Shown here: in pieces, positions 1 to 64,000 of the stretch | Layout of the letters: the number at the start of each line of letters is the position of its first letter | Numbering within the stretch: the first letter of the stretch is position 1 | NCBI RefSeq assembly: GCF_900638685.1 | Contig: NZ_LR134533.1 | Coordinates: 372,001-436,000 of the forward strand | Source of the DNA: Neisseria weaveri | Lineage (GTDB): Bacteria; Pseudomonadota; Gammaproteobacteria; Burkholderiales; Neisseriaceae | Length of the DNA: 64,000 nt | Reading direction: 5' to 3' | The notes under the pieces: generated by a model | What the model saw: only the letters and a program-made list of their open reading frames with translations | What the model was told of the DNA's origin: nothing | The model's database searches: none | Position numbers and translations under genes: made by a program

Positions 1-358
1 AAATCGTTTCTGCCAACGCTTCCATCATGTCGTGCTCCGCCCTAACCCAATCACCGTTATATTTACCGCATAGCGTTTCATGAATAAATCGAATGCCCGG
101 AGGCTGATCTATCGCCACCTGTTCTTGTATCGACAAATGCAGCGACATATGCAGGAAAGGATTGCTCTCCCCATCTTCAGGAGTCCAATTCTTATCTAAA
201 TAATCTTCAATATTGGCCAAATAACGCTCATATTCAGGATGAGCTTCTATAATTCTTAACGCCTTTTGCTGTAAAGCATCAAGCTGCAAAGGCAACAACC
301 TGTTCTGCCAAACATATGCAAAAAAACGCCGTACATCATGCGTATTTACATCATACAT
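1..358 (-). CDS. DUF1841 family protein, C-terminus cut off by window edge
   Basis: Reading the minus strand from the ATG at 358 gives an open frame that runs off the window at base 1, so 119 residues are visible. The protein starts MYDVNTHDVRRFFAYVWQNR and contains NPFLHMSLHLSIQEQVAIDQ followed by PPGIR, a run typical of the DUF1841 family of small beta- and gammaproteobacterial proteins, which are usually about 140 residues long. The function of the family is unknown. The next downstream element on the other strand is the tmRNA gene, so this gene ends its own unit. Family recognition is from memory of its conserved NPFLHLSLH / DQPPG core. Confidence 0.75.
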   Translation of the reverse strand, partial: MYDVNTHDVRRFFAYVWQNRLLPLQLDALQQKALRIIEAHPEYERYLANIEDYLDKNWTPEDGESNPFLHMSLHLSIQEQVAIDQPPGIRFIHETLCGKYNGDWVRAEHDMMEALAETI

Positions 359-441
359 AATCTAAAATCCACCTAATTTTGCTACCAAGCATTATCCCAA
401 AGGCCGTCTGAAAAATCAAAAGCCCCGCCTTACTTAATAAA

Positions 442-471
442 CTGGCAATTTACTATCAATACACGTATAAT
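442..471 (+). promoter_or_regulatory. candidate sigma-70 promoter of ssrA
   Basis: A perfect TATAAT lies at 466-471, with CTGGCA at 442-447 as a possible -35 box and 18 bases between them. Transcription would start a few bases before the mature tmRNA 5' end at 487. Confidence 0.6.
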
Positions 472-486
472 CAAAAATTCCTATCT

Positions 487-848
487 GGGGGCGATCTTGG
501 TTTCGACGGGGGTTGCGAAGCAGATGCGGGCATACCGGGGTCTCAGATTCCCGTAAAACACTGAACGAAAATAGTCGCAAACGACGAAACTTACGCTTTA
601 GCCGCTTAAGGCTAGCCGTTGCAACAGTTGGTCAATGGGCTGTGTAGCGCAAGCTACGGCAACGTCATTTTACATTGACTGGTTTTCTGTCGGGTTACTT
701 GGCAGGAAATAAGATTTAAGGTGACTGGTTTCCAAACAGCCTGTCTGTCGGCGGAATGGGAACGAGATTCTAAGTAGGCAAGACTAAGTATGTAGAACGC
801 TTTGTAGAGGACTTTCGGACGGGGGTTCAATTCCCCCCGCCTCCACCA
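487..848 (+). ncRNA. ssrA: transfer-messenger RNA (tmRNA)
   Basis: The RNA begins GGGGGCGATCTTGG and ends CGCCTCCACCA, so the two ends pair over 7 bp as an alanine-tRNA-like acceptor with an encoded CCA. The T arm GACGGGGGTTCAATTCCCCC is intact. The resume codon GCA at 577 starts a reading frame that ends with TAA at 607-609 and encodes ANDETYALAA, the degradation tag known from Neisseria. Together with SmpB, tmRNA releases stalled ribosomes and marks the unfinished protein for proteolysis. The length of 362 bases is usual. It stands alone between a DUF1841 gene and tRNA-Pro. Confidence 0.98.
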
Positions 849-997
849 AATTTATCTTTTTGAAAAATCTAATATATCTAATTCATTTCTTAAAAAATCA
901 TGTAAATAGACTTCTAAATCTGACTTTGCTCTAAATAATTTCATATTTATAAATCAATATCTTATTTTAACAGAGTAAGCTAAACAACATACAATAC

Positions 998-1026
998 TTG
1001 TCAATCTTACTCAGTAAGTCTATAAT
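998..1026 (+). promoter_or_regulatory. sigma-70 promoter of tRNA-Pro
   Basis: TTGTCA at 998-1003 and TATAAT at 1021-1026 are separated by exactly 17 bases and lie 18 bases before the mature tRNA. This is one of the best promoter matches in the window. Confidence 0.75.
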
Positions 1027-1044
1027 TATTTTTCTAAATTCAGT

Positions 1045-1121
1045 CGGAGTGTGGCGCAGTCTGGTAGCGCACTTGCATGGGGTGCAAGGGGTCGAAGGTT
1101 CGAATCCTTTCACTCCGACCA
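1045..1121 (+). tRNA. tRNA-Pro (anticodon GGG)
   Basis: The 77-base sequence folds as a standard cloverleaf: acceptor CGGAGTG pairs with CACTCCG, the anticodon stem CTTGC pairs with GCAAG around the loop ATGGGGT (anticodon GGG), and the T arm contains GGTTCGAATCC. The CCA end is encoded. It reads CCC and CCU proline codons. A hairpin terminator follows ten bases later. Confidence 0.97.
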
Positions 1122-1130
1122 AAAAATTCC

Positions 1131-1163
1131 AAGAGTTGGTAAAATATTTACCAACTCTTTTTT
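1131..1163 (+). terminator. rho-independent terminator after tRNA-Pro
   Basis: AAGAGTTGGTAAA and its complement TTTACCAACTCTT form a near-perfect stem around a short AT-rich loop, followed by a T run at 1158-1163. It also lies downstream of the minus-strand gene at 1218-1973 and may serve both strands. Confidence 0.85.
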
Positions 1164-1217
1164 ATTTACCTTAATACCAGATGTCTAATTGCCTTAATTT
1201 AGAAAAGACATATTAAG

Positions 1218-1973
1218 TTATATCTCTAATAAAACTTTTCCTAATTCGTATGGAATGTATCTTAATATGGATTGTTTCATATATTGAGGGATTCCATAGT
1301 AGGCTTCTGCGATACTACCGGTAATAGCAGCTAGTGTATCACTATCCCCTCCCAATGAAACTGCTAAACGGATGGAATCCTCAAAATCCTTGCCTTCCAA
1401 AAAAGCAATAATAGCTTCAGGCACCGTTTCCATACAGCTTTCATTAAACTGGTAGCCAGGGCGAATCATATCGCAAGTTCTGTCTAAATTGTACTGAAAC
1501 TTCTCTTCAATATAACGACGTATTTTTTCTTTTTCGATACCCTGTCTTGCTAGAAAAATCGCTGCGGCAGTAGCTTGAGCACCCTTAACCCCCTCCGGGT
1601 GATCATGAGTAATGTAAGCTGATTCTTCTGCTCTAAATAGAGTTTCTTCCAATGTATCAAACCGCCAGCCAACTGCCGACACACGCATAGCTGAACCATT
1701 ACCCCAACTGTTGTACGGTCTTGGCATATCGGAATGTATCCATTCAGCAAAGTTAACGCCATAACTTGCCTGAGGATAGCGGCGACACCATTTCTGCATA
1801 ATATTATTCAAATTACCGCGACAATCTCCTAAAACCCATTCTGCAACCGCAACAGTACAAACTGTATCATCCGTATAAAAAGATTCATGAGTAAATAATT
1901 CAAATTGCTTACATTTGATATTATTAAACTCAAAACGCGAACCTACTACATCACCAATGGCAGCACCTAACAT
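1218..1973 (-). CDS. ADP-ribosylglycohydrolase family protein (DraG-like)
   Basis: This 251-residue protein has the hallmarks of the ADP-ribosylglycohydrolase (ADPRH/DraG) fold: GDVVGSRFEF at the N-terminus, the metal-binding FYTDDT near residue 35, GNGSAMRVSAVGW near residue 92, THDHPEGVKGAQ, and a C-terminal GGDSDTLAAITG that supplies the second set of aspartates for the two-magnesium centre. All expected metal ligands are present, so it is probably active. Enzymes of this family remove ADP-ribose from proteins or other acceptors; the substrate here cannot be told. An AAGGGG ribosome site precedes the ATG. It sits alone between tRNA-Pro and ihfA in AT-rich DNA without any DUS, and no ADP-ribosyltransferase partner is seen in the window. 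Gain by transfer next to the tRNA gene is possible. Confidence 0.88.
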   Translation of the reverse strand: MLGAAIGDVVGSRFEFNNIKCKQFELFTHESFYTDDTVCTVAVAEWVLGDCRGNLNNIMQKWCRRYPQASYGVNFAEWIHSDMPRPYNSWGNGSAMRVSAVGWRFDTLEETLFRAEESAYITHDHPEGVKGAQATAAAIFLARQGIEKEKIRRYIEEKFQYNLDRTCDMIRPGYQFNESCMETVPEAIIAFLEGKDFEDSIRLAVSLGGDSDTLAAITGSIAEAYYGIPQYMKQSILRYIPYELGKVLLEI

Positions 1974-2104
1974 ATTTTATCCCCTTCAAATACCATCACT
2001 AAATATTTATTGATTCCTACTACAACCTTAACAGTCGCTCTTAGTCAATTACTTTCAAATTCTACATTAAAATAATAAATAAAGTAATTATAAAATTAAG
2101 AAAA

Positions 2105-2150
2105 CCGGATTCTAAGCCTCTCCTAAAATAAGGAAAAGTTAAGAATCCGG
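2105..2150 (-). terminator. inverted repeat after ihfA, possible terminator
   Basis: CCGGATTCT at 2105-2113 and AGAATCCGG at 2142-2150 can pair across a 28-base loop, 35 bases past the ihfA stop, followed on the minus strand by TTTT. The long loop makes this a weak terminator candidate. Confidence 0.4.
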
Positions 2151-2184
2151 CTAGTAAATAAATCAGCCTAAATAATGGCTCTAC

Positions 2185-2490
2185 TTAACCACGCTGTTTA
2201 TCATAATAATGCTCAACCATACCTTTCAGCTTCTGGCTAGCATGAAAAGTAACCACTCTACGCGCTGAAATAGGAACTTCCTCACCTGTTTTTGGATTGC
2301 GACCAGGTCGCTGTGGTTTGTCGCGTAATTGAAAATTGCCGAAACCTGATATTTTGATTTCTTCACCTCGAGCCAAAGTAGTACGGATTTCTTCAAAGAA
2401 TAATTCCACAATTTCTTTAGCATCGTTTTTGGTTACATTGCTTACTTTTTCAACCAAAATATCGGCTAACTCTGCTTTAGTTAATGTCAT
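2185..2490 (-). CDS. ihfA: integration host factor subunit alpha
   Basis: IHF-alpha pairs with IHF-beta to bind and sharply bend DNA, acting in transcription, recombination and replication. The 101 residues match the family length. The N-terminal helices ([16 protein letters not shown]) and the beta-ribbon arm [13 protein letters not shown], which carries the intercalating proline, are intact. It is the last gene of the thrS-infC-rpmI-rplT-pheS-pheT-ihfA row, as in E. coli, 73 bases after pheT. AAGAAGGTAATTAA before the ATG provides a ribosome site. Confidence 0.96.
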
Positions 2491-2563
2491 TTAATTACCT
2501 TCTTTTTTAATAGACACGGATTATTACTAATTTTTGCTTATTTTTCAAGGAAATATTTAATTA

Positions 2564-4924
2564 TCAGCGCAATTTCGCACCGATTTTTGCTGCAGCATCC
2601 AATAATTTATTTATTAAAGGTTCCACAACATCATCTGTTAAAGTTGCTTCGTTATCCTGCAAAATCACTTTCACAGCCATACTCTTCATGCCTTCAGGCA
2701 ATCCCGTACCTTTATATACATCAAATACACTGATTTCCTGAATTAACTTATTATCAACTTGCTTTAAAGCATCCAATAATTCGTTATGAGTTGTTGGCTC
2801 AGACAAAACAAATGCCAAATCACGGCGAACAGGTTGGAATTTTGAAACATTTTGATAAACTGTTTTTTCTTTGCCTAACACGGCAGGCATATCCAATTCA
2901 AACACCAAAGCCGACTGAGGTAAGTCGTATTTTTGCACCCATTGCGGATGTAACTCGCCTAAAAAGCCCACGACAACATCATCGATAACGACTTCAGCAG
3001 TTCTCCCCGGATGCAAAGCCGGATGGCAAGCTTTTACAAAACGGACATTTCTTCCTAACAGTAAACTTTCAACATCCGCCTTCAGATCATAAAAATCCAC
3101 ATTTCTAGCCTGCGACGCCCATTGTTCCGGAACTGCCGTTCCATACAGTAACCCACCGATACGCTCATTTTGAATGAAATAACCGTCTTCACCTTTTTGG
3201 AATACTCTGGCTATCTCAAATAAACGCACCCTATTATTTTTACGGTTAAGATTGTTCTGCAAGATCTCAACCAAACCACCGATTAAAGTTGAGCGCATAA
3301 CACTAAATTGAGCAGCCAGAGGATTTTGAATCCGAATAGGGTCTGCATTATTAGCAAAATCTTTTTCCCACTCTTCGTCGACAAAAGCATAGCTGACCAC
3401 TTCTTGATAACCGCGCTTGGCCATATGGTCGTATATAGAAAAACGTGTCTTTTGAGTTTCGGGCAACCTGAGCATTTTCAGACGGCCTTCGGTGCTATCG
3501 GCCGGAATATTTTCATAGCCATAAACCCGCCCGATTTCTTCAATTAAATCTGCTTCGATTTCAATATCAAAACGGAAACTTGGGGCAGTAACAGAAAAAC
3601 CATCTTCAATCTGTACAGGATTCAAACCCAAATGGCTTAAGATTGATTGAATATGCCCTACCGGAATGTATACACCCAACATTTTTTCAACACGGGCAAG
3701 ACGTACATTAACCTGTTTTTGCTCCGGCAATTCCCCAATTGCTTCAACAATTTTTCCGGCACGACCGCCACAAATCTTCAATACCAGCTCCGCTGCTCTT
3801 TCTATTGCATCATTTTGCAAATTCCAATCCACCCCGCGCTCAAACCGGAATGAAGAATCAGAGCCAAAACCATACTGACGGGATTTTCCTGCAATGATTT
3901 CAGGCTCAAAAAAAGCCGATTCTAATACAATATTTTTCGTATTGTCGGATACCGCACTGGCTTCTCCGCCCATCAAGCCGGCAATACTTAAAGCGCCGCT
4001 TTCATCCGCTACAACCAAAGTATTGTCAGATAAAGTAACCGTCTTGCCATTCAAACATGCCAATACTTCGCCTTCCCTTGCACGTCTGATAACGATATCA
4101 CCTTGCAGTTTTTCTGCATCAAAAACATGCATAGGCTGCCCTAACTCCAACATAACATAGTTACCGATGTCTACTAAAGCGGATACAGAGCGGATACCGC
4201 TACGCTCCAATCTTTGTTTCATCCAAGCGGGAGTTACAGCTGTGGAATCAACACCTTCAATAACCCGACTGACAAACCTGCCGCAATTTGCTAATGCTTC
4301 AATGCGTACAGGCTGGATCTTATCACTGTTAACTTCAACCGAAGGAATCTCTACGACCTGTTTAACGCAACCAGTCAACGCAGCAACTTCACGCGCAATT
4401 CCCTTAATACTCAAACAATCGGTTCGATTTGGCGTAATTTTCAATGTAAATACAGAATCATCCAAATCCAAATACTCTCTAATATCTTTACCGATAGGTG
4501 CATCATTTGGAAGAACCAACAAACCATCTACACCATCTTCCGGCAAACCCAATTCTTTAGCCGAGCACAACATACCGTTTGAAACCACACCGCGCATCTT
4601 TGTCGGTTTGATTTTAAATTCACCCGGCAATACTGCCCCAGGTAAAGAGCAAGGTACTTTAATACCTACTTTCACATTGGGCGCACCACAAACGATTTGT
4701 ACCAGCTCTCCTGTTCCCACATCAACTTGCGTAACATTCAACCGGTCTGCATCAGGATGTTTCTCAACCGACTTAACTTCTGCAATGACCACTCCGCTAA
4801 ATTTAGGAGCTGCAGTATTGATTTCTTCAACCTCCAAGCCCGCCATAGTCAGCACATATGCCAACTCATCAGCAGAAAGATTAGGATCGGCTTGCGTCTT
4901 CAGCCATGAATAAGAAAATTGCAT
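2564..4924 (-). CDS. pheT: phenylalanine--tRNA ligase subunit beta
   Basis: The beta subunit of the (alpha-beta)2 PheRS heterotetramer binds tRNA-Phe and edits mischarged Tyr-tRNA. With the ATG at 4924 (MQFSYSWLKT) it has 786 residues, as usual; the frame stays open to 4969, but the upstream methionines lack the conserved start. Domains in order: EMAP-II-like tRNA-binding region (about residues 40-150), B3/B4 editing region, B5 (RFERGVDW near the middle), core, and C-terminal FDX-ACB anticodon-binding domain beginning near VSKFQPVRRDLAF. A DUS at about 3478 lies in the coding region and encodes GRLK. A DUS hairpin separates it from pheS, which is unusual for genes whose products are needed 1:1. 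Confidence 0.97.
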   Translation of the reverse strand: MQFSYSWLKTQADPNLSADELAYVLTMAGLEVEEINTAAPKFSGVVIAEVKSVEKHPDADRLNVTQVDVGTGELVQIVCGAPNVKVGIKVPCSLPGAVLPGEFKIKPTKMRGVVSNGMLCSAKELGLPEDGVDGLLVLPNDAPIGKDIREYLDLDDSVFTLKITPNRTDCLSIKGIAREVAALTGCVKQVVEIPSVEVNSDKIQPVRIEALANCGRFVSRVIEGVDSTAVTPAWMKQRLERSGIRSVSALVDIGNYVMLELGQPMHVFDAEKLQGDIVIRRAREGEVLACLNGKTVTLSDNTLVVADESGALSIAGLMGGEASAVSDNTKNIVLESAFFEPEIIAGKSRQYGFGSDSSFRFERGVDWNLQNDAIERAAELVLKICGGRAGKIVEAIGELPEQKQVNVRLARVEKMLGVYIPVGHIQSILSHLGLNPVQIEDGFSVTAPSFRFDIEIEADLIEEIGRVYGYENIPADSTEGRLKMLRLPETQKTRFSIYDHMAKRGYQEVVSYAFVDEEWEKDFANNADPIRIQNPLAAQFSVMRSTLIGGLVEILQNNLNRKNNRVRLFEIARVFQKGEDGYFIQNERIGGLLYGTAVPEQWASQARNVDFYDLKADVESLLLGRNVRFVKACHPALHPGRTAEVVIDDVVVGFLGELHPQWVQKYDLPQSALVFELDMPAVLGKEKTVYQNVSKFQPVRRDLAFVLSEPTTHNELLDALKQVDNKLIQEISVFDVYKGTGLPEGMKSMAVKVILQDNEATLTDDVVEPLINKLLDAAAKIGAKLR

Positions 4925-5028
4925 TTTATTTTTCTCTAAACCTATCGATGCCTGTAATGGCATTATCACAATCAGAAATGAAACAGCAGCAATATCCGCA
5001 AAATCAGTTTCTCAATAAAACGAATATT

Positions 5029-5061
5029 TTCAGACGGCCTTTTATTAAAAGGCCGTCTGAA
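5029..5061 (-). terminator. DUS inverted repeat between pheS and pheT
   Basis: TTCAGACGGCCTTTT and AAAAGGCCGTCTGAA form a perfect 15-bp stem around the loop ATT. It is the classic neisserial DUS-pair terminator, but here it stands inside the pheS-pheT pair only 11 bases past the pheS stop, so it could attenuate pheT or mark an independent pheT promoter. Confidence 0.75.
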
Positions 5062-5071
5062 ATACGGAAAA

Positions 5072-6106
<1,035 letters not shown>

Positions 6107-6303
6107 CTACTGATTTTTCGTTTTTTAAAAACGAATTTAAATAAAGCAACACGAGAAAAGCCGGATATTTTAACTCAAATTACATCTTAAAAAAACCATT
6201 AATATTACTGATTTTTAAAAAGATTCTCCACAATCAAACAAATTACCTTTCAAAACACTGCAGACAACTATGTTATACAATGCCACTTTAAAAGTGGAAA
6301 TAA

Positions 6304-6329
6304 AAAAAGGAAACCGAAGTTTCCTTTTT
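6304..6329 (-). terminator. terminator after rplT
   Basis: Read on the minus strand, AAAAAGGAAAC and GTTTCCTTTTT pair over 11 bp and close the ultra-stable C(UUCG)G tetraloop, followed by a T run. It ends the infC-rpmI-rplT transcript and splits the cluster from pheST. Confidence 0.9.
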
Positions 6330-6347
6330 AAAACTTAAACAAAAGTA

Positions 6348-6704
6348 TTAAGCCAAAGCAGTTTTTGCTTTTTCAACCAATTGGGCAAATGCGGCTTTAT
6401 CGAAAACAGCCAAATCAGCCAATACCTTACGGTCAATTTCAATTGCAGCACGTTTCAAACCGTTCATGAATTTGCTGTAAGACAAACCGTTTTCACGTGC
6501 ACCTGCGTTAATACGCACGATCCACAATTGACGGAATTGACGTTTGCGTTGACGACGGTCACGATAAGCGTACTGACCGGCTTTCATTACCGCTTGCTTG
6601 GCAACACGGTAGACATTTTTACGACGACCACGATAGCCTTTGGCTAACGCTAATACTTTTTTATGACGGGCACGTGCGGTTACACCGCGTTTTACGCGTG
6701 GCAT
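6348..6704 (-). CDS. rplT: 50S ribosomal protein L20
   Basis: L20 is an early 23S rRNA-binding assembly protein and, in E. coli, the repressor of its own rpmI-rplT message. The 118 residues have the expected basic N-terminal extension ([20 protein letters not shown]) and globular C-terminal half ([14 protein letters not shown]). It starts 12 bases after the rpmI stop and must be co-transcribed with it. Confidence 0.98.
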
Positions 6705-6716
6705 ATTCTAAACTCC

Positions 6717-6914
6717 TTAAGCGTACGGTAACATTTTAGCAACAGAAGCCAAATCACGTTCGTTCACCATAGAGGTGCCACGCAATTGACGTTTGTTCTT
6801 GGTGGTTTTCTTAGTCAAAATATGACGTTTGAACGCATGTGCGCGCTTCACGCCACCATTACCCAGTACTTTAAAGCGTTTTTTAGCGCCCGACTTGGTT
6901 TTCATTTTAGGCAT
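6717..6914 (-). CDS. rpmI: 50S ribosomal protein L35
   Basis: This 65-residue, highly basic protein starts [20 protein letters not shown] and contains the conserved [16 protein letters not shown] stretch of L35. It is the first gene after a 139-base leader that separates it from infC and that may hold a promoter and folding RNA. Confidence 0.98.
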
Positions 6915-7044
6915 GGGAGATACTCCATATCATTTATTAGATAAGACATAAGGGGGTTTTAGACAAACACTTGAAACCCCTATATCACGGTTTTTTTGCC
7001 GCCCGATAAAACCTACCCTGCGCGGCAATCAGGGCAAGTATTCT

Positions 7045-7073
7045 ATTATAGCTTTACTTTTTTTTAGGCGCAA
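7045..7073 (-). promoter_or_regulatory. candidate promoter and structured leader for rpmI-rplT
   Basis: On the minus strand TATAAT occupies 7050-7045, 17 bases after TTGCGC (7073-7068) at the very end of infC. The leader that follows (to 6915) can form alternative hairpins: CCCTG with CAGGG, TTGCC with GGCAA, and GGGGTTT with AAAACCCC. In E. coli the L20 repressor binds a folded leader at this place; whether this one is equivalent is inference. Confidence 0.4.
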
Positions 7074-7572
7074 TCATCATAACCATTTGACGGCCTTCCA
7101 TTTTAGGAAACTGTTCAACAGTACCCACTTCGGCCAAATCTTCTTTTACACGCTCCAAAAGCTGGGCACCCAACTGCTGGTGAGCCATTTCCCGACCACG
7201 GAAGCGCAAAGTTACTTTCACCTTGTCTCCGTCTTCTAAGAAACGGTTGATATTACGCATTTTAATTTGGTAATCACCTTCATCCGTACCAGGACGGAAT
7301 TTGATTTCCTTAATCTGCACCTGCTTTTGTTTTTTCTTGGCCTCGTCACGTTTTTTCGATTGCTCGTATTTATACTTGCCGAAGTCCATAAGTTTACATA
7401 CAGGCGGCTTAGCTGTTGGAGAAATCTCTACCAAATCCACGTCCTGTTCTTCAGCCATAGCCAAAGCTTCACGGACAGATACGACACCAAGCTGTTCGCC
7501 TGAACCACTGATTAATCGCACTTCTTTAGCGGTAATTTCACCGTTGATTCGTGCTTCGCGTTCTTGAGCGAT
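7054..7572 (-). CDS. infC: translation initiation factor IF-3, non-AUG start
   Basis: IF-3 keeps the 30S subunit free and rejects wrong start codons. The frame reads back past the in-frame GTG at 7521 through [14 protein letters not shown], the conserved IF-3 start region, so the GTG start is too short. No ATG exists. AAGGAG at 7585-7580 lies 1 base before an ATT (7578) and 7 bases before an ATC (7572); spacing favours ATC, giving 172 residues, while ATT would give 174. An abnormal start codon is known for infC, which uses AUU in E. coli as a means of autoregulation. The gene begins 20 bases after thrS. The C-terminal [16 protein letters not shown] is intact. Confidence 0.95.
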
Positions 7573-7592
7573 GACAATACTCCTTATAAAAA

Positions 7593-9506
7593 TTAATGAT
7601 TAACTAAGGCTTCTGCAATTTCTTGCTTCAAATGTTTGATGAAATCATCAACATTTATTGAACCTAAGTCTTCTGCTTTGCGGCGGACCGCCACTTTATT
7701 TTCTTGTTTTTCTTTTTCACCGACAACCACCTGATACGGGAAGCGATATTGACTGTTATCGCGAATCTTGTAACCGATTTTTTCGTTACGTAAATCCAAT
7801 TCGACACGGAAACCTTCGTTACGCAGTCTTTCAACCACTTGGCGACAATAATCGGCTTGATTTTCGGTAATATTCATGACAACCATTTGCACCGGAGCCA
7901 ACCATAATGGGAAAGAGCCGGCATGGTTTTCAATCAAAATCCCGATAAAACGCTCCAATGAGCCTAAAATTGCCCTATGGAGCATAACAGGACGGGCACG
8001 GTCATTATTTTCCGTCACATACTCCGCATCCAACCGTTCAGGCAATACAAAGTCGAGCTGCAAAGTGCCACACTGCCAAGAACGTCCGATTGCGTCTTTA
8101 ACATGATATTCGATTTTCGGACCATAAAACGCACCCTCTCCCGGCAACTCTTCCCATTCTACACCACAAGCACGCAGAGCTTCGCGCAAACCATCTTCAG
8201 CTTTATCCCAAATTTCATCAGAGCCTGCACGCTGTTCCGGACGCAGTGAAAGTTTTACGGCAACATCATGGAAACCGAATTGCTTGTAAATACGCATCAG
8301 CAGTTCGTTAAACGCTTGTGACTCCGCTACAATCTGATCCTCGGTACAAAAGATATGTGCATCATCTTGTACAAAACCACGAACACGCATCAAACCATGT
8401 AATGCTCCGCTTGGCTCGTTTCGATGACAAGAGCCAAACTCAGCCAAACGCATAGGCAAGTCACGATACGAACGCAAACCATGATTAAAGATTTGAACAT
8501 GCCCAGGACAATTCATCGGCTTAACCGCATATTCGCGCTTTTCCGACTGTGTGGTGAACATATTGTCTTTATAGTTTTCCCAATGACCTGAACGCTCCCA
8601 AAAAGTTTTATCCATAATTTGAGGTGTTTTAACCTCTTTATAACCGGCAGCATCCAATTCTTTTCGCATATGTTGTTCAATGGTTTGCCACAAAGCCCAA
8701 CCTTTAGGATGCCAAAATACCATACCAGGTGCTTCATCTTGCAGATGAAACAAATCCAATTGCTTGCCAAGCTTGCGGTGGTCGCGTTTTTCCGCTTCTT
8801 CCATACGGGTAATATAGGCTTTTAAATCATCTTTAGTCGACCAAGCCGTACCATAAATACGTTGCAGCATCTCGTTATTGCTGTCGCCACGCCAATACGC
8901 ACCCGCAAGCTTGGTCAATTTAAAGTTTTTCAAAAATCGGGTATTTGGAACGTGCGGCCCACGGCACATATCGACATATTCTTGATGATGATACAAACCC
9001 ATAGCTTCTACCTCAGGCATATCATCAATCAAGCGCAATTTATATTCTTCTTCCCGCTCTTTAAATGTATTAATGGTTTCCGATCGAGGAGTCATGACCT
9101 TGATGACATCATAGTCTTGTGCGATCAGTTCCTTCATGCGGGCTTCGATTTTTGCCACATCCTCGGGGGTGAACGGCTTTTCAGTTGCAATATCGTAATA
9201 AAAACCGTCTTCGATAACCGGGCCGATTACCATCTTGGCTTCCGGATACAGTTGTTTAACAGCGTGGCCTATCAAGTGCGCACACGAATGGCGGATAATT
9301 TCTACCCCTTCCGGATCCTTTGGCGTAATAATTTGAAGATCAGCATCTTCCGTAATCAAATCACAAGCATCCACCAGCTTGCCGTTTACCTTGCCCGCAA
9401 CCGTGGCTTTAGCCAAGCCCGCTCCGATAGAGGCTGCAACTTGCGCTACAGACACAGGGGCTTCAAACTGACGGACAGAACCATCGGGCAACGTAATATT
9501 CAACAT
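7593..9506 (-). CDS. thrS: threonine--tRNA ligase
   Basis: ThrRS charges tRNA-Thr and clears Ser-tRNA. Starting at the ATG at 9506 ([10 protein letters not shown]) it has 637 residues; the open frame extends nine codons upstream but the TGS domain begins at this methionine. Order of domains: TGS (1-60), editing domain with [10 protein letters not shown] and the distal CRGPH, class II core with motif 2 region around [17 protein letters not shown] and zinc ligands including MNCPGH, then the C-terminal anticodon domain. It opens the seven-gene translation cluster. No T-box is seen upstream; a short palindrome lies at 9636-9654. Confidence 0.97.
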
Positions 9507-9635
9507 CAAAAACTCCAAAACCGGTAAATGCAAAGAAACAACAAATTATTTTTTGTTATTTATTGAGAATTTTTTATCGGGCATCTTACAAACAATGATA
9601 AAAATACCCAAAAATAAGCTTTAAATTTTAGCTGA

Positions 9636-9654
9636 TTGCCAAGAAGCTTGGCAA
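9636..9654. repeat. 8-bp palindrome between thrS and tgt
   Basis: TTGCCAAG and CTTGGCAA face each other across three bases in the shared promoter region of divergent thrS and tgt. It has the look of an operator or a small RNA hairpin, but nothing identifies a ligand. Confidence 0.35.
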
Positions 9655-9689
9655 GCCATACCGCTATCTTTCAGACGGCCTCACGGTAA

Positions 9690-10850
<1,161 letters not shown>

Positions 10851-10876
10851 CTTCTGATTTATCGGAAAAACAAATA

Positions 10877-10902
10877 AGGCCGTCTGAAATTTCAGACGGC
10901 CT
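10877..10902. terminator. DUS-pair hairpin, bidirectional terminator
   Basis: AGGCCGTCTGAAA and TTTCAGACGGCCT pair over 12-13 bp without a loop spacer. It lies between convergent tgt and the glutaredoxin-like gene. Confidence 0.75.
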
Positions 10903-10925
10903 ATTGTATTCTCACAGTACTTCAA

Positions 10926-11168
10926 TCAAATGTTTTTACTTTCCAAATATGTCTCAAGCTGCACCTCATCCAAGTGCCAATGACAAATTTGTACTTCACC
11001 ATGCAGCAACACCGGAACCAATTCGTTATATTTTTCTTCCAAATCCGGATTCTCGTCAACATCTACAATTTCTAACTCAAAACCATAGCGTTCCTGATAA
11101 GGCCCCAACGCATCACGCATTTTATGACACAACGAACAATACTCCCGAAACATCAAAGTCAACTTCAT
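10926..11168 (-). CDS. glutaredoxin family protein (DUF836 type)
   Basis: An 80-residue protein starting MKLTLMFREYCSLCHKM, with a CxxC redox pair at residues 11 and 14, the EIVDVDENPDLEEKYNELVP segment holding the cis-proline, and no transmembrane part. This matches the small thioredoxin-fold DUF836/glutaredoxin-like family, presumably a cytoplasmic thiol oxidoreductase. The physiological partner is not known. It is a single-gene unit convergent with tgt. Confidence 0.85.
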   Translation of the reverse strand: MKLTLMFREYCSLCHKMRDALGPYQERYGFELEIVDVDENPDLEEKYNELVPVLLHGEVQICHWHLDEVQLETYLESKNI

Positions 11169-11317
11169 TTTCCACCTTTCAGATACTGCAAAACCGACAT
11201 CCGCCTTATTTTTCAGACGGCCTCCATAACCACAAATTCATAGCGACAATCCAAAAAAAAGCAGTACAATAGCGACATTATTTTGCCCTTTAAACCGCAT
11301 TTTAAAGAATTCCGATT

Positions 11318-12445
11318 ATGAAAATCAGCACCCAATTCGATGCCGGTTCGGTTATCGTAACCGATTTGACCGACCCTTCCAATATCCGCCTGAAAATCCG
11401 TGCGGACAACGCTTCCGAATTTGCCCAATGGTTTTATTTCCGTCTACAAGGTGCAGCGTATCAGAATTGCGTCATGCATTTTGAAAACGCAGCCGAAGCA
11501 GCCTATCCTGCCGGTTGGGAAGAGTACCAAGCTGTTGCCTCATACGACCGCCAAAATTGGTTCCGCGTACCGACACGCTACGAAAACGGCGTATTGACCA
11601 TTGAACATACGCCCTTGTCAAACAGCGTATATTACGCCTATTTCGAGCCCTATTCTTACGAACAGCATCTGAATCTGCTGGGCGAAGCGCAAGGAAGCGG
11701 CCTGTGCCAAATCGATGACTTGGGCAGCACCATTCAAGGCCGCGACATCAACCTGCTTACCATCGGCAACCAAGCCGCCAGCGACTTGAAAATCTGGATA
11801 ACCGCCCGCCAACACCCCGGCGAAACCATGGCAGAATGGTTTATAGAAGGCTTTTTGGGAAGGCTGCTTGATCCCCAAGATCCCACCGCGCGTACCCTGC
11901 TCGACCGCGCAACATTCTATATCGTACCAAACATGAATCCGGACGGCTCGGTACTGGGCAATCTGCGTACCAATGCCGCAGGAGCGAACTTAAACCGAGA
12001 ATGGCTGGAACCGACTGTCGAATACAGCCCCGAAGTTTATTACGTCCGCGAAAAAATGCAGCAAACCGGCGTAGACATGTTTCTGGATATTCACGGCGAC
12101 GAAGCCATTCCGTTTGTTTTTGTTGCCGGCACCGAAGGCGTTCCTTCATACAACGAACGCATTGCCAATCTCGAAAGCCAATTTAAAGAAGCCCTTGCCA
12201 CGGCCAGCCCGGACTTCCAAGACGAATACGGCTACGACAAAGACGCACCGGGGCAAGCGAATCTGAGCATGGCAACAGCATGGGTCGGCGAGAACTTCAA
12301 ATGCTTGGCTTACACATTGGAAATGCCGTTTAAAGATAACAACAATCTGCCGGATGATGACTTCGGCTGGAACGGACAACGTTCGCTGCGTTTGGGCGAG
12401 GCCATGCTCTCTGCCGTTTTGGCCGTCTTGCCGAAGTTGCGCTAA
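11318..12445 (+). CDS. M14 family zinc carboxypeptidase (cytosolic carboxypeptidase type)
   Basis: The 375-residue protein has the N-terminal beta domain typical of cytosolic carboxypeptidases (about residues 1-130), then the M14 catalytic domain: zinc ligands in ARQHPGETMAEWF (HxxE), the substrate-binding NMNPDGS and NLNRE, the third zinc histidine in DIHGDE, and the general-base glutamate in YTLEMPF. No signal peptide is present, so it acts in the cytoplasm. Bacterial relatives include peptidoglycan-peptide or general C-terminal peptidases; the substrate cannot be told from sequence. A DUS hairpin follows it. Confidence 0.9.
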   Translation: MKISTQFDAGSVIVTDLTDPSNIRLKIRADNASEFAQWFYFRLQGAAYQNCVMHFENAAEAAYPAGWEEYQAVASYDRQNWFRVPTRYENGVLTIEHTPLSNSVYYAYFEPYSYEQHLNLLGEAQGSGLCQIDDLGSTIQGRDINLLTIGNQAASDLKIWITARQHPGETMAEWFIEGFLGRLLDPQDPTARTLLDRATFYIVPNMNPDGSVLGNLRTNAAGANLNREWLEPTVEYSPEVYYVREKMQQTGVDMFLDIHGDEAIPFVFVAGTEGVPSYNERIANLESQFKEALATASPDFQDEYGYDKDAPGQANLSMATAWVGENFKCLAYTLEMPFKDNNNLPDDDFGWNGQRSLRLGEAMLSAVLAVLPKLR

Positions 12446-12484
12446 ACACGAACGGCAACCAAACTGAAACACCCGTATTAAATA

Positions 12485-12521
12485 AGGCCGTCTGAAAATC
12501 CTGCCAATTTTCAGACGGCCT
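12485..12521. terminator. DUS-pair hairpin after the M14 carboxypeptidase
   Basis: AGGCCGTCTGAAAAT and ATTTTCAGACGGCCT form a 15-bp stem with a 7-base loop. The rest of the 325-base gap (12446-12770) shows no gene; a weak TACAAT near 12630 could be a -10 box for the following gene. Confidence 0.75.
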
Positions 12522-12770
12522 CCTGCTTTCTCTCCAATACCTTGTGCAACAACGATATTACACTTATATAAATTTATCTTTTACAATACCGACACGACTT
12601 TCCGATAAACTTAAAATAACGAATCAAGGTACAATACAGTTCCGGCACAACCGGCACCGTACAAAAGCGGCCGACACGGACAATAAACGAACGGAGTTGC
12701 CGAAAACTATGCCGGATCAGCCGTTTCACTTGCGCCTTGAAGCCTGTCAAACAAACCGCACAACACACTG

Positions 12771-14789
12771 ATGATTAAAATTACCCCGCAAAATTTACAC
12801 TCGACACTCACCACACACTTGGAAAGCACCAATTTTGTTTCCATTCTCGACGCACTTGCCCAATTTTTAAGAAAAGGCGGAGAGCGTCGCGCCCCCGAGC
12901 GTTTCAACCAACTGATCAATATCTTGAAACGTGACGAAGCTTTGTGCAGAGTATTCAGTACGCGGTTTTATCTGTGGCTGTCCAAAGTACACGTCTACCC
13001 CGCTTTGGTCGGTTTGGGCATTTTTTCCCGAAGCGGTTTCAGCCGAGAAATCGGCATCCGTATTTACGAACGTTTCCTGCCTTCATTCAAAGATTTCAAC
13101 AATTTAAAAGATGTTTTCCTGCATATTTTCCGTTCCAAACACGATGAAAAATGGCTGCAGACCATCAGCATGCGCCAATGGTTGACTCTTCATCAATTAT
13201 TGTCTACCCGCGCGGAAAGTCAAAGCATGGAAACGGCCTCCCGCCAAATATTCCAAGCCCGTCTGCACGCACTAGAAATGCTTTCCGTCTGGATTGCGGC
13301 GGAAGAGCTGGAGCCTGATTTAGTCAAAATCGAACCCCGCTTGCTTCAGGTCGATTCCGATTTTGTCGCCTTACAGCGTGAAACCGCAAAACTGGTTGAG
13401 TTTTACCAGCACAATCCCAATACCGGAAAACACTACGATACGGCTCATATCGAAGTGATACTCGAACAATGCCGTGCCCAAGTCGAATACATCCGCCGCA
13501 AGGGTACCGGCGTCGGTGCCGGCTCGTCGGTGAAAGTCGCACACTTGCTCGAACGCTTATCGCAAACTTTGGACAGATTGGATATCCTTTTGGAAATTCA
13601 GACGGCCTCTAATTCCGCAATCGCACACCGAAAAACCATAGAACTGCTCAAATCCATCACTTTGGCTGCCATCGAGCAGCACAGCACGCATTTGCTGCGT
13701 CGCCAAAGTATCAAAATGCTGGCCAAAAGTATCAGTGAAAACACCAGCGACCACGGTGAACACTATATCACCCGCAACAAATCCGAATATCTGGGCATGC
13801 TGTGGTCTGCGGTCGGCGGCGGCGCACTGATTGCTTTAATGGCGCTGAACAAAATCCATATCGGCAATATGGGCTTCGGGCCTTTTTGGACTTCATTACT
13901 CTCCGGCTTCAACTACGGCTTCGGCTTTATGCTGATCCATATGCTGCACTTTACCGTTGCCACCAAGCAGCCTGCAATGACTGCCGCACGCTTTGCCGAA
14001 CAGGTCGAACAAAATGAAAAAGGCCGTGCGGTAGAAATCAAATTGGCCAAATTGATGATTGACGTGGTTCGCTCGCAAAGCGTGGCGGTTTTCGGCAATG
14101 TGAGCGTAGCCATCCTTTTGTCCGCGCTTATTGCATACGGCTTTGCCGCTTATGCCCAACAGCCTTTATTGGCCGCCGATAATGTCGCCTATCAGCTGAA
14201 ATCGATGGACGCAGTAACACAGCCTACGCTTTGGTATGCCGCCATTGCCGGCCTATGGTTGTTTTGCTCGGGCATTATTTCCGGCTTTTTCGACAATCGT
14301 GCAAACTATCTCGATTTGCGCCGCCGTTTGGCTATCCATCCGCTATTTAAAAAATTTCTGCCGCCCGTCTTCCGACTGCGCGTTGCCGACTACTTCCACC
14401 GCCACTACGGCTCGCTGGCAGGTAACTTTATTTTCGGTATGTTATTGGGATTGACCGGATATTTCGGCCATCTGTTGGGGCTTCCGCTCGATATCCGCCA
14501 TGTTGCCTTCTCCTCCGCCAATCTGGGCTATGCCGCCGTCAGCGGCGATATCGGCTTTTTCATGTTTTTATTCAGTTTGTTCGGTGTCTTTATGATTGGC
14601 TTGGTAAATCTGGTTGTCAGCTTCAGTCTGGCTTTAACGGTCGCCTTACGCTCGCGGGACAGCCGTATCGACAGTATTCCGAAACTGATCAGCAGTATAT
14701 GGCAGCAGGCAAAAGCCAATCCGCTGAGTTTGTTTTTTCCGGTTCAGACGCAAAATGCGGCTAAAAACGGTAAAAACGATTCCAAATAA
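12771..14789 (+). CDS. 'site-specific recombinase' family membrane protein
   Basis: The 672-residue protein matches the family annotated in Neisseria and other betaproteobacteria as site-specific recombinase (Pfam SpecificRecomb). What the sequence shows is an N-terminal soluble, helix-rich half (1-340) and a C-terminal half with six or seven hydrophobic segments, for example VGGGALIALMALNKI, SVAILLSALIAYGFAAY and FFMFLFSLFGVFMIGLVNLV. No tyrosine- or serine-recombinase active site is recognisable, so I regard the recombinase name as historic and the role as unknown. It is followed after 11 bases by pqiA, and a link with the envelope-lipid pqi genes is as plausible as one with recombination. 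One DUS (13597) is coding, encoding IQTAS. Confidence 0.8.
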   Translation: MIKITPQNLHSTLTTHLESTNFVSILDALAQFLRKGGERRAPERFNQLINILKRDEALCRVFSTRFYLWLSKVHVYPALVGLGIFSRSGFSREIGIRIYERFLPSFKDFNNLKDVFLHIFRSKHDEKWLQTISMRQWLTLHQLLSTRAESQSMETASRQIFQARLHALEMLSVWIAAEELEPDLVKIEPRLLQVDSDFVALQRETAKLVEFYQHNPNTGKHYDTAHIEVILEQCRAQVEYIRRKGTGVGAGSSVKVAHLLERLSQTLDRLDILLEIQTASNSAIAHRKTIELLKSITLAAIEQHSTHLLRRQSIKMLAKSISENTSDHGEHYITRNKSEYLGMLWSAVGGGALIALMALNKIHIGNMGFGPFWTSLLSGFNYGFGFMLIHMLHFTVATKQPAMTAARFAEQVEQNEKGRAVEIKLAKLMIDVVRSQSVAVFGNVSVAILLSALIAYGFAAYAQQPLLAADNVAYQLKSMDAVTQPTLWYAAIAGLWLFCSGIISGFFDNRANYLDLRRRLAIHPLFKKFLPPVFRLRVADYFHRHYGSLAGNFIFGMLLGLTGYFGHLLGLPLDIRHVAFSSANLGYAAVSGDIGFFMFLFSLFGVFMIGLVNLVVSFSLALTVALRSRDSRIDSIPKLISSIWQQAKANPLSLFFPVQTQNAAKNGKNDSK

Positions 14790-14800
14790 GCCGTTTGCCT

Positions 14801-16093
14801 ATGAAACCGATTTCGCAAACACGATACAGGGAATACCGTGGCAACCGCTATGAAGGTATGCTTCCGGCTCATGTCGTAGATTGCCCCGAATGCGGGCAGC
14901 GCGTTTCGATTCCCGACCTGCATCAAGGGAAAAAAGCGCACTGCCCAAACTGCAACCGCTATTTGGTCAGAGTTGAAAAAAATCCTTATCAAGCGCCATT
15001 GGCCTATTCGGCTGCTTCCTTAATTTTGATGCTGTTTACTTACAGTATGCTGTTCATAACGGTTTCCATGCCGGGCGTAACGTCTATTTTGACGCTGCCG
15101 TCGATGTTTGCTTCACTGCTGCAGTCGGATTTCAATTTCCTGGCGGTTACCCTGCTGATTTTGGTATTCGGTACGCCGCTGTTGTTTCTGCTGCTGTGCG
15201 TTTATGTTTATACGGCATTAATCAGAAACCGCAATTATCCGGGCTTACTTTACGCAACGCGCGTTATGGTGCGACTCAAACATTGGATTATGGTGGACGT
15301 TTTTTTTATTTCCACTTTGGTTGCCTACATTAAGCTCTCTTCCGTTTCAATGACGCAGTTCGGTGCCGCTTTTTGGCTGATGTTTGCATTGGCCGTTATG
15401 CTGATCCGTACGTCTTCTTCCATTCCTGCGCACTGGCTGTATCATAAAATTCATTTGATACGGCATAAAAACGCTATTCAGAGGCCGTCTGAAAATACCG
15501 GCTGCTGCAGCCGCTGTCTCTACTTCCGCAATCATGATGAAAAAACCTGCGGTGTATGCGGTGCCGATTTGTTTAACCGCCGTCCGCACAGCTTAAAAAT
15601 CTCGCTCGCCTTTCTGATTGCCGCGGTATTACTGTATATTCCTGCAAACATATTGCCGATTATGATCTCCTCCAATCCGTTCAACGAGCAGATCAATACC
15701 ATCTTCAACGGTATTGTGTATATGTGGAAAGACGGCGATAAACTGATTGCAGTCATTATTTTCAGCGCCAGCATTTTGGTGCCGGTAGCCAAAATCATTG
15801 CCATGCTGTTTTTACTGGTTTCCGCTCACTACAAGCTGCCGATGCCGGCCGCGAAAATGTCTTTGCTGTACAGGATTACCGATTCGGTAGGAAGGTGGTC
15901 TATGGTGGATATTTTTGTCATCATCATTTTGATGAGCGCGTTTCACACACCCATTGCGCGTGTACTACCGGGGCCGGCTGCCGTATATTTCTGCCTGGTG
16001 GTTATCCTAACTATGCTGTCCGCCTATTTTTTTGACCCCAGACTGCTGTGGGATAAAGAAAAACAACAGTTAGCCCAAGATAAGGCCGTCTGA
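14801..16093 (+). CDS. pqiA: paraquat-inducible protein A (PqiA/YebS family)
   Basis: Inner-membrane protein of the Pqi/MCE lipid-trafficking system. It has two tandem PqiA modules, each with a zinc-ribbon head and four membrane segments: CPECGQ with CPNCNR (residues about 28-50) and CSRCLY with CGVCG (about 235-258). I start at the ATG at 14801; a TTG two codons upstream is possible but less likely. Length about 430 residues. The last codons and the TGA stop (16091-16093) are made by a DUS, giving the C-terminus DKAV. Another DUS (15482) encodes IQRPSEN. It forms an operon with pqiB and pqiC. Confidence 0.93.
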   Translation: MKPISQTRYREYRGNRYEGMLPAHVVDCPECGQRVSIPDLHQGKKAHCPNCNRYLVRVEKNPYQAPLAYSAASLILMLFTYSMLFITVSMPGVTSILTLPSMFASLLQSDFNFLAVTLLILVFGTPLLFLLLCVYVYTALIRNRNYPGLLYATRVMVRLKHWIMVDVFFISTLVAYIKLSSVSMTQFGAAFWLMFALAVMLIRTSSSIPAHWLYHKIHLIRHKNAIQRPSENTGCCSRCLYFRNHDEKTCGVCGADLFNRRPHSLKISLAFLIAAVLLYIPANILPIMISSNPFNEQINTIFNGIVYMWKDGDKLIAVIIFSASILVPVAKIIAMLFLLVSAHYKLPMPAAKMSLLYRITDSVGRWSMVDIFVIIILMSAFHTPIARVLPGPAAVYFCLVVILTMLSAYFFDPRLLWDKEKQQLAQDKAV

Positions 16094-16127
16094 AAAAACA
16101 AAACCTTGCCCATAAGGCGAAAACGAT

Positions 16128-17771
16128 ATGACACACAATGATATGGAAACATTAAAGCCGGTACCGGCCAAAACCAAAAACACCAACACCTTTGCTTCGG
16201 TCGTCTGGCTGATTCCGCTGATCGCCCTGATAGCAGGCTTATGGCTGTTGGTTCAAAACATACGCAATACCGGCCCGGACATTACTTTGTTAATGGATAG
16301 CGCAGACGGCATTGAAATCAACAATACCGTCATCAAAGTATTGAGCGTCGAAGTCGGCCGCGTCACCGCCATAAAATTGAGAGAAGATAAAAAAGGCGTT
16401 GCCGTTACCGCACGCCTTACCGCCGATGCCAAGGACATGATGCGCAAAGACACACAATTTTGGGTGGTCAAACCCCGTATCGACCAAAGCGGCATCACCG
16501 GCCTGAACACGCTGGTTTCCGGCTCATATATTTCGTTTACACCTGGAAAAATGGAAGAAAGCGAACACACTTTCACCGTATTGGACATTCCGCCGATTGC
16601 CGCCATCGGTCAAAGCGGCTTGAGATTAAACCTTGTCGGCAACAACGACAAAATGCTCAGCATAGGCAGCCCGGTAGTCTATGAAAATTTTACTGTCGGC
16701 CAAATCGAAAACGCCGTCTTCAATCCTGAAGACCAAACCGTCCGCTATACCGTGTTCATCCAAAGCCCGAACGACAAACTCATCAACGGCAACAGCCAAT
16801 TTTGGCTGGAAAGCGGTCTCCATATCCAAGCGAAAGGCGACGGCATACGTATTGATACCGCCCCCATTCCCGCCCTACTGTCGGGAGCGATTGCCTTCTC
16901 CTCCCCCACCGGCAACGATCAAGGCAAACCGGTTGAAAACAATGCTGTTTTCCAACTGTACAACAACCACAGTCAAATCGAAAACCTGCCCGGAGAACGC
17001 GCCCTGTACTACATCGCATTCTTCAAGCAAAGCATACGCGGCCTTACCGAAGGCTCGCCCGTCGAATACAAAGGCATCAATATCGGCGTAGTAGCCGAAG
17101 CACCTTACTTCGACAAAAACGACAGCACCCGGATTTTGGCAAACGGCTTGATTCCGGTCAGAATCCGCATCGAACCTTCACGTTTGGAAATCAATGCCGA
17201 ACGCCAAAGCAAAGAATTTTGGGCACAAGAAATTCAGACGGCCTTAAACAAAGGCCTGACCGCCACCCTTACTGCAAACAATCTCATTACAGGCAGCAAA
17301 ATGATCGAGTTGACCGACAGGCCGTCTGAAAATCCGAAGCTCAAACCACATAACCATTACGCAGGCAGTCCCGTTATCGCATCTCAGGAAGGAGGCTTGG
17401 ACGCCATACAGGCACAACTGAACAATCTGCTCGGCAAGTTAAACAAATTGCCGTTGGATAAAACCGTTAACCAAGTTAATGCAACATTGGCCGAATTACA
17501 AAACACACTCAAATCCGCCAATGCACTGGTTAATCGTCCGCAAACTAAAGCGCTTCCGCAAGAAATCAATAAAACCCTGACGGAGTTGCGCCAAACCCTG
17601 CAAGGCGTCTCTCCGCAATCACCGCTTTATCACGATGTCCAATCTACATTGCAGAATATCGACAAAACCCTGCGGGACATGCGCCCCGTAATCAACAATT
17701 TGAAAGAAAAACCGAATTCTTTGATTTTCCAAAGCAATATCAAAGACCCGATACCTAAAGGAAATCAATAA
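16128..17771 (+). CDS. pqiB: MCE-domain protein PqiB (intermembrane transport)
   Basis: PqiB spans the periplasm as a stack of MCE rings topped by a helical tube, linking inner and outer membranes for lipid transport. The 547 residues show one N-terminal membrane helix (FASVVWLIPLIALIAGLWLL), three MCE/MlaD repeats (starts near residues 45, 160 and 285; each with a GxxVxYxxxxVG-like core such as GSPVVYENFTVGQ and GSPVEYKGINIGV), and a long C-terminal helical region (about 425-535) that would form the tube. Two DUS copies (17233, 17321) lie in the frame. It starts 34 bases after pqiA and its stop overlaps the pqiC start. Confidence 0.95.
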   Translation: MTHNDMETLKPVPAKTKNTNTFASVVWLIPLIALIAGLWLLVQNIRNTGPDITLLMDSADGIEINNTVIKVLSVEVGRVTAIKLREDKKGVAVTARLTADAKDMMRKDTQFWVVKPRIDQSGITGLNTLVSGSYISFTPGKMEESEHTFTVLDIPPIAAIGQSGLRLNLVGNNDKMLSIGSPVVYENFTVGQIENAVFNPEDQTVRYTVFIQSPNDKLINGNSQFWLESGLHIQAKGDGIRIDTAPIPALLSGAIAFSSPTGNDQGKPVENNAVFQLYNNHSQIENLPGERALYYIAFFKQSIRGLTEGSPVEYKGINIGVVAEAPYFDKNDSTRILANGLIPVRIRIEPSRLEINAERQSKEFWAQEIQTALNKGLTATLTANNLITGSKMIELTDRPSENPKLKPHNHYAGSPVIASQEGGLDAIQAQLNNLLGKLNKLPLDKTVNQVNATLAELQNTLKSANALVNRPQTKALPQEINKTLTELRQTLQGVSPQSPLYHDVQSTLQNIDKTLRDMRPVINNLKEKPNSLIFQSNIKDPIPKGNQ

Positions 17772-18289
17772 TGTACCGTTACGCCTTTATCACTTCCCTG
17801 CTACTGCTCGCCGCATGCAGCCATACGCCGCCCCAATACTTCGTATTGCCCGACAGCCAATACCAACGCCCCAACCGTGTTGCGGAAGAAATATCCGTAC
17901 ACGTTATTTTGGCCGAGCCGCTCAACCACAGCGGCTTGGTATACCAAACCGATGCCTATAAGATCAATTTTGCCCGCCAACATCTTTGGGCTTCACCATT
18001 AGAACAAATGCTATCGGCAAAATTAAGTAATCTGCTCAACCGCAACCACAGCCGTTACATCTTTGTTCCAAAAACGCACAGTAACAGCAATAAGATATTG
18101 AAAATCCACATCGAATCGTTTCAAGGCAGTTATTTAGGCAATACGGTCATCAAAGGTTATGCTTATTGGCCGGACGGCAGAAGCGTACCGTTTGATATCA
18201 GCACACCACAACAAGGCGACGGCTACAATGCGATGGTTTCAGCTTTAGACAACGGTTTGGAGCAAGCCGCCATCATGCTGGCACAATAA
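17771..18289 (+). CDS. pqiC: PqiC family outer-membrane lipoprotein
   Basis: A 172-residue lipoprotein with a signal peptide ending in the lipobox LLAACS (Cys16). PqiC-type lipoproteins (DUF330/ABC-type lipid auxiliary) sit in the outer membrane and receive the PqiB tube. The start ATG overlaps the pqiB stop by one base (TAATG), which indicates translational coupling. The ending with FDISTPQQGDGYNAMVSALD is typical for the family. A 14-bp hairpin follows. Confidence 0.92.
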   Translation: MYRYAFITSLLLLAACSHTPPQYFVLPDSQYQRPNRVAEEISVHVILAEPLNHSGLVYQTDAYKINFARQHLWASPLEQMLSAKLSNLLNRNHSRYIFVPKTHSNSNKILKIHIESFQGSYLGNTVIKGYAYWPDGRSVPFDISTPQQGDGYNAMVSALDNGLEQAAIMLAQ

Positions 18290-18303
18290 ACACCCAAATA
18301 AAA

Positions 18304-18334
18304 ACAGCCTTAAAGCATAATGCTTTAAGGCTGT
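18304..18334. terminator. hairpin between convergent pqiC and the iron-binding protein
   Basis: ACAGCCTTAAAGCA and TGCTTTAAGGCTGT form a perfect 14-bp stem with the loop TAA. Runs of T on the minus-strand side make it a good terminator for the gene at 18357-19349; it can also serve pqiC. Confidence 0.85.
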
Positions 18335-18356
18335 CTTCTCAGATACTTACCGGATA

Positions 18357-19349
18357 TTATTTATAACCGGCACGCTTCATCAACATTACTGCTTTCGCCT
18401 GATTTCTGCCGGCCACAGATACGTTAATCACGTCTTGTTTGAACATACCCCATTTAGCCACTTTAGCATCAGGTTTCACTTTCGGATTGGCAGGATATTC
18501 GTGGTTCAAGTCGGCAAACAGGTTTTGTGCTTCATTGCTGGACAGCCACTCAATGAATTTTTGCGCTTCGGCAGGCTGTTTGCTGTATTTGGCTACACCC
18601 GCACCGGAAACATTCACATGCGTTCCTTTGCCTTTCTGGTCTGCAAAGAATACACCCACTTTCAAATCAGGTTTTTTATCCAACAGACGGCCATAGTAAT
18701 AAGTATTGGCAATACCTACATCGCAACGGCCTGCATCAATGGCTTCCAACATAGCGGTATCGTTACCGAACGGATCGGCAGCCAAGTTGTTTACCCAGCC
18801 TTTAACTACGGCTGCGGTTTTTTTCTCGCCGTGGTTGGCCATCATTGTACCCACCAATGATTGGTTGTACACATTGTTAGACGTGCGCAGACACAGACGG
18901 CCTTTCCACTTCGGATCAGCCAAATCGGCATAAGAAGACAAGTCGGCAGGTTTTACTTTGTCGGTATTGAAGAAAATGGTACGTGCGCGCACGGATAAAC
19001 CGAACCAATGGTTTTTCGGATCGCGCAAATGAGAAGGAATATTGGCTTTCAAAGTAGCTGAGTTAACCGGACGCAGCAAACCCATTTGCGTTGCTTGCCA
19101 CAAGTTGCCGCCGTCAACGGTAATAAATACGTCGGCAGGGCTGTTTTGGCCTTCCGCTTTCAATTTTTCCATCAAAGGACCGGCTTTGTCGCTTACCAAT
19201 TTAATTTGAGTGCCGGTCTTCTTGGTATATGCTTCAGCAATCGGACGCAACAAATTGTCGGCGCGCGATGTGTACACAACCAATTCGGAAGCCAAAGCAG
19301 GCATAGCAGCCAACATGGCGGCTGATAATACGGTTAGTTTTTTCAACAT
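18357..19349 (-). CDS. Fe(3+) ABC transporter periplasmic binding protein (FbpA/FutA family)
   Basis: This 330-residue binding protein starts at the ATG at 19349, behind a GAGG ribosome site; the open frame extends 28 codons further but without a signal. The signal peptide [20 protein letters not shown] is followed by [16 protein letters not shown]. The tyrosine run NTYYYGRL near residue 220 and the first-lobe VVYTSR match the tyrosine-rich ferric-binding proteins of the FutA/cFbpA class. It differs from the classical neisserial FbpA, whose mature protein begins DITVYNGQHKE, so I leave the symbol open. Two cysteines (RLCLRTS and DAGRCDVG) probably form a disulfide. It is transcribed away from its permease and ATPase, which is not the usual fbpABC order. 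Confidence 0.88.
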
Positions 19350-19473
19350 TCTCAATTCCTCTACATTTAAGATTTCGATAGTAAGATACTGACTTGCATT
19401 CTCAATTTTAAAAGAAAAGCAACATATAAACAAGATTAATTCTTATTTATATAAAAAATTCGGATAAAAATAT

Positions 19474-19482
19474 TGATATAAT
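19474..19482 (+). promoter_or_regulatory. extended -10 promoter of the ABC permease
   Basis: TGATATAAT is an extended -10 element, 48 bases before the permease ATG, in a very AT-rich divergent control region (19350-19529). I looked for a Fur operator here and found no convincing match. Confidence 0.5.
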
Positions 19483-19529
19483 GTCTAAGCATCTGCCCTT
19501 AACGACATTAATAAACTGTTCCTTACAAC

Positions 19530-21143
19530 ATGAAAAAATTTTCATTAACCGGCCTGCCCGCAAAACTTTGGCTGATTTTATGTATCAGCCTCATCCTGAT
19601 TCCGCTCGGCGTCATTCTTTCTTCATTCGGAGAGTTTGATGCCGAAATTTGGAATTTCCTGTTGGAATACCAGCTTCCCGAATTGGTAAAAAATACAGTG
19701 TGGTTGATGTTGAGCGTCGGCTTCGGCGTTACCCTGCTGGGAACGTCCTGCGCTTGGCTCACAGCCATGTACCGCTTTCCCGGACAACGCTTTTTCTTTT
19801 GGGCGCTGATGTTGCCTCTTGCGGTTCCGGCTTATGTCTTGGCATTTACGCAGTTGGGCATTTTTGATTATTCCGGCCCGGTTAATACGTTTTTACAGGA
19901 AAAGCTGGGCTGGGACGGCAGGCTGCCGGATATTCGTAACGGTATCGGTTTGTCTATTGTGATGAGCTTAACGCTTTATCCTTATGTTTATCTGCTTGCC
20001 CGCAACGCTTTTTCCAGTATGGGACAACGGGCTTTGGAAGCCGGTGCTTCTTTAGGCTTTTCACCGTTGCGTTCATTCATCAAAATCGCCGTACCTATGG
20101 CCAGACCGTGGATCGGCGGCGGTCTGATTTTAGCTTTGATGGAAACTCTGGCCGATTTCGGAACGGTGTCTATCTTCAGCTACGACACATTTACCACCGC
20201 CATTTACCAAGCATGGTTTGACTTTTTCTCCATCGAAACCGCCAAACAGTTGGCTTCATTACTGATTATCGCCGTGTTTGTCCTACTGGTTTTAGAACAA
20301 TATTCACGCGGTTCACGCAAATTCACTGCCCCCGGTAAAAGCGCATACCACCGCCGCCAGCCTTTGCACGGAGCGGCCAAATGGAGCGCAGCCGTTTATT
20401 GCAGCCTCATCCTGATTTTTGCTTTTGCCATGCCGATTATCCAATTAAGCGTTTGGGCCTACCAAAGCTGGCACGACCGTTTCAATACGCAATTATGGGA
20501 ACAGGCGTTCAGCTCTTTGGCCGTTTCCCTTGCCGCTGCCGCATTGGTCGCTTCCGTAGCCCTGCTGCTTGCCTTATCGAAACGGAACGAAAAAAACCGC
20601 TTTGCCGCCGTTTCCGCCCGCATTGCCACGCTCGGTTACGCCATTCCCGGTTCCGTATTGGCTGTCGGCGTTTTTATTCCCGTTGCTTGGCTGGATAACC
20701 GCCTGCTGGAAACTTTTCATTTCCCCGAAGGCACCACTGCCGTTTTCAAAGGAACGCTTTTAGTCATGCTGATGGCTTATCTTATCCGCTTTCTGGCAGT
20801 CGGCTATTCCGCAGTCGAAGCCGGACTGGAACGTATCAGTGCCTCACAAACCGAAGCGGCACGCTCATTGGGACACACCAATGCAAGCATCTTGCGGCGT
20901 ATTTATCTGCCGTTGCTGAAAGGTTCGGTCGGCACGGCCGTCTTAATGACTTTTGTCGACACCATGAAAGAAATCCCTATCACTCTCATGACCCGCCCCT
21001 ATGATTGGGACACACTCGCCATCCGTATTTACGCCTTTACCATCGAAGGCCAATATATGAACGCCGCCCTACCCGCCCTGTTTATCGTTTTAACCGGCTT
21101 AATACCGGTAATTCTGTTTTCCCGTACGGAGTCCGACCGCTAA
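19530..21143 (+). CDS. fbpB: iron(III) ABC transporter permease (FbpB type, fused double module)
   Basis: A 537-residue inner-membrane permease with two homologous halves, about 12 hydrophobic segments in all. Each half carries the EAA loop that docks the ATPase: EAGASLGFSPLRSFIKIAVP near residue 170 and EAARSLGHTNASILRRIYLP near residue 445. The fused two-module form is characteristic of FbpB-type iron permeases. Its stop overlaps the following ATPase start by one base. The matching binding protein is the divergent gene at 18357-19349. The symbol rests on family resemblance; other substrates of related importers (thiamine, phosphonate) are less likely given the tyrosine-rich binding protein. 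Confidence 0.88.
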   Translation: MKKFSLTGLPAKLWLILCISLILIPLGVILSSFGEFDAEIWNFLLEYQLPELVKNTVWLMLSVGFGVTLLGTSCAWLTAMYRFPGQRFFFWALMLPLAVPAYVLAFTQLGIFDYSGPVNTFLQEKLGWDGRLPDIRNGIGLSIVMSLTLYPYVYLLARNAFSSMGQRALEAGASLGFSPLRSFIKIAVPMARPWIGGGLILALMETLADFGTVSIFSYDTFTTAIYQAWFDFFSIETAKQLASLLIIAVFVLLVLEQYSRGSRKFTAPGKSAYHRRQPLHGAAKWSAAVYCSLILIFAFAMPIIQLSVWAYQSWHDRFNTQLWEQAFSSLAVSLAAAALVASVALLLALSKRNEKNRFAAVSARIATLGYAIPGSVLAVGVFIPVAWLDNRLLETFHFPEGTTAVFKGTLLVMLMAYLIRFLAVGYSAVEAGLERISASQTEAARSLGHTNASILRRIYLPLLKGSVGTAVLMTFVDTMKEIPITLMTRPYDWDTLAIRIYAFTIEGQYMNAALPALFIVLTGLIPVILFSRTESDR

Positions 21144-22177
21144 TGCTTACCGTAACCGATCTCAATTTATCTTATCCGCCCAAAACCGTGCTCAACCGCT
21201 TCAGCCTGCATGTTGAAGCCGACGAAATCATCTGCCTGCTCGGTCAGTCCGGTTGCGGAAAAACCACCGCCCTGCGCACCATTGCCGGATTCGAGCAGCC
21301 CGAAAACGGCAGCATCGCATTCAACGGCCAAACCCTGTTTGACAGCCACACTTACATTCCGGCACACAAGCGCGAAATCGGTATGGTTTTCCAAGATTAC
21401 GCCCTATTCCCTCATCTTTCCGCAGCCGAAAACATTGCTTTCGGCCTGCAAAAGTCAGGCAAAGAAGCCAAGCAGAAGCGGATAAAAGAAATGCTGGCTT
21501 TAATAGATATGACCGATTATGCCGACCGCTATCCGCACCAGCTTTCAGGCGGCCAGCAACAGCGTATCGCTTTGGCGCGCGCCCTCGCTCCCAGCCCGAA
21601 ACTGATTCTTTTGGACGAACCGTTTTCCAATCTTGATGCCGACCTGCGTACCCGTTTGTCGAAAGACATCCGCCATATGCTGAAGCAAACCCACACCGCG
21701 GCCATCTTGGTAACGCACGACCGTCAAGAAGCATTTACCATGGCCGACAAAGTAGGCATGATGGTCGAAGGCCGTCTGAAACAATTCGACACACCGCGCC
21801 AAATCTACCACGCACCGGCAGACGAATACATTGCCTCATTCTGTGATGCCGGCTCTATCATCAGCGGCCGCATCGTATCGCCCATGCAAATCGGAACCGC
21901 CTTAGGCATAATCGACTTAACCGCTCCTTGCAGCTACCCTGCCGGCCAATCTATTAAAATCCTTCTGAGAAACAACAATATCGTCCACAATCCTCAAGCC
22001 GCGGTACAAGCAACCGTAGCCGAACAGAATTTCCGCGGCTGCCATACGGTATACACATTGCAGTTGGATAACGGCGAAACCGTTGCACTGGAAACCGACA
22101 GCTTTCAAAATTTCCCCATCGGCACACGCCTGCCCGTGCAAGTCCGGCCTGAAAACTTGGTGCTGTTTCCTGCCTAA
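21143..22177 (+). CDS. fbpC: iron(III) ABC transporter ATP-binding protein
   Basis: A 344-residue ATPase: Walker [10 protein letters not shown] near residue 38, Q-loop [10 protein letters not shown], signature LSGGQQQR, Walker B LILLDEP and the switch histidine in LVTHDRQEA. The C-terminal 100 residues form the TOBE-like regulatory domain usual in FbpC/MalK relatives. The ATG at 21143 overlaps the permease stop (TAATG); the frame is open upstream but that part lies over the permease. A DUS at 21767 encodes GRLKQF. A DUS-pair hairpin ends the unit. Confidence 0.93.
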
Positions 22178-22229
22178 ACCGAATACATTGCGTTACGGCA
22201 TACCTATCCGAAGGAAAAACCACACATCA

Positions 22230-22260
22230 AAAGGCCGTCTGAAATTTTCAGACGGCCTTT
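22230..22260 (+). terminator. DUS-pair terminator after fbpC
   Basis: AAAGGCCGTCTGAAA and TTTCAGACGGCCTTT form a 15-bp stem with a one-base loop and a short T run. Confidence 0.85.
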
Positions 22261-22432
22261 CCCAATGCAAACTTATCCATACGCACTTTTCTACCCAAGC
22301 CCAACACATAACAGATAAAGTAAGAAAATTCCAACCCTGCATACAGGTTTGACACTTAATCCGCCGAAGCCCTATCTCACTGTGCATACGCCCACATAAC
22401 CTATCCAAAATAACAATCCGTTAAAAAACAAA

Positions 22433-22458
22433 AGGCCGTCTGAAAATTCAGACGGCCT
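22433..22458 (-). terminator. DUS-pair terminator after ileS
   Basis: AGGCCGTCTGAA and TTCAGACGGCCT pair over 12 bp, 20 bases past the ileS stop; on the minus strand the stem is followed by TTTTGTTTTTT. Confidence 0.85.
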
Positions 22459-22478
22459 CTCAAACATTCATTCAATGC

Positions 22479-25259
22479 TTATGCATAATAACGCTCTTCA
22501 CCCGCTCCGCTTACGTTGTCGGCACAACGCTTACAAATGGTCGGATGTTGGGCAACCGCACCGATATCGTCGGTGTAATGCCAGCAGCGTTCACACTTCT
22601 GACCATTGCTTACTTGGGCAGTTACAGACAATTCGTCGCCTTTAGCCACTTCCACACCGGACACCAGCAGCACAAAGCGCAGCTCATCACCCAAAGCTTT
22701 CAAGTAACCGGCCGTTTCTTCCGGCGCAACAATCTTCACCTCTGCCTGCAAAGAAGAACCGACGGTTTTATCCGTACGCAGCGGTTCGATGGCAGCTGTT
22801 ACCGCTTCGCGAACCGAACGCACCACCTGCCATTTTTTCAGCAGCTCGGCTTCACTCTTCTCGTTGATATTCGGGAATTCGTGCCAAGTATGGAACAATA
22901 CGCTGTCTTCCTCACCGCCGCCGATAATGTCCCAAGCTTCTTCCGCCGTGAAGCACAGAATCGGAGAAATCATCAATACCAAACTGCGGGTAATGTGATA
23001 CAAAGCCGTTTGTGCGCTGCGACGGGCATGACTGTCGGTTTTAGTGGTATACAGACGGTCTTTCAACACGTCCAAATAGAACGCGCCCAACTCTTCGGAA
23101 CAGAAATTCACAATGTCTTTTACCGCAAAGTGGAACGCATAGCGCGGATAATAATCACCGGCCAAACGCTCTTGCAGCTGACGGGTCAGAACCATAGCAT
23201 AACGGTCCAACTCAACCATCTGGTCTTGAGGAACGGCATGCTCGATCGGGCGGAAATCGCTCAAGTTCGCAAACAGGAAGCTCAAGGTATTGCGGATACG
23301 GCGGTAGCTCTCGGTTACCCGTTTCAAAATTTCTTTGGAAATTGCCAATTCGCCGCTATAGTCGGTCGAAGCCGTCCACAAACGCAGAATATCGGCACCG
23401 AATTCGTTGTAAACCTCTTGCGGCGCAACCACATTACCCAAAGATTTGGACATCTTGCGGCCGTTTTGATCCACCACGAAACCGTGGGTCAGCAATTGTT
23501 TGTACGGCGCACGCCCCATAGCCGAACAGCCGGTCAGCATGGAAGACTGGAACCAACCGCGGTGTTGGTCGCTGCCTTCCAAATACAGGTCGGCAGGCCA
23601 TGCCAATTCTTCGCGCTGTTTCAAAACCGAAAAATGGGTAGAGCCGGAATCGAACCACACATCCATAGTGTCGGACAGTTTTTCGTAGTCTTTAGCCTCT
23701 TCACCCAACAACTCTTCGGCTTTCAGCTCAAACCAGGCTTCGATCCCTTTTTGTTCGATGCGCTTGGCCACTTCTTCCAGCAGCTCTGCCGAACGCGGAT
23801 GCAGTTCGCCGGTTTCTTTATGAATAAAGAACGTCATCGGCGTACCCCAGTTGCGTTGGCGCGATACACACCAATCCGGGCGGCCTTCAATCATCGCCTC
23901 CAAACGCGCACGGCCCCAAGCCGGGAAGAATTCGGTATCGTCTACCGCTTTCATCGCATTGTTGCGCAGGGTTTTACCGTCCGCACCGGGCTTGTCCATA
24001 CCGATAAACCATTGGCCGGTCGCACGGTAAATCAACGGTGTTTTATGACGCCAGCAATGCGCATAACTGTGCTCGATTTTGGTGTTCGACAGCAGACGGC
24101 CTTCCTCTTCCAACCATTCCAAAATCACAGGATTGGCGTCCCATACCGTCAAACCGGCAACGCGCGGTACATCGCTGCGGTAGCGGCCTTCACCATTAAC
24201 CGGGTTGTCCAACTCGATGCCGTATTTAATGCAAACGAAATAGTCTTCCAAACCGTGTGCCGGCGCGGTGTGTACCAAACCGGTACCGGCATCGGTAGTA
24301 ACGTGCTCGCCGACCAAAACAGGAATATCCCGATCCAGGAAAGGATGCTGCAAATGCAGGTTTTCCAGTTTCGCGCCGGTGGTTTCGGCCAATACTGTCG
24401 TATTTTCAAAGCCGTAACGCTTCATGGCCTCTTCAGCCAAATCTTTCGCCAAAACCAACTTGCCTTTAGGCGTATCGATCAATTGATACACCACATCCGC
24501 ACCCACACTCATCGCTTGGCTGGCCGGCAGCGTCCAAGGCGTGGTTGTCCAAATCACACCGAAAGCCGCACCCTCAATTTCATTCAAACCGAAAGCCTGA
24601 GCCAAAGCGGCGTTGTTTTTGAAAGGATAAGCAACATCAATCGCCGGTGAAACCTTATCCTTATACTCCACTTCCGCTTCCGCCAAAGACGAGCCGCAAT
24701 CCAAGCAGAATTGAACCGGCTTTTCGCCGCGATACAGATAGCCCGCTTTATAAATTTCGCCCAAAGCACGAACGGTATCCGCTTCGGTTTTATAGTTCAT
24801 GGTCAGATAAGGATTATCCCAATCGCCCATCACGCCCAAACGGATAAAGTCTTTTTTCTGACGCGCAATCTGCTCGGTGGCATAAGCACGGCACAATTCA
24901 CGGAACTTCGCCGCCGGAATGTCTTTACCATGCAGCTTTTCCACCATCAGCTCAATCGGCAGGCCGTGGCAGTCCCAACCCGGCACATAAGGCGCATCGA
25001 AGCCGGCCAATGTTTTACTGCGGACAATAATGTCTTTCAGAATTTTATTGGCAGCATGACCGATATGGATATCGCCGTTGGCATAAGGAGGGCCGTCGTG
25101 CAGAATGAATTTAGGACGGCCTTTGGCGATTTCGCGCAGTTTTTGGTAGCGTTTTTGCTCATACCAGCTTTTTAGCCAACCGCCCTCGCGCTTGGCCAGA
25201 TTGCCGCGCATTGGAAACGGACTTTCAAGCAAGTTTACGGTTTTGCTGTAATCGGTCAT
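22479..25259 (-). CDS. ileS: isoleucine--tRNA ligase
   Basis: IleRS charges tRNA-Ile and edits valine. Started at the ATG at 25259 ([20 protein letters not shown]) it has 926 residues; an upstream in-frame ATG at 25289 adds ten poorly conserved residues. Motifs: HIGH as [11 protein letters not shown] near residue 60, the CP1 editing domain in the middle, KMSKS as [10 protein letters not shown] near residue 610, and a C-terminal zinc site CERCW with CKRC, which marks the typical proteobacterial mupirocin-sensitive type by architecture. It is a single-gene unit with a DUS in the upstream region (25293). Confidence 0.97.
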
Positions 25260-25490
25260 GTTGGTTCTCGTGTCATTTTGGTAAAACAATATTTTCAGAC
25301 GGCCTCACGGCTGATAAATCCAATGAAAAAGCCGCCATTTGAAATCGATAAAATAGTGTTGCGTATTGTAACGGAATTGTGTTGTTTTTTTAAGCTATTT
25401 CCCAACAGCCCGCCCGAAATCCCTTTCACGCTTCAGCAAACCGGAATCGGCATACGGCAAAACATCAAAACACACCGACTTTTATTCATT

Positions 25491-25531
25491 AAAAAAACCG
25501 GATGCGGTATATCGGAAAACCGCACCCGGCT
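25491..25531 (-). terminator. terminator after the YidB-like gene
   Basis: On the minus strand CCGGGTGCGGT and ACCGCATCCGG pair over 11 bp with one mismatch, followed by TTTTTTT. The rest of 25260-25544 shows no gene. Confidence 0.85.
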
Positions 25532-25544
25532 TTGAAGACAAACC

Positions 25545-25958
25545 TTATTTCATCAGATTTTTCAACACCAGCGCCGCCAAATCGTCCAAACCGAAACCAT
25601 CGGCATCTTCAGCCGAACCGTTCGGCGTCGCGCTGTCTACGAAATTCGGCAGGTATTGGGCCAACAAATCGCCCGCCTGCTGACCGTCCATGCCGAATTT
25701 GGAAGCAATCTGACTGATCAAATCGCTGCCCAAAGCCGACTGCAACTCATTGCCTGAAACGCTTTGGTTCGCACCGCTGGAAATCCAGCTTTGCAGCGCC
25801 GCAGCCAAACCGCCCTGCTGCAGCATATTGATCAGGCTGCCCAAGCCGCCGCTTTTTTGAACCAAATCCAAAACCATTTGAATAGCAGTATTCTGACTGT
25901 TGTTACCGCCGCTCAAAGCCGACACAGCCGCACCCAACAAATTATCCATCAAAGCCAT
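25545..25958 (-). CDS. YidB family protein (DUF937)
   Basis: A 137-residue, glycine- and glutamine-rich protein: MALMDNLLGAAVSALSGG, then GGLGSLINMLQQGGLAAALQ and a C-terminal GMDGQQAGDLLAQYLPNFVD. This is the DUF937/YidB pattern, small helical proteins of unknown function. No signal peptide is seen. AAAGGAAAAATT before the ATG serves as ribosome site. It is followed upstream by the large DUS array, which therefore lies in its promoter region. Confidence 0.85.
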   Translation of the reverse strand: MALMDNLLGAAVSALSGGNNSQNTAIQMVLDLVQKSGGLGSLINMLQQGGLAAALQSWISSGANQSVSGNELQSALGSDLISQIASKFGMDGQQAGDLLAQYLPNFVDSATPNGSAEDADGFGLDDLAALVLKNLMK

Positions 25959-26082
25959 AATTTTTCCTTTAATTTACGATTTATCCGACAAACGCCAGAC
26001 AATACAACAAATCGGCACCGCCACAAACCGTTTTTTAAACAATCTGGCCAAACCGTCAAATAAAACAACACTATTCTGTTTT

Positions 26083-26349
26083 TTCAGACGGCCTTATTTT
26101 TCAGACGGCCTTATTTTTCAGACGGCCTTATTTTTCAGACGGCCTTATTTTTCAGACGGCCTTATTTTTCAGACGGCCTTATTTTTCAGACGGCCTTATT
26201 TTTCAGACGGCCTTATTTTTCAGACGGCCTTATTTTTCAGACGGCCTTATTTTTCAGACGGCCTTATTTTTCAGACGGCCTTATTTTTCAGACGGCCTTA
26301 TTTTTCAGACGGCCTTATTTTTCAGACGGCCTTATTTTTCAGACGGCCT
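26083..26349. repeat. tandem array of 16 DNA uptake sequences, 17-bp period
   Basis: The 12-mer TTCAGACGGCCT (reverse of AGGCCGTCTGAA) begins at 26083 and recurs every 17 bases without a single error: C of CAGACGG at 26085, 26102, 26119 and so on to 26340, sixteen copies, each separated by TATTT. The last copy is also the left arm of a 26-bp hairpin. The array fills most of the 449-base gap between ruvX and the YidB-like gene. DUS are recognised by the minor pilin ComP during DNA uptake and usually occur singly or as inverted pairs; a head-to-tail array of this length is unusual and could vary in copy number by slippage. Confidence 0.97.
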
Positions 26350-26390
26350 GCAGGCAGTTATAAAAACTGCCTGCAGGCCGTCTGAAAAAT
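26334..26390 (-). terminator. 26-bp perfect DUS hairpin after ruvX
   Basis: The arms 26334-26359 and 26365-26390 pair perfectly over 26 bp around the loop ATAAA. Each arm holds a DUS plus CTGCAGGCAGTT. It lies 18 bases past the ruvX stop and has a T run on either side, so it can terminate ruvX; its stem is about twice as long as the other DUS hairpins here. Confidence 0.9.
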
Positions 26391-26407
26391 CCGCCCACTG
26401 CTTACGT

Positions 26408-26866
26408 TTATTTCTCTTGTTTGCCGTCAAAAAATTCTGCGGCACCGCCGTCAAAAAAGCCCTGCAAAATCGCCTGTGCCGCCACTTGGTCAAGCACCTG
26501 CTTCTGCTTCCTTCCGAACACCTGCGCCTCGGCCAACAAGCTTTCCGCGTACAGCGACGACATCCGCTCGTCCACCCAAAACACGGGCAAACCGAAACGC
26601 CCGTTTAAACGCCGACCGAACTTTCTGCTCAAGCGCGTCAGCTCATGTTCCGCTCCGTCGGCATGAACCGGCAGGCCGACCACCAGCTGTACCGGCTGCC
26701 ATTCCTTAATCAGCTTGGCAATCGCTTCAAACTTGACGTCATTACCTTCACCTGAAACCGTCGCCAACGGGTGGGTAATCCCCAATTCGCCGTCTCCCTG
26801 CGCCACGCCGATACGCGCTTCGCCGAAATCAAATGCCAGCGTTGTTCCTTTCAACGGCTCAAGCAT
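26408..26866 (-). CDS. ruvX: Holliday junction resolvase-like / pre-16S rRNA nuclease YqgF
   Basis: YqgF-family RNase H-fold nuclease, in E. coli needed for 5' end maturation of 16S rRNA. The ATG at 26866 ([20 protein letters not shown]) gives 152 residues; a GTG four codons upstream is possible. Conserved sites are [13 protein letters not shown] with the first catalytic aspartate, [10 protein letters not shown] and FWVDERMSS, and the C-terminal [15 protein letters not shown] region. The start overlaps the algH stop by eight bases, the common algH(yqgE)-ruvX coupling. Confidence 0.93.
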
Positions 26867-27407
26867 GGCCTGCCTCACGCATCAGGCTTTCCGAGCCGAC
26901 GCCCAGTTTCGCCAACGCCGCACCGTATTTCTTGGCATACGGCAAATCAAACACAATGTATTCGTCCGCCGGCACGGTCAGCCAGGTATTTTCGCCCAAT
27001 TCGCGCTCCAGCTGCCCTGCGGTCCAGCTGGCATAGCCGATACTGATCATGGCTTTGTCCACCGTTTCTCCGTTGGCCAAACTCTCGATGATGTCGCGCG
27101 AAGTCGTCAAAGCCGTATTGTCGTTTACCACCAAGCTGCTTTGCCAATTGCCGACGGGACGGTGTAAAACATATCCTCTGTCGAGCTGAACCGGACCGCC
27201 TATCATCACCGGATCATCTTCAAACCGCTCCGGCAGGTTCACATCTACCGCACCGAACACCACACCCATTTTCAAAGGCGACGGCTTATTGATCACAAGG
27301 CCGACTGCACCGTCGGCATTATGCTCGCAAATATAAACTACGCTTTTCTCGAAAAAAGGATCGTCTACATCAGGCATGGCCAGCAATAAATGGTTTGTCA
27401 AATCCAT
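26859..27407 (-). CDS. algH: YqgE/AlgH family protein (UPF0301)
   Basis: A 182-residue cytoplasmic protein beginning [20 protein letters not shown] and containing [18 protein letters not shown] and [22 protein letters not shown] blocks typical of UPF0301. The name AlgH comes from an alginate regulation phenotype in Pseudomonas; the biochemical role is unsettled. It is translationally coupled to ruvX. The 281-base gap upstream holds a promoter for the divergent envC-like gene and otherwise no gene. Confidence 0.93.
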
Positions 27408-27624
27408 ATAAACAGTCTCTTAACCAATCCAACACAATCAAACCGCAGACCAAACGTCCCGGCAGTCCAGGCTTTAACGGTTGCAAAAATTCCAAAGCAA
27501 TATCTAATTTTACCCTGCTTCCGGCCTTTCCCATAGACAATCCGTCAAAAATAAAGCACCCCCGCACTTAATTAATCAGGTAAGTAACAAGAAACATGTT
27601 GATTTTAAAAGAACAAGTCCGTTA

Positions 27625-27654
27625 TTTTCAGACAGCCGCCCAATCCAGTATAAT
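27625..27654 (+). promoter_or_regulatory. promoter candidate for the EnvC-like gene
   Basis: TATAAT at 27649-27654 with TTTTCA 18 bases upstream at 27625-27630, 35 bases before the start codon. The -35 area overlaps a one-base-changed DUS (TTCAGACAGCC). Confidence 0.5.
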
Positions 27655-27688
27655 CCGCTTTACTGTTCCCTATTAAAAACACCTTGAA

Positions 27689-29020
27689 ATGATACCTTTA
27701 AAGCCACTGCTGATAACCCTCCTGCTCGGCCTCGCCCATACCGCGGCCGCCAATCCCGGCAATTCAGCCGAAATTTCCGACGACTTGAAGGAAATCAAAC
27801 AAGCCATCCAATCCGCACAAAACGATCTGCAGCAAAAACAAAGCGCGCAGAAAAGCACGCGCGCCAACCTCAACCGTACACAATCCGCCCTCAAGCAGGC
27901 AAAACAAGAACTCGACAATATCAACCGCCGCCAACGCGACGCTTGGGCCAAACTGCAAAAACTGCAAAACGAATTAGGCCGTCTGAAAACCGAAACCGCC
28001 GCCACCAAAGCCCAAATCGCACGCTTATTGGCAGGCAACTATAAAAACCGCCAACCCAACGCCGTTATGCTGTTTTTAAAAAATGCCGAGCCCGGACAAA
28101 AAAACCGCTATCTCGAATACAGCCGCCACATCAACGCGGCCAATGAAAAAGTCATCAACAGCCTGATTCAGCAGCAAGAAGAGCTGGACAGACAGGAAAA
28201 AGCCATTGATGCCGAACTAGCGCGCCTCAACCAAATCAAACAACAAAAACAAGCGGCCTTGAAAAAACTCGGTCAAGCCAATTCGTCAGCCTTAGCCGAA
28301 AGCAACCGTCTTTCCGCACAAATCGACAAACAAACGCGCCAGCTTGCCAACCTGCGCGAAAACGAACAAAAACTAAACCGCCTACTGGCTGAAATTGCCC
28401 GCAAAAACGAAGAAAAACGCAAAAAAGCCGCCATCGAACGTAAAAAAGCAGCGGAAGCCCGCCTGGCCGCAGCCAAAGCACAAAAAGAATCCGGCAAAAA
28501 AACCAACAAAAACGAAGCCCGTAAACAAGACAAACCCACCAAACAGACCGCCACGGCACAACGCCGTCCGAAATCCACACTGACCGCCGAAGACATGGCC
28601 CTGCAAGCACCTTCTGCCGACACCCAAAACAGAAACAGTTTCGGCAATATGCAAGGCCGTCTGAAACGTCCGGTCGGCGGCAGCATTACCGGCAGGTTCG
28701 GCCAACCCCGCCCAAGCGGCGGCACTTGGCGCGGCACATTCTTTTCTACCGCGCCCACCGGCGTACGCAGCATCGCAGACGGCAACGTTGCCTACACCAC
28801 CCATTTGGGCGGCTACGGCAACGTGGTCATCATTGATCACGGCGATACTTACATGAGCGTTTACGCAGGGCTGAACAGCATCAACGTCAGCAACGGCAGC
28901 CGCGTCAAAGCCGGCCAAACACTCGGCACCAGCGGCAGCCTGCCCGGCGGCGAACAAGGCCTGTATCTCGAAATCCGTTACCGCAACCAAGCACTCAACC
29001 CCTTGTCTTGGATACTGTAA
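27689..29020 (+). CDS. EnvC/NlpD-type murein hydrolase activator (LytM domain, coiled coil)
   Basis: A 443-residue periplasmic protein: signal peptide (MIPLKPLLITLLLGLAHTAA), a long coiled coil (about 28-260) rich in Gln, Lys and Ala, a lysine/alanine-rich linker (about 235-300), and a C-terminal LytM/M23 domain (about 325-443). The M23 metal ligands are replaced: the first motif reads WRGTFFSTA instead of HxGxD and the terminal HxH place reads LYLEIRY. That is the degenerate state of EnvC-like activators, which open the active sites of AmiC-type amidases rather than cut peptidoglycan. Two DUS copies are in frame (GRLKT, GRLKR). The ctpA protease follows 153 bases later, a common pairing. Confidence 0.92.
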   Translation: MIPLKPLLITLLLGLAHTAAANPGNSAEISDDLKEIKQAIQSAQNDLQQKQSAQKSTRANLNRTQSALKQAKQELDNINRRQRDAWAKLQKLQNELGRLKTETAATKAQIARLLAGNYKNRQPNAVMLFLKNAEPGQKNRYLEYSRHINAANEKVINSLIQQQEELDRQEKAIDAELARLNQIKQQKQAALKKLGQANSSALAESNRLSAQIDKQTRQLANLRENEQKLNRLLAEIARKNEEKRKKAAIERKKAAEARLAAAKAQKESGKKTNKNEARKQDKPTKQTATAQRRPKSTLTAEDMALQAPSADTQNRNSFGNMQGRLKRPVGGSITGRFGQPRPSGGTWRGTFFSTAPTGVRSIADGNVAYTTHLGGYGNVVIIDHGDTYMSVYAGLNSINVSNGSRVKAGQTLGTSGSLPGGEQGLYLEIRYRNQALNPLSWIL

Positions 29021-29173
29021 CCGTTTTTCAGACGGCCCCCAGCCTTAAAACGCACGACATTAACACTTTTTTAAACAGGCAGCCTTGCCCGTACCGCACA
29101 AATCACATAAAGTTGGACAAAATCAAAATCAGAGCGGCACGCATCTGAAACCTAGAAAGAGAAAGCAGACACA

Positions 29174-30655
29174 ATGGCAAACTCCACTTTGAAAAAAATC
29201 GCCCTTTACACATTAGGCGCATTCAGCGGAATCGTCCTTACCGTAAGCGTTCAGAGTTACGCATCAAACAAGAGCGGCAATGAAGCCCTGCCCGTGCAGT
29301 CCATCCGCACCATGGCCGAAGTTTACGGGCAAATCAAAGCCAACTATTACCAAGACAAAGCAGACACAGAGTTGCTTGAAGGCGCAATGAAAGGCATGGT
29401 CAGCGGCTTGGATCCCCATTCCGAATACATGACCAAAAAAGACTATGCCGACCTGAAAGAATCCACCAGCGGCGAATTCGGCGGCCTGGGCATGGAAATC
29501 GGCTCCGAAGACGGCTTTGTCAAAGTCATCGCACCGATTGAAGATACGCCGGCCGAACGCGCAGGCGTAAAAAGCGGTGACTTTATCGTTAAAATCAACG
29601 GCGTTTCCACACGCGGCATGACTGTACACGAAGCCGTAAAAAAAATGCGTGGCAAACCCGGCACCGACATTACCCTGACCTTATCGAGAAAAAATGCCGA
29701 CAAACCGATTACGGTTAAACTGACCCGTGCCATCATCAAAGTGAAGAGCGTCCGCCACCACCTGCTCGAACCCGGCTACGGCTACATCCGCATCAGCCAA
29801 TTCCAAGAGCGCACCGTTCAGGCCTTAAACGACTCGGCGAAAGCTTTGGTTAAAGAAAACAAAGCGCCGCTGCAAGGTTTGGTGCTTGACCTTCGCGACG
29901 ACCCCGGCGGCCTGCTCAACGGCGCCGTCGGCGTTTCCTCTGCCTTCCTGCCGCACAACGTACCGGTAGTCAGCACCAAAGGCCGCGACGGCAAAGACGG
30001 GATGAGCCTGAACGCCACACCTGAAGACTATATGCTTTCGCACGGCAACGACCCGCTCAAAGGCCTGCCTGCCGAACTCAAAACCATTCCTTTAACCGTA
30101 TTGATCAATTCGGGTTCGGCCTCGGCTTCCGAAATCGTCGCCGGCGCACTGCAAGATCACAAACGCGCAGTCATTGTCGGCACACAAAGCTTCGGCAAAG
30201 GCTCGGTTCAAACCGTATTGCCACTGTCCAACGGCAGCGCCATCAAACTCACCACCGCCCTGTACTACACGCCCAAAGACCGCTCAATTCAAGCTCAAGG
30301 CATCGTACCGGACGTAGAAGTGAAAGACAAAGACCGTCTGTTTGAAAGCCGCGAAGCCGACCTCATCGGCCACATCGGCAATCCGCTCGGCGGCGAGGAA
30401 GTCAACGGCAATACCTTGATTGAAGATAAGCCGTCTGAAAATCAGGAAGCCGAAAAAGCCAAAGAACAAGCGGATAAAAACAAAAAACAAGACGATAAAG
30501 AAGACATTGCTTCACGCCGTATCCCGAATCCGGAAAAAGACGACCAACTGCGCAAAGCGCTGAATCTGGTTAAAACGCCGGACGATTGGAAAAAATCTTT
30601 GGGCTTGGCCGCCACCAAACCGGCACCGAAAAAAGACAAAGAAAAATCCGAGTAA
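29174..30655 (+). CDS. ctpA: S41 family C-terminal processing peptidase
   Basis: A 493-residue periplasmic protease with an N-terminal signal/anchor (about 1-31), a PDZ domain (about 95-180; GLGMEIGSEDGFVKV, GDFIVKINGV) and an S41 catalytic domain. The serine/lysine dyad is visible as NSGSASASEIVAG (Ser317 by spacing) and TQSFGKGSVQ (Lys342), 25 residues apart as in E. coli Prc. The C-terminal 100 residues are charged and lysine-rich, with a DUS (30431) coding KPSENQ. Such proteases trim or degrade envelope proteins including peptidoglycan hydrolases, which fits the upstream amidase activator. An AGAAAGAGAAAG purine run precedes the ATG. Confidence 0.95.
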   Translation: MANSTLKKIALYTLGAFSGIVLTVSVQSYASNKSGNEALPVQSIRTMAEVYGQIKANYYQDKADTELLEGAMKGMVSGLDPHSEYMTKKDYADLKESTSGEFGGLGMEIGSEDGFVKVIAPIEDTPAERAGVKSGDFIVKINGVSTRGMTVHEAVKKMRGKPGTDITLTLSRKNADKPITVKLTRAIIKVKSVRHHLLEPGYGYIRISQFQERTVQALNDSAKALVKENKAPLQGLVLDLRDDPGGLLNGAVGVSSAFLPHNVPVVSTKGRDGKDGMSLNATPEDYMLSHGNDPLKGLPAELKTIPLTVLINSGSASASEIVAGALQDHKRAVIVGTQSFGKGSVQTVLPLSNGSAIKLTTALYYTPKDRSIQAQGIVPDVEVKDKDRLFESREADLIGHIGNPLGGEEVNGNTLIEDKPSENQEAEKAKEQADKNKKQDDKEDIASRRIPNPEKDDQLRKALNLVKTPDDWKKSLGLAATKPAPKKDKEKSE

Positions 30656-30702
30656 TCCAAGAGTAATAAAATAAGCAAACCCGCGCTTCGGGTTTCAGCC
30701 GA

Positions 30703-30736
30703 ATATTGCACAGCCGGTCTTCCTGCTGTGCAATAT
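30703..30736. repeat. 12-bp perfect inverted repeat between ctpA and purN
   Basis: ATATTGCACAGC and GCTGTGCAATAT face each other over a 10-base loop. A second small hairpin (AAACCCG/CGGGTTT, 30677-30695) precedes it. Neither has a proper T run, so this may be a terminator without tail, an mRNA-stabilising hairpin or an operator. Confidence 0.6.
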
Positions 30737-30816
30737 GCAATCTGAAACAAGCTTTGCCGAACGGATTCCGGCTGCTTTAAAAACCCGTTTTTATTAACCT
30801 ACCCCGTCAAACCATC

Positions 30817-31443
30817 ATGAAAAACATCGTTATCCTCATCTCAGGCCGCGGCAGCAATATGCAGGCCATCGTCAATGCCGCCGTTCCGAACGCCAACATT
30901 GCCGCCGTGTTAAGCAACGACGAAAACGCAGCCGGACTGGCATGGGCTGCCGAGTGCGGCATCCAAACCGACAGCCTCAACCATAAAAACTTCGCCAACC
31001 GCTTGGACTTCGACCGCGCCATGATGGAAAAAATCGATGCCTATCAGCCCGATTTAGTGGTATTGGCCGGATTTATGCGTATCCTCACCCCCGAATTCTG
31101 CCGCCATTACGAAAACCGCCTCATCAACATCCACCCCTCTTTACTGCCCTCGTTTACAGGTCTGCACACCCACCAAAGAGCCATTGAAGCAGGCTGCCGC
31201 TTAGCCGGCTGCACGATTCATTTCGTAACGGCAGAGTTAGATTGCGGACCGGTGATTGCACAAGGTGCCGTTCCCGTTTTCGACAACGACACCGCCGACA
31301 CCCTTGCCGCACGGGTATTGAAAGTTGAGCACACACTCTTCCCGCAAGCCGTGGCAGATTTTGTAGCAGGCCGTCTGAAAATCGAAGGTAACCGCGTACT
31401 CAACACCGAACGCCAGCCCGAAAACGTCCAACTGCTTAACTAA
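30817..31443 (+). CDS. purN: phosphoribosylglycinamide formyltransferase
   Basis: PurN transfers a formyl group from 10-formyltetrahydrofolate to GAR in purine synthesis. The 208 residues hold the phosphate loop ISGRGSNMQAIV, the active-site NIHPSLLPSFTGLHTHQRA and the GART signature GCTIHFVTAELDCGPVIAQG. A coding DUS at 31367 gives GRLKIEG. It stands between ctpA and a DUF3108 gene. Confidence 0.96.
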   Translation: MKNIVILISGRGSNMQAIVNAAVPNANIAAVLSNDENAAGLAWAAECGIQTDSLNHKNFANRLDFDRAMMEKIDAYQPDLVVLAGFMRILTPEFCRHYENRLINIHPSLLPSFTGLHTHQRAIEAGCRLAGCTIHFVTAELDCGPVIAQGAVPVFDNDTADTLAARVLKVEHTLFPQAVADFVAGRLKIEGNRVLNTERQPENVQLLN

Positions 31444-31536
31444 GCCTGATAAATCTTTCTATTTGCCAACATTTCTTAACCCGAAAACCATGCAAACTAG
31501 CCTTCAGGCAAACTTCAAGTAAAGAACCCCAATCCG

Positions 31537-32214
31537 ATGAACATGAAACCGACACACATCATCCTATCCGGCACACTGGCTGTCCTTCTGGCAAGCACCG
31601 CCTTTTCGGCGGAGCTGCCGCAATCAGCCGAACTCAATTACTCAGGCAGTTACGGCATTCCCGCCACCATGACGTTTACCAAAAGCGGCAACAGCTACAA
31701 AGTCGTTGCCAACATCAAAGTGCCTCTATATCGGATCCGTTTCGAATCCGGCGGCACCATAGCCGGCAATACGCTGAAACCGTCCTACTATAAAGACATC
31801 CGTGGCGGAAAAACCTATGCCGAAGCCAAGTTCAGCGGCAACAGCGTAACCTACGGCAAAGCCGGTTCGCCCAAAACCGAAAACGCTTCAGGCACCACCA
31901 TGGATCTGTTTACCTTGGCATGGCATTTGGCCGCCAACGAAGGCAAACTGCCCTCCGGCCTGAAAATCACCAACGGCAAAAAACTGTATCCGGTCAGCGG
32001 CATGAAAAAAACCGGCAGTGGCGAATATAAATTCAGCGGCGGCAACACGCCCGTCAACCACTACCGCGTCCACCGCGGCGACAGCACCATCAACTACTCG
32101 TTCGCTCCGGCTTTGAACAACATTCCTGCTCAAATCAGCTATACCGACGACGGCAAAACCTACAACCTGAAACTGACCGGCATCAAAATCAACGGCCAAA
32201 CGGTTCAACCTTAA
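31537..32214 (+). CDS. DUF3108 domain-containing secreted protein
   Basis: A 225-residue protein with a signal peptide (to about residue 25, ending STAFSA) and then a beta-rich domain with ELNYSGSYGIPATMTFTKSG, PLYRIRFESGG, TMDLFTLAWHLA and a C-terminal PAQISYTDDGKTYNLKLTGI. This matches DUF3108, periplasmic or outer-membrane-associated proteins of unknown function in proteobacteria. The ATG at 31537 is followed by a second at 31543; either could start the same signal peptide. It has no obvious operon partner, though the methyltransferase follows after a DUS cluster. Confidence 0.8.
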   Translation: MNMKPTHIILSGTLAVLLASTAFSAELPQSAELNYSGSYGIPATMTFTKSGNSYKVVANIKVPLYRIRFESGGTIAGNTLKPSYYKDIRGGKTYAEAKFSGNSVTYGKAGSPKTENASGTTMDLFTLAWHLAANEGKLPSGLKITNGKKLYPVSGMKKTGSGEYKFSGGNTPVNHYRVHRGDSTINYSFAPALNNIPAQISYTDDGKTYNLKLTGIKINGQTVQP

Positions 32215-32263
32215 CCCACCGCCGTTGCCCGATACAGCACCCAAGCAGTATCAAAACAGTAAT

Positions 32264-32342
32264 AGGCCGTCTGAAAACCGCAGGCTTCTTTCATAAAAGC
32301 AAACTGCCCATTTTCAGACGGCCTAAAATTTTCAGACGGCCT
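32264..32342. terminator. DUS triplet after the DUF3108 gene
   Basis: One AGGCCGTCTGAAAA at 32264 is followed by two opposite copies, TTTTCAGACGGCCT at 32311-32324 and a third ending at 32342. Either downstream copy can pair with the first, giving two alternative hairpins. Confidence 0.65.
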
Positions 32343-32410
32343 CAAACATCAAGCCATCAAGAAATCGCGTATAATTCCGACATTTCACTTATCTATCCCT
32401 TCCAACCGAT

Positions 32411-33667
32411 ATGACACCGACACAACTCGAACACACCGCATCCCTGCTGGAAAATATGCTGACGTTCAAACAACCCGCAGATGCCGTGTTATCCGCCTAT
32501 TTCCGCGAACACAAAAAACTCGGCCGGCAAGACCGTCACGAAATCGCCGAAACCGCTTTCGCCGCCTTACGCCATTACCAAAAAATCTCCGCCGCCCTTC
32601 GCCGCCCGCATGCCCAAGCGCGTAAAGCCGCATTAGCGGCTTTGGTACTCGGCCGCAGCGTAAATATCGGCAGCCTGAAAGACCTGATTAACGAAGAAGA
32701 AACAGAATTTCTCAGCCAGCTCAAAGCCAGAAAAGCCGAATTTTCAGACGGCCTCAACACAGCTGCCGAACTGCCGGAATGGTTGATCCGACAACTGCAC
32801 AACCATTACTCCGAAACCGAAATCCTACAATTCGGCCGCAGCATCAACCAACCCGCCCCGTTGGACGTGCGCGTCAACACCTTAAACGGCAAGCGCGACA
32901 AAATTCTGGCCGAACTGCAAACCGAAGGACTGCAAGCCGAAGCCACACCTTATTCCCCGTGGGGCATCCGTTTCAAAGACAAAATCGCCCTCAACAAACA
33001 CCCCCGCTTCCTTGACGGCACGCTCGAAGTACAAGACGAAGGCAGCCAGCTGCTGGCCTTGTTATTGGGTGCGAAACGCGGCGAAATCGTTGTTGATTTC
33101 TGCGCCGGTGCAGGCGGAAAAACCTTAGCGGTCGGCGCCATGATGGCCAATAAAGGCCGTATCTACGCTTTCGACATTGCCGAAAAACGTTTGGCCAATC
33201 TCAAACCGCGCATGACACGCGCAGGCCTGACCAATATCCACCCCGAGCGCATCAGCAGCGAAACCGATCCGCGCATCGCCCGACTCAACGGCAAAGCAGA
33301 CCGGGTATTGGTCGACGCCCCCTGTTCGGGCTTAGGCACGCTGCGCCGCAACCCCGATTTGAAATACCGCCAATCCCCCGAAACACTCGCTTCCCTGCAG
33401 GCCCAACAAGTCTCGATTTTGTCCGAAGCCGCCAAACTGGTCGCCCCAAAAGGGCGTCTGGTTTATGCCACATGCAGCATACTTCCCGAAGAAAACGAGT
33501 TGCAGGTACGCCGTTTTCTCGACACCCATCCCGAATGGCATGCTGTTGATTGTGCAGAACTATTAAGTAACGCTAAAATTAACCTCGATACAGGTGTATA
33601 CTTACGCCTGGATTCCGCCCAACACCAAACAGACGGCTTCTTTGCCGCCGTATTTGAACGTAATTAA
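32411..33667 (+). CDS. RsmB/NOP family rRNA cytosine-C5 methyltransferase
   Basis: A 418-residue SAM-dependent methyltransferase. It has an N-terminal NusB-like helical domain (about 1-140), a middle RNA-binding part, and the Rossmann domain with VDFCAGAGGKTLAVGA (SAM motif I), the motif IV cysteine in VDAPCSGLGTLRRNP and the catalytic cysteine in YATCSILPEENE. This is the m5C RNA methyltransferase pattern; the exact rRNA position is not known, so no symbol is given. TATAAT at 32370-32375 is a likely -10 box. A DUS at 32741 is coding (FSDGLN). Confidence 0.92.
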   Translation: MTPTQLEHTASLLENMLTFKQPADAVLSAYFREHKKLGRQDRHEIAETAFAALRHYQKISAALRRPHAQARKAALAALVLGRSVNIGSLKDLINEEETEFLSQLKARKAEFSDGLNTAAELPEWLIRQLHNHYSETEILQFGRSINQPAPLDVRVNTLNGKRDKILAELQTEGLQAEATPYSPWGIRFKDKIALNKHPRFLDGTLEVQDEGSQLLALLLGAKRGEIVVDFCAGAGGKTLAVGAMMANKGRIYAFDIAEKRLANLKPRMTRAGLTNIHPERISSETDPRIARLNGKADRVLVDAPCSGLGTLRRNPDLKYRQSPETLASLQAQQVSILSEAAKLVAPKGRLVYATCSILPEENELQVRRFLDTHPEWHAVDCAELLSNAKINLDTGVYLRLDSAQHQTDGFFAAVFERN

Positions 33668-33686
33668 CACGAATATAGGAAATCAA

Positions 33687-33995
33687 ATGAGCATTCAAGA
33701 ACAAATCAAAGAAGTGGTGACCACCCACCGCGTGGTGCTGTTTATGAAAGGTACCAAACAATTCCCGCAATGCGGCTTCTCATCCCGTGCCGTACAATTG
33801 CTGCAAGCCGCAGGCTGCGAAGATTTTGTTACCGTCAACGTACTGGAAAACGACGAAGTCCGCCAAGGCATCAAAGAATACAGCAACTGGCCAACCATTC
33901 CCCAACTGTATGTAAACGGTGAATTTTTAGGCGGCTCCGACATCATGATGGAAATGTATGAAGCCGGCGAGCTGCAAGAAGTCTTGAAAGCCTGA
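33687..33995 (+). CDS. grxD: monothiol glutaredoxin Grx4 family
   Basis: Grx4-type proteins bind a 2Fe-2S cluster together with BolA and pass it to client proteins. The ATG at 33687 (MSIQEQIKEVV), behind ATAGGAAATCAA, gives 102 residues. The monothiol active site KQFPQCGFSSRAV has Cys29, followed by NWPTIPQLYVNGEF with the cis-proline and the GGSDIMMEM glutathione site. It lies 19 bases after the methyltransferase and may be co-transcribed. Confidence 0.97.
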   Translation: MSIQEQIKEVVTTHRVVLFMKGTKQFPQCGFSSRAVQLLQAAGCEDFVTVNVLENDEVRQGIKEYSNWPTIPQLYVNGEFLGGSDIMMEMYEAGELQEVLKA

Positions 33996-34073
33996 TTTTA
34001 GTCCGACAACACCTTCCTGCCTGCCGATTGTAAATAGCCAAGCAGCATGGTTTGATCTGACATAAACTGTTTC

Positions 34074-34116
34074 ACAGCAAAAGGCCGTCTGAAAATTTCA
34101 GACGGCCTTTTGCTGT
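34074..34116 (+). terminator. 21-bp DUS-pair terminator after grxD
   Basis: The DUS hairpin is extended outward by ACAGCAA/TTGCTGT to a 21-bp stem with a one-base loop. The rest of the 323-base gap (33996-34318) holds only the tRNA-Thr terminator. Confidence 0.8.
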
Positions 34117-34280
34117 CGCAGAAAAAATCATCGGAAAGAAAAAAACCATTAAAACGACATTTTCGAAATCTTATCCATTGTCTTCATTTATACCGCTTGC
34201 CGCCCGGCAGGAAAAGCCGTCTGCTTAACCGCAAAACATCAAAACCGCATCCCGTTAATATCCGCACGGCAAATACAAAT

Positions 34281-34315
34281 AAAAAAACAGCAGCTATAAA
34301 AGCTGCTGTTTTTTT
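34281..34315 (-). terminator. terminator of tRNA-Thr
   Basis: AAAAAAACAGCAGCT and AGCTGCTGTTTTTTT form a perfect 15-bp stem around ATAAA just past the tRNA CCA end on the minus strand. Confidence 0.9.
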
Positions 34316-34318
34316 ATT

Positions 34319-34394
34319 TGGTGCCGGCACCAAGAGTCGAACTCGGGACCTTCTGATTACAAGTCAGCTGCTCTACCAACTGAGCTATACCGGC
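34319..34394 (-). tRNA. tRNA-Thr (anticodon TGT)
   Basis: On the minus strand the 76 bases run from GCCGGTATAGCTCAGTTGG to an encoded CCA. The acceptor GCCGGTA pairs with TGCCGGC, the anticodon loop is CTTGTAA (anticodon TGT) and the T arm contains GAGTTCGACTC. It reads ACA and other ACN codons. Confidence 0.96.
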
Positions 34395-34620
34395 TGAAGA
34401 AGTCGCTATTATGCAGATGTTTCCAAATCATAGCAAGCGTTATTTTCAAAAAAGTTCATAAAAGAAATTAAATATTTGTTTTCTATGTTAATTAAATTAC
34501 AAAAAACTTATTCGTATATTTGCATACTGCCCGTTTTTTTCCCAAACCGGCGGGATAACTGCTGCGCAAAGCGGCCAACTGTATTAAAATAACCTCCTTT
34601 TTTCAATCAAAAGCCGCTAT

Positions 34621-35412
34621 ATGCACCGCCACCCCTACCGCCGTCTTCGTTCGTCCAAATTCCATCTGCCCGAGGTCGGCATTTCCGAAGAAAACAATAT
34701 CCGTTCACTTCATTTGGGCAGCGAAACCATTCAGAGCTCCATGAATTTGGACAAGCCGGAAGAATTGGTTTTGTCTTACAGCCGGGCCATGATGGGTTGG
34801 CTGCTGTTTGCCGAAGCCCAACCGGCACACATTACCCAAATCGGTTTGGGAGGCGGTTCTTTTGCGCGCTGGTTCGATTTTCATCTGCCCGAAACCCGCC
34901 AGACAGCCATCGACATCAATCCGCAAGTCATCAATGTTGCCCGCAGCCTGTTCGAGCTGCCTTTTGAAGACGAACGGTTTGAAATCATCGAAGCGGACGG
35001 CGCGGAATACATTAAAACCCTCAGGCACAGCACCGATGTGATTTTGGTGGACGGTTTTGACGGAGAGCAGATTATCGATGCGTTGGTCGGCGAAGCATTT
35101 TTTGAAGACTGCCGCCACGCCTTATCCGACAACGGCATTTTCGTGACCAACTGGTGGAGCGGCGATAAACGCTATCAGCGTTTTGTCGAACGCCTGCTGA
35201 ATATATTCGACGGCCGTGTATTGGAATTGCCGGCAGAAAGCCACGGCAATATGGCGGTCATGGCATTTCAACAATCACCAAAAGAGCAGAATATCGACAA
35301 TCTGAAAAAACGCGCCGAAAAATTAAGCACGCAATACGGATTGGACTTCAAACGCATGTTGTGTGATTTGAAAGCCAATAATCAAAACAACGGTAAACAT
35401 TTTTATTTATAA
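34621..35412 (+). CDS. spermidine synthase-like protein
   Basis: A 263-residue protein with the Rossmann core of the spermidine synthase family: QIGLGGGSFARWFDFHLP (nucleotide loop), TAIDINPQVINVARSLFELP, RFEIIEADGAEYI and DVILVDGFDGEQI. In true spermidine synthases the last block reads D-x-x-D-P and holds the catalytic aspartate; here the aspartates remain but proline is replaced by glycine, and the N-terminal beta domain is short. It may use another amine or be a related SAM enzyme, so polyamine synthesis is only a suggestion. No partner gene such as speD is nearby. The gene has no DUS inside. Confidence 0.7.
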   Translation: MHRHPYRRLRSSKFHLPEVGISEENNIRSLHLGSETIQSSMNLDKPEELVLSYSRAMMGWLLFAEAQPAHITQIGLGGGSFARWFDFHLPETRQTAIDINPQVINVARSLFELPFEDERFEIIEADGAEYIKTLRHSTDVILVDGFDGEQIIDALVGEAFFEDCRHALSDNGIFVTNWWSGDKRYQRFVERLLNIFDGRVLELPAESHGNMAVMAFQQSPKEQNIDNLKKRAEKLSTQYGLDFKRMLCDLKANNQNNGKHFYL

Positions 35413-35426
35413 CTTTATTTCATTTC

Positions 35427-35464
35427 AGGCCGTCTGAAAAAAACCATACTTTTTCAGACGGCCT
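35427..35464. terminator. DUS-pair hairpin
   Basis: AGGCCGTCTGAAAAA and TTTTTCAGACGGCCT pair over 15 bp, 15 bases after the spermidine-synthase-like gene and 22 before the next start. Confidence 0.75.
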
Positions 35465-35485
35465 CCCATTCGGAACGAACACACT

Positions 35486-36130
35486 ATGCTGAAAGCCAAT
35501 CTTCTCCATTCCGTTCCCGGTCCTGCCGGTTTGTTGGAAACCATCTATATTCCCGCGCAAGGTGCAGAACAAGGTGTTGCCGTTATTAACCACCCCAATC
35601 CCCTGCAAGGCGGCACCAATACCAACAAAGTCATCCAAACCGCCGCCAAAGCTTTGGCTTCGTTGGGTTTCCACTGTTACCTCCCCAATCTGCGCGGCGT
35701 AGGCAACAGCGAAGGTTCGCACGATTACGGACGCGGCGAAACCGAAGACTGCATCGCCGTTATCGACTATGCCCGCGCCCAACATCCCGAAGCCAAACAG
35801 TTCGTACTCAGCGGCTTTTCGTTTGGCGGCTATGTTTCCCTATTCGCCGCCCAACAACGCCAACCCGACCTATTGCTGCTGCTCGCCCCCGCCGTCAAAC
35901 ACTACACGCGCACGCCCGAACCCGACGCGCCCGACATTAGCCAAACCCTGCTGATACACGGCGAACAAGACGAAGTCGTCGAATTGGACAAAGCCCTGCG
36001 CTGGGCGGCACCGCAAAACTTGCCTGTGACGGTGCTTCCCGAAGCCTCCCACTTTTTCCACGGCAAGCTGATTGCGCTGAAAGACACCATTCTGCAATTT
36101 GCACCGGCTATTCTGAACCGCAAAGCCTGA
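35486..36130 (+). CDS. alpha/beta hydrolase
   Basis: A 214-residue alpha/beta hydrolase. The nucleophile elbow GFSFGGYVS (near residue 110), the acid in GEQDEVVELDKA and the histidine in EASHFFHGKL form a complete triad. The N-terminal block GVAVINHPNPLQGGTNTNKV with HP at the oxyanion loop is typical for the small YbgA/OsmC-linked, CocE-like hydrolase group common in betaproteobacteria. The substrate is unknown. It is a single gene ending in a hairpin. Confidence 0.85.
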   Translation: MLKANLLHSVPGPAGLLETIYIPAQGAEQGVAVINHPNPLQGGTNTNKVIQTAAKALASLGFHCYLPNLRGVGNSEGSHDYGRGETEDCIAVIDYARAQHPEAKQFVLSGFSFGGYVSLFAAQQRQPDLLLLLAPAVKHYTRTPEPDAPDISQTLLIHGEQDEVVELDKALRWAAPQNLPVTVLPEASHFFHGKLIALKDTILQFAPAILNRKA

Positions 36131-36151
36131 ATGCGAATCCCCAAATAAAAC

Positions 36152-36183
36152 ACAGCCCTCAGCAAACATTTGCCAAGGGCTGT
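36152..36183 (+). terminator. hairpin after the hydrolase
   Basis: ACAGCCCT and AGGGCTGT pair, with a nested GCAAA/TTTGC stem inside. The tail is only weakly T-rich. Confidence 0.5.
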
Positions 36184-36281
36184 TCCGTATTCTTCACCCA
36201 AACTTTAAACGGCAAAATTTTCAGACGGCCTCGCAATACCCGGCGGACAGACGAACTGCTTTTACCGTAACGCAACCGAAG

Positions 36282-37307
36282 CTATCTGCCAAACTTCTCC
36301 GCCATATTTTCTGCCGCCTGCTCAACCATATCGGGCGTCAGCTTATTCAGGCAATCAGTATGCCCCAACGGACATTCGCGCTTAAAGCAAGGCGAACATT
36401 CGAGATTGAGGCTGACAATCTCGGCCTTGTCACTCAAAGGCGGCGTATGGTCGGCGCTTGACGAGCCGTACACCGCCACTACTTTCCGACCCAACGCAGC
36501 CGCCAAGTGCATCAAGCCGCTGTCGTTGCATACCACAGTTTCCGCACAGGCCAACAAGTCGACCGCTTCGGATAAAGAAGTTTTACCGCACAAATTGACA
36601 CAAAGGCCGTCTGAAAAATGATTGATTTCTTCAGCAATGTCGAAGTCCTTTTGCGAACCGAACAGCCAAACCTGCCAGCCTTTACGGATATAGCGGCGTG
36701 CCAACTCGGCAAAGTGGGCCGCCGGCCAGCGTTTGGCCGGGCCGTATTCCGCACCTGGACAAAACGCCAAAACCAGCTTATCGGTTTTCAGACTGTGTTT
36801 TTCCAGTGCGGCCCTCTGGCTTTGCGGATCGATTTTAAACAAAGGATAGCCCGAATAACCGTTAAACTCGGCCTGCGACGGATAAGCCAGCGCCGTATAT
36901 CTGTCCACCATCAACGGCAACGCGGCTTTGTCGAGTTTGCGGATGTCGTTCAACAACAAATAACGCGATTCGCCGACATATCCCGTCCGCTGCTTAATGC
37001 CGGTGGCCAGCGCGATAACGGCCGATTTCAGCGAGCCGGGCAACACGATAACCTGATCGTAACCGTTTCTGCCCAGCTCCCTGCCCGCCTGCCAGCGTTT
37101 TTTCAATTCCAACGCACCGTGTCCGAAAGGATTTTCAAAAATGCGGTTGATTTCGGGCATACGTTCAAAGACGGCCATCGACCACTTCGGCGCAAAAACA
37201 TCAATTACCGAACCCGGGTAAAGCTCGTGCAAACGGCGGTAAAGCGGCTGCGTCATCACGCAATCGCCGATCCAACTGGGGGAAATAATCAGAATTTTTT
37301 TAGACAT
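36282..37307 (-). CDS. waaF: ADP-heptose--LPS heptosyltransferase II
   Basis: WaaF adds the second heptose to the inner core of lipooligosaccharide at the cytoplasmic face of the inner membrane. The 341-residue GT9 protein starts [20 protein letters not shown] and carries [36 protein letters not shown] and the C-terminal [10 protein letters not shown] and [17 protein letters not shown] stretches typical of this enzyme. A DUS (36603) is coding (FSDGLC). It is a lone minus-strand gene next to hemC. Confidence 0.95.
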
Positions 37308-37449
37308 AATTTCGGCAGGGTTATTATTTGCCGGTTATTGTATCGGAAAAGGCCGTCTGAAAACACAAACCGGTTTTTTCGCGCCAACAGAAACAGCAAA
37401 CATGATAGACTTGCAACGTTTATCTGATTCCTATTTGCGACAAAACCTT

Positions 37450-38385
37450 ATGACGACACCGAAACAACTCGTTATTGCCAGTCGTGAAAGCGCATTGGCA
37501 ATGTGGCAGGCCGAACATATCAAAAGCCGTCTGCAAACCCTTTACCCCGAATGCAAAATCGAAATTCTGGGCATGACCACGCGCGGCGACCAGATTTTGG
37601 ATAAAACCTTGTCGAAAATCGGCGGCAAGGGTCTGTTTATCAAAGAACTGGAACAAGCCCTGCAGGACGGGCGTGCCGACTTGGCCGTCCATTCCATCAA
37701 AGACGTACCGATGATTCTGCCCGAAGGATTTACTTTGGCGGCCATCAGCGAACGCGCCAACCCGTTTGACGCGTTTGTTTCCAATCAATACCACAACTTG
37801 GACGAACTGCCGCAAGGCGCGGTAGTCGGTACATCCAGCCTGCGCCGCGAAGCCCAACTGCGTGCACGTTACCCCCATTTGAACATCCGTCCGCTGCGCG
37901 GCAATGTGCAAACCCGTCTGTCCAAACTGGATAACGGCGAATATGATGCCGTTATTTTGGCGGCCGCCGGTTTGCAGCGGCTGGGATTAGAAAAGCGGAT
38001 ACGCGTGATTTTATCGCCGTTCGACAGCCTGCCGGCCGCCGGTCAAGGCGCGTTGGGCATCGAAATCGCTTCCCACAGACTGGATTTGCTGGAAACGCTC
38101 AATCCGCTCAACCACGCCGTTACCAATGCCTGCGTTACTGCCGAACGTGCGTTGGCACGTGCGTTGGACGGCAGCTGCCAAGTGCCGCTTGCCGCTTACT
38201 GCACCGAAGAACAAGGCATGTTGACCTTACGCGGCTTGGTCGGCCACCCCGACGGCTCCGTTATCCTGCAAGCACAAGCACAAGCCCCGATTGCCTACGC
38301 CGACGCTTTAGGGCGCGCCGTTGCCAAAAAGCTGATTGACGACGGCGCTATGGAAGTCATCCAAGCCGTATTGAACGAACAATAA
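37450..38385 (+). CDS. hemC: hydroxymethylbilane synthase (porphobilinogen deaminase)
   Basis: HemC joins four porphobilinogens into hydroxymethylbilane. Starting at the ATG at 37450 ([20 protein letters not shown]) it has 311 residues; the frame opens 16 codons earlier without conservation. Conserved features include the substrate-binding [12 protein letters not shown] and [12 protein letters not shown], and Cys243 in [13 protein letters not shown], which carries the dipyrromethane cofactor. It leads a hemC-hemD-hemX-hemY row, but a DUS hairpin stands between it and hemD. Confidence 0.97.
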
Positions 38386-38395
38386 AACCTTAAAA

Positions 38396-38444
38396 TTTTC
38401 AGACGGCCTCTTGTCCATTGAAAACTAAAGAGGCCGTCTGAAAA
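38396..38444 (+). terminator. DUS-pair hairpin between hemC and hemD
   Basis: TTTTCAGACGGCCTCTT and AAGAGGCCGTCTGAAAA form a perfect 17-bp stem with a 15-base loop, 11 bases after the hemC stop and 8 bases before the hemD ATG. It may weaken read-through into hemD. Confidence 0.7.
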
Positions 38445-38452
38445 AACAGCGT

Positions 38453-39172
38453 ATGCCCACCATTCTGATTGTCCGTCCGCCCAACCAAACTCTCGAAGAC
38501 ATTGCCGTCTGCCGACAAGCCGGCTGGCATGCCGTTCCTTTCAGCCCCATTGTTTTGCAACCGCATCTCGAAACCTTAACCGCACTCAAACAACACAGCA
38601 TGAATATGGATGCCGTCTTTTGGGTCAGTCCCGGCGCCATAGAAATTGCTGCGCCTTACTTCGATTTTTCAGACGGCCTCATGCACCATATTGCCGTCGG
38701 CCAAGCCAGCCGCCGCAAGCTTGAACCATTCTGCGCAAACCCTGTCCACGCACCGCAAGACGGCAACGACAGCGAAGCCGTTTTACGCCTGCCTATTTGG
38801 CAGCAACTCCAACCCAGAGCCGATATTCTGATTGTCCGCGGCACAGGCGGCCGTAATTATCTGGCCGAAAATCTGAAAAAACAGGGATTCAACGTCCACA
38901 TTACCGAAGTCTATTCCCGCCAACGTCAAATGCCCGATTGGTCGGTATTCGCACAAAGTCCGCCGCAAGCCGCTTACATCACGTCCGCAGAAGCCGCACG
39001 TGCCTTATTTGAACTCGCGCCGCCAAAATTAGCCCAACCGTTAAGAACCTTGTTATACTTAACCCATCATCCACGCATAGCCGAAACCTTGCGTACTATG
39101 GGCGTTCAACGAATCGAGATAGTACGGAAACTGGATATGCAGACTTTAACGCGTTGTACGGAGTTTTTATGA
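38453..39172 (+). CDS. hemD: uroporphyrinogen-III synthase
   Basis: HemD closes hydroxymethylbilane to uroporphyrinogen III with inversion of ring D. The family is poorly conserved; this 239-residue protein has the two-domain pattern with VFWVSPGAIEIAAPYF, ILIVRGTGGRNYLAENL, YSRQRQMPDWSVF and a C-terminal YITSAEAARALFEL. Position after hemC and before hemX confirms the call. A DUS (38667) is coding (FSDGLM). Its stop overlaps the hemX start (ATGA). Confidence 0.92.
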   Translation: MPTILIVRPPNQTLEDIAVCRQAGWHAVPFSPIVLQPHLETLTALKQHSMNMDAVFWVSPGAIEIAAPYFDFSDGLMHHIAVGQASRRKLEPFCANPVHAPQDGNDSEAVLRLPIWQQLQPRADILIVRGTGGRNYLAENLKKQGFNVHITEVYSRQRQMPDWSVFAQSPPQAAYITSAEAARALFELAPPKLAQPLRTLLYLTHHPRIAETLRTMGVQRIEIVRKLDMQTLTRCTEFL

Positions 39173-40623
39173 GCAAACCCGAAAACACCCTGTCCGAAAA
39201 CGGCCAGGACACTACGCCATCTACACCCATCATTACCGTATCTTCAGACGGCACAGCACACACAGCGGCAGAACCGGAAAAAACGACTGAACAGCCCGTC
39301 CGCACACAGCCGGAAAACAAACCTGCCGACAAACCCCAACAGGGTTCCCCCCGATCCACTCCAGCAATAGAAAAACCCATGACTGAAAAACACAACGTCC
39401 CCACCAATGCTCCGGTAGTCATCAAACAATCATCAGGCAAAGGCCTGGCGGCCGGTGCTTTGGTTTTGGCTATTTTAGGCCTGGGCGCCAGCGGCTTCTT
39501 ATTTGTTCAAGGGCAAAATACCTTGAAAACTCAAGAGCTGGCATTCAACCAACGTTTGGATAAGGCCGCGTTAGGCGAATCGCAAAACGCTTCGCTACTG
39601 CAGGACACCCTGCGTAAAAACGCCGAAATAGAAAGCACCTTGTCGCAACTTTCCACTGCAAGCAAGCTTCAGGCCGACCAAATTTCCGCCACCCGAAAAG
39701 CCTACGGCGAACTGCTCAAAAGCCGCACCAATTGGGCGGTTGACGAAGCCGAAGTAATGCTGAATCTGGCTTCGCAGCAACTGCTCCTGTCGGGCAACGT
39801 ATCCGCCGCGGTTATCGCTTTGGAAAACATCGAAAACCGCTTAAGCCGCTTCGACCAACCCGAGCTGCTGCCGATCAAGCAAGCCATCAGCAACGACTTA
39901 ACCGGACTGAAAAACCGTCCTTATCTGGATATTTCCGGCACATCTTTACGTCTCGACCGTTTGGAAACTGCAGTCGCCGGTCTGCCGCTGGTTGTCGATG
40001 CCACACTGAATCCGGGTAAACAAGCCGTTCAGGAAAACGCTGCCGCCGCCAATCTGCCTTGGTGGGAGGCCGCTTGGAACAAAGCTTTGTCTTCCCTCAA
40101 AGGCATGGTCGAATTGCGCCGTTTGGACAATAACGATGCCATGCTGATTGCGCCCGAACAGATTTACTTTATCCGCGAAAACCTGCGGCTCAGACTGCTG
40201 GATGCACGTACCGCACTGATGCAGCACAACGGCGAAGTGTATCAAAGCGACTTGAACAGCGTTGAAGCAAGCGTCAAACAATATTTCGATCTGCGTTCGC
40301 CCGCCACCCAATCATGGCTGAAAGAATTGGCGGAGTTGAAAACCTTAAACGTCCACATGATTTCCGATGATGCCTTAAAAGCATCGCAAACCGCCGTGCG
40401 TACGTATCAAGACACGGTAAGAACCTCGCAAACGGCCCCTGCCGCCATTGCACCTGATGCAGCCTCATCAGAAGCAGCTTCTGCTGCAGTTCCGGCAAAT
40501 ACGCCCGCATCCGAACCCGTACCGGCAGCAACAACCGCCGCCCCTGCACAAACCGACAAACCGGCCGAACCAGCCGATAACAAACCGGCATCGGAACCTG
40601 CCGTGAAAGGGGAAACCGCATGA
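39169..40623 (+). CDS. hemX: HemX family membrane protein
   Basis: A 484-residue single-pass membrane protein: an N-terminal cytoplasmic region rich in Thr, Pro and Glu (1-90), a membrane helix (GLAAGALVLAILGLGASGFL) and a long periplasmic helical domain with coiled-coil character. The C-terminal 80 residues are Ala/Pro-rich (for example PAATTAAPAQTDKPAEPADN). HemX was named as uroporphyrinogen-III methyltransferase, but it lacks the SUMT domain; it is thought to support the haem pathway. The ATG at 39169 overlaps the hemD stop, and its TGA overlaps the hemY ATG, so all three are translationally coupled. Confidence 0.9.
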   Translation: MSKPENTLSENGQDTTPSTPIITVSSDGTAHTAAEPEKTTEQPVRTQPENKPADKPQQGSPRSTPAIEKPMTEKHNVPTNAPVVIKQSSGKGLAAGALVLAILGLGASGFLFVQGQNTLKTQELAFNQRLDKAALGESQNASLLQDTLRKNAEIESTLSQLSTASKLQADQISATRKAYGELLKSRTNWAVDEAEVMLNLASQQLLLSGNVSAAVIALENIENRLSRFDQPELLPIKQAISNDLTGLKNRPYLDISGTSLRLDRLETAVAGLPLVVDATLNPGKQAVQENAAAANLPWWEAAWNKALSSLKGMVELRRLDNNDAMLIAPEQIYFIRENLRLRLLDARTALMQHNGEVYQSDLNSVEASVKQYFDLRSPATQSWLKELAELKTLNVHMISDDALKASQTAVRTYQDTVRTSQTAPAAIAPDAASSEAASAAVPANTPASEPVPAATTAAPAQTDKPAEPADNKPASEPAVKGETA

Positions 40624-41819
40624 GAGGCTTGATTTGGATTATTGTCCTGTTTGCAGCGGCCGTCGGCTTGGCCGTAGCGGCAGGCACTTACAGCGGAAAC
40701 GTTTACATTGTTGCCGAACAGACCATGTTGCGTATCAACCTTCACGCTTTTATTCTGGGTCTGATTCTGTCCGTTGTCGCACTTTATATTCTGATCCGCC
40801 TGATTGCCGGCATTCTCAATATCCCCGGCAGACTCCAACGTTTGGGCACCAAACGCAAAGGCCGTCAGGCATCCGCACATTTAAACAGTGCCGGTTTGGC
40901 TTTTTTTGAAGGCAAATTCCAAAAAGCCGGCCAAGAAGTCGAAAAAGTATTGGGCAACCAAGAAGCCGGAGACAACCGGATTTTGGCTTTAATGTTGGGA
41001 GCGCACGCCGCCGACCAAATGAACGATATGGAATTGCGCGACCGTTATCTGAAAGACATCGGCATTCTTCCGACCAAACAGCAATTGTCGCGCTATCTCT
41101 TGCTGGCTGAATCGGCCTTAAACCGCCGCGACTACCCCGAAGCAGAAAGCAACTTGATTGCTGCGGCACAAATCAACCCGAGTCTGACCAGACTGGTCCG
41201 CCTTCAACTCCGTTATGCTTTCGATCACGGCAACGCTTTGGATGTTTTGGACAAAACCGACAAGCTGAGCAAAGCCGGCGCTTTAAATGATTACGAAGCC
41301 GCACAATACCAAGAATGGGCGTACCGCCGCCTGCTGGCTCTCGCTTCCGACCCCGAAGGAATGAAAGCATGCATGAAGCGGATTCCCGATAACTTCAAAG
41401 CCGGTGAATTGTGTATTGAAATCGCAGAAAAATACGACCGCTTGGGCATGTATAAACAGGCTGTAAAGTGGGTGAAACAGCATTATCCGCAAAACCGCAG
41501 TACCGAGCTGCTCGAGCCGTTTATGCGCAGTCTCCAATATCTGAACAGCAACGAGCAGAAAAAACTGCTGGACGAAGCCGACGAGTGGCTGAAAGCCCAT
41601 CCCGACGACGAACAACTGCTGCGCCACTTAGGCGAAATGTCGTATCAGAAACAGTTATGGGGTAAAGCCCAAGGTTATTTGGAAGCCAGTCTTTCGGTGA
41701 AACCGACCGTACAGGCACGGCTTGCGCTGGCAAAAGTATTTGATGAAACCGAGCAGCCTGCAAAAGCCGAAGAACAGCGTATGCTGGCTTTAGAAGGCAT
41801 GGTTCACGAAGAAGAATAA
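40620..41819 (+). CDS. hemY: HemY family protein (TPR, inner membrane)
   Basis: A 399-residue protein with two N-terminal membrane helices (LIWIIVLFAAAVGLAVAAG and FILGLILSVVALYILIRLI) and a cytoplasmic or periplasmic tetratricopeptide-like helical repeat domain from about residue 85. This is the proteobacterial HemY of the hemCDXY group, not the Gram-positive coproporphyrinogen oxidase of the same name. Its role in haem synthesis is supported by gene order only. The start overlaps hemX by four bases; a DUS hairpin ends the operon. Confidence 0.92.
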   Translation: MRGLIWIIVLFAAAVGLAVAAGTYSGNVYIVAEQTMLRINLHAFILGLILSVVALYILIRLIAGILNIPGRLQRLGTKRKGRQASAHLNSAGLAFFEGKFQKAGQEVEKVLGNQEAGDNRILALMLGAHAADQMNDMELRDRYLKDIGILPTKQQLSRYLLLAESALNRRDYPEAESNLIAAAQINPSLTRLVRLQLRYAFDHGNALDVLDKTDKLSKAGALNDYEAAQYQEWAYRRLLALASDPEGMKACMKRIPDNFKAGELCIEIAEKYDRLGMYKQAVKWVKQHYPQNRSTELLEPFMRSLQYLNSNEQKKLLDEADEWLKAHPDDEQLLRHLGEMSYQKQLWGKAQGYLEASLSVKPTVQARLALAKVFDETEQPAKAEEQRMLALEGMVHEEE

Positions 41820-41834
41820 GCTGCCTTGATAACC

Positions 41835-41864
41835 AAAGGCCGTCTGAAAATTCAGACGGCCTTT
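41835..41864. terminator. DUS-pair terminator between convergent hemY and ilvA
   Basis: AAAGGCCGTCTGAA and TTCAGACGGCCTTT form a 14-bp stem followed by T on the plus strand. Confidence 0.85.
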
Positions 41865-41901
41865 TTATTCAATATGACTCACCAACCGATTTTAAATCGT
41901 C

Positions 41902-43425
41902 TTAACCCAAGAACAATTTATACGCTTGGTTATCCGTTTCATCTTGATGAACATAACCCAAGTTTTCCAAAAACTCGGCAAAAGCCGCATCATCTTGAGG
42001 CGGAACATCAATGCCCACCAGCGTTCGACCGTAATCGGCGCCATGATTGCGGTAATGGAACAAAGTAATATTCCAATCCGTCTGCATATGGCTTAAAAAA
42101 CGTGCCAATGCCCCCGGTCTTTCCGGAAACTCAAAGCTTACCAGACGTTCATTTTGCACCTTATGCGAACGTCCGCCGACCATATAACGGATGTGGATTT
42201 TCGCTACCTCGTCATTGGTCAGATCTGCGTTGGGCAGGCCTGCCTCGGTCAGTTTTTCACGGATATCGACCAAATCACGCGCACCGGCGGTTTGCACACC
42301 GACAAAAATATGGGCAACTTCGTCATCACCATAACGGTAATTGAATTCCGTAATATTGCGGTTGCCCAACGCATTCACAAACGCCAGGAAGCTGCCCGGA
42401 CGTTCCGGAATCGATACCGCCAAAATACCTTCATTACCTTCACTCAATTCACTCCGTTCGGACACATGGCGCAAACGGTGGAAATTCATATTGGCACCGC
42501 TGGTAACCGCAATCAAGGTCTGCCCCTCCACGCCGTTTCGGGAAATATAAGCCTTCAAACCGGCCAATGCCAAAGCTCCGGCAGGTTCGGTAATGCTGCG
42601 TGTATCATCGAAAATATCTTTAATCGCACCACAAATCGCATCGGTATCGACCGTAATAATCTCATCCAACAAATCTCGGCAAATACGGAAAGTTTCTTCT
42701 CCTACCAGCTTAACTGCCGTGCCGTCTGAAAACAGCCCGACATCTTTCAACTCCACCCGTTTACCTTGCTCAATCGACACCTTCATGGCACAAGAGTCGT
42801 CTGTTTGAACGCCGATTACTTTCACTTCCGGACGAACCTGCTTCAAAAAAGCCGCTACGCCCGCAGCCAAACCGCCGCCGCCGATCGGCACAAACACCGC
42901 ATCGATATCGGCAGGGTTTTGCCGCAAAATCTCCAACGCAACCGTACCCTGCCCGGCAATCACATCAGGATCGTCAAACGGCGCAATATAAGTCAGCCCG
43001 CTCTCGGCAACCAACTTCATAGCATGGTCGTAAGCATCGTTGAAAGACACCCCCTCCAACACCACTTCCGCACCACGGTTTCTAACCGCATCCACTTTGA
43101 TTTTCGGAGTGGTTTTCGGCATAACAATCGTTGCTTTGCAACCTAATTTTTGCGCAGACAAAGCAACGCCCTGCGCATGATTGCCCGCGCTGGCCGTAAT
43201 CACTCCTTTTTCCAACAATTCTTTAGGCAGCTTGGCCATCTTGTTGTAAGCACCGCGAATCTTAAAAGAAAATACCGGCTGCAGATCTTCACGCTTCAAT
43301 AACACATTATTGTTCACACGGCGCGACAAAATCCGCGCCGTGTCCAAAGGCGTTTCTACGGCAACATCATAAACGGAAGCAGTCAAAGTACGGATCAGGT
43401 AGTCGGAATAAGGTTTGACGTTCAT
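41902..43425 (-). CDS. ilvA: threonine ammonia-lyase, biosynthetic
   Basis: IlvA converts threonine to 2-oxobutanoate, the first step to isoleucine. The 507-residue protein has the PLP domain with the cofactor lysine in VFSFKIRGAYNKM, the SAGNHAQGVA phosphate loop, the GGGGLAAG motif, and two C-terminal ACT-like regulatory domains (about 325-400 and 420-500; SIPERPGSFLAFVNALG and FPERPGALARFLSHM), as in the isoleucine-inhibited form. A single promoter in the upstream gap is likely. The other ilv genes of the window lie at 58-62 kb. Confidence 0.96.
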   Translation of the reverse strand: MNVKPYSDYLIRTLTASVYDVAVETPLDTARILSRRVNNNVLLKREDLQPVFSFKIRGAYNKMAKLPKELLEKGVITASAGNHAQGVALSAQKLGCKATIVMPKTTPKIKVDAVRNRGAEVVLEGVSFNDAYDHAMKLVAESGLTYIAPFDDPDVIAGQGTVALEILRQNPADIDAVFVPIGGGGLAAGVAAFLKQVRPEVKVIGVQTDDSCAMKVSIEQGKRVELKDVGLFSDGTAVKLVGEETFRICRDLLDEIITVDTDAICGAIKDIFDDTRSITEPAGALALAGLKAYISRNGVEGQTLIAVTSGANMNFHRLRHVSERSELSEGNEGILAVSIPERPGSFLAFVNALGNRNITEFNYRYGDDEVAHIFVGVQTAGARDLVDIREKLTEAGLPNADLTNDEVAKIHIRYMVGGRSHKVQNERLVSFEFPERPGALARFLSHMQTDWNITLFHYRNHGADYGRTLVGIDVPPQDDAAFAEFLENLGYVHQDETDNQAYKLFLG

Positions 43426-43624
43426 AAAATTTTCTGGCAGTTAATCAACAAAATAATATATTGGTTATTTAAAGCTGATATTACCCATTCAACCCACAGA
43501 CAACATCAGCAACACCGAAAACAACCCAACGGAAAACAAAGTTTGTTTACGACAAACCCCGGCCGGCTGCTCGGTAAATAAAGGTAAACCATACCCCTGA
43601 GGCCGTCTGAAATCAAGAAAAATG

Positions 43625-43653
43625 TTAGCATTGCAAGTAATTATCGGTATAAT
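43625..43653 (+). promoter_or_regulatory. promoter candidate in the ilvA - PBP intergenic region
   Basis: TTAGCA at 43625-43630 and TATAAT at 43648-43653 are 17 bases apart, directed towards the carboxypeptidase gene 245 bases downstream. The 473-base gap (43426-43898) also holds a single DUS (43602), a half-size DUS hairpin at 43838-43860 and no gene that I can support. Confidence 0.5.
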
Positions 43654-43898
43654 TATTCCCTTTGCAGAAAGCATATAAACGTAGCATGCGCCTCGTTTTA
43701 CAGCCGAATATCCTGGCTTGAATATCCAATCAGAATAATTCTGGCGTTTTCAGCCAAGCAGTTTGAAGACGGCCATTTATCTCAAAACTTCGGTTTCCCC
43801 TGCTTGCTGCCCTTATATAGAAATATAGAACGACTACAGGCCGTCTGAAAATGACGGCCTCAACAATAATAATTTATTTATCCGCAAAGCTTTAAACC

Positions 43899-45128
43899 AT
43901 GAAAAAACACCTAATTGCATTAACCGTTAGCTCTTTAATAATCGGCTCGGCCGTTGCCTCCCCCCAACCGGCCGCACCTGCAGCTGCTCCATCTACCGCT
44001 GCGGCTCCTGCCCCGGCAGCTTCTCAACCGGCAATTTCACCCCTGCAGGCCGGCGTTCCTGAAATTGCCGCGACGGCTTACGTAATCAAAGACGTTCAAA
44101 GCGGCCAGATTCTGGCCCAAAAAGAATTAAACACACAAATCGAACCGGCTTCGCTAACCAAACTGATGACCGCTTATTTGGCTTTTAAAGCACTGGATAA
44201 CGGCACACTGAAACCCGAACAAATGCTGACCGTTTCTGAGCGTGGTTGGAAAGCTGAAGGTTCACGCATGTTTCTCGATGTCCGCAAACCGGCCAGCGTC
44301 AGCGATTTGCTGAAAGGCTTGATCGTACAATCCGGAAACGATGCCGCCATTACATTGGCCGAAGCCATCGGCGGCAGTGAAGAAGGCTTTGCCGACCTAA
44401 TGAATGCGGAAGCCAAGCGTTTGGGCATGAACCAAACCGTTTTCCATAACAGCACAGGCTTAACTTCAGACGGCCATTTAACCAGTGTCAACGATTTGGT
44501 GATTTTGGCCGAAGCCATCATCAAAGATTTCCCCAAATACTATCCCATTTATTCCATCAAATCGTTTAAATACAACAATATCGAACAGCCCAACCGCAAC
44601 CTGCTGCTTTACCGCGATGCCGATGTCGACGGTCTGAAAACCGGCCATACCAGCAGTGCCGGTTACAATCTGGTTGCCTCCAGCAAACGCAACGGCCGCC
44701 GCGTCATCTCCGTTGTGGTCGGAACCGGCAGCACTGAAGCACGCGCAGCCGAAAGCAGCAAACTGTTAAACTGGGCACTCCAGTCTTTCGATACGCCCAA
44801 ACTTTACGAAGCCAACCAAACCATTTCTCAAGTCAAAGTATATAAAGGTGCATCGAACGCCGTAAACGTCGGCTTTATTGATGCGGCCTATATCACTTTG
44901 CCACGCGGAGAGGGCAAAAACATCAAGCCGATTTTAGAAACCGTTCAGCCTGTTTTAGCACCGGTTCATAAAGGTCAGGTATTGGGTAAACTCAAAATCA
45001 TGAACGGCGATAAAGTATTGGCTGAAAAAGAAGTCACGGCTCTGAATGCCGTTGAAGAAGCCGGTTGGTTCGGACGTTTGTACGACGGCATCGTGCTTTG
45101 GTTTAAGAATCTGTTTGCAGACGAATAA
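43899..45128 (+). CDS. D-alanyl-D-alanine carboxypeptidase (PBP5/6 type, DacA/DacC family)
   Basis: A 409-residue low-molecular-weight penicillin-binding protein that trims the terminal D-Ala from peptidoglycan stem peptides. The signal peptide (MKKHLIALTVSSLIIGSAVA) is followed by an unusual Ala/Pro-rich stretch (about residues 22-48). The serine acyl-enzyme motifs are S85-LTK, SGN in VQSGNDAAI, and KTG in GLKTGHTSSAGY. The C-terminal beta domain is present and the last residues (GWFGRLYDGIVLWFKNLF) form the amphipathic helix that anchors PBP5/6 to the inner membrane. A strong terminator follows. Confidence 0.95.
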   Translation: MKKHLIALTVSSLIIGSAVASPQPAAPAAAPSTAAAPAPAASQPAISPLQAGVPEIAATAYVIKDVQSGQILAQKELNTQIEPASLTKLMTAYLAFKALDNGTLKPEQMLTVSERGWKAEGSRMFLDVRKPASVSDLLKGLIVQSGNDAAITLAEAIGGSEEGFADLMNAEAKRLGMNQTVFHNSTGLTSDGHLTSVNDLVILAEAIIKDFPKYYPIYSIKSFKYNNIEQPNRNLLLYRDADVDGLKTGHTSSAGYNLVASSKRNGRRVISVVVGTGSTEARAAESSKLLNWALQSFDTPKLYEANQTISQVKVYKGASNAVNVGFIDAAYITLPRGEGKNIKPILETVQPVLAPVHKGQVLGKLKIMNGDKVLAEKEVTALNAVEEAGWFGRLYDGIVLWFKNLFADE

Positions 45129-45148
45129 AACAGGCCGTCTGAAAAAAC

Positions 45149-45178
45149 AAACGCCCATTAGCTTTTAATGGGCGTTTT
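45149..45178 (+). terminator. rho-independent terminator after the PBP
   Basis: AAACGCCCATTA and TAATGGGCGTTT form a perfect 12-bp stem with loop GCTTT followed by T. Confidence 0.92.
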
Positions 45179-45332
45179 ACTTCTGCTTGAGCTTGGCCAA
45201 CCCTCCGCAGCCGGTTTATGAACCTTGTATTTATCCGCCTGATTATTAAAAAAATCTATGCGTATCAAGCATTTTTTTCAATCCCAACTTAAGCTATAAT
45301 GCGTAGTTGGTTATTCCCTGTCACTCGAAGCA

Positions 45333-46586
45333 ATGCAACTTACCGTTATCGGACTCAACCATCAAACCGCCCCTTTAAGCATCCGCGAAAAACTCGCTTT
45401 TGCCGCTGCCGGGTTGCCCGAAGCAGTGCAGGCCTTGTCGTCTCTTGATGCCGTCCGCGAAGCCGTTATTCTTTCCACCTGTAACCGTACCGAACTCTAT
45501 TGCTTTGGCGACAGCGAAACCATTATCGAATGGTGGGCGAAACACCATCATTTGTCCGTAGAAGAAATCAGTCCGTATCTCTATATTTACGGCAACCGCG
45601 AAACCGTCCGCCACGCTTTCCGTGTATCTTGCGGTTTAGACTCCATGGTCTTGGGCGAACCCCAAATTCTCGGCCAGCTCAAAGATGCCGTACGCACTTC
45701 CCAAGAGCAGCAAAGTCTCGGCTCCTCTCTCAATGCCCTATTTCAAAAAACCTTTTCCGTTGCCAAAGAAGTCCGCAGCGGCACGGCCGTAGGCGAAAAT
45801 TCGGTATCCATGGCCGCCGCTTCCGTTAAAATGGCGGAACAGATTTTTCCCAACATCCAAGACCTGAATATTCTCTTTATCGGCGCAGGTGAAATGATTG
45901 AATTGGTGGCCACTTATTTTGCCGCCAAACACCCCAAATTGATGACCGTAGCCAACCGCTCCCTGCCGCGCGCCCAAGAACTGTGCGAAAAATTAGGCGT
46001 GCAGGCCGAGCCGCAACTGCTGTCCGCCCTGCCCGACATTTTGCATGAATACGATGTTGTGATTTCTTCCACCGCCAGCGAATTGCCTTTAGTCGGCAAA
46101 GGCATGGTTGAACGCGCCTTGAAGCTGCGTCAAAACATGCCTGTGTTTATGCTTGATCTGGCTGTTCCTCGAGACATCGAAGCCGAAGTTGCCGAGCTTG
46201 ACGATGCCTTCCTATACACGGTCGACGATATGGCACGCATTGTTCAAAGCAGCCAAGAAGCGCGGAAAAAAGCAGCGGCCGAAGCGGAAGAAATCGTCAA
46301 CCGCAAAGTAGAAGAGTTTTTAGAATGGCAGCAAAGCCGCGAAAGCGTCCCCCTAATCCGTGCTTTGCGCGATGAAGGCGAACGCGCACGACTGTATGTT
46401 CTGGAAAATGCCATGAAACAATTGGCTAAAGGCACACCGCCGGAAGAAGTGCTTGAACGCCTTTCCGTACAGTTAACCAATAAGCTCCTGCACTCTCCAA
46501 CGCGCACGCTCAATAAAGCTTCCGCCCAAGACAGCAATCTGATTGATGCGGTTACCCAAATCTATCATTTGGACAATTCCAAATAA
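45333..46586 (+). CDS. hemA: glutamyl-tRNA reductase
   Basis: HemA reduces Glu-tRNA to glutamate-1-semialdehyde, the committed step of the C5 tetrapyrrole route. The 417 residues include the N-terminal catalytic domain with the active cysteine in ILSTCNRTELY (Cys50), GLDSMVLGEPQILGQ, the NADPH domain FIGAGEMIELV and a C-terminal dimerisation helix. TATAAT at 45295-45300 is a good -10 box 33 bases upstream. It lies 3.5 kb from hemCDXY, so the window holds most of the early haem route apart from hemL and hemB. Confidence 0.97.
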   Translation: MQLTVIGLNHQTAPLSIREKLAFAAAGLPEAVQALSSLDAVREAVILSTCNRTELYCFGDSETIIEWWAKHHHLSVEEISPYLYIYGNRETVRHAFRVSCGLDSMVLGEPQILGQLKDAVRTSQEQQSLGSSLNALFQKTFSVAKEVRSGTAVGENSVSMAAASVKMAEQIFPNIQDLNILFIGAGEMIELVATYFAAKHPKLMTVANRSLPRAQELCEKLGVQAEPQLLSALPDILHEYDVVISSTASELPLVGKGMVERALKLRQNMPVFMLDLAVPRDIEAEVAELDDAFLYTVDDMARIVQSSQEARKKAAAEAEEIVNRKVEEFLEWQQSRESVPLIRALRDEGERARLYVLENAMKQLAKGTPPEEVLERLSVQLTNKLLHSPTRTLNKASAQDSNLIDAVTQIYHLDNSK

Positions 46587-46646
46587 ACCATCCGGTTTTA
46601 TCGGTCAAACAGACATTTCAATACTTTAAATCCTTTCTTTACATAC

Positions 46647-46678
46647 AAAAGGCCGTCTGAAATTTCAGACGGCCTTTT
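46647..46678. terminator. DUS-pair terminator between hemA and the YdcH gene
   Basis: AAAAGGCCGTCTGAAA and TTTCAGACGGCCTTTT form a symmetric stem of about 15-16 bp serving convergent genes on both strands. Confidence 0.88.
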
Positions 46679-46695
46679 AAAATCAGGAGCAGCGA

Positions 46696-46920
46696 TTATT
46701 TGCCTTCGGCTTCTGCTTTTTTCAACAATACGTACAACTGATCTTTCAGGTGCAGTTTTTGTTTTTTCAATTCTTCGATTTCATCCAAACCGCTGGTTAC
46801 CGGGTTGTTGGTCAAACCGGTAATTTTGTCGTCCAATTCGTTGTGCTCGTCAAACAAACGGGCGAAGTGTGCGTCTTCCTGCTTTAATTTTGAAATTAAT
46901 TCGCGGTATTCTGGGAACAT
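46696..46920 (-). CDS. YdcH family protein (DUF465)
   Basis: A 74-residue, strongly charged helical protein: MFPEYRELISKLKQEDAHFA, then RLFDEHNELDDKI and EEIEELKKQKLHLKDQL-like coiled coil ending. This fits the DUF465/YdcH family of short coiled-coil proteins of unknown role. The AGAGGATAAATT ribosome site before the ATG and conservation of the family support it as a real gene despite its size. Confidence 0.9.
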   Translation of the reverse strand: MFPEYRELISKLKQEDAHFARLFDEHNELDDKITGLTNNPVTSGLDEIEELKKQKLHLKDQLYVLLKKAEAEGK

Positions 46921-47138
46921 AATTTATCCTCTTTGAGAAAAGTAAAATAAGCAACTTATCCAATGCTGCTTTCTAAATCCAGCTTCATTATAACAAAGCC
47001 GCCATGTTTATCCAGTCTTTCTCTTGATTTTCACCGGCGACTTTCAGACTTTTTTGACAAAAAACAAACACGGCCGGACTGGACGGAAAATATTGCGGCA
47101 CATACAATCAAGCCATCTTTCAGAATGAGGAAGCCTCC

Positions 47139-47903
47139 ATGAAAAGCGCTGTCGAAACCATCAAAAACCACCGCACCTACCGTCATTTCAAAGAAAACAT
47201 CCAATTACCCGCAGAAGACCTGCAAACCATCATCGATTGCGCCCGTCAGGCTCCGTCTTGGATGAACGGCCAACACTATACGATTTTAAATATCAGCTCC
47301 CCCGAACTGCGCCAGCAAATTGCAGAACAGCAACCTGCCAACCCTCAAATTGCCACATGCAGCACCTATCTGATTTTTATCGCCGACTTACACCGCGCCG
47401 ATTTATCCGGCCAAGCCTACAACGGCACGTTTACCGCAGCCGGCGATCCCGACAGCCTGATTACGGCGGTAACCGACACGGCGCTTGCCGCACAAAACGC
47501 CGTTATCGCTGCCGAAAGCTTGGGATACGCCACCTGTTATACAGGCGGCATCCGCAACATCGCACCGGAATTGGTCGAGCTGCTGAAGCTGCCGAAAAAC
47601 ACTTTCCCTATCGTCGGCCTGTGCATCGGCGTGCCCGATATTGAAATGAACCTCAAACCGCGCCTGCCCGAAGAAGCGGTTTATGCGGAAAACCGTTATC
47701 CCGACGACCAAATTATTTCAGACGGCCTCGCACAATATGAGCAAACCATGACCGCTTTCGGCGAAGCACGTGAAAAATTCCCGTTCCGTGAAAAATTTGC
47801 CCGTTATTACAGCAATACCTACGCACCGCGCAACCACGCCCTGCTGCCGAAGCAAGGCTGGCTGTGCACGGATTGGAATACAGAAAAACCGCAGCAGGAT
47901 TAA
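47139..47903 (+). CDS. NADPH-dependent nitroreductase/flavin reductase (NfsA type)
   Basis: A 254-residue FMN oxidoreductase. The N-terminal KNHRTYRHFKENIQLP and APSWMNGQHYTI form the FMN phosphate site, AAQNAVIAAESLGYATCYTGG is the core helix, and VGLCIGVPDIEMNLKPRLPE is the typical NfsA-like block. The long C-terminal part after residue 185 (YEQTMTAFGEAREK, REKFARYYSNTYAPRNHAL) is that of the oxygen-insensitive NfsA/FRP subfamily. Likely a cytoplasmic quinone, nitro or flavin reductase; the natural substrate is open. A DUS (47716) is coding (ISDGLA). Confidence 0.9.
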   Translation: MKSAVETIKNHRTYRHFKENIQLPAEDLQTIIDCARQAPSWMNGQHYTILNISSPELRQQIAEQQPANPQIATCSTYLIFIADLHRADLSGQAYNGTFTAAGDPDSLITAVTDTALAAQNAVIAAESLGYATCYTGGIRNIAPELVELLKLPKNTFPIVGLCIGVPDIEMNLKPRLPEEAVYAENRYPDDQIISDGLAQYEQTMTAFGEAREKFPFREKFARYYSNTYAPRNHALLPKQGWLCTDWNTEKPQQD

Positions 47904-47927
47904 TGTTTACGTTTTCTGAAAAACGGT

Positions 47928-47954
47928 AACGGCAGCCTGACCGCTGCCGTTTTT
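47928..47954 (+). terminator. rho-independent terminator after the nitroreductase
   Basis: AACGGCAGC and GCTGCCGTT form a 9-bp GC-rich stem with a six-base loop and TTTT tail. The remaining gap to glyA (to 48268) has two single DUS copies (47984, 48220) and no gene. Confidence 0.9.
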
Positions 47955-48268
47955 ATCCGCCATCCGTTTTACCATACAAGATTAGGCCGTCTGAATTCCG
48001 GGGCAGACAAGCTGTTTCGTACTGTAAAAAAATCATCGTACCAAGCAAAATTCAATACGACCGCATTGCCGTTGCAACGGCTTTCCATGCCGCATCCGAA
48101 CGCCTTCCATTAGCAAACTTTGTTGACAATCTGACAATTTTTCATCTACATCACATGAAAATTCAGTTACAATAACCGCACTCAAATTATCCCGTTTACA
48201 GGCCGCCGAGAGCATTTGAGGCCGTCTGAAAATTTTCTGTTATGCAACTTCCCAAAGGAATTTAAAGC

Positions 48269-49519
48269 ATGTTTTCAAAAAGCATCACCATTGAAAAATA
48301 CGATCCCGAATTAGCTGCCGCCATCGCTGACGAAGTACAGCGCCAGCAAGACCACATCGAGCTGATTGCATCGGAAAACTATGTAAGCTGCGCCGTCATG
48401 GAAGCACAAGGCAGCCAGTTGACCAACAAATATGCGGAAGGCTATCCCGGCAAACGTTATTATGGTGGTTGCGAATATGTGGACGTCGCCGAACAACTGG
48501 CCATCGACCGCGTAAAACAACTGTTCGGTGCTGCCTATGCCAACGTGCAACCGCATTCCGGTTCTCAAGCCAACCAAGCCGTTTATGCTTCCGTATTGAA
48601 ACCCGGCGACACCATTTTGGGCATGTCTTTAGCGCACGGCGGCCACCTGACTCACGGCGCGTCAGTCAACATTTCCGGCAAACTGTATAACGCCATCACT
48701 TACGGCTTGGACGAAAACGAAGTACTGGATTATGCAGAAGTCGAACGTTTGGCCTTGGAACACAAACCGAAAATGATCGTTGCCGGTGCTTCTGCTTATG
48801 CTTTGGAAATCGACTGGGCGAAATTCCGCGAAATCGCCGATAAAGTCGGTGCTTACCTGTTTGTCGACATGGCACACTATGCCGGCTTGATTGCCGCCGG
48901 CGAATACCCGAATCCGGTTCCTTTTGCCGACTTCGTTACCACCACAACCCACAAGACCTTGCGCGGCCCGCGCGGCGGCGTGATTTTGTGCCGCAACGAA
49001 GACCATGCAAAAGCCCTGAATTCGGCTATTTTCCCAAGCCTGCAAGGCGGTCCTTTAATGCACGTGATTGCGGCCAAAGCCGTAGCATTTAAAGAAGCAT
49101 TGCAGCCTGAATTCAAAGAATACGCAAAACAAGTGAAAATCAACGCCGCTGCTATGGCTGAAGAGCTGGTAAAACGCGGTTTGCGCATTATTTCCGGCCG
49201 TACCGAAAGCCACGTTTTCCTGGTAGACCTGCGCGCGAAAAATATTACCGGCAAAGCTGCGGAAGAAGCCTTAGGCAAAGCACATATCACCATCAACAAA
49301 AATGCTATCCCGAACGATCCTGAAAAACCATTTGTCACTTCAGGTATCCGCGTAGGTACGGCAGCCATCACCACCCGCGGTTTCAAAGAAGCCGAGGCAC
49401 GCGAACTGGCAAATTTAGTGGCCGATGTTTTGGAAAATCCGGAAGATGCAGCTACTTTGGAGCGCGTTGCCAAAGCAGCGACCGCACTGTGTGAAAAACT
49501 GCCTGTTTACGGTGCCTAA
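48269..49519 (+). CDS. glyA: serine hydroxymethyltransferase
   Basis: GlyA interconverts serine and glycine with tetrahydrofolate, the main one-carbon source. The 416 residues include [40 protein letters not shown] and [15 protein letters not shown] with the PLP lysine at residue 229. The upstream 365-base gap has a TTGACA at 48123-48128 but no good -10 at the right distance, and I see no glycine riboswitch. AAAGGAATTTAA gives the ribosome site. Confidence 0.97.
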
Positions 49520-49558
49520 TCTTTCCTTTCCGGCTTAAAAGCCGTCTGAATCATTTTG

Positions 49559-49593
49559 AAGCCGTATTCCCCAATAACGGAATACGGCTTTTC
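49559..49593 (+). terminator. rho-independent terminator after glyA
   Basis: AAGCCGTATTCC and GGAATACGGCTT pair perfectly over 12 bp with an 8-base loop and a TTTTCTT tail. Confidence 0.92.
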
Positions 49594-49628
49594 TTATACA
49601 CTTATCTTTTATGCTTACCTGAAGACAG

Positions 49629-49655
49629 AGGCCGTCTGAAAATTTCAGACGGCCT
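49629..49655. terminator. second, DUS-pair hairpin after glyA
   Basis: AGGCCGTCTGAAA and TTTCAGACGGCCT form a 13-bp stem followed by TTTT. The following 250 bases to tbpB are very AT-rich and hold only its control region. Confidence 0.8.
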
Positions 49656-49871
49656 TTTTATCACATTCACTTTCTAAAACAGCCTGTCCAAATACCAACG
49701 ATGCACCTTAACAACCGTACAGCCGGTGGTTATTAAGCGCGCCATAATAAAAATTACAGCCGACTTCCTACACTTCATATCTTCCCCTTCCCATTTAATT
49801 CCCAAGTTTATTATTTAAAAATCATAATCAAACAACATAATTTATTTACAAAATACTTACTTTTGATAAAA

Positions 49872-49890
49872 TATAATAATTTTCATTAAC
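49872..49890 (+). promoter_or_regulatory. candidate Fur box and -10 of tbpB
   Basis: TATAATAATTTTCATTAAC agrees with the 19-base Fur consensus GATAATGATAATCATTATC at 14 positions. Its first six bases are also a TATAAT -10 box, 34 bases before the ATG at 49912, so iron-bound Fur would block the promoter. Fur control is known for neisserial tbpBA. No good -35 is seen at 16-18 bases. Confidence 0.55.
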
Positions 49891-49911
49891 ATCAAAAATA
49901 GGATACCTATT

Positions 49912-51695
49912 ATGTATTTCAATAAAAAATGGGAATCTTAATGTGCCTCCCTTTTATTCTTAGCGCCTGTGCTACCAATAAGGGCGATTTCGGTTTGGAA
50001 GATGTCCATGCGCCGCAGTCCGAACCGCAAAAACCTAAGTTTCAAGACGAGAAAACCCAGCCGCGCACAGAAGAAGAAGTGTCTGCCTTCATGCAGCCGG
50101 GTTTGGGCGCTTCGATAGAAATCCCGCGTCGAGGTACGGGCTTGGCCGGCACGTTGTCGGAAGAGCGGGTGGCGTTGACGCCTGAAAACATCAAACGTAT
50201 CGGCGGCGATTTGGATATTCCTTACGTTAAAGACATTAAAAATCACAATAAATACACCGGTTCGCTCATCCATTCGCACGACAACAGTGCGGGCGATCAC
50301 CGCAAGCGCGATTTGGAGTATGTGCGCTCGGGATGGGTGGCCGATGCCAATGTGGGCTTGGATTTTGTGAACGGCGATTTCGGTAACGGCATTACCAGAA
50401 AAGTGCTGTTCGGCAGCATCGGCCACGTTTATTACAAAGGTGTTCAGCCTGCGCAGGCATTTCCGGCGTCAGTCAAAGCGACTTACAAAGGTACATGAGA
50501 TTTCGTGACCGATGCGCGCCAAGGCAGAGCCGGCACCGGCTTTACCGGCACGGCTGCAAATGTGGGCAGCAATTACGGCGCAGTTTCGTTTAATGAATAC
50601 GACTCGATTCATACCGATAAAAACACAGGCGAAGTCGGCCACAGCAGCGAATTGGAAGTCGATTTTGCCAACAAGAGCCTGACGGGCACACTGTATAAAA
50701 ACCATAAGAAACTTGCCGATAAAGCACAAGAACGCACGCCTCGTTACAAAGTTAAAGCCGATATCAAAGGCAACCGCTTTCAAGGCCGCGTAGAGGCGGG
50801 CAACAAGGACGACCTTTATTTCGGTAAAGACGGCAATTTGGAAGGCGGCTTCTTCGGCCCGGCTGCGGAAGAATTGGCCGGTAAGTTTTTAGCCGACGAC
50901 AATTCGCTGTTCGGCGTGTTGGCGGGTAAGCGTGAGAAAGCGGCCGACGAGAAAACCGACAAAATCATCGATGCCTACCATATCGACTTCCAAAACCTGA
51001 ACCTCACTCAAGCCGACAATTTCGGCGACGCCCGCAAATTCGTGTTTAAAGGCCAAACCTTTTCGTTGCTGCCCGCCGCAGGTACGGACACGAAATCGTT
51101 TTTGGAGACCTTGAAATACGTCTTAGACGGCAACCGCACGCTGAATCTGTTTTCATGTTGCAGCAATCTCGACTATCTCAAGTTCGGTACTTTTCAGACG
51201 GCCGCAGGAGAGGATAAAGACGGTGCGTCGTTCTTCTTCCAAGGCGAGCGTACACCCGTTAAAGATATTCCCACCGGCACCGCGCATTACAAAGGCAGTT
51301 GGCAGGCACACATCATCAGTAAAACAGGTCATGTTTGGAGCAAATCTCCCAACAACAAAGAAGGCGGCAGCCGCGCAGAGTTCGACGTGGACTTCGGTGC
51401 CAAAACGCTCCAAGGCAAGCTGACCGCGCAAGACCGTGCGTTGCCGACCTTCAATATCCTGACCCAAATTGAAGGCAACGGCTTTACCGGCCGCGCCAAA
51501 ACCAGAGACCAAGGCTTTATCTTGGATCCGGGCAGCACGGCCAACTCGGTAAGTGTCCATCTGGATGCCGAAGTCAAAGGCGGTTTTTACGGCCCCAAAG
51601 CAGCAGAGCTGGGCGGCGTATTCCACAGCAACGAAGAAGGCAAAGACAAAGTGGGCGGCAGTTTCGGTGCCAAACGGCAAGTATCCGTGCAATAA
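49912..51695 (+). pseudogene. tbpB: transferrin-binding lipoprotein TbpB, broken
   Basis: TbpB is the surface lipoprotein that captures iron-loaded transferrin for TbpA. About 590 codons match both lobes: FSCCSNLDYLKFG, two GFFGP/GFYGP...ELAGKF/ELGGVF barrel signatures, and the end FGAKRQVSVQ close to meningococcal TbpB. Two lesions are visible. First, TGA at 50496-50498 interrupts YKGT-stop-DFVTDA where TbpB has tryptophan (YKGTWDY), a TGG to TGA change. Second, the ATG with a proper AGGA site (49912) runs MYFNKKWES and stops; one more A in the tract 49924-49929 would join it to MGILMCLPFILSAC, restoring a lysine-bearing signal peptide and LSAC lipobox. The ATG at 49929 has no ribosome site and no charged n-region. 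One DUS (51193) is inside. Confidence 0.9.
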
Positions 51696-51735
51696 ACCGA
51701 ACGCATGACACATTCAGATATTATTGGGAGAAAAC

Positions 51736-54497
51736 ATGAATACCGCAAAACACATCCATAACCACACCTTCCCCTCGCGCCTGACCGCCGTATGCTTGGC
51801 CGTGCTGTCTTGCACGGCAGCCGCCCCGGCCTTCGCCGATACCGACGTAACGGAAACCGTGCAGTTGAACGAAGTGGTGGTCAAAGGCAAGAAAAAAGCG
51901 CGCCGTAAAGACACCGAAGTTACCGGCTTGGGCAAAGTCGTTAAAAATTCAGACGGCCTCGATAAAGAACAAGTATTGGGCATCCGCGACTTAACCCGTT
52001 ACGACCCGAGCATCGCCGTTGTCGAGCAAGGGCGCGGCGCAAGCAGCGGCTACTCGATGCGCGGGGCGGATAAAAACCGCGTGAGCCTAACGGTGGACGG
52101 CCTGCCGCAAATCCAGTCTTATACCGTTGACAACACATCGGCCACCAGCGGCGCGATTAACGAAATCGAATATGAAAACATTACCGCCATCGAAATCAAC
52201 AAAGGCGCCAACTCTGCCGAACAAGGCAGCGGTTCGTTGGGCGGTTCGCTGGCTTTCCGCACCAAAGAAGCGGACGACATCATCAAAGAAGGCCAAAACT
52301 GGGGCTTGGATACCAAAACCGCATACAGCGGCAAAAACAAACTATTTACCCAATCAATAGCCGCAGCAGGCCGTCTGAACGGCTTTGAAGGCTTGGCAAT
52401 TTATACTCACCGCCAAGGCCACGAAACCCAAGCGCACAAAGATGCGGGCAATCAGCCGCAAACCATATCGCGCTTAGACGGCTACGTTTATGAAGGCGAT
52501 GACGCCCGATACGATTGGTTTGCTTTAGAAGGCTAGTGTGCCGATATAGCCAATTGCGACAAACTGCGCCCGCTCTCCCACACCTCTCCGGCAGAAAATA
52601 CCTCACAACCGAAACCATCCCCGCTGCACAATACACCGGCAACAAACGCGCCCTGCCCAATCCGATGGACTACGGCAGCCGGTCGTGGCTGGTTCGCGGC
52701 GGCTACCGTTTCACACCGCGCCATTACCTCGGCGGCATTTTTGAAAATACACGCCAGCGTTACGACATCCGCGACATGGCCTTCGAGCAATATTGGAACC
52801 CTAAAACCCGCATCGCGTCCGGCAAATCGCAAGGGGTTTACCGCTTCGGCGAAAATATCGACAACGGCCAAACCATCCAACGCGGTTTGACCGACCAATG
52901 GAGCTACATCGGCTTGGGCTACTCGCGCTTGCGCTATTTCGACGAACACCACCGCAAAACCCGCAACGGCTTGGAATACCGTTATGACAACCCCGACAAA
53001 AACACCTTTGTCGATCAAGCCAAAATCAGCCTCGACCGCCAAAATATCACGCTCGACACACTCCGCAGCGACGTGAATTGCTCGGTTTATCCCGCAGTCG
53101 ATAAAAACTGCCGCCCCGGTACAGACAAACCGTGGTCGTTTTACGAATCGGAACGCAGCATTTACGGCGAAAAACACAACGCATTGAATCTCGAAGCAGA
53201 GAAAAAACTCTCGTTTGCCCATACCTCGCACAAACTGCATCTGAACGCAGGCTTCGACCGTTTCCAATCCAAGCTCGACCGCAAAGATTTTTACGCCCTC
53301 AACAGCCAACAAGATGTTGTGTATGTGAACGACCAAGCCGACGGCTCAAAAAGCAACCCCTATATTTACCGTTTGGAAAACCCCAGAGTCGAAAAATTCA
53401 ACCTGTGCCGTTACAACAATTTCGTCGGCGTCAGCAGCTGCCATTCGCGCATCATCAACGGTCACAGCTATCACATCGGCCTGCGCGACCACATGAGCTT
53501 GGGTAAATATGTCGATTGGGGCGTGGGCGCACGTTACGATTACCACAAAATGACCACCGACGATTCATGGACGGCTTCAGGCACTTTCCGTAACGGCTCA
53601 TGGAACAGCGGTTTCGTATTCAAACCCAATTCCAATCTGAGCTTCTTACACCGCATCTCCAGCGGCTTCCGCGTACCCAGCTTCCAAGAACTGTTCGGCT
53701 ACCGCGTATCGGGCTTTGAAAAAGGCATAAACGACAAGGCGCACTATGTCGGAAAATTCAAACCCGAAAAAGCCTTAAACAACGAATTCGGCGTCCATGT
53801 CAAAGGCGGCTTCGGCCATCTGGAAGCCAGCTATTTCCGCAACCGGTACAAAGGCTTGATCGGGTTGACCCACATCGACCCCAACGTTGCCGGTTTGACC
53901 AACGCCGAAAAAGCCCGCGGCTACCGCAATATGTATAACGCCACCACCGACGGCATCAATATCGTCGGCAAGGTCGATTGGCACGGCATTACCGACAAAC
54001 TGCCCGAAGGCCTGTACAGCACCGTAGCCTACAACCATGTGAAGCTCAAAAAAGCCTCGCTGACCAAAGACTATTTCGTACATTCCTGCGGTATGTTGTT
54101 TGATGCCATCCAACCTTCCCGCTATGTATTGGGCTTGGGCTACGATGCGCCGAGCGGCAAATGGGGCGTAAACGGCATGATGACGTATTCCAAAGCCAAA
54201 AACCCCAACGAGTTGCAAACCGTATGTAAAACCGGCTACCTCGTCCACAACGAATCCGCCACCAAGAAAGCCACCAAACCTTGGTATGTTTTCGATGTCA
54301 GCGGTTATGTGAACCTGAAAGACAAAATGACTTTGCGCGCCGGTATCTACAATTTGGCCAACCGCCGTTACAGCCAATGGGAAAACGTGCGCCAATCGGC
54401 CATGGGTGCGGTAAACCAACAAACCAAAGTGGAAAACTACGCGCGCTACGCCGCGCCGGGCAGAAACGTAACGGTTTCGATGGAGATGAAGTTCTAA
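51736..54497 (+). pseudogene. tbpA: transferrin receptor TbpA (TonB-dependent), broken
   Basis: TbpA is the outer-membrane beta-barrel that strips iron from transferrin with TonB energy. Signal peptide (to APAFA), TonB-box-like QLNEVVVKG, plug with RYDPSIAVVEQGRGASSGYS and VSLTVDGLPQIQSY, and a 22-strand-type barrel ending VSMEMKF are all present; the total of about 920 codons equals the family. The frame has a TAG at 52534-52536 after YDWFALEG, where TbpA continues with Glu-Cys, then stays open through CADIANCDKLRP until a one-base loss in the A tract 52595-52598; adding one A rejoins AEKYLTTET with the rest (to 54497). Spacing of 40 bases after tbpB fits one operon. DUS copies at 51946 and 52367 are coding. 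Confidence 0.92.
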
Positions 54498-54526
54498 CCA
54501 GCTCAAATATCCACATAGATAAATAA

Positions 54527-54559
54527 AAGAGGCCGTCTGAAAATTTCAGACGGCCTCTT
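54527..54559. terminator. DUS-pair terminator between tbpA and the MFS gene
   Basis: AAGAGGCCGTCTGAAA and TTTCAGACGGCCTCTT form a 16-bp stem with a one-base loop between convergent genes. Confidence 0.88.
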
Positions 54560-54577
54560 CCGATGTTCGCCAAGCAG

Positions 54578-56119
54578 TTATTTAAACAAATCAAATACCT
54601 TGGCAAAAACCATAATCACACCGTAGCTCAGCGGCACAATCGCCACCAGCCAATACAGCCATACCCTGCCGCCGCCGTGCGATACTTTATCCACCACCAA
54701 ATACGCATCGGACAAAGTGGTTTCATCTTCGGGGTTTCTACTTTCGGCAGACTGCTTAACCGTTTTGTCGTGATGCTTTTCATGCACAGGTTTAACCAGC
54801 AAATTGCACAGCAAACCTACCACCAACAAACCCGCCATAATATACATCGTTACACTGTATGCCTGCGCCGCAGGTACGCCGCTTTCAATCTGACTTTGAC
54901 GGATATAGTTGACCAACACCGGTCCCAATACCGCAGCCGTAGACCAAGCCAACAGCAATCGGCCGTGAATCGCCCCCACTTGAAAAGTACCGAACAAATC
55001 GCGCAAATAAGCAGGAATCGCCGCAAAACCGCCGCCATACATCGACATAATCACGCAGAAACCAATAACAAACAAAGCCTTATTACCGCTCTCGCCGATG
55101 GAAGGAACCATAAAATACAACAACGAACCCAAAATAAAGAAAATCGTGTATGTATTCTTACGGCCTATTTTGTCCGAAATGCTGGACCAGAAAAACCGTC
55201 CGCCCATATTAAACAAGCTCAACAAACCGACGAATCCGGCCGCCGCCGCCACGCTGACAGCAGCTTCTTTGCCTACGGATACTTCAGAAAACAGCTCCTG
55301 AATCATCACCGAAGCCTGACCCAGCACTCCGATTCCCGCCGTCACATTCAGACATAAAATCCAAAACAGCAGCCAAAATTGCGGTGTTTTGATTGCTTGC
55401 GCCGCGCTGACATGATTCTGGCTGACCATTTTTTTCGATTTTGCCGGAGCAGTAAAACCTTTCGGCTTCCAATTATCAGCAGGAACACGAATGGTAAACA
55501 CACCGAACATCATGAATATAAAATAAAAAATCCCCAAGGCCACATACGTCTCCGCCACACCGACCGAAGTAGGACTACTGAAGAAATTAATCAAAGCCAC
55601 CGATAAGGGAGAAGCCAGCATCGCACCGCCGCCGAAACCCATAATCGCCAAGCCGGTTGCCATACCCGGTTTGTCCGGAAACCATTTCATCAAAGTCGAC
55701 ACCGGACCGATATAGCCCAAACCCAAACCGATACCGCCCAATACGCCGTTACCCAAATAAAACAGCCACAAATTATGCATCCACACGCCGATTGCGGAAA
55801 TAATAAATCCCAAGCTGAAGCAGCATGCGGAAACAAACATCGCTTTTCTCGGCCCTACCCTTTCCAGCCAAGTACCAAACAAAGCAGCCGAAGCCCCCAG
55901 CATGGCCAACGCGATACTGAATACCCAGCCGACTGTCGTCAATTTCCAATCTCCGGCAGCCGATTCAGTAATACCGATGATTTTGGTCAGCGGATCATTA
56001 AACACCGAATAAGCATAAATCTGCCCGATAGACAAATGCACGGCCAACGCGGCGGGCGGAACCAGCCAGCGGTTGAAATCTGCTGGGGCAATGGTGTTTT
56101 TTCTGTCTAAAAAAGACAT
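54578..56119 (-). CDS. OFA family MFS transporter (oxalate/formate antiporter-like)
   Basis: A 513-residue inner-membrane carrier with 12 predicted helices, starting at the ATG at 56119 behind GAAGGAAAAAT; the longer frame adds 17 unconserved residues. The N-terminal WLVPPAALAVHLSIGQIYAYSVFNDPL is the signature of the oxalate/formate:H+ or anion antiporter family, and GNGVLGGIGLGLGYIGPVST and FPDKPGMATGLAIMGFGGGA are the conserved loops. The substrate (oxalate, formate, lactate, pyruvate or another monocarboxylate) cannot be decided. The 372-base gap before it has no gene. Confidence 0.9.
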   Translation of the reverse strand: MSFLDRKNTIAPADFNRWLVPPAALAVHLSIGQIYAYSVFNDPLTKIIGITESAAGDWKLTTVGWVFSIALAMLGASAALFGTWLERVGPRKAMFVSACCFSLGFIISAIGVWMHNLWLFYLGNGVLGGIGLGLGYIGPVSTLMKWFPDKPGMATGLAIMGFGGGAMLASPLSVALINFFSSPTSVGVAETYVALGIFYFIFMMFGVFTIRVPADNWKPKGFTAPAKSKKMVSQNHVSAAQAIKTPQFWLLFWILCLNVTAGIGVLGQASVMIQELFSEVSVGKEAAVSVAAAAGFVGLLSLFNMGGRFFWSSISDKIGRKNTYTIFFILGSLLYFMVPSIGESGNKALFVIGFCVIMSMYGGGFAAIPAYLRDLFGTFQVGAIHGRLLLAWSTAAVLGPVLVNYIRQSQIESGVPAAQAYSVTMYIMAGLLVVGLLCNLLVKPVHEKHHDKTVKQSAESRNPEDETTLSDAYLVVDKVSHGGGRVWLYWLVAIVPLSYGVIMVFAKVFDLFK

Positions 56120-56443
56120 ATTTTTCCTTCTCAAGCATGAAAGTAACAAAATACCGCGAAATTTTATCAAATTTTCGTCTTATGCCTTAAGGTTTTTTAG
56201 CCGTAAAACCGATTTATCCGTTGGCTGCGAAAAATCCGTTTCAAACAAACAGGCTTTAAATCTTCAATAAAATGCAGTAAACCGAAAAGCCAATACAGTC
56301 CCGACATGACACACCCGCTGCGGTTCTCTGCAACCGTTACCCGCCTGCATGGCTTAACGGCATTTTCCTTTCCAACATATTCGCTATATGTTTTCACTCT
56401 CCTTAAAACCAATTTGATTAACAATCCAAACCTGAAAAAACAG

Positions 56444-56474
56444 AGAGGCCGTCTGAAAATTTCAGACGGCCTCT
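56444..56474. terminator. DUS-pair terminator after the aldehyde dehydrogenase
   Basis: AGAGGCCGTCTGAAA and TTTCAGACGGCCTCT pair over 15 bp, 18 bases past the minus-strand stop. Confidence 0.85.
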
Positions 56475-56491
56475 GTTCAGCTAATTAACGA

Positions 56492-57973
56492 TTAATACAT
56501 ACCTTCACGTTCTTCACGTGTGCTGATATAAATATTTTTCACCTGCGTATAAGCGGCCAACATCATCTTGTGCGTTTCACGGCCGATACCGGAAGTTTTA
56601 TAACCGCCGAACGGCGCACCGGCAGGCAGACGGTTGTAACAGTTCACCCACATACGGCCGGCTTCGATGGCTTTGGCAACACGCAATGCACGGTTGATAT
56701 TGGTAGTCCAAACCGCACCGGCCAAGCCGTATTCGCTGTCATTGGCCATTTCGATTACTTCTTCTTCGGTCTTGAATTTGATTACCGTTGCAACCGGGCC
56801 GAAAATTTCTTGTTGCGATATCGTCGCATCGTTGCCTTCAGCCGCAATCAAAGTCGGCTCTACGAATGCACCTTTACCCAGTTCGCCTTCCATTTTCTTA
56901 CCGCCGGTAATAATGCGGCAGCCTTCTTGTTCGCCGATTTTCACATATTTTAAAATAGTTTCCATTTGACCGGCATTCACTTGAGAACCCATTTGGGTAT
57001 CGTCTTCCCAAGGTAAACCGACTTTCACTTTCTTAAATTCTTCAGCCAAGGCATTCACAAATTTATCGTAAATGCCTTCCTGAACGAAAATACGCGAACC
57101 GGCACAACATACTTGGCCTTGGTTGAACAAAATACCTTTTTGCGCACCTTCGATTGCCTTGTCAAACGGCATATCGTCAAAGAAGATATTGGCTGATTTA
57201 CCACCCAATTCCAGTGTTGCCGGAATCAGCATTTCAGCAGCGGCAATACCGATATGACGGCCGATTTCCGTCGAACCGGTAAAGGCCAATTTGTTAAAGC
57301 CCTTGTGATGCAGCATATATTCGCCCGATTTAGAACCGCGGCCGGTAATAATGTTCAACACACCTTTAGGCAGAACATGATTAACCTTTTGAGCAAAGGA
57401 CAACAGACTTAGAGAAGTGCTGCTGGACGGGTGAATCACAACGGTACAGCCGGCAGCCAACGCAGGAGCGATTTTCCAAGCCGCCATCAGGAACGGGAAG
57501 TTCCACGGAATAATTTGGCCTACCACACCGATGGGTTCGCGCAACACGATAGACAAATCTTCTTCGTCCAACTGGTTGCAAGTACCTTCTTCGCCACGGA
57601 TAACACCGGCAAAGTAACGGAAATGATCTGAAGCCAAAGGAATGTCCGCAGCGCGCGTTTCACGGATAGGTTTACCGTTGTCTAATGTTTCCTGCAGTGC
57701 AAACAATTCGGCATTTTCATCAATAATGTCGGCAATCTTGTTCAAAATTGCAGCACGCTCGACAACGGTTGTTTTACGCCAGGTCTTTAAGGCTTCCTGT
57801 GCTGCCTTAACAGCAGCATCAACGTCTTCGTTGGTTGCATCGATAAAAGTTGCCAGTGGTTCGTTGTTCGCCGGGTTATACGATGTTAATGTTTCACCTT
57901 TGGTACCATTGGTCCACTCCCCGTTGATCAGCAGTCCGTAAGCTTTATCAAAAACATTTAAATTCTTAGACAT
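56492..57973 (-). CDS. NAD(P)-dependent aldehyde dehydrogenase
   Basis: A 493-residue ALDH oxidising aldehydes to acids. Catalytic parts are IPWNFPFLMAAWK (oxyanion Asn), FTGSTEIGRHI, LELGGKSANIFF with the general-base Glu, and the nucleophile Cys289 in NQGQVCCAGSR; EIFGPV is intact. The cofactor loop that normally reads KPxExTP is VIHPSSSTSLS here: lysine replaced by histidine and glutamate by serine. A similar PSSST loop with Gln at the lysine place is known to me from Firmicute AldA-type enzymes, and the C-terminus ending GMY also resembles them. An ancient acquisition of that subfamily is possible. It is a single gene with a DUS (58004) upstream. Confidence 0.93.
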   Translation of the reverse strand: MSKNLNVFDKAYGLLINGEWTNGTKGETLTSYNPANNEPLATFIDATNEDVDAAVKAAQEALKTWRKTTVVERAAILNKIADIIDENAELFALQETLDNGKPIRETRAADIPLASDHFRYFAGVIRGEEGTCNQLDEEDLSIVLREPIGVVGQIIPWNFPFLMAAWKIAPALAAGCTVVIHPSSSTSLSLLSFAQKVNHVLPKGVLNIITGRGSKSGEYMLHHKGFNKLAFTGSTEIGRHIGIAAAEMLIPATLELGGKSANIFFDDMPFDKAIEGAQKGILFNQGQVCCAGSRIFVQEGIYDKFVNALAEEFKKVKVGLPWEDDTQMGSQVNAGQMETILKYVKIGEQEGCRIITGGKKMEGELGKGAFVEPTLIAAEGNDATISQQEIFGPVATVIKFKTEEEVIEMANDSEYGLAGAVWTTNINRALRVAKAIEAGRMWVNCYNRLPAGAPFGGYKTSGIGRETHKMMLAAYTQVKNIYISTREEREGMY

Positions 57974-58194
57974 CTTCTCTACTCCTTGCTTATGTGTTTA
58001 TACAGGCCGTCTGAAAAACGGCTTGGTTTCAGAATATCTGTTTATTTTCTTTTTTTCAATAGCAGATGTACATGATTTTTAAAATATTTTTTCTTAAAAT
58101 CTGCAAACAAACAATTAATCCTATTCGCTATGCCGCAAAAGCACAAGCCCCTTTCGAAAACAAAAAACAAAATGACCTATAAAAAATCAGAAAC

Positions 58195-58234
58195 AAAAAA
58201 AACTGCCCCGTTTATAAAACGGAGCAGTTTTTTA
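58195..58234 (-). terminator. rho-independent terminator after ilvC
   Basis: On the minus strand AAAAAACTGCTCCGTTT and AAACGGGGCAGTTTTTT pair with a single mismatch and end in a T run. Confidence 0.92.
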
Positions 58235-58247
58235 TTTCATTAACAAA

Positions 58248-59279
<1,032 letters not shown>

Positions 59280-59533
59280 TTAAGTGTTTGTCTTTTTTAT
59301 CACTGGATTTAATTTTCCTGCCCATCTCCGCCTGTTCGCATAATCTCATTGTTTACAGCCTTTACCTGAATCCAAGATGCAAAATAACCGGCAGAAGTAT
59401 TTTTGGACAAATTCGCTTTTCATCATACCTGATTTTTCCGATTTGCCAACAAAAATTTATATATTTTGTACAAAAAATCAAAACCACGGTTAAAATACGA
59501 TGAAAATAGAAATTAAATAGACTTTATGTCTAA

Positions 59534-59569
59534 TTTCAGACGGCCTAATCATCATAAGGCCGTCTGAAA
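59534..59569 (-). terminator. DUS-pair hairpin after ilvH
   Basis: TTTCAGACGGCCT and AGGCCGTCTGAAA form a 13-bp stem with a 10-base loop, only seven bases past the ilvH stop. Confidence 0.75.
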
Positions 59570-59575
59570 ATTAGA

Positions 59576-60067
59576 TCAGATTCTCAAAATACGCTCACCA
59601 CGGCCGATTCCTGCAGCCCCTGTGCGGACAGTTTCTAAAATCAAAGCCTTACCGACTGTTTCCAAGAAAGAATCCAACTTATCGCTGGTTCCGGTAACTT
59701 CAACAGTATAGGTCTTGTCGGTTACATCCACGACTTGACCACGATAAATTTCGGTTAAGCGTAACATTTCATCCCGGTCTTTACCCAAAGCTCGGATTTT
59801 TACCAACATCAATTCACGTTCAACGAAACGGCTTTCGTTCAGATCGACGACTTTGACCACTTCAATCAATTTATTCAATTGCTTGGTAATTTGCTCGATA
59901 ACATCGTCATCTCCGTGCGTGACGATAGTCATACGTGACAAAGTCCGATCTTCCGTCGCTGCAACCGACAAAGAATCGATATTGTAATCACGCGCTGAAA
60001 ACAAACCGACTACACGGCTCATTGCACCCGATTCATTTTCCATCAGAATAGATAAAATATGTCTCAC
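59576..60067 (-). CDS. ilvH: acetolactate synthase small (regulatory) subunit
   Basis: The 163-residue regulatory subunit has an N-terminal ACT domain (MRHILSILMENESGAMSRVVGLFSARDYNIDSL) that binds valine and a C-terminal ACT-like domain (from about residue 85). Its start codon overlaps the stop of the large-subunit gene by four bases (ATGA), which secures balanced synthesis. Confidence 0.96.
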   Translation of the reverse strand: MRHILSILMENESGAMSRVVGLFSARDYNIDSLSVAATEDRTLSRMTIVTHGDDDVIEQITKQLNKLIEVVKVVDLNESRFVERELMLVKIRALGKDRDEMLRLTEIYRGQVVDVTDKTYTVEVTGTSDKLDSFLETVGKALILETVRTGAAGIGRGERILRI

Positions 60068-61845
60068 GGCACACTCCTTGTATCATAGTCTCTGTCGGTT
60101 ACATCATTTACGTCACTGTCTGCTTTGGTTTCACGCATGTGTGGCGGCAATACCATCTCATCCAAACCTTTGCCGTTACCCACCATAGGGAACACGTTTT
60201 GTTTTTTGTCGGTAATGAAATCCAAGAAAACGAATCGATCTTTCAAAGCCAATGCTTCACGCAACGCACCTTCCACATCAGAAGCTTTTTCGATTCTCAT
60301 ACCCACATGACCGTATGCTTCCGCCAATTTCACAAAGTCGGGCAACGAATCAAAATAGGTTTCGGATTCACGGTTGCTGTAGTAAAGCTCCTGCCACTGG
60401 CGAACCATACCTAAATAGCCGTTATTCAAGCAGATAGTCTTAATCGGCAATTTATACTGTAAACAAGTAGAAAGTTCTTGAATATTCATTTGAATAGAAC
60501 CCTCACCGGTAATGCAGCATACGTCTTTTGTCGGATCGGCCAAATAAGCACCCATGGCATAAGGCAAGCCCACCCCCATCGTACCGAGACCGCCTGAATT
60601 TAACCATTGGCGCGGTCTTTGAAACGGATAATATTGGGCGGCAAACATTTGATGTTGGCCGACATCGGAAGTAATAATGGCATCATTATTTGTGACTTCT
60701 GCCAATGTTCTAATCACCATCTGCGGCAAAATAACATCGCTTTCGGTTTCAGGAATGCGCAAACAATCCCTGCCGCGCCATTGCTCAACGGTAGTCCACC
60801 ATTTTCCTAAAGCCGCTTCGTTTAAAGACAGCTCCTGCTTCTTCCAAATGCCGATCATTTCTTTCAAAACATTCTTAACATCGCCAACAATCGGCACATC
60901 TGCTTTAACACGTTTTGAAATACTGGAAGGATCGATATCGATATGAATGATTTTCTTCGGTTTTTCAAAAAATTTGCTTGGAACCGATACGACACGGTCA
61001 TCAAACCTTGCACCGACCGCCAATACTACATCGGCGCTATTCATAGCCAAGTTCGCTTCATATGTACCGTGCATACCCAACATACCCAGATACTGTTTGT
61101 GGGTAGAAGGATAAGCTCCCAAACCCATCAAAGTACCCGTACAGGGGGCGCCGGTCAGTTGCACGAACTCAATCAGTTCTTGCGAAGCATTACTGAGAAC
61201 CACGCCACCGCCAAAATAAATAATCGGGCGTTTGGCAGCACTCAACATCTGCATAGCTTTTTTAATTTGTCCGGTATGGCCGTTGGTTACCGGCTGATAA
61301 GAACGGATAAAGATATCTTCCTGAGGATAACTGAATTTGGCCGTAGCCTGCGTCACATCTTTCGCAATATCGACTACTACCGGACCAGGACGGCCGCTAC
61401 GGGCGATTTGGAAAGCCTTTTTGATGGTGTCCGTCAAATCATTGATATTGGTTACTAAAAAGTTATGCTTCACACAAGGGCGCGAAACACCAACCATATC
61501 GATTTCCTGGAAAGCATCACTACCGATAGCCGGCGTACCAACCTGCCCTGAAATCACTACCAAAGGAATAGAATCCGTATAAGCCGTAGCAATACCGGTA
61601 ATCGCATTCGTCGCTCCGGGGCCTGATGTCACCAAAGCCACGCCTACTTTTCCGCTGGTACGCGCATAAGCATCTGCAGCATGCACTGCTGCCTGCTCGT
61701 GTCTGACCAAAATATGCTTGAATTTGTTTAATTGGAACAATGCGTCATAAATTTCAAGAACCGCACCGCCGGGATAACCGAAAACGTACTCAACATTCTC
61801 AGCTTTGAGACTCTGTACGAGTATTTGTGCACCTGATAATTGCAT
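60064..61845 (-). CDS. ilvI: acetolactate synthase large (catalytic) subunit
   Basis: A 593-residue thiamine-diphosphate enzyme that condenses pyruvate with pyruvate or 2-oxobutanoate. Visible are the catalytic glutamate in VRHEQAAVHAADAYAR, TSGPGATNAITGIATAY, the FAD region GTLMGLGAYPSTHKQYLGML and the ThDP-Mg motif GEGSIQMNIQELSTCLQYKL ... NNGYLGMVRQWQ. An AAGAGG ribosome site precedes the ATG. The 382-base upstream stretch has no Ile/Val/Leu-rich leader peptide that I can find, so attenuation is not indicated. The symbol ilvI or ilvB is equally fitting. Confidence 0.96.
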   Translation of the reverse strand: MQLSGAQILVQSLKAENVEYVFGYPGGAVLEIYDALFQLNKFKHILVRHEQAAVHAADAYARTSGKVGVALVTSGPGATNAITGIATAYTDSIPLVVISGQVGTPAIGSDAFQEIDMVGVSRPCVKHNFLVTNINDLTDTIKKAFQIARSGRPGPVVVDIAKDVTQATAKFSYPQEDIFIRSYQPVTNGHTGQIKKAMQMLSAAKRPIIYFGGGVVLSNASQELIEFVQLTGAPCTGTLMGLGAYPSTHKQYLGMLGMHGTYEANLAMNSADVVLAVGARFDDRVVSVPSKFFEKPKKIIHIDIDPSSISKRVKADVPIVGDVKNVLKEMIGIWKKQELSLNEAALGKWWTTVEQWRGRDCLRIPETESDVILPQMVIRTLAEVTNNDAIITSDVGQHQMFAAQYYPFQRPRQWLNSGGLGTMGVGLPYAMGAYLADPTKDVCCITGEGSIQMNIQELSTCLQYKLPIKTICLNNGYLGMVRQWQELYYSNRESETYFDSLPDFVKLAEAYGHVGMRIEKASDVEGALREALALKDRFVFLDFITDKKQNVFPMVGNGKGLDEMVLPPHMRETKADSDVNDVTDRDYDTRSVP

Positions 61846-62227
61846 GAAGACCTCTTTTGTATCACATGTAAACCAATAGGAATTGCCGGCTTCGCCACTG
61901 CACCTTTAATGCTGTTTTCATGAGCAACGATTTAGGGTACGCGCATCACAAAAACCCGGCGACAACATGAGCAATTCAATCAATTGATTCAGATGTCTGA
62001 GAGTTTATCGAAGAATAATAAAGAAATGACAAGATAACGCAATCCCAGCTGCCAAAGCAAGCAGGAAAAGGCCTTTTTTGAAAAAAACAGTTAAAATTTA
62101 GTATTAGTATATGATTTTTATAGAATAAAATTGTTAACAATATTCATAACAAATAAAAAATAAAGGATAAAACACAGTCTGCAATTTTAGCAAACAACCG
62201 CTTTATCCTTTATTTTCATATTTTCTT
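61846..62227. other. intergenic region between ilvI and tRNA-Arg
   Basis: No coding or RNA gene is supported in these 382 bases. They hold an AT-rich inverted repeat (62157-62216) behind the tRNA and presumably the ilvI promoter; I could not choose among several weak -10 boxes. Confidence 0.5.
62157..62216 (-). terminator. 15-bp inverted repeat behind tRNA-Arg
   Basis: AAAATAAAGGATAAA (62157-62171) and TTTATCCTTTATTTT (62202-62216) pair perfectly over a 30-base loop, starting 12 bases past the tRNA 3' end, with T-rich sequence on the minus-strand side. A long loop makes it an atypical terminator. Confidence 0.6.
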
Positions 62228-62303
62228 TGGCGCACCCAACAGGGATCGAACCTGTGACCTCCAGCTTCGGAAACTGACACTCTTCCAACTGAGCTATGGG
62301 TGC
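62228..62303 (-). tRNA. tRNA-Arg (anticodon CCG)
   Basis: On the minus strand the 76-base cloverleaf starts GCACCCATAGCTCAGTTGG and ends with an encoded CCA. The acceptor GCACCCA pairs with TGGGTGC, the anticodon loop is TTCCGAA (anticodon CCG) and the T arm holds CAGGTTCGATCCCTG. Two GT pairs occur in the anticodon stem. It decodes CGG. Confidence 0.94.
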
Positions 62304-62447
62304 GGAAAGAGAAAGATTAACCTAAAAAAATAAAAATGGCAAAATTTTTTTGTCGTAAATGCACACACTTTCGTTCTCTGAAAGTCCAATTAAATTGTCC
62401 TCCCTCAAAAAATTACATTTTATTTGACATAAAGAAGGCATTAAAGA

Positions 62448-62476
62448 TTGGAAAGCCCTTGCGAATTCAGTATAAT
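62448..62476 (+). promoter_or_regulatory. sigma-70 promoter of the cytochrome c5 gene
   Basis: TTGGAA at 62448-62453 and TATAAT at 62471-62476 are 17 bases apart, 81 bases before the ATG. Confidence 0.65.
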
Positions 62477-62557
62477 CCAGCAAATTATTGTTAATATGAA
62501 TTAACAAAATTCAATAACATTTTCGTCACAACTACCAAAAACGGCGAGGCCAACCAA

Positions 62558-63382
62558 ATGAATCAACTTAACAACCATAAAGCCCAAGGGTCGGCATTAA
62601 CCACCCTGCTTGGCGGTATCGTTATTTTACTTGCAGTATTGTTTTTCCTGGTAAAACTAGCCAGCAGCGGTTACTACAGCGATGTAGAAGCAAGCACGCC
62701 TTCTGCTACTGAAACACGTATTATGCCTGTCGGCAATATCGTCATGGGCGACGGAACACCTATCGGCGAGCGTACCGGCGAGCAAATTTTCAATAAAGTA
62801 TGTATTCAATGCCACGCTTCCGACAGCATTGTTGCCAATGCGCCCCGCCTAACCAACAACGGAGATTGGGCTCCCCGTATTGCACAAGGTTTCGACACCC
62901 TGTTCAAACATGCCTTGGAAGGTTTCAACACTATGCCCGCCAAAGGCGGCGCGTCTGACCTGACTGACGACGAATTGAAACGTGCCATCGTTTACATGAC
63001 CAACCAATCAGGCGGTAATTTTGCCGAACCTGCCGCAGGTGCTGCCGCAGCCGAAAGTACCGAAGGCCAACAAGAAGCTGCGCCTGCAGCAGAAGAAAGC
63101 TCCGCCGTCAGCGCCGACGGTCAAAAAGTATTCGAAACAGCTTGCTTTGCCTGCCATAATGCCAACTCAGCCATTCCCAATGCTCCCCGATTAACCAATA
63201 AAGACGATTGGGCTCCACGCATCAAACAAGGCAAAGAAACTTTATTCAAACATGCCTTGGAAGGCTTTACCGGTCCTAAAGGCGGCGTAATGCCACCTAA
63301 AGGCGGCAATACCAGCCTGAGCGATGATGAAGTTAAAGCTGCTGTGCTGTACATGGTTAACCAGTCAGGCGGCAAACTCTAA
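62558..63382 (+). CDS. membrane-anchored di-heme cytochrome c5
   Basis: A 274-residue protein with an N-terminal membrane helix (LLGGIVILLAVLFFLVKLAS) that stays uncleaved, and two homologous class I cytochrome c domains of the c5/c555 type with haem sites CIQCH (82-86) and CFACH (196-200). Each domain has APRLTN..DWAPRI and a distal methionine (MPAKGG; MPPKGG). The domains are joined by an Ala/Glu-rich linker (about 155-185). In Neisseria such a c5 passes electrons from the bc1 complex to cbb3 oxidase and to nitrite reductase AniA. The domains are clearly an internal duplication. A single-gene unit with its own promoter and terminator. Confidence 0.94.
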   Translation: MNQLNNHKAQGSALTTLLGGIVILLAVLFFLVKLASSGYYSDVEASTPSATETRIMPVGNIVMGDGTPIGERTGEQIFNKVCIQCHASDSIVANAPRLTNNGDWAPRIAQGFDTLFKHALEGFNTMPAKGGASDLTDDELKRAIVYMTNQSGGNFAEPAAGAAAAESTEGQQEAAPAAEESSAVSADGQKVFETACFACHNANSAIPNAPRLTNKDDWAPRIKQGKETLFKHALEGFTGPKGGVMPPKGGNTSLSDDEVKAAVLYMVNQSGGKL

Positions 63383-63402
63383 TCTGCTTTTGTTCTAAAA
63401 AT

Positions 63403-63435
63403 AAAGTGCACTATTTTAAGATAGTGCACTTTTTT
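63403..63435 (+). terminator. rho-independent terminator after cytochrome c5
   Basis: AAAGTGCACTAT and ATAGTGCACTTT form a perfect 12-bp stem with loop TTTAAG and a T run. Confidence 0.93.
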
Positions 63436-63502
63436 ATTTATTACTCAAGAGAAAAATAACGCTAAAATACTTTCTTAATTTTTCAGACGGCCTCTATCAA
63501 TC

Positions 63503-64000
63503 ATGGACAAACAGCGCTATATCGGATTAATGTCGGGAACCAGTATGGACGGCGTCGATGCCGTACTCGTTAGCATGAAAGGTTCTCAATGGCACCGGGC
63601 AGAGGCACACAGCTTCTTACCTTATTCAGGCCGTCTGAAACAAGAATTGCTGAATCTTCAAAATACCGGAATTAACGAACTGCACCGAAGCATGATATTG
63701 GCTCAAGAATTAAGCCTACTGTATGCAGAAGCCGTTGACCTATTGCTTCAACAGACCCATCTCCAACCCGCAAACATTACAGCATTAGGCTGCCACGGCC
63801 AGACCATCCGCCATGCCCCTGAAAACGGCTACAGCATCCAACTGGTCAATCTTCCGCTTCTTGCCGAAAAAACCGGTATTTTTACTATTGGCGATTTCCG
63901 TAGCCGCGATATCGCTTCAGGTGGACAAGGCGCTCCTTTAGTACCCGCCTTCCATCAAGCCGTTTTCCAACACCCTGATGAAACTAGAGTATTACTGAAT
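63503..64000 (+). CDS. anmK: anhydro-N-acetylmuramic acid kinase, 3' end beyond window
   Basis: AnmK phosphorylates and opens 1,6-anhydro-MurNAc during recycling of cell wall fragments. The first 166 residues are in the window: MDKQRYIGLMSGTSMDGVDA is the conserved ATP-binding start, GCHGQTIRHAPENGYSIQLV holds the substrate site, and TGIFTIGDFRSRDIASGGQG the catalytic region. A DUS 12 bases upstream (63481-63492) and one inside (63630, SGRLKQ) are present. Confidence 0.96.
   Translation, partial: MDKQRYIGLMSGTSMDGVDAVLVSMKGSQWHRAEAHSFLPYSGRLKQELLNLQNTGINELHRSMILAQELSLLYAEAVDLLLQQTHLQPANITALGCHGQTIRHAPENGYSIQLVNLPLLAEKTGIFTIGDFRSRDIASGGQGAPLVPAFHQAVFQHPDETRVLLN

Follow-up and report, generated by a model that had tools for sequence, protein, structure and literature searches.

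The window, the whole stretch of 64,000 nucleotides of the Neisseria weaveri genome that was analysed, carries ruvX (PF03652; 26408..26878, minus strand) and a yidB-like gene (PF20159; 25545..25958, minus strand), and between them, at 26083..26349 on the plus strand, lies an array of uptake sequences (DUS). The array consists of 16 exact copies of TTCAGACGGCCT, spaced 17 bp from start to start with zero mismatches and with all 15 spacers identical (TATTT, 5 nt). It ends about 60 bp from the stop codon of ruvX and 124 bp from the start codon of the yidB-like gene. TRF reported the same structure (26080-26349, period 17, 15.9 copies, 100% match), which has the head-to-tail units of about 10–60 bp and the high identity of a minisatellite. 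The exact-match count and TRF thus confirm the original prediction of 16 DUS in a perfect head-to-tail array with a 17-bp period. All 16 copies are the exact 12-mer AGGCCGTCTGAA of the AG-DUS. The 12-mer matches exactly at 78 places in the window, where 100 shuffles give an expectation of 0.00, and genome-wide the AG-DUS occurs 2549 times against 3 for the backward control, a strong over-representation. Elsewhere in the window DUS had been described as single or in inverted pairs, a description to which there is an exception, a direct pair at 32313 and 32331 (32313..32342, plus strand; two copies, 18-bp period), an arrangement that we propose below as the seed type of such arrays.

The last array copy is paired with an inverted DUS at 26375..26386 on the minus strand. 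In a dot-bracket fold the two form a hairpin with a 26-bp stem and a 5-nt loop (about 26334..26390, minus strand), with an energy of −60.4 kcal/mol over 111 nt (shuffle mean −26.3, z −9.55). Along the ruvX strand the order is inverted DUS, 5-nt loop and array, with the nearest array copy completing the stem. A stable 26-bp stem about 60 bp past the end of ruvX is what an inverted-pair DUS terminator would have. However, no T run follows the hairpin 3' on the ruvX strand, which reads on as AATAAGG, so that the hairpin is no textbook terminator. A terminator scan returned a single site, within ruvX, and the array-end hairpin was missing from its output. The view that the array is unlike a terminator therefore holds for the uniform orientation of its copies, but not for its setting, because the array abuts a DUS hairpin. 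The role of the last copy as a hairpin arm had been overlooked, as had the fact that the array is not unique in its genome. The proposed position in a likely promoter of the yidB-like gene was not borne out: a sigma-70 scan of 25500-26900 found no promoter-like sites, and the start codon is 124 bp away. A check for a contingency locus gave these same two observations. An Rfam scan of 25400-27000 produced no matches.

Arrays in the genome and its relatives

The window's genome (G000) is a single contig of 2,238,481 bases. By searching it for closely spaced direct DUS and inspecting the surrounding stretches, we found at least 12 DUS arrays with 3 to 67 exact copies apiece. The window array (A) contains 16 exact 10-mers, and the others contain 12 (B), 11 (C), 13 (D), 67 (E), 7 (F), 21 (G), 23 (H), 12 (I), 3 (J), 4 (K) and 3 (L); F has in addition 14 units with an altered first base, and E extends over 1298 bp. 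Units in the larger arrays measure 14–19 bp. Together the arrays hold 191 of the 2549 AG-DUS of the genome. Spacers are unlike in most of the arrays, with a few similar ones (for example, K and L), and these mostly different spacers point to repeated births in place. Mechanical gene calls gave both neighbours for 28 arrays across the genomes, and in no case does the array sit between divergent genes. In G000, 10 of the 12 arrays are no more than 40 nt from an inverted DUS, compared with 213 of 447 sampled non-array DUS (P 0.013). The corresponding numbers are 1 of 5 arrays in genome G039 and 3 of 6 in G021, and we consequently rejected a hairpin as a general requirement for arrays. We read this context as arrays arising wherever DUS are found, near the ends of genes.

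Two of the arrays were compared with orthologous sites and are missing there. The window array is absent from all 29 other ruvX loci compared, 14 of which have a yidB-like gene adjoining and 15 of which do not and were viewed over the first 500 nt. A single inverted DUS pair is common at these loci. The purF site, beside the 67-copy array E, is likewise without an array in 29 of 29 relatives; array E corresponds to the far arm of the DUS hairpin at purF, repeated in the direction away from the gene. These empty sites indicate that both arrays are local and lineage-specific. The suggestion of a recent expansion by slippage gains support from the purity of the window array and from its absence at the other ruvX loci.

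We scanned 46 Neisseria genomes for three consecutive 10-mer cores separated by gaps of 3–30 nt and found one or more such runs in 8 of them. Arrays can be hidden or lost in draft genomes; among the one-contig genomes, 4 of 24 had such a run (G000, G004, G039 and G044). The window array belongs to a family of DUS minisatellites carried by a minority of the Neisseria genomes that were searched. An observation named in advance as counting against the original prediction, namely that all relatives carry arrays at many loci, was made in part: many loci carry arrays in this genome, but just 8 of the 46 genomes carry any. G039 has arrays of 90, 47, 37, 21 and 13 exact 10-mers, the first being the largest studied, and G021 has six arrays of 3–16 exact 10-mers. 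The match in G044 and a wide-spaced triple in G021 at 1108872 fall outside the detailed array set. In a two-gene tree G021 groups with G011 and G012, and G039 with G035; none of these three partners had a run in the scan, G012 and G035 being drafts. Of the 20 genomes with at least 2000 AG-DUS, 15 (including the drafts G012, G013, G035 and G038) had no run of three, and DUS abundance was rejected as the cause of arrays. Loss of mutS was also rejected, as mutS1 (TIGR01070) is full length and stop-free in G000, G039 and G021. Separately, mutS1 of G020 (G020:C1:1894250-1896801) is in two pieces with an internal stop, and that genome had no runs in the scan; it is possibly a mutator lineage without DUS arrays. 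A phage origin was rejected after viral contigs were scanned for three AG-DUS with gaps of 2–12 nt, with no matches.

Related structures occur with other words. A looser multi-dialect pattern gave triples in 36 of 83 genomes of the family, many of them mixed clusters rather than arrays. In G063, from another genus of the family, contigs C113, C114 and C125 contain runs whose TTCAGGYTGC-type units come in many mixed forms, so the AG-DUS is not the only uptake-like word to form arrays. The array L113 in G003 (G003:C1:1653203-1653467) is a perfect repeat of 16 units, each 17 bp long and containing GCAGTCTGAA, a DUS altered at one base; it adjoins a different hairpin, one with a T run. In G058 (C12 and C13) and G061 (C160 and C220) we also noted tandem repeats of 20-bp units, each unit enclosing an inverted pair (TTCAGGTTGCCTGAA); one of the runs in G058 starts at contig base 3. 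Mixed clusters of three dialect-like words (TTCAGACGGC, TTCAGGCTGC and TTCAGGTAGC) with gaps of about 10 nt are present in G004. G001 has few AG-DUS (428), and its hairpins at ruvX and purF are built on words like GCCGTCTGCAAAA and GCCGTCTGTAAAA; it perhaps uses a different uptake dialect.

Origin and variation of the repeat units

To place the arrays among other repeats, we ran TRF on evenly spaced 400-kb samples of G000, G039 and G001. Requiring a minimum of 10 copies and of 90% match left 3, 1 and 0 repeats, respectively, and all four contained DUS; pure repeats without DUS reached a maximum of 7.0 copies in these samples. Among the matches listed, 31 of 36 two-copy direct pairs in G000 had a gap of 5–11 nt, where an even spread over 3–30 nt predicts a quarter (P 2e-14, under a null that ignores DUS clustering). 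The flanks of these 31 listed close pairs had a similarity of 0.74, compared with 0.66 by chance, and 4 were perfect, compared with 2.5 expected. Fresh duplication was accordingly rejected as the source of the two-copy pairs, and with pair flanks so near chance, duplication of a single segment is not shown to be the starting event. Of 29 arrays, 15 continue into the flank as slippage by units would leave them. The other 14, including the window array, end at the DUS, which is expected if two DUS with unlike flanks came first. Arrays C, H and G039c-e have odd units at their ends or close to them, and B, E and I have odd units internally. Variant units reappear after 8 units in D and after 10 units in G021f, which suggests block copying.

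We also compared variation in the core and the spacer. In 20 of the 29 arrays (476 units), we counted 14 distinct substitution variants over 200 core bp and 10 over 139 spacer bp, with a unit finder that allowed at most two core mismatches and is therefore biased against core variants. The count excluded nine arrays (J, K, L, G021d, G004a, G010a, G010b, G028a and G005a); two of these, G004a with 5 copies and G010a with 7 exact ones, are not short. Spacer length variants numbered 16, many of them in A runs, whereas length changes in the core are not countable; with length changes included, the spacer may vary more than the core overall. Array D has a unit with CTG changed to ATG that is present twice. 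The +1 base is altered in 14 of 22 units of array F, and the 16 units in G003 are weakened, indicating that weakened DUS are amplified too. In G039 the 10-mer is preceded by neither AG nor AT in 137 of the 208 copies within arrays. For comparison, PMC3630211 gives transformation of N. meningitidis as 50% with a change at +1, 28% at +3 and almost none at +6 to +8.

These patterns lead us to propose that, at a gene's 3' end, two same-strand DUS would land with 5–11 nt between them. Such a close pair would be a natural seed, as it places two identities of 10–12 bp next to each other. These identities may then mispair during replication or exchange, adding single units or blocks, and further rounds would homogenise the interior of the array. 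The surplus copies would contribute little to uptake and be tolerated, because the site is non-coding. We infer slippage or unequal exchange as the growth process.

Weighing the explanations

One alternative is that uptake itself drives the expansion, with DUS-richer alleles being imported more often and replacing poorer ones, either as drive or as a true gain in competence. It would agree with the TRF samples, whose pure repeats of high copy number were all DUS-bearing, with arrays of another dialect in other genera of the family (G063) and with a doubling of transformation by a dispersed double DUS, reported in PMC3388099. However, the same paper describes a plateau, with three DUS no better than two, and earlier work in which DUS 5 nt apart transformed no better than a single one; similarly, pairs within 100 bp gave no added uptake in Haemophilus in PMC7811141. 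The original prediction that the array makes its fragment unusually competent finds no backing in these tests of close DUS, whose described constructs in neither source had 16 copies, or in the substitutions, which are equally dense in core and spacer. The other suggested effect, that the array could act as a sink for ComP, is not supported either. The 137 G039 copies lacking AG or AT also speak against an uptake drive, and we consider it unlikely. A stronger version would treat the arrays as selfish satellites of transformation: uptake recombination would seed and enlarge them, and long ones would win uptake and become hot spots of import. The DUS in pure high-copy arrays and the recurrence with other dialect words leave room for this idea, but the substitution pattern and the published close-pair tests speak against it, and it strikes us as quite improbable. 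The equal substitution density, the amplification of weakened units and the close-pair tests without gain suggest instead that surplus copies look near neutral, and on balance near-neutral growth fits better than growth driven by uptake.

A role in transcription, in which the array would tune ruvX termination or expression of the yidB-like gene by supplying spare arms for hairpins or a buffer at the end of the gene, could account for the 26-bp hairpin of the last copy with the inverted DUS, for the lack of arrays between divergent genes (0 of 28) and for the excess of nearby inverted DUS in G000. This excess fails to appear in G039 and is 3 of 6 in G021, the window hairpin has no T run on the ruvX strand and 25500-26900 contains no promoter-like sites, so that we regard such a role as unlikely. 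Copy number in tandem repeats is easily mis-assembled, but an assembly or sequencing artefact would have to produce 12 loci with mostly unlike spacers and some internal variants in a genome of one contig, as well as the arrays in further genomes, of which G004 and G039 are one contig each; we judge this very unlikely. An open frame of 161 codons with a 17-residue period crosses the array on the plus strand (25900-26385). A repetitive protein encoded there is extremely improbable despite the open frame, because it has no Pfam match, it starts inside yidB on the opposite strand, and a stop-free unit of a length that is not a multiple of three stays open by itself. The frame is probably a by-product of the stop-free unit.

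We therefore favour, with a probability of roughly 0.7, the reading that the array is a bacterial minisatellite whose unit is one DUS plus a short local spacer, grown near neutrally by slippage or unequal exchange from a close-pair seed. Several observations count against this minisatellite reading: the 14 of 29 arrays that end at the DUS together with the near-chance flanks of pairs, the 16 spacer length variants and the internal odd units in B, E and I, and the 15 of 20 DUS-rich genomes without a run of three. Even so, the array is most likely a product of tandem-repeat mutation acting on a common and often self-adjacent word.

Relation to known systems

Uptake sequences are customarily explained as scattered motifs that are maintained by biased uptake. 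Local tandem growth would be a second route of DUS multiplication, accounting here for 191 of 2549 AG-DUS, and genome-wide DUS counts in transformation studies can be inflated by arrays. The arrays also offer natural material for studying whether the number of DUS affects uptake, and they are candidate loci for strain typing. The contrast between related species points to some factor that controls tandem-repeat growth in Neisseria.

Each copy in the window is the exact 12-mer of the AG-DUS dialect of several Neisseria species (PMC3630211). By contrast, DUS are treated in the main text of that paper, as far as it was available, as scattered repeats and inverted pairs; the word 'tandem' occurs 0 times there and tandem runs are not mentioned. 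Like the inverted-pair DUS terminators in PMC2397512, the last array copy pairs with an inverted DUS in a hairpin; unlike them, 15 copies in the same orientation lie outside the hairpin, and the ruvX strand has no T run. The phase-variable simple repeats of Neisseria, as outlined in PMC3898611, are also tandem repeats with slipped-strand mispairing as the likely route, but they switch genes and are located inside coding regions or 5' of them, whereas the longer units described here lie at gene ends. Among the matches listed from titles and abstract openings of open papers, a set outside which most subscription papers and all supplements fall, we found no account of tandem DUS arrays, and their absence from print is unproven. 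Minisatellites, or VNTR, are an established class of bacterial tandem repeats. The DUS arrays resemble them in their head-to-tail units (14–19 bp in the larger arrays), their high purity and their absence in relatives, and they differ in that the unit is built on the genome's own uptake word and recurs at many loci with unlike spacers.
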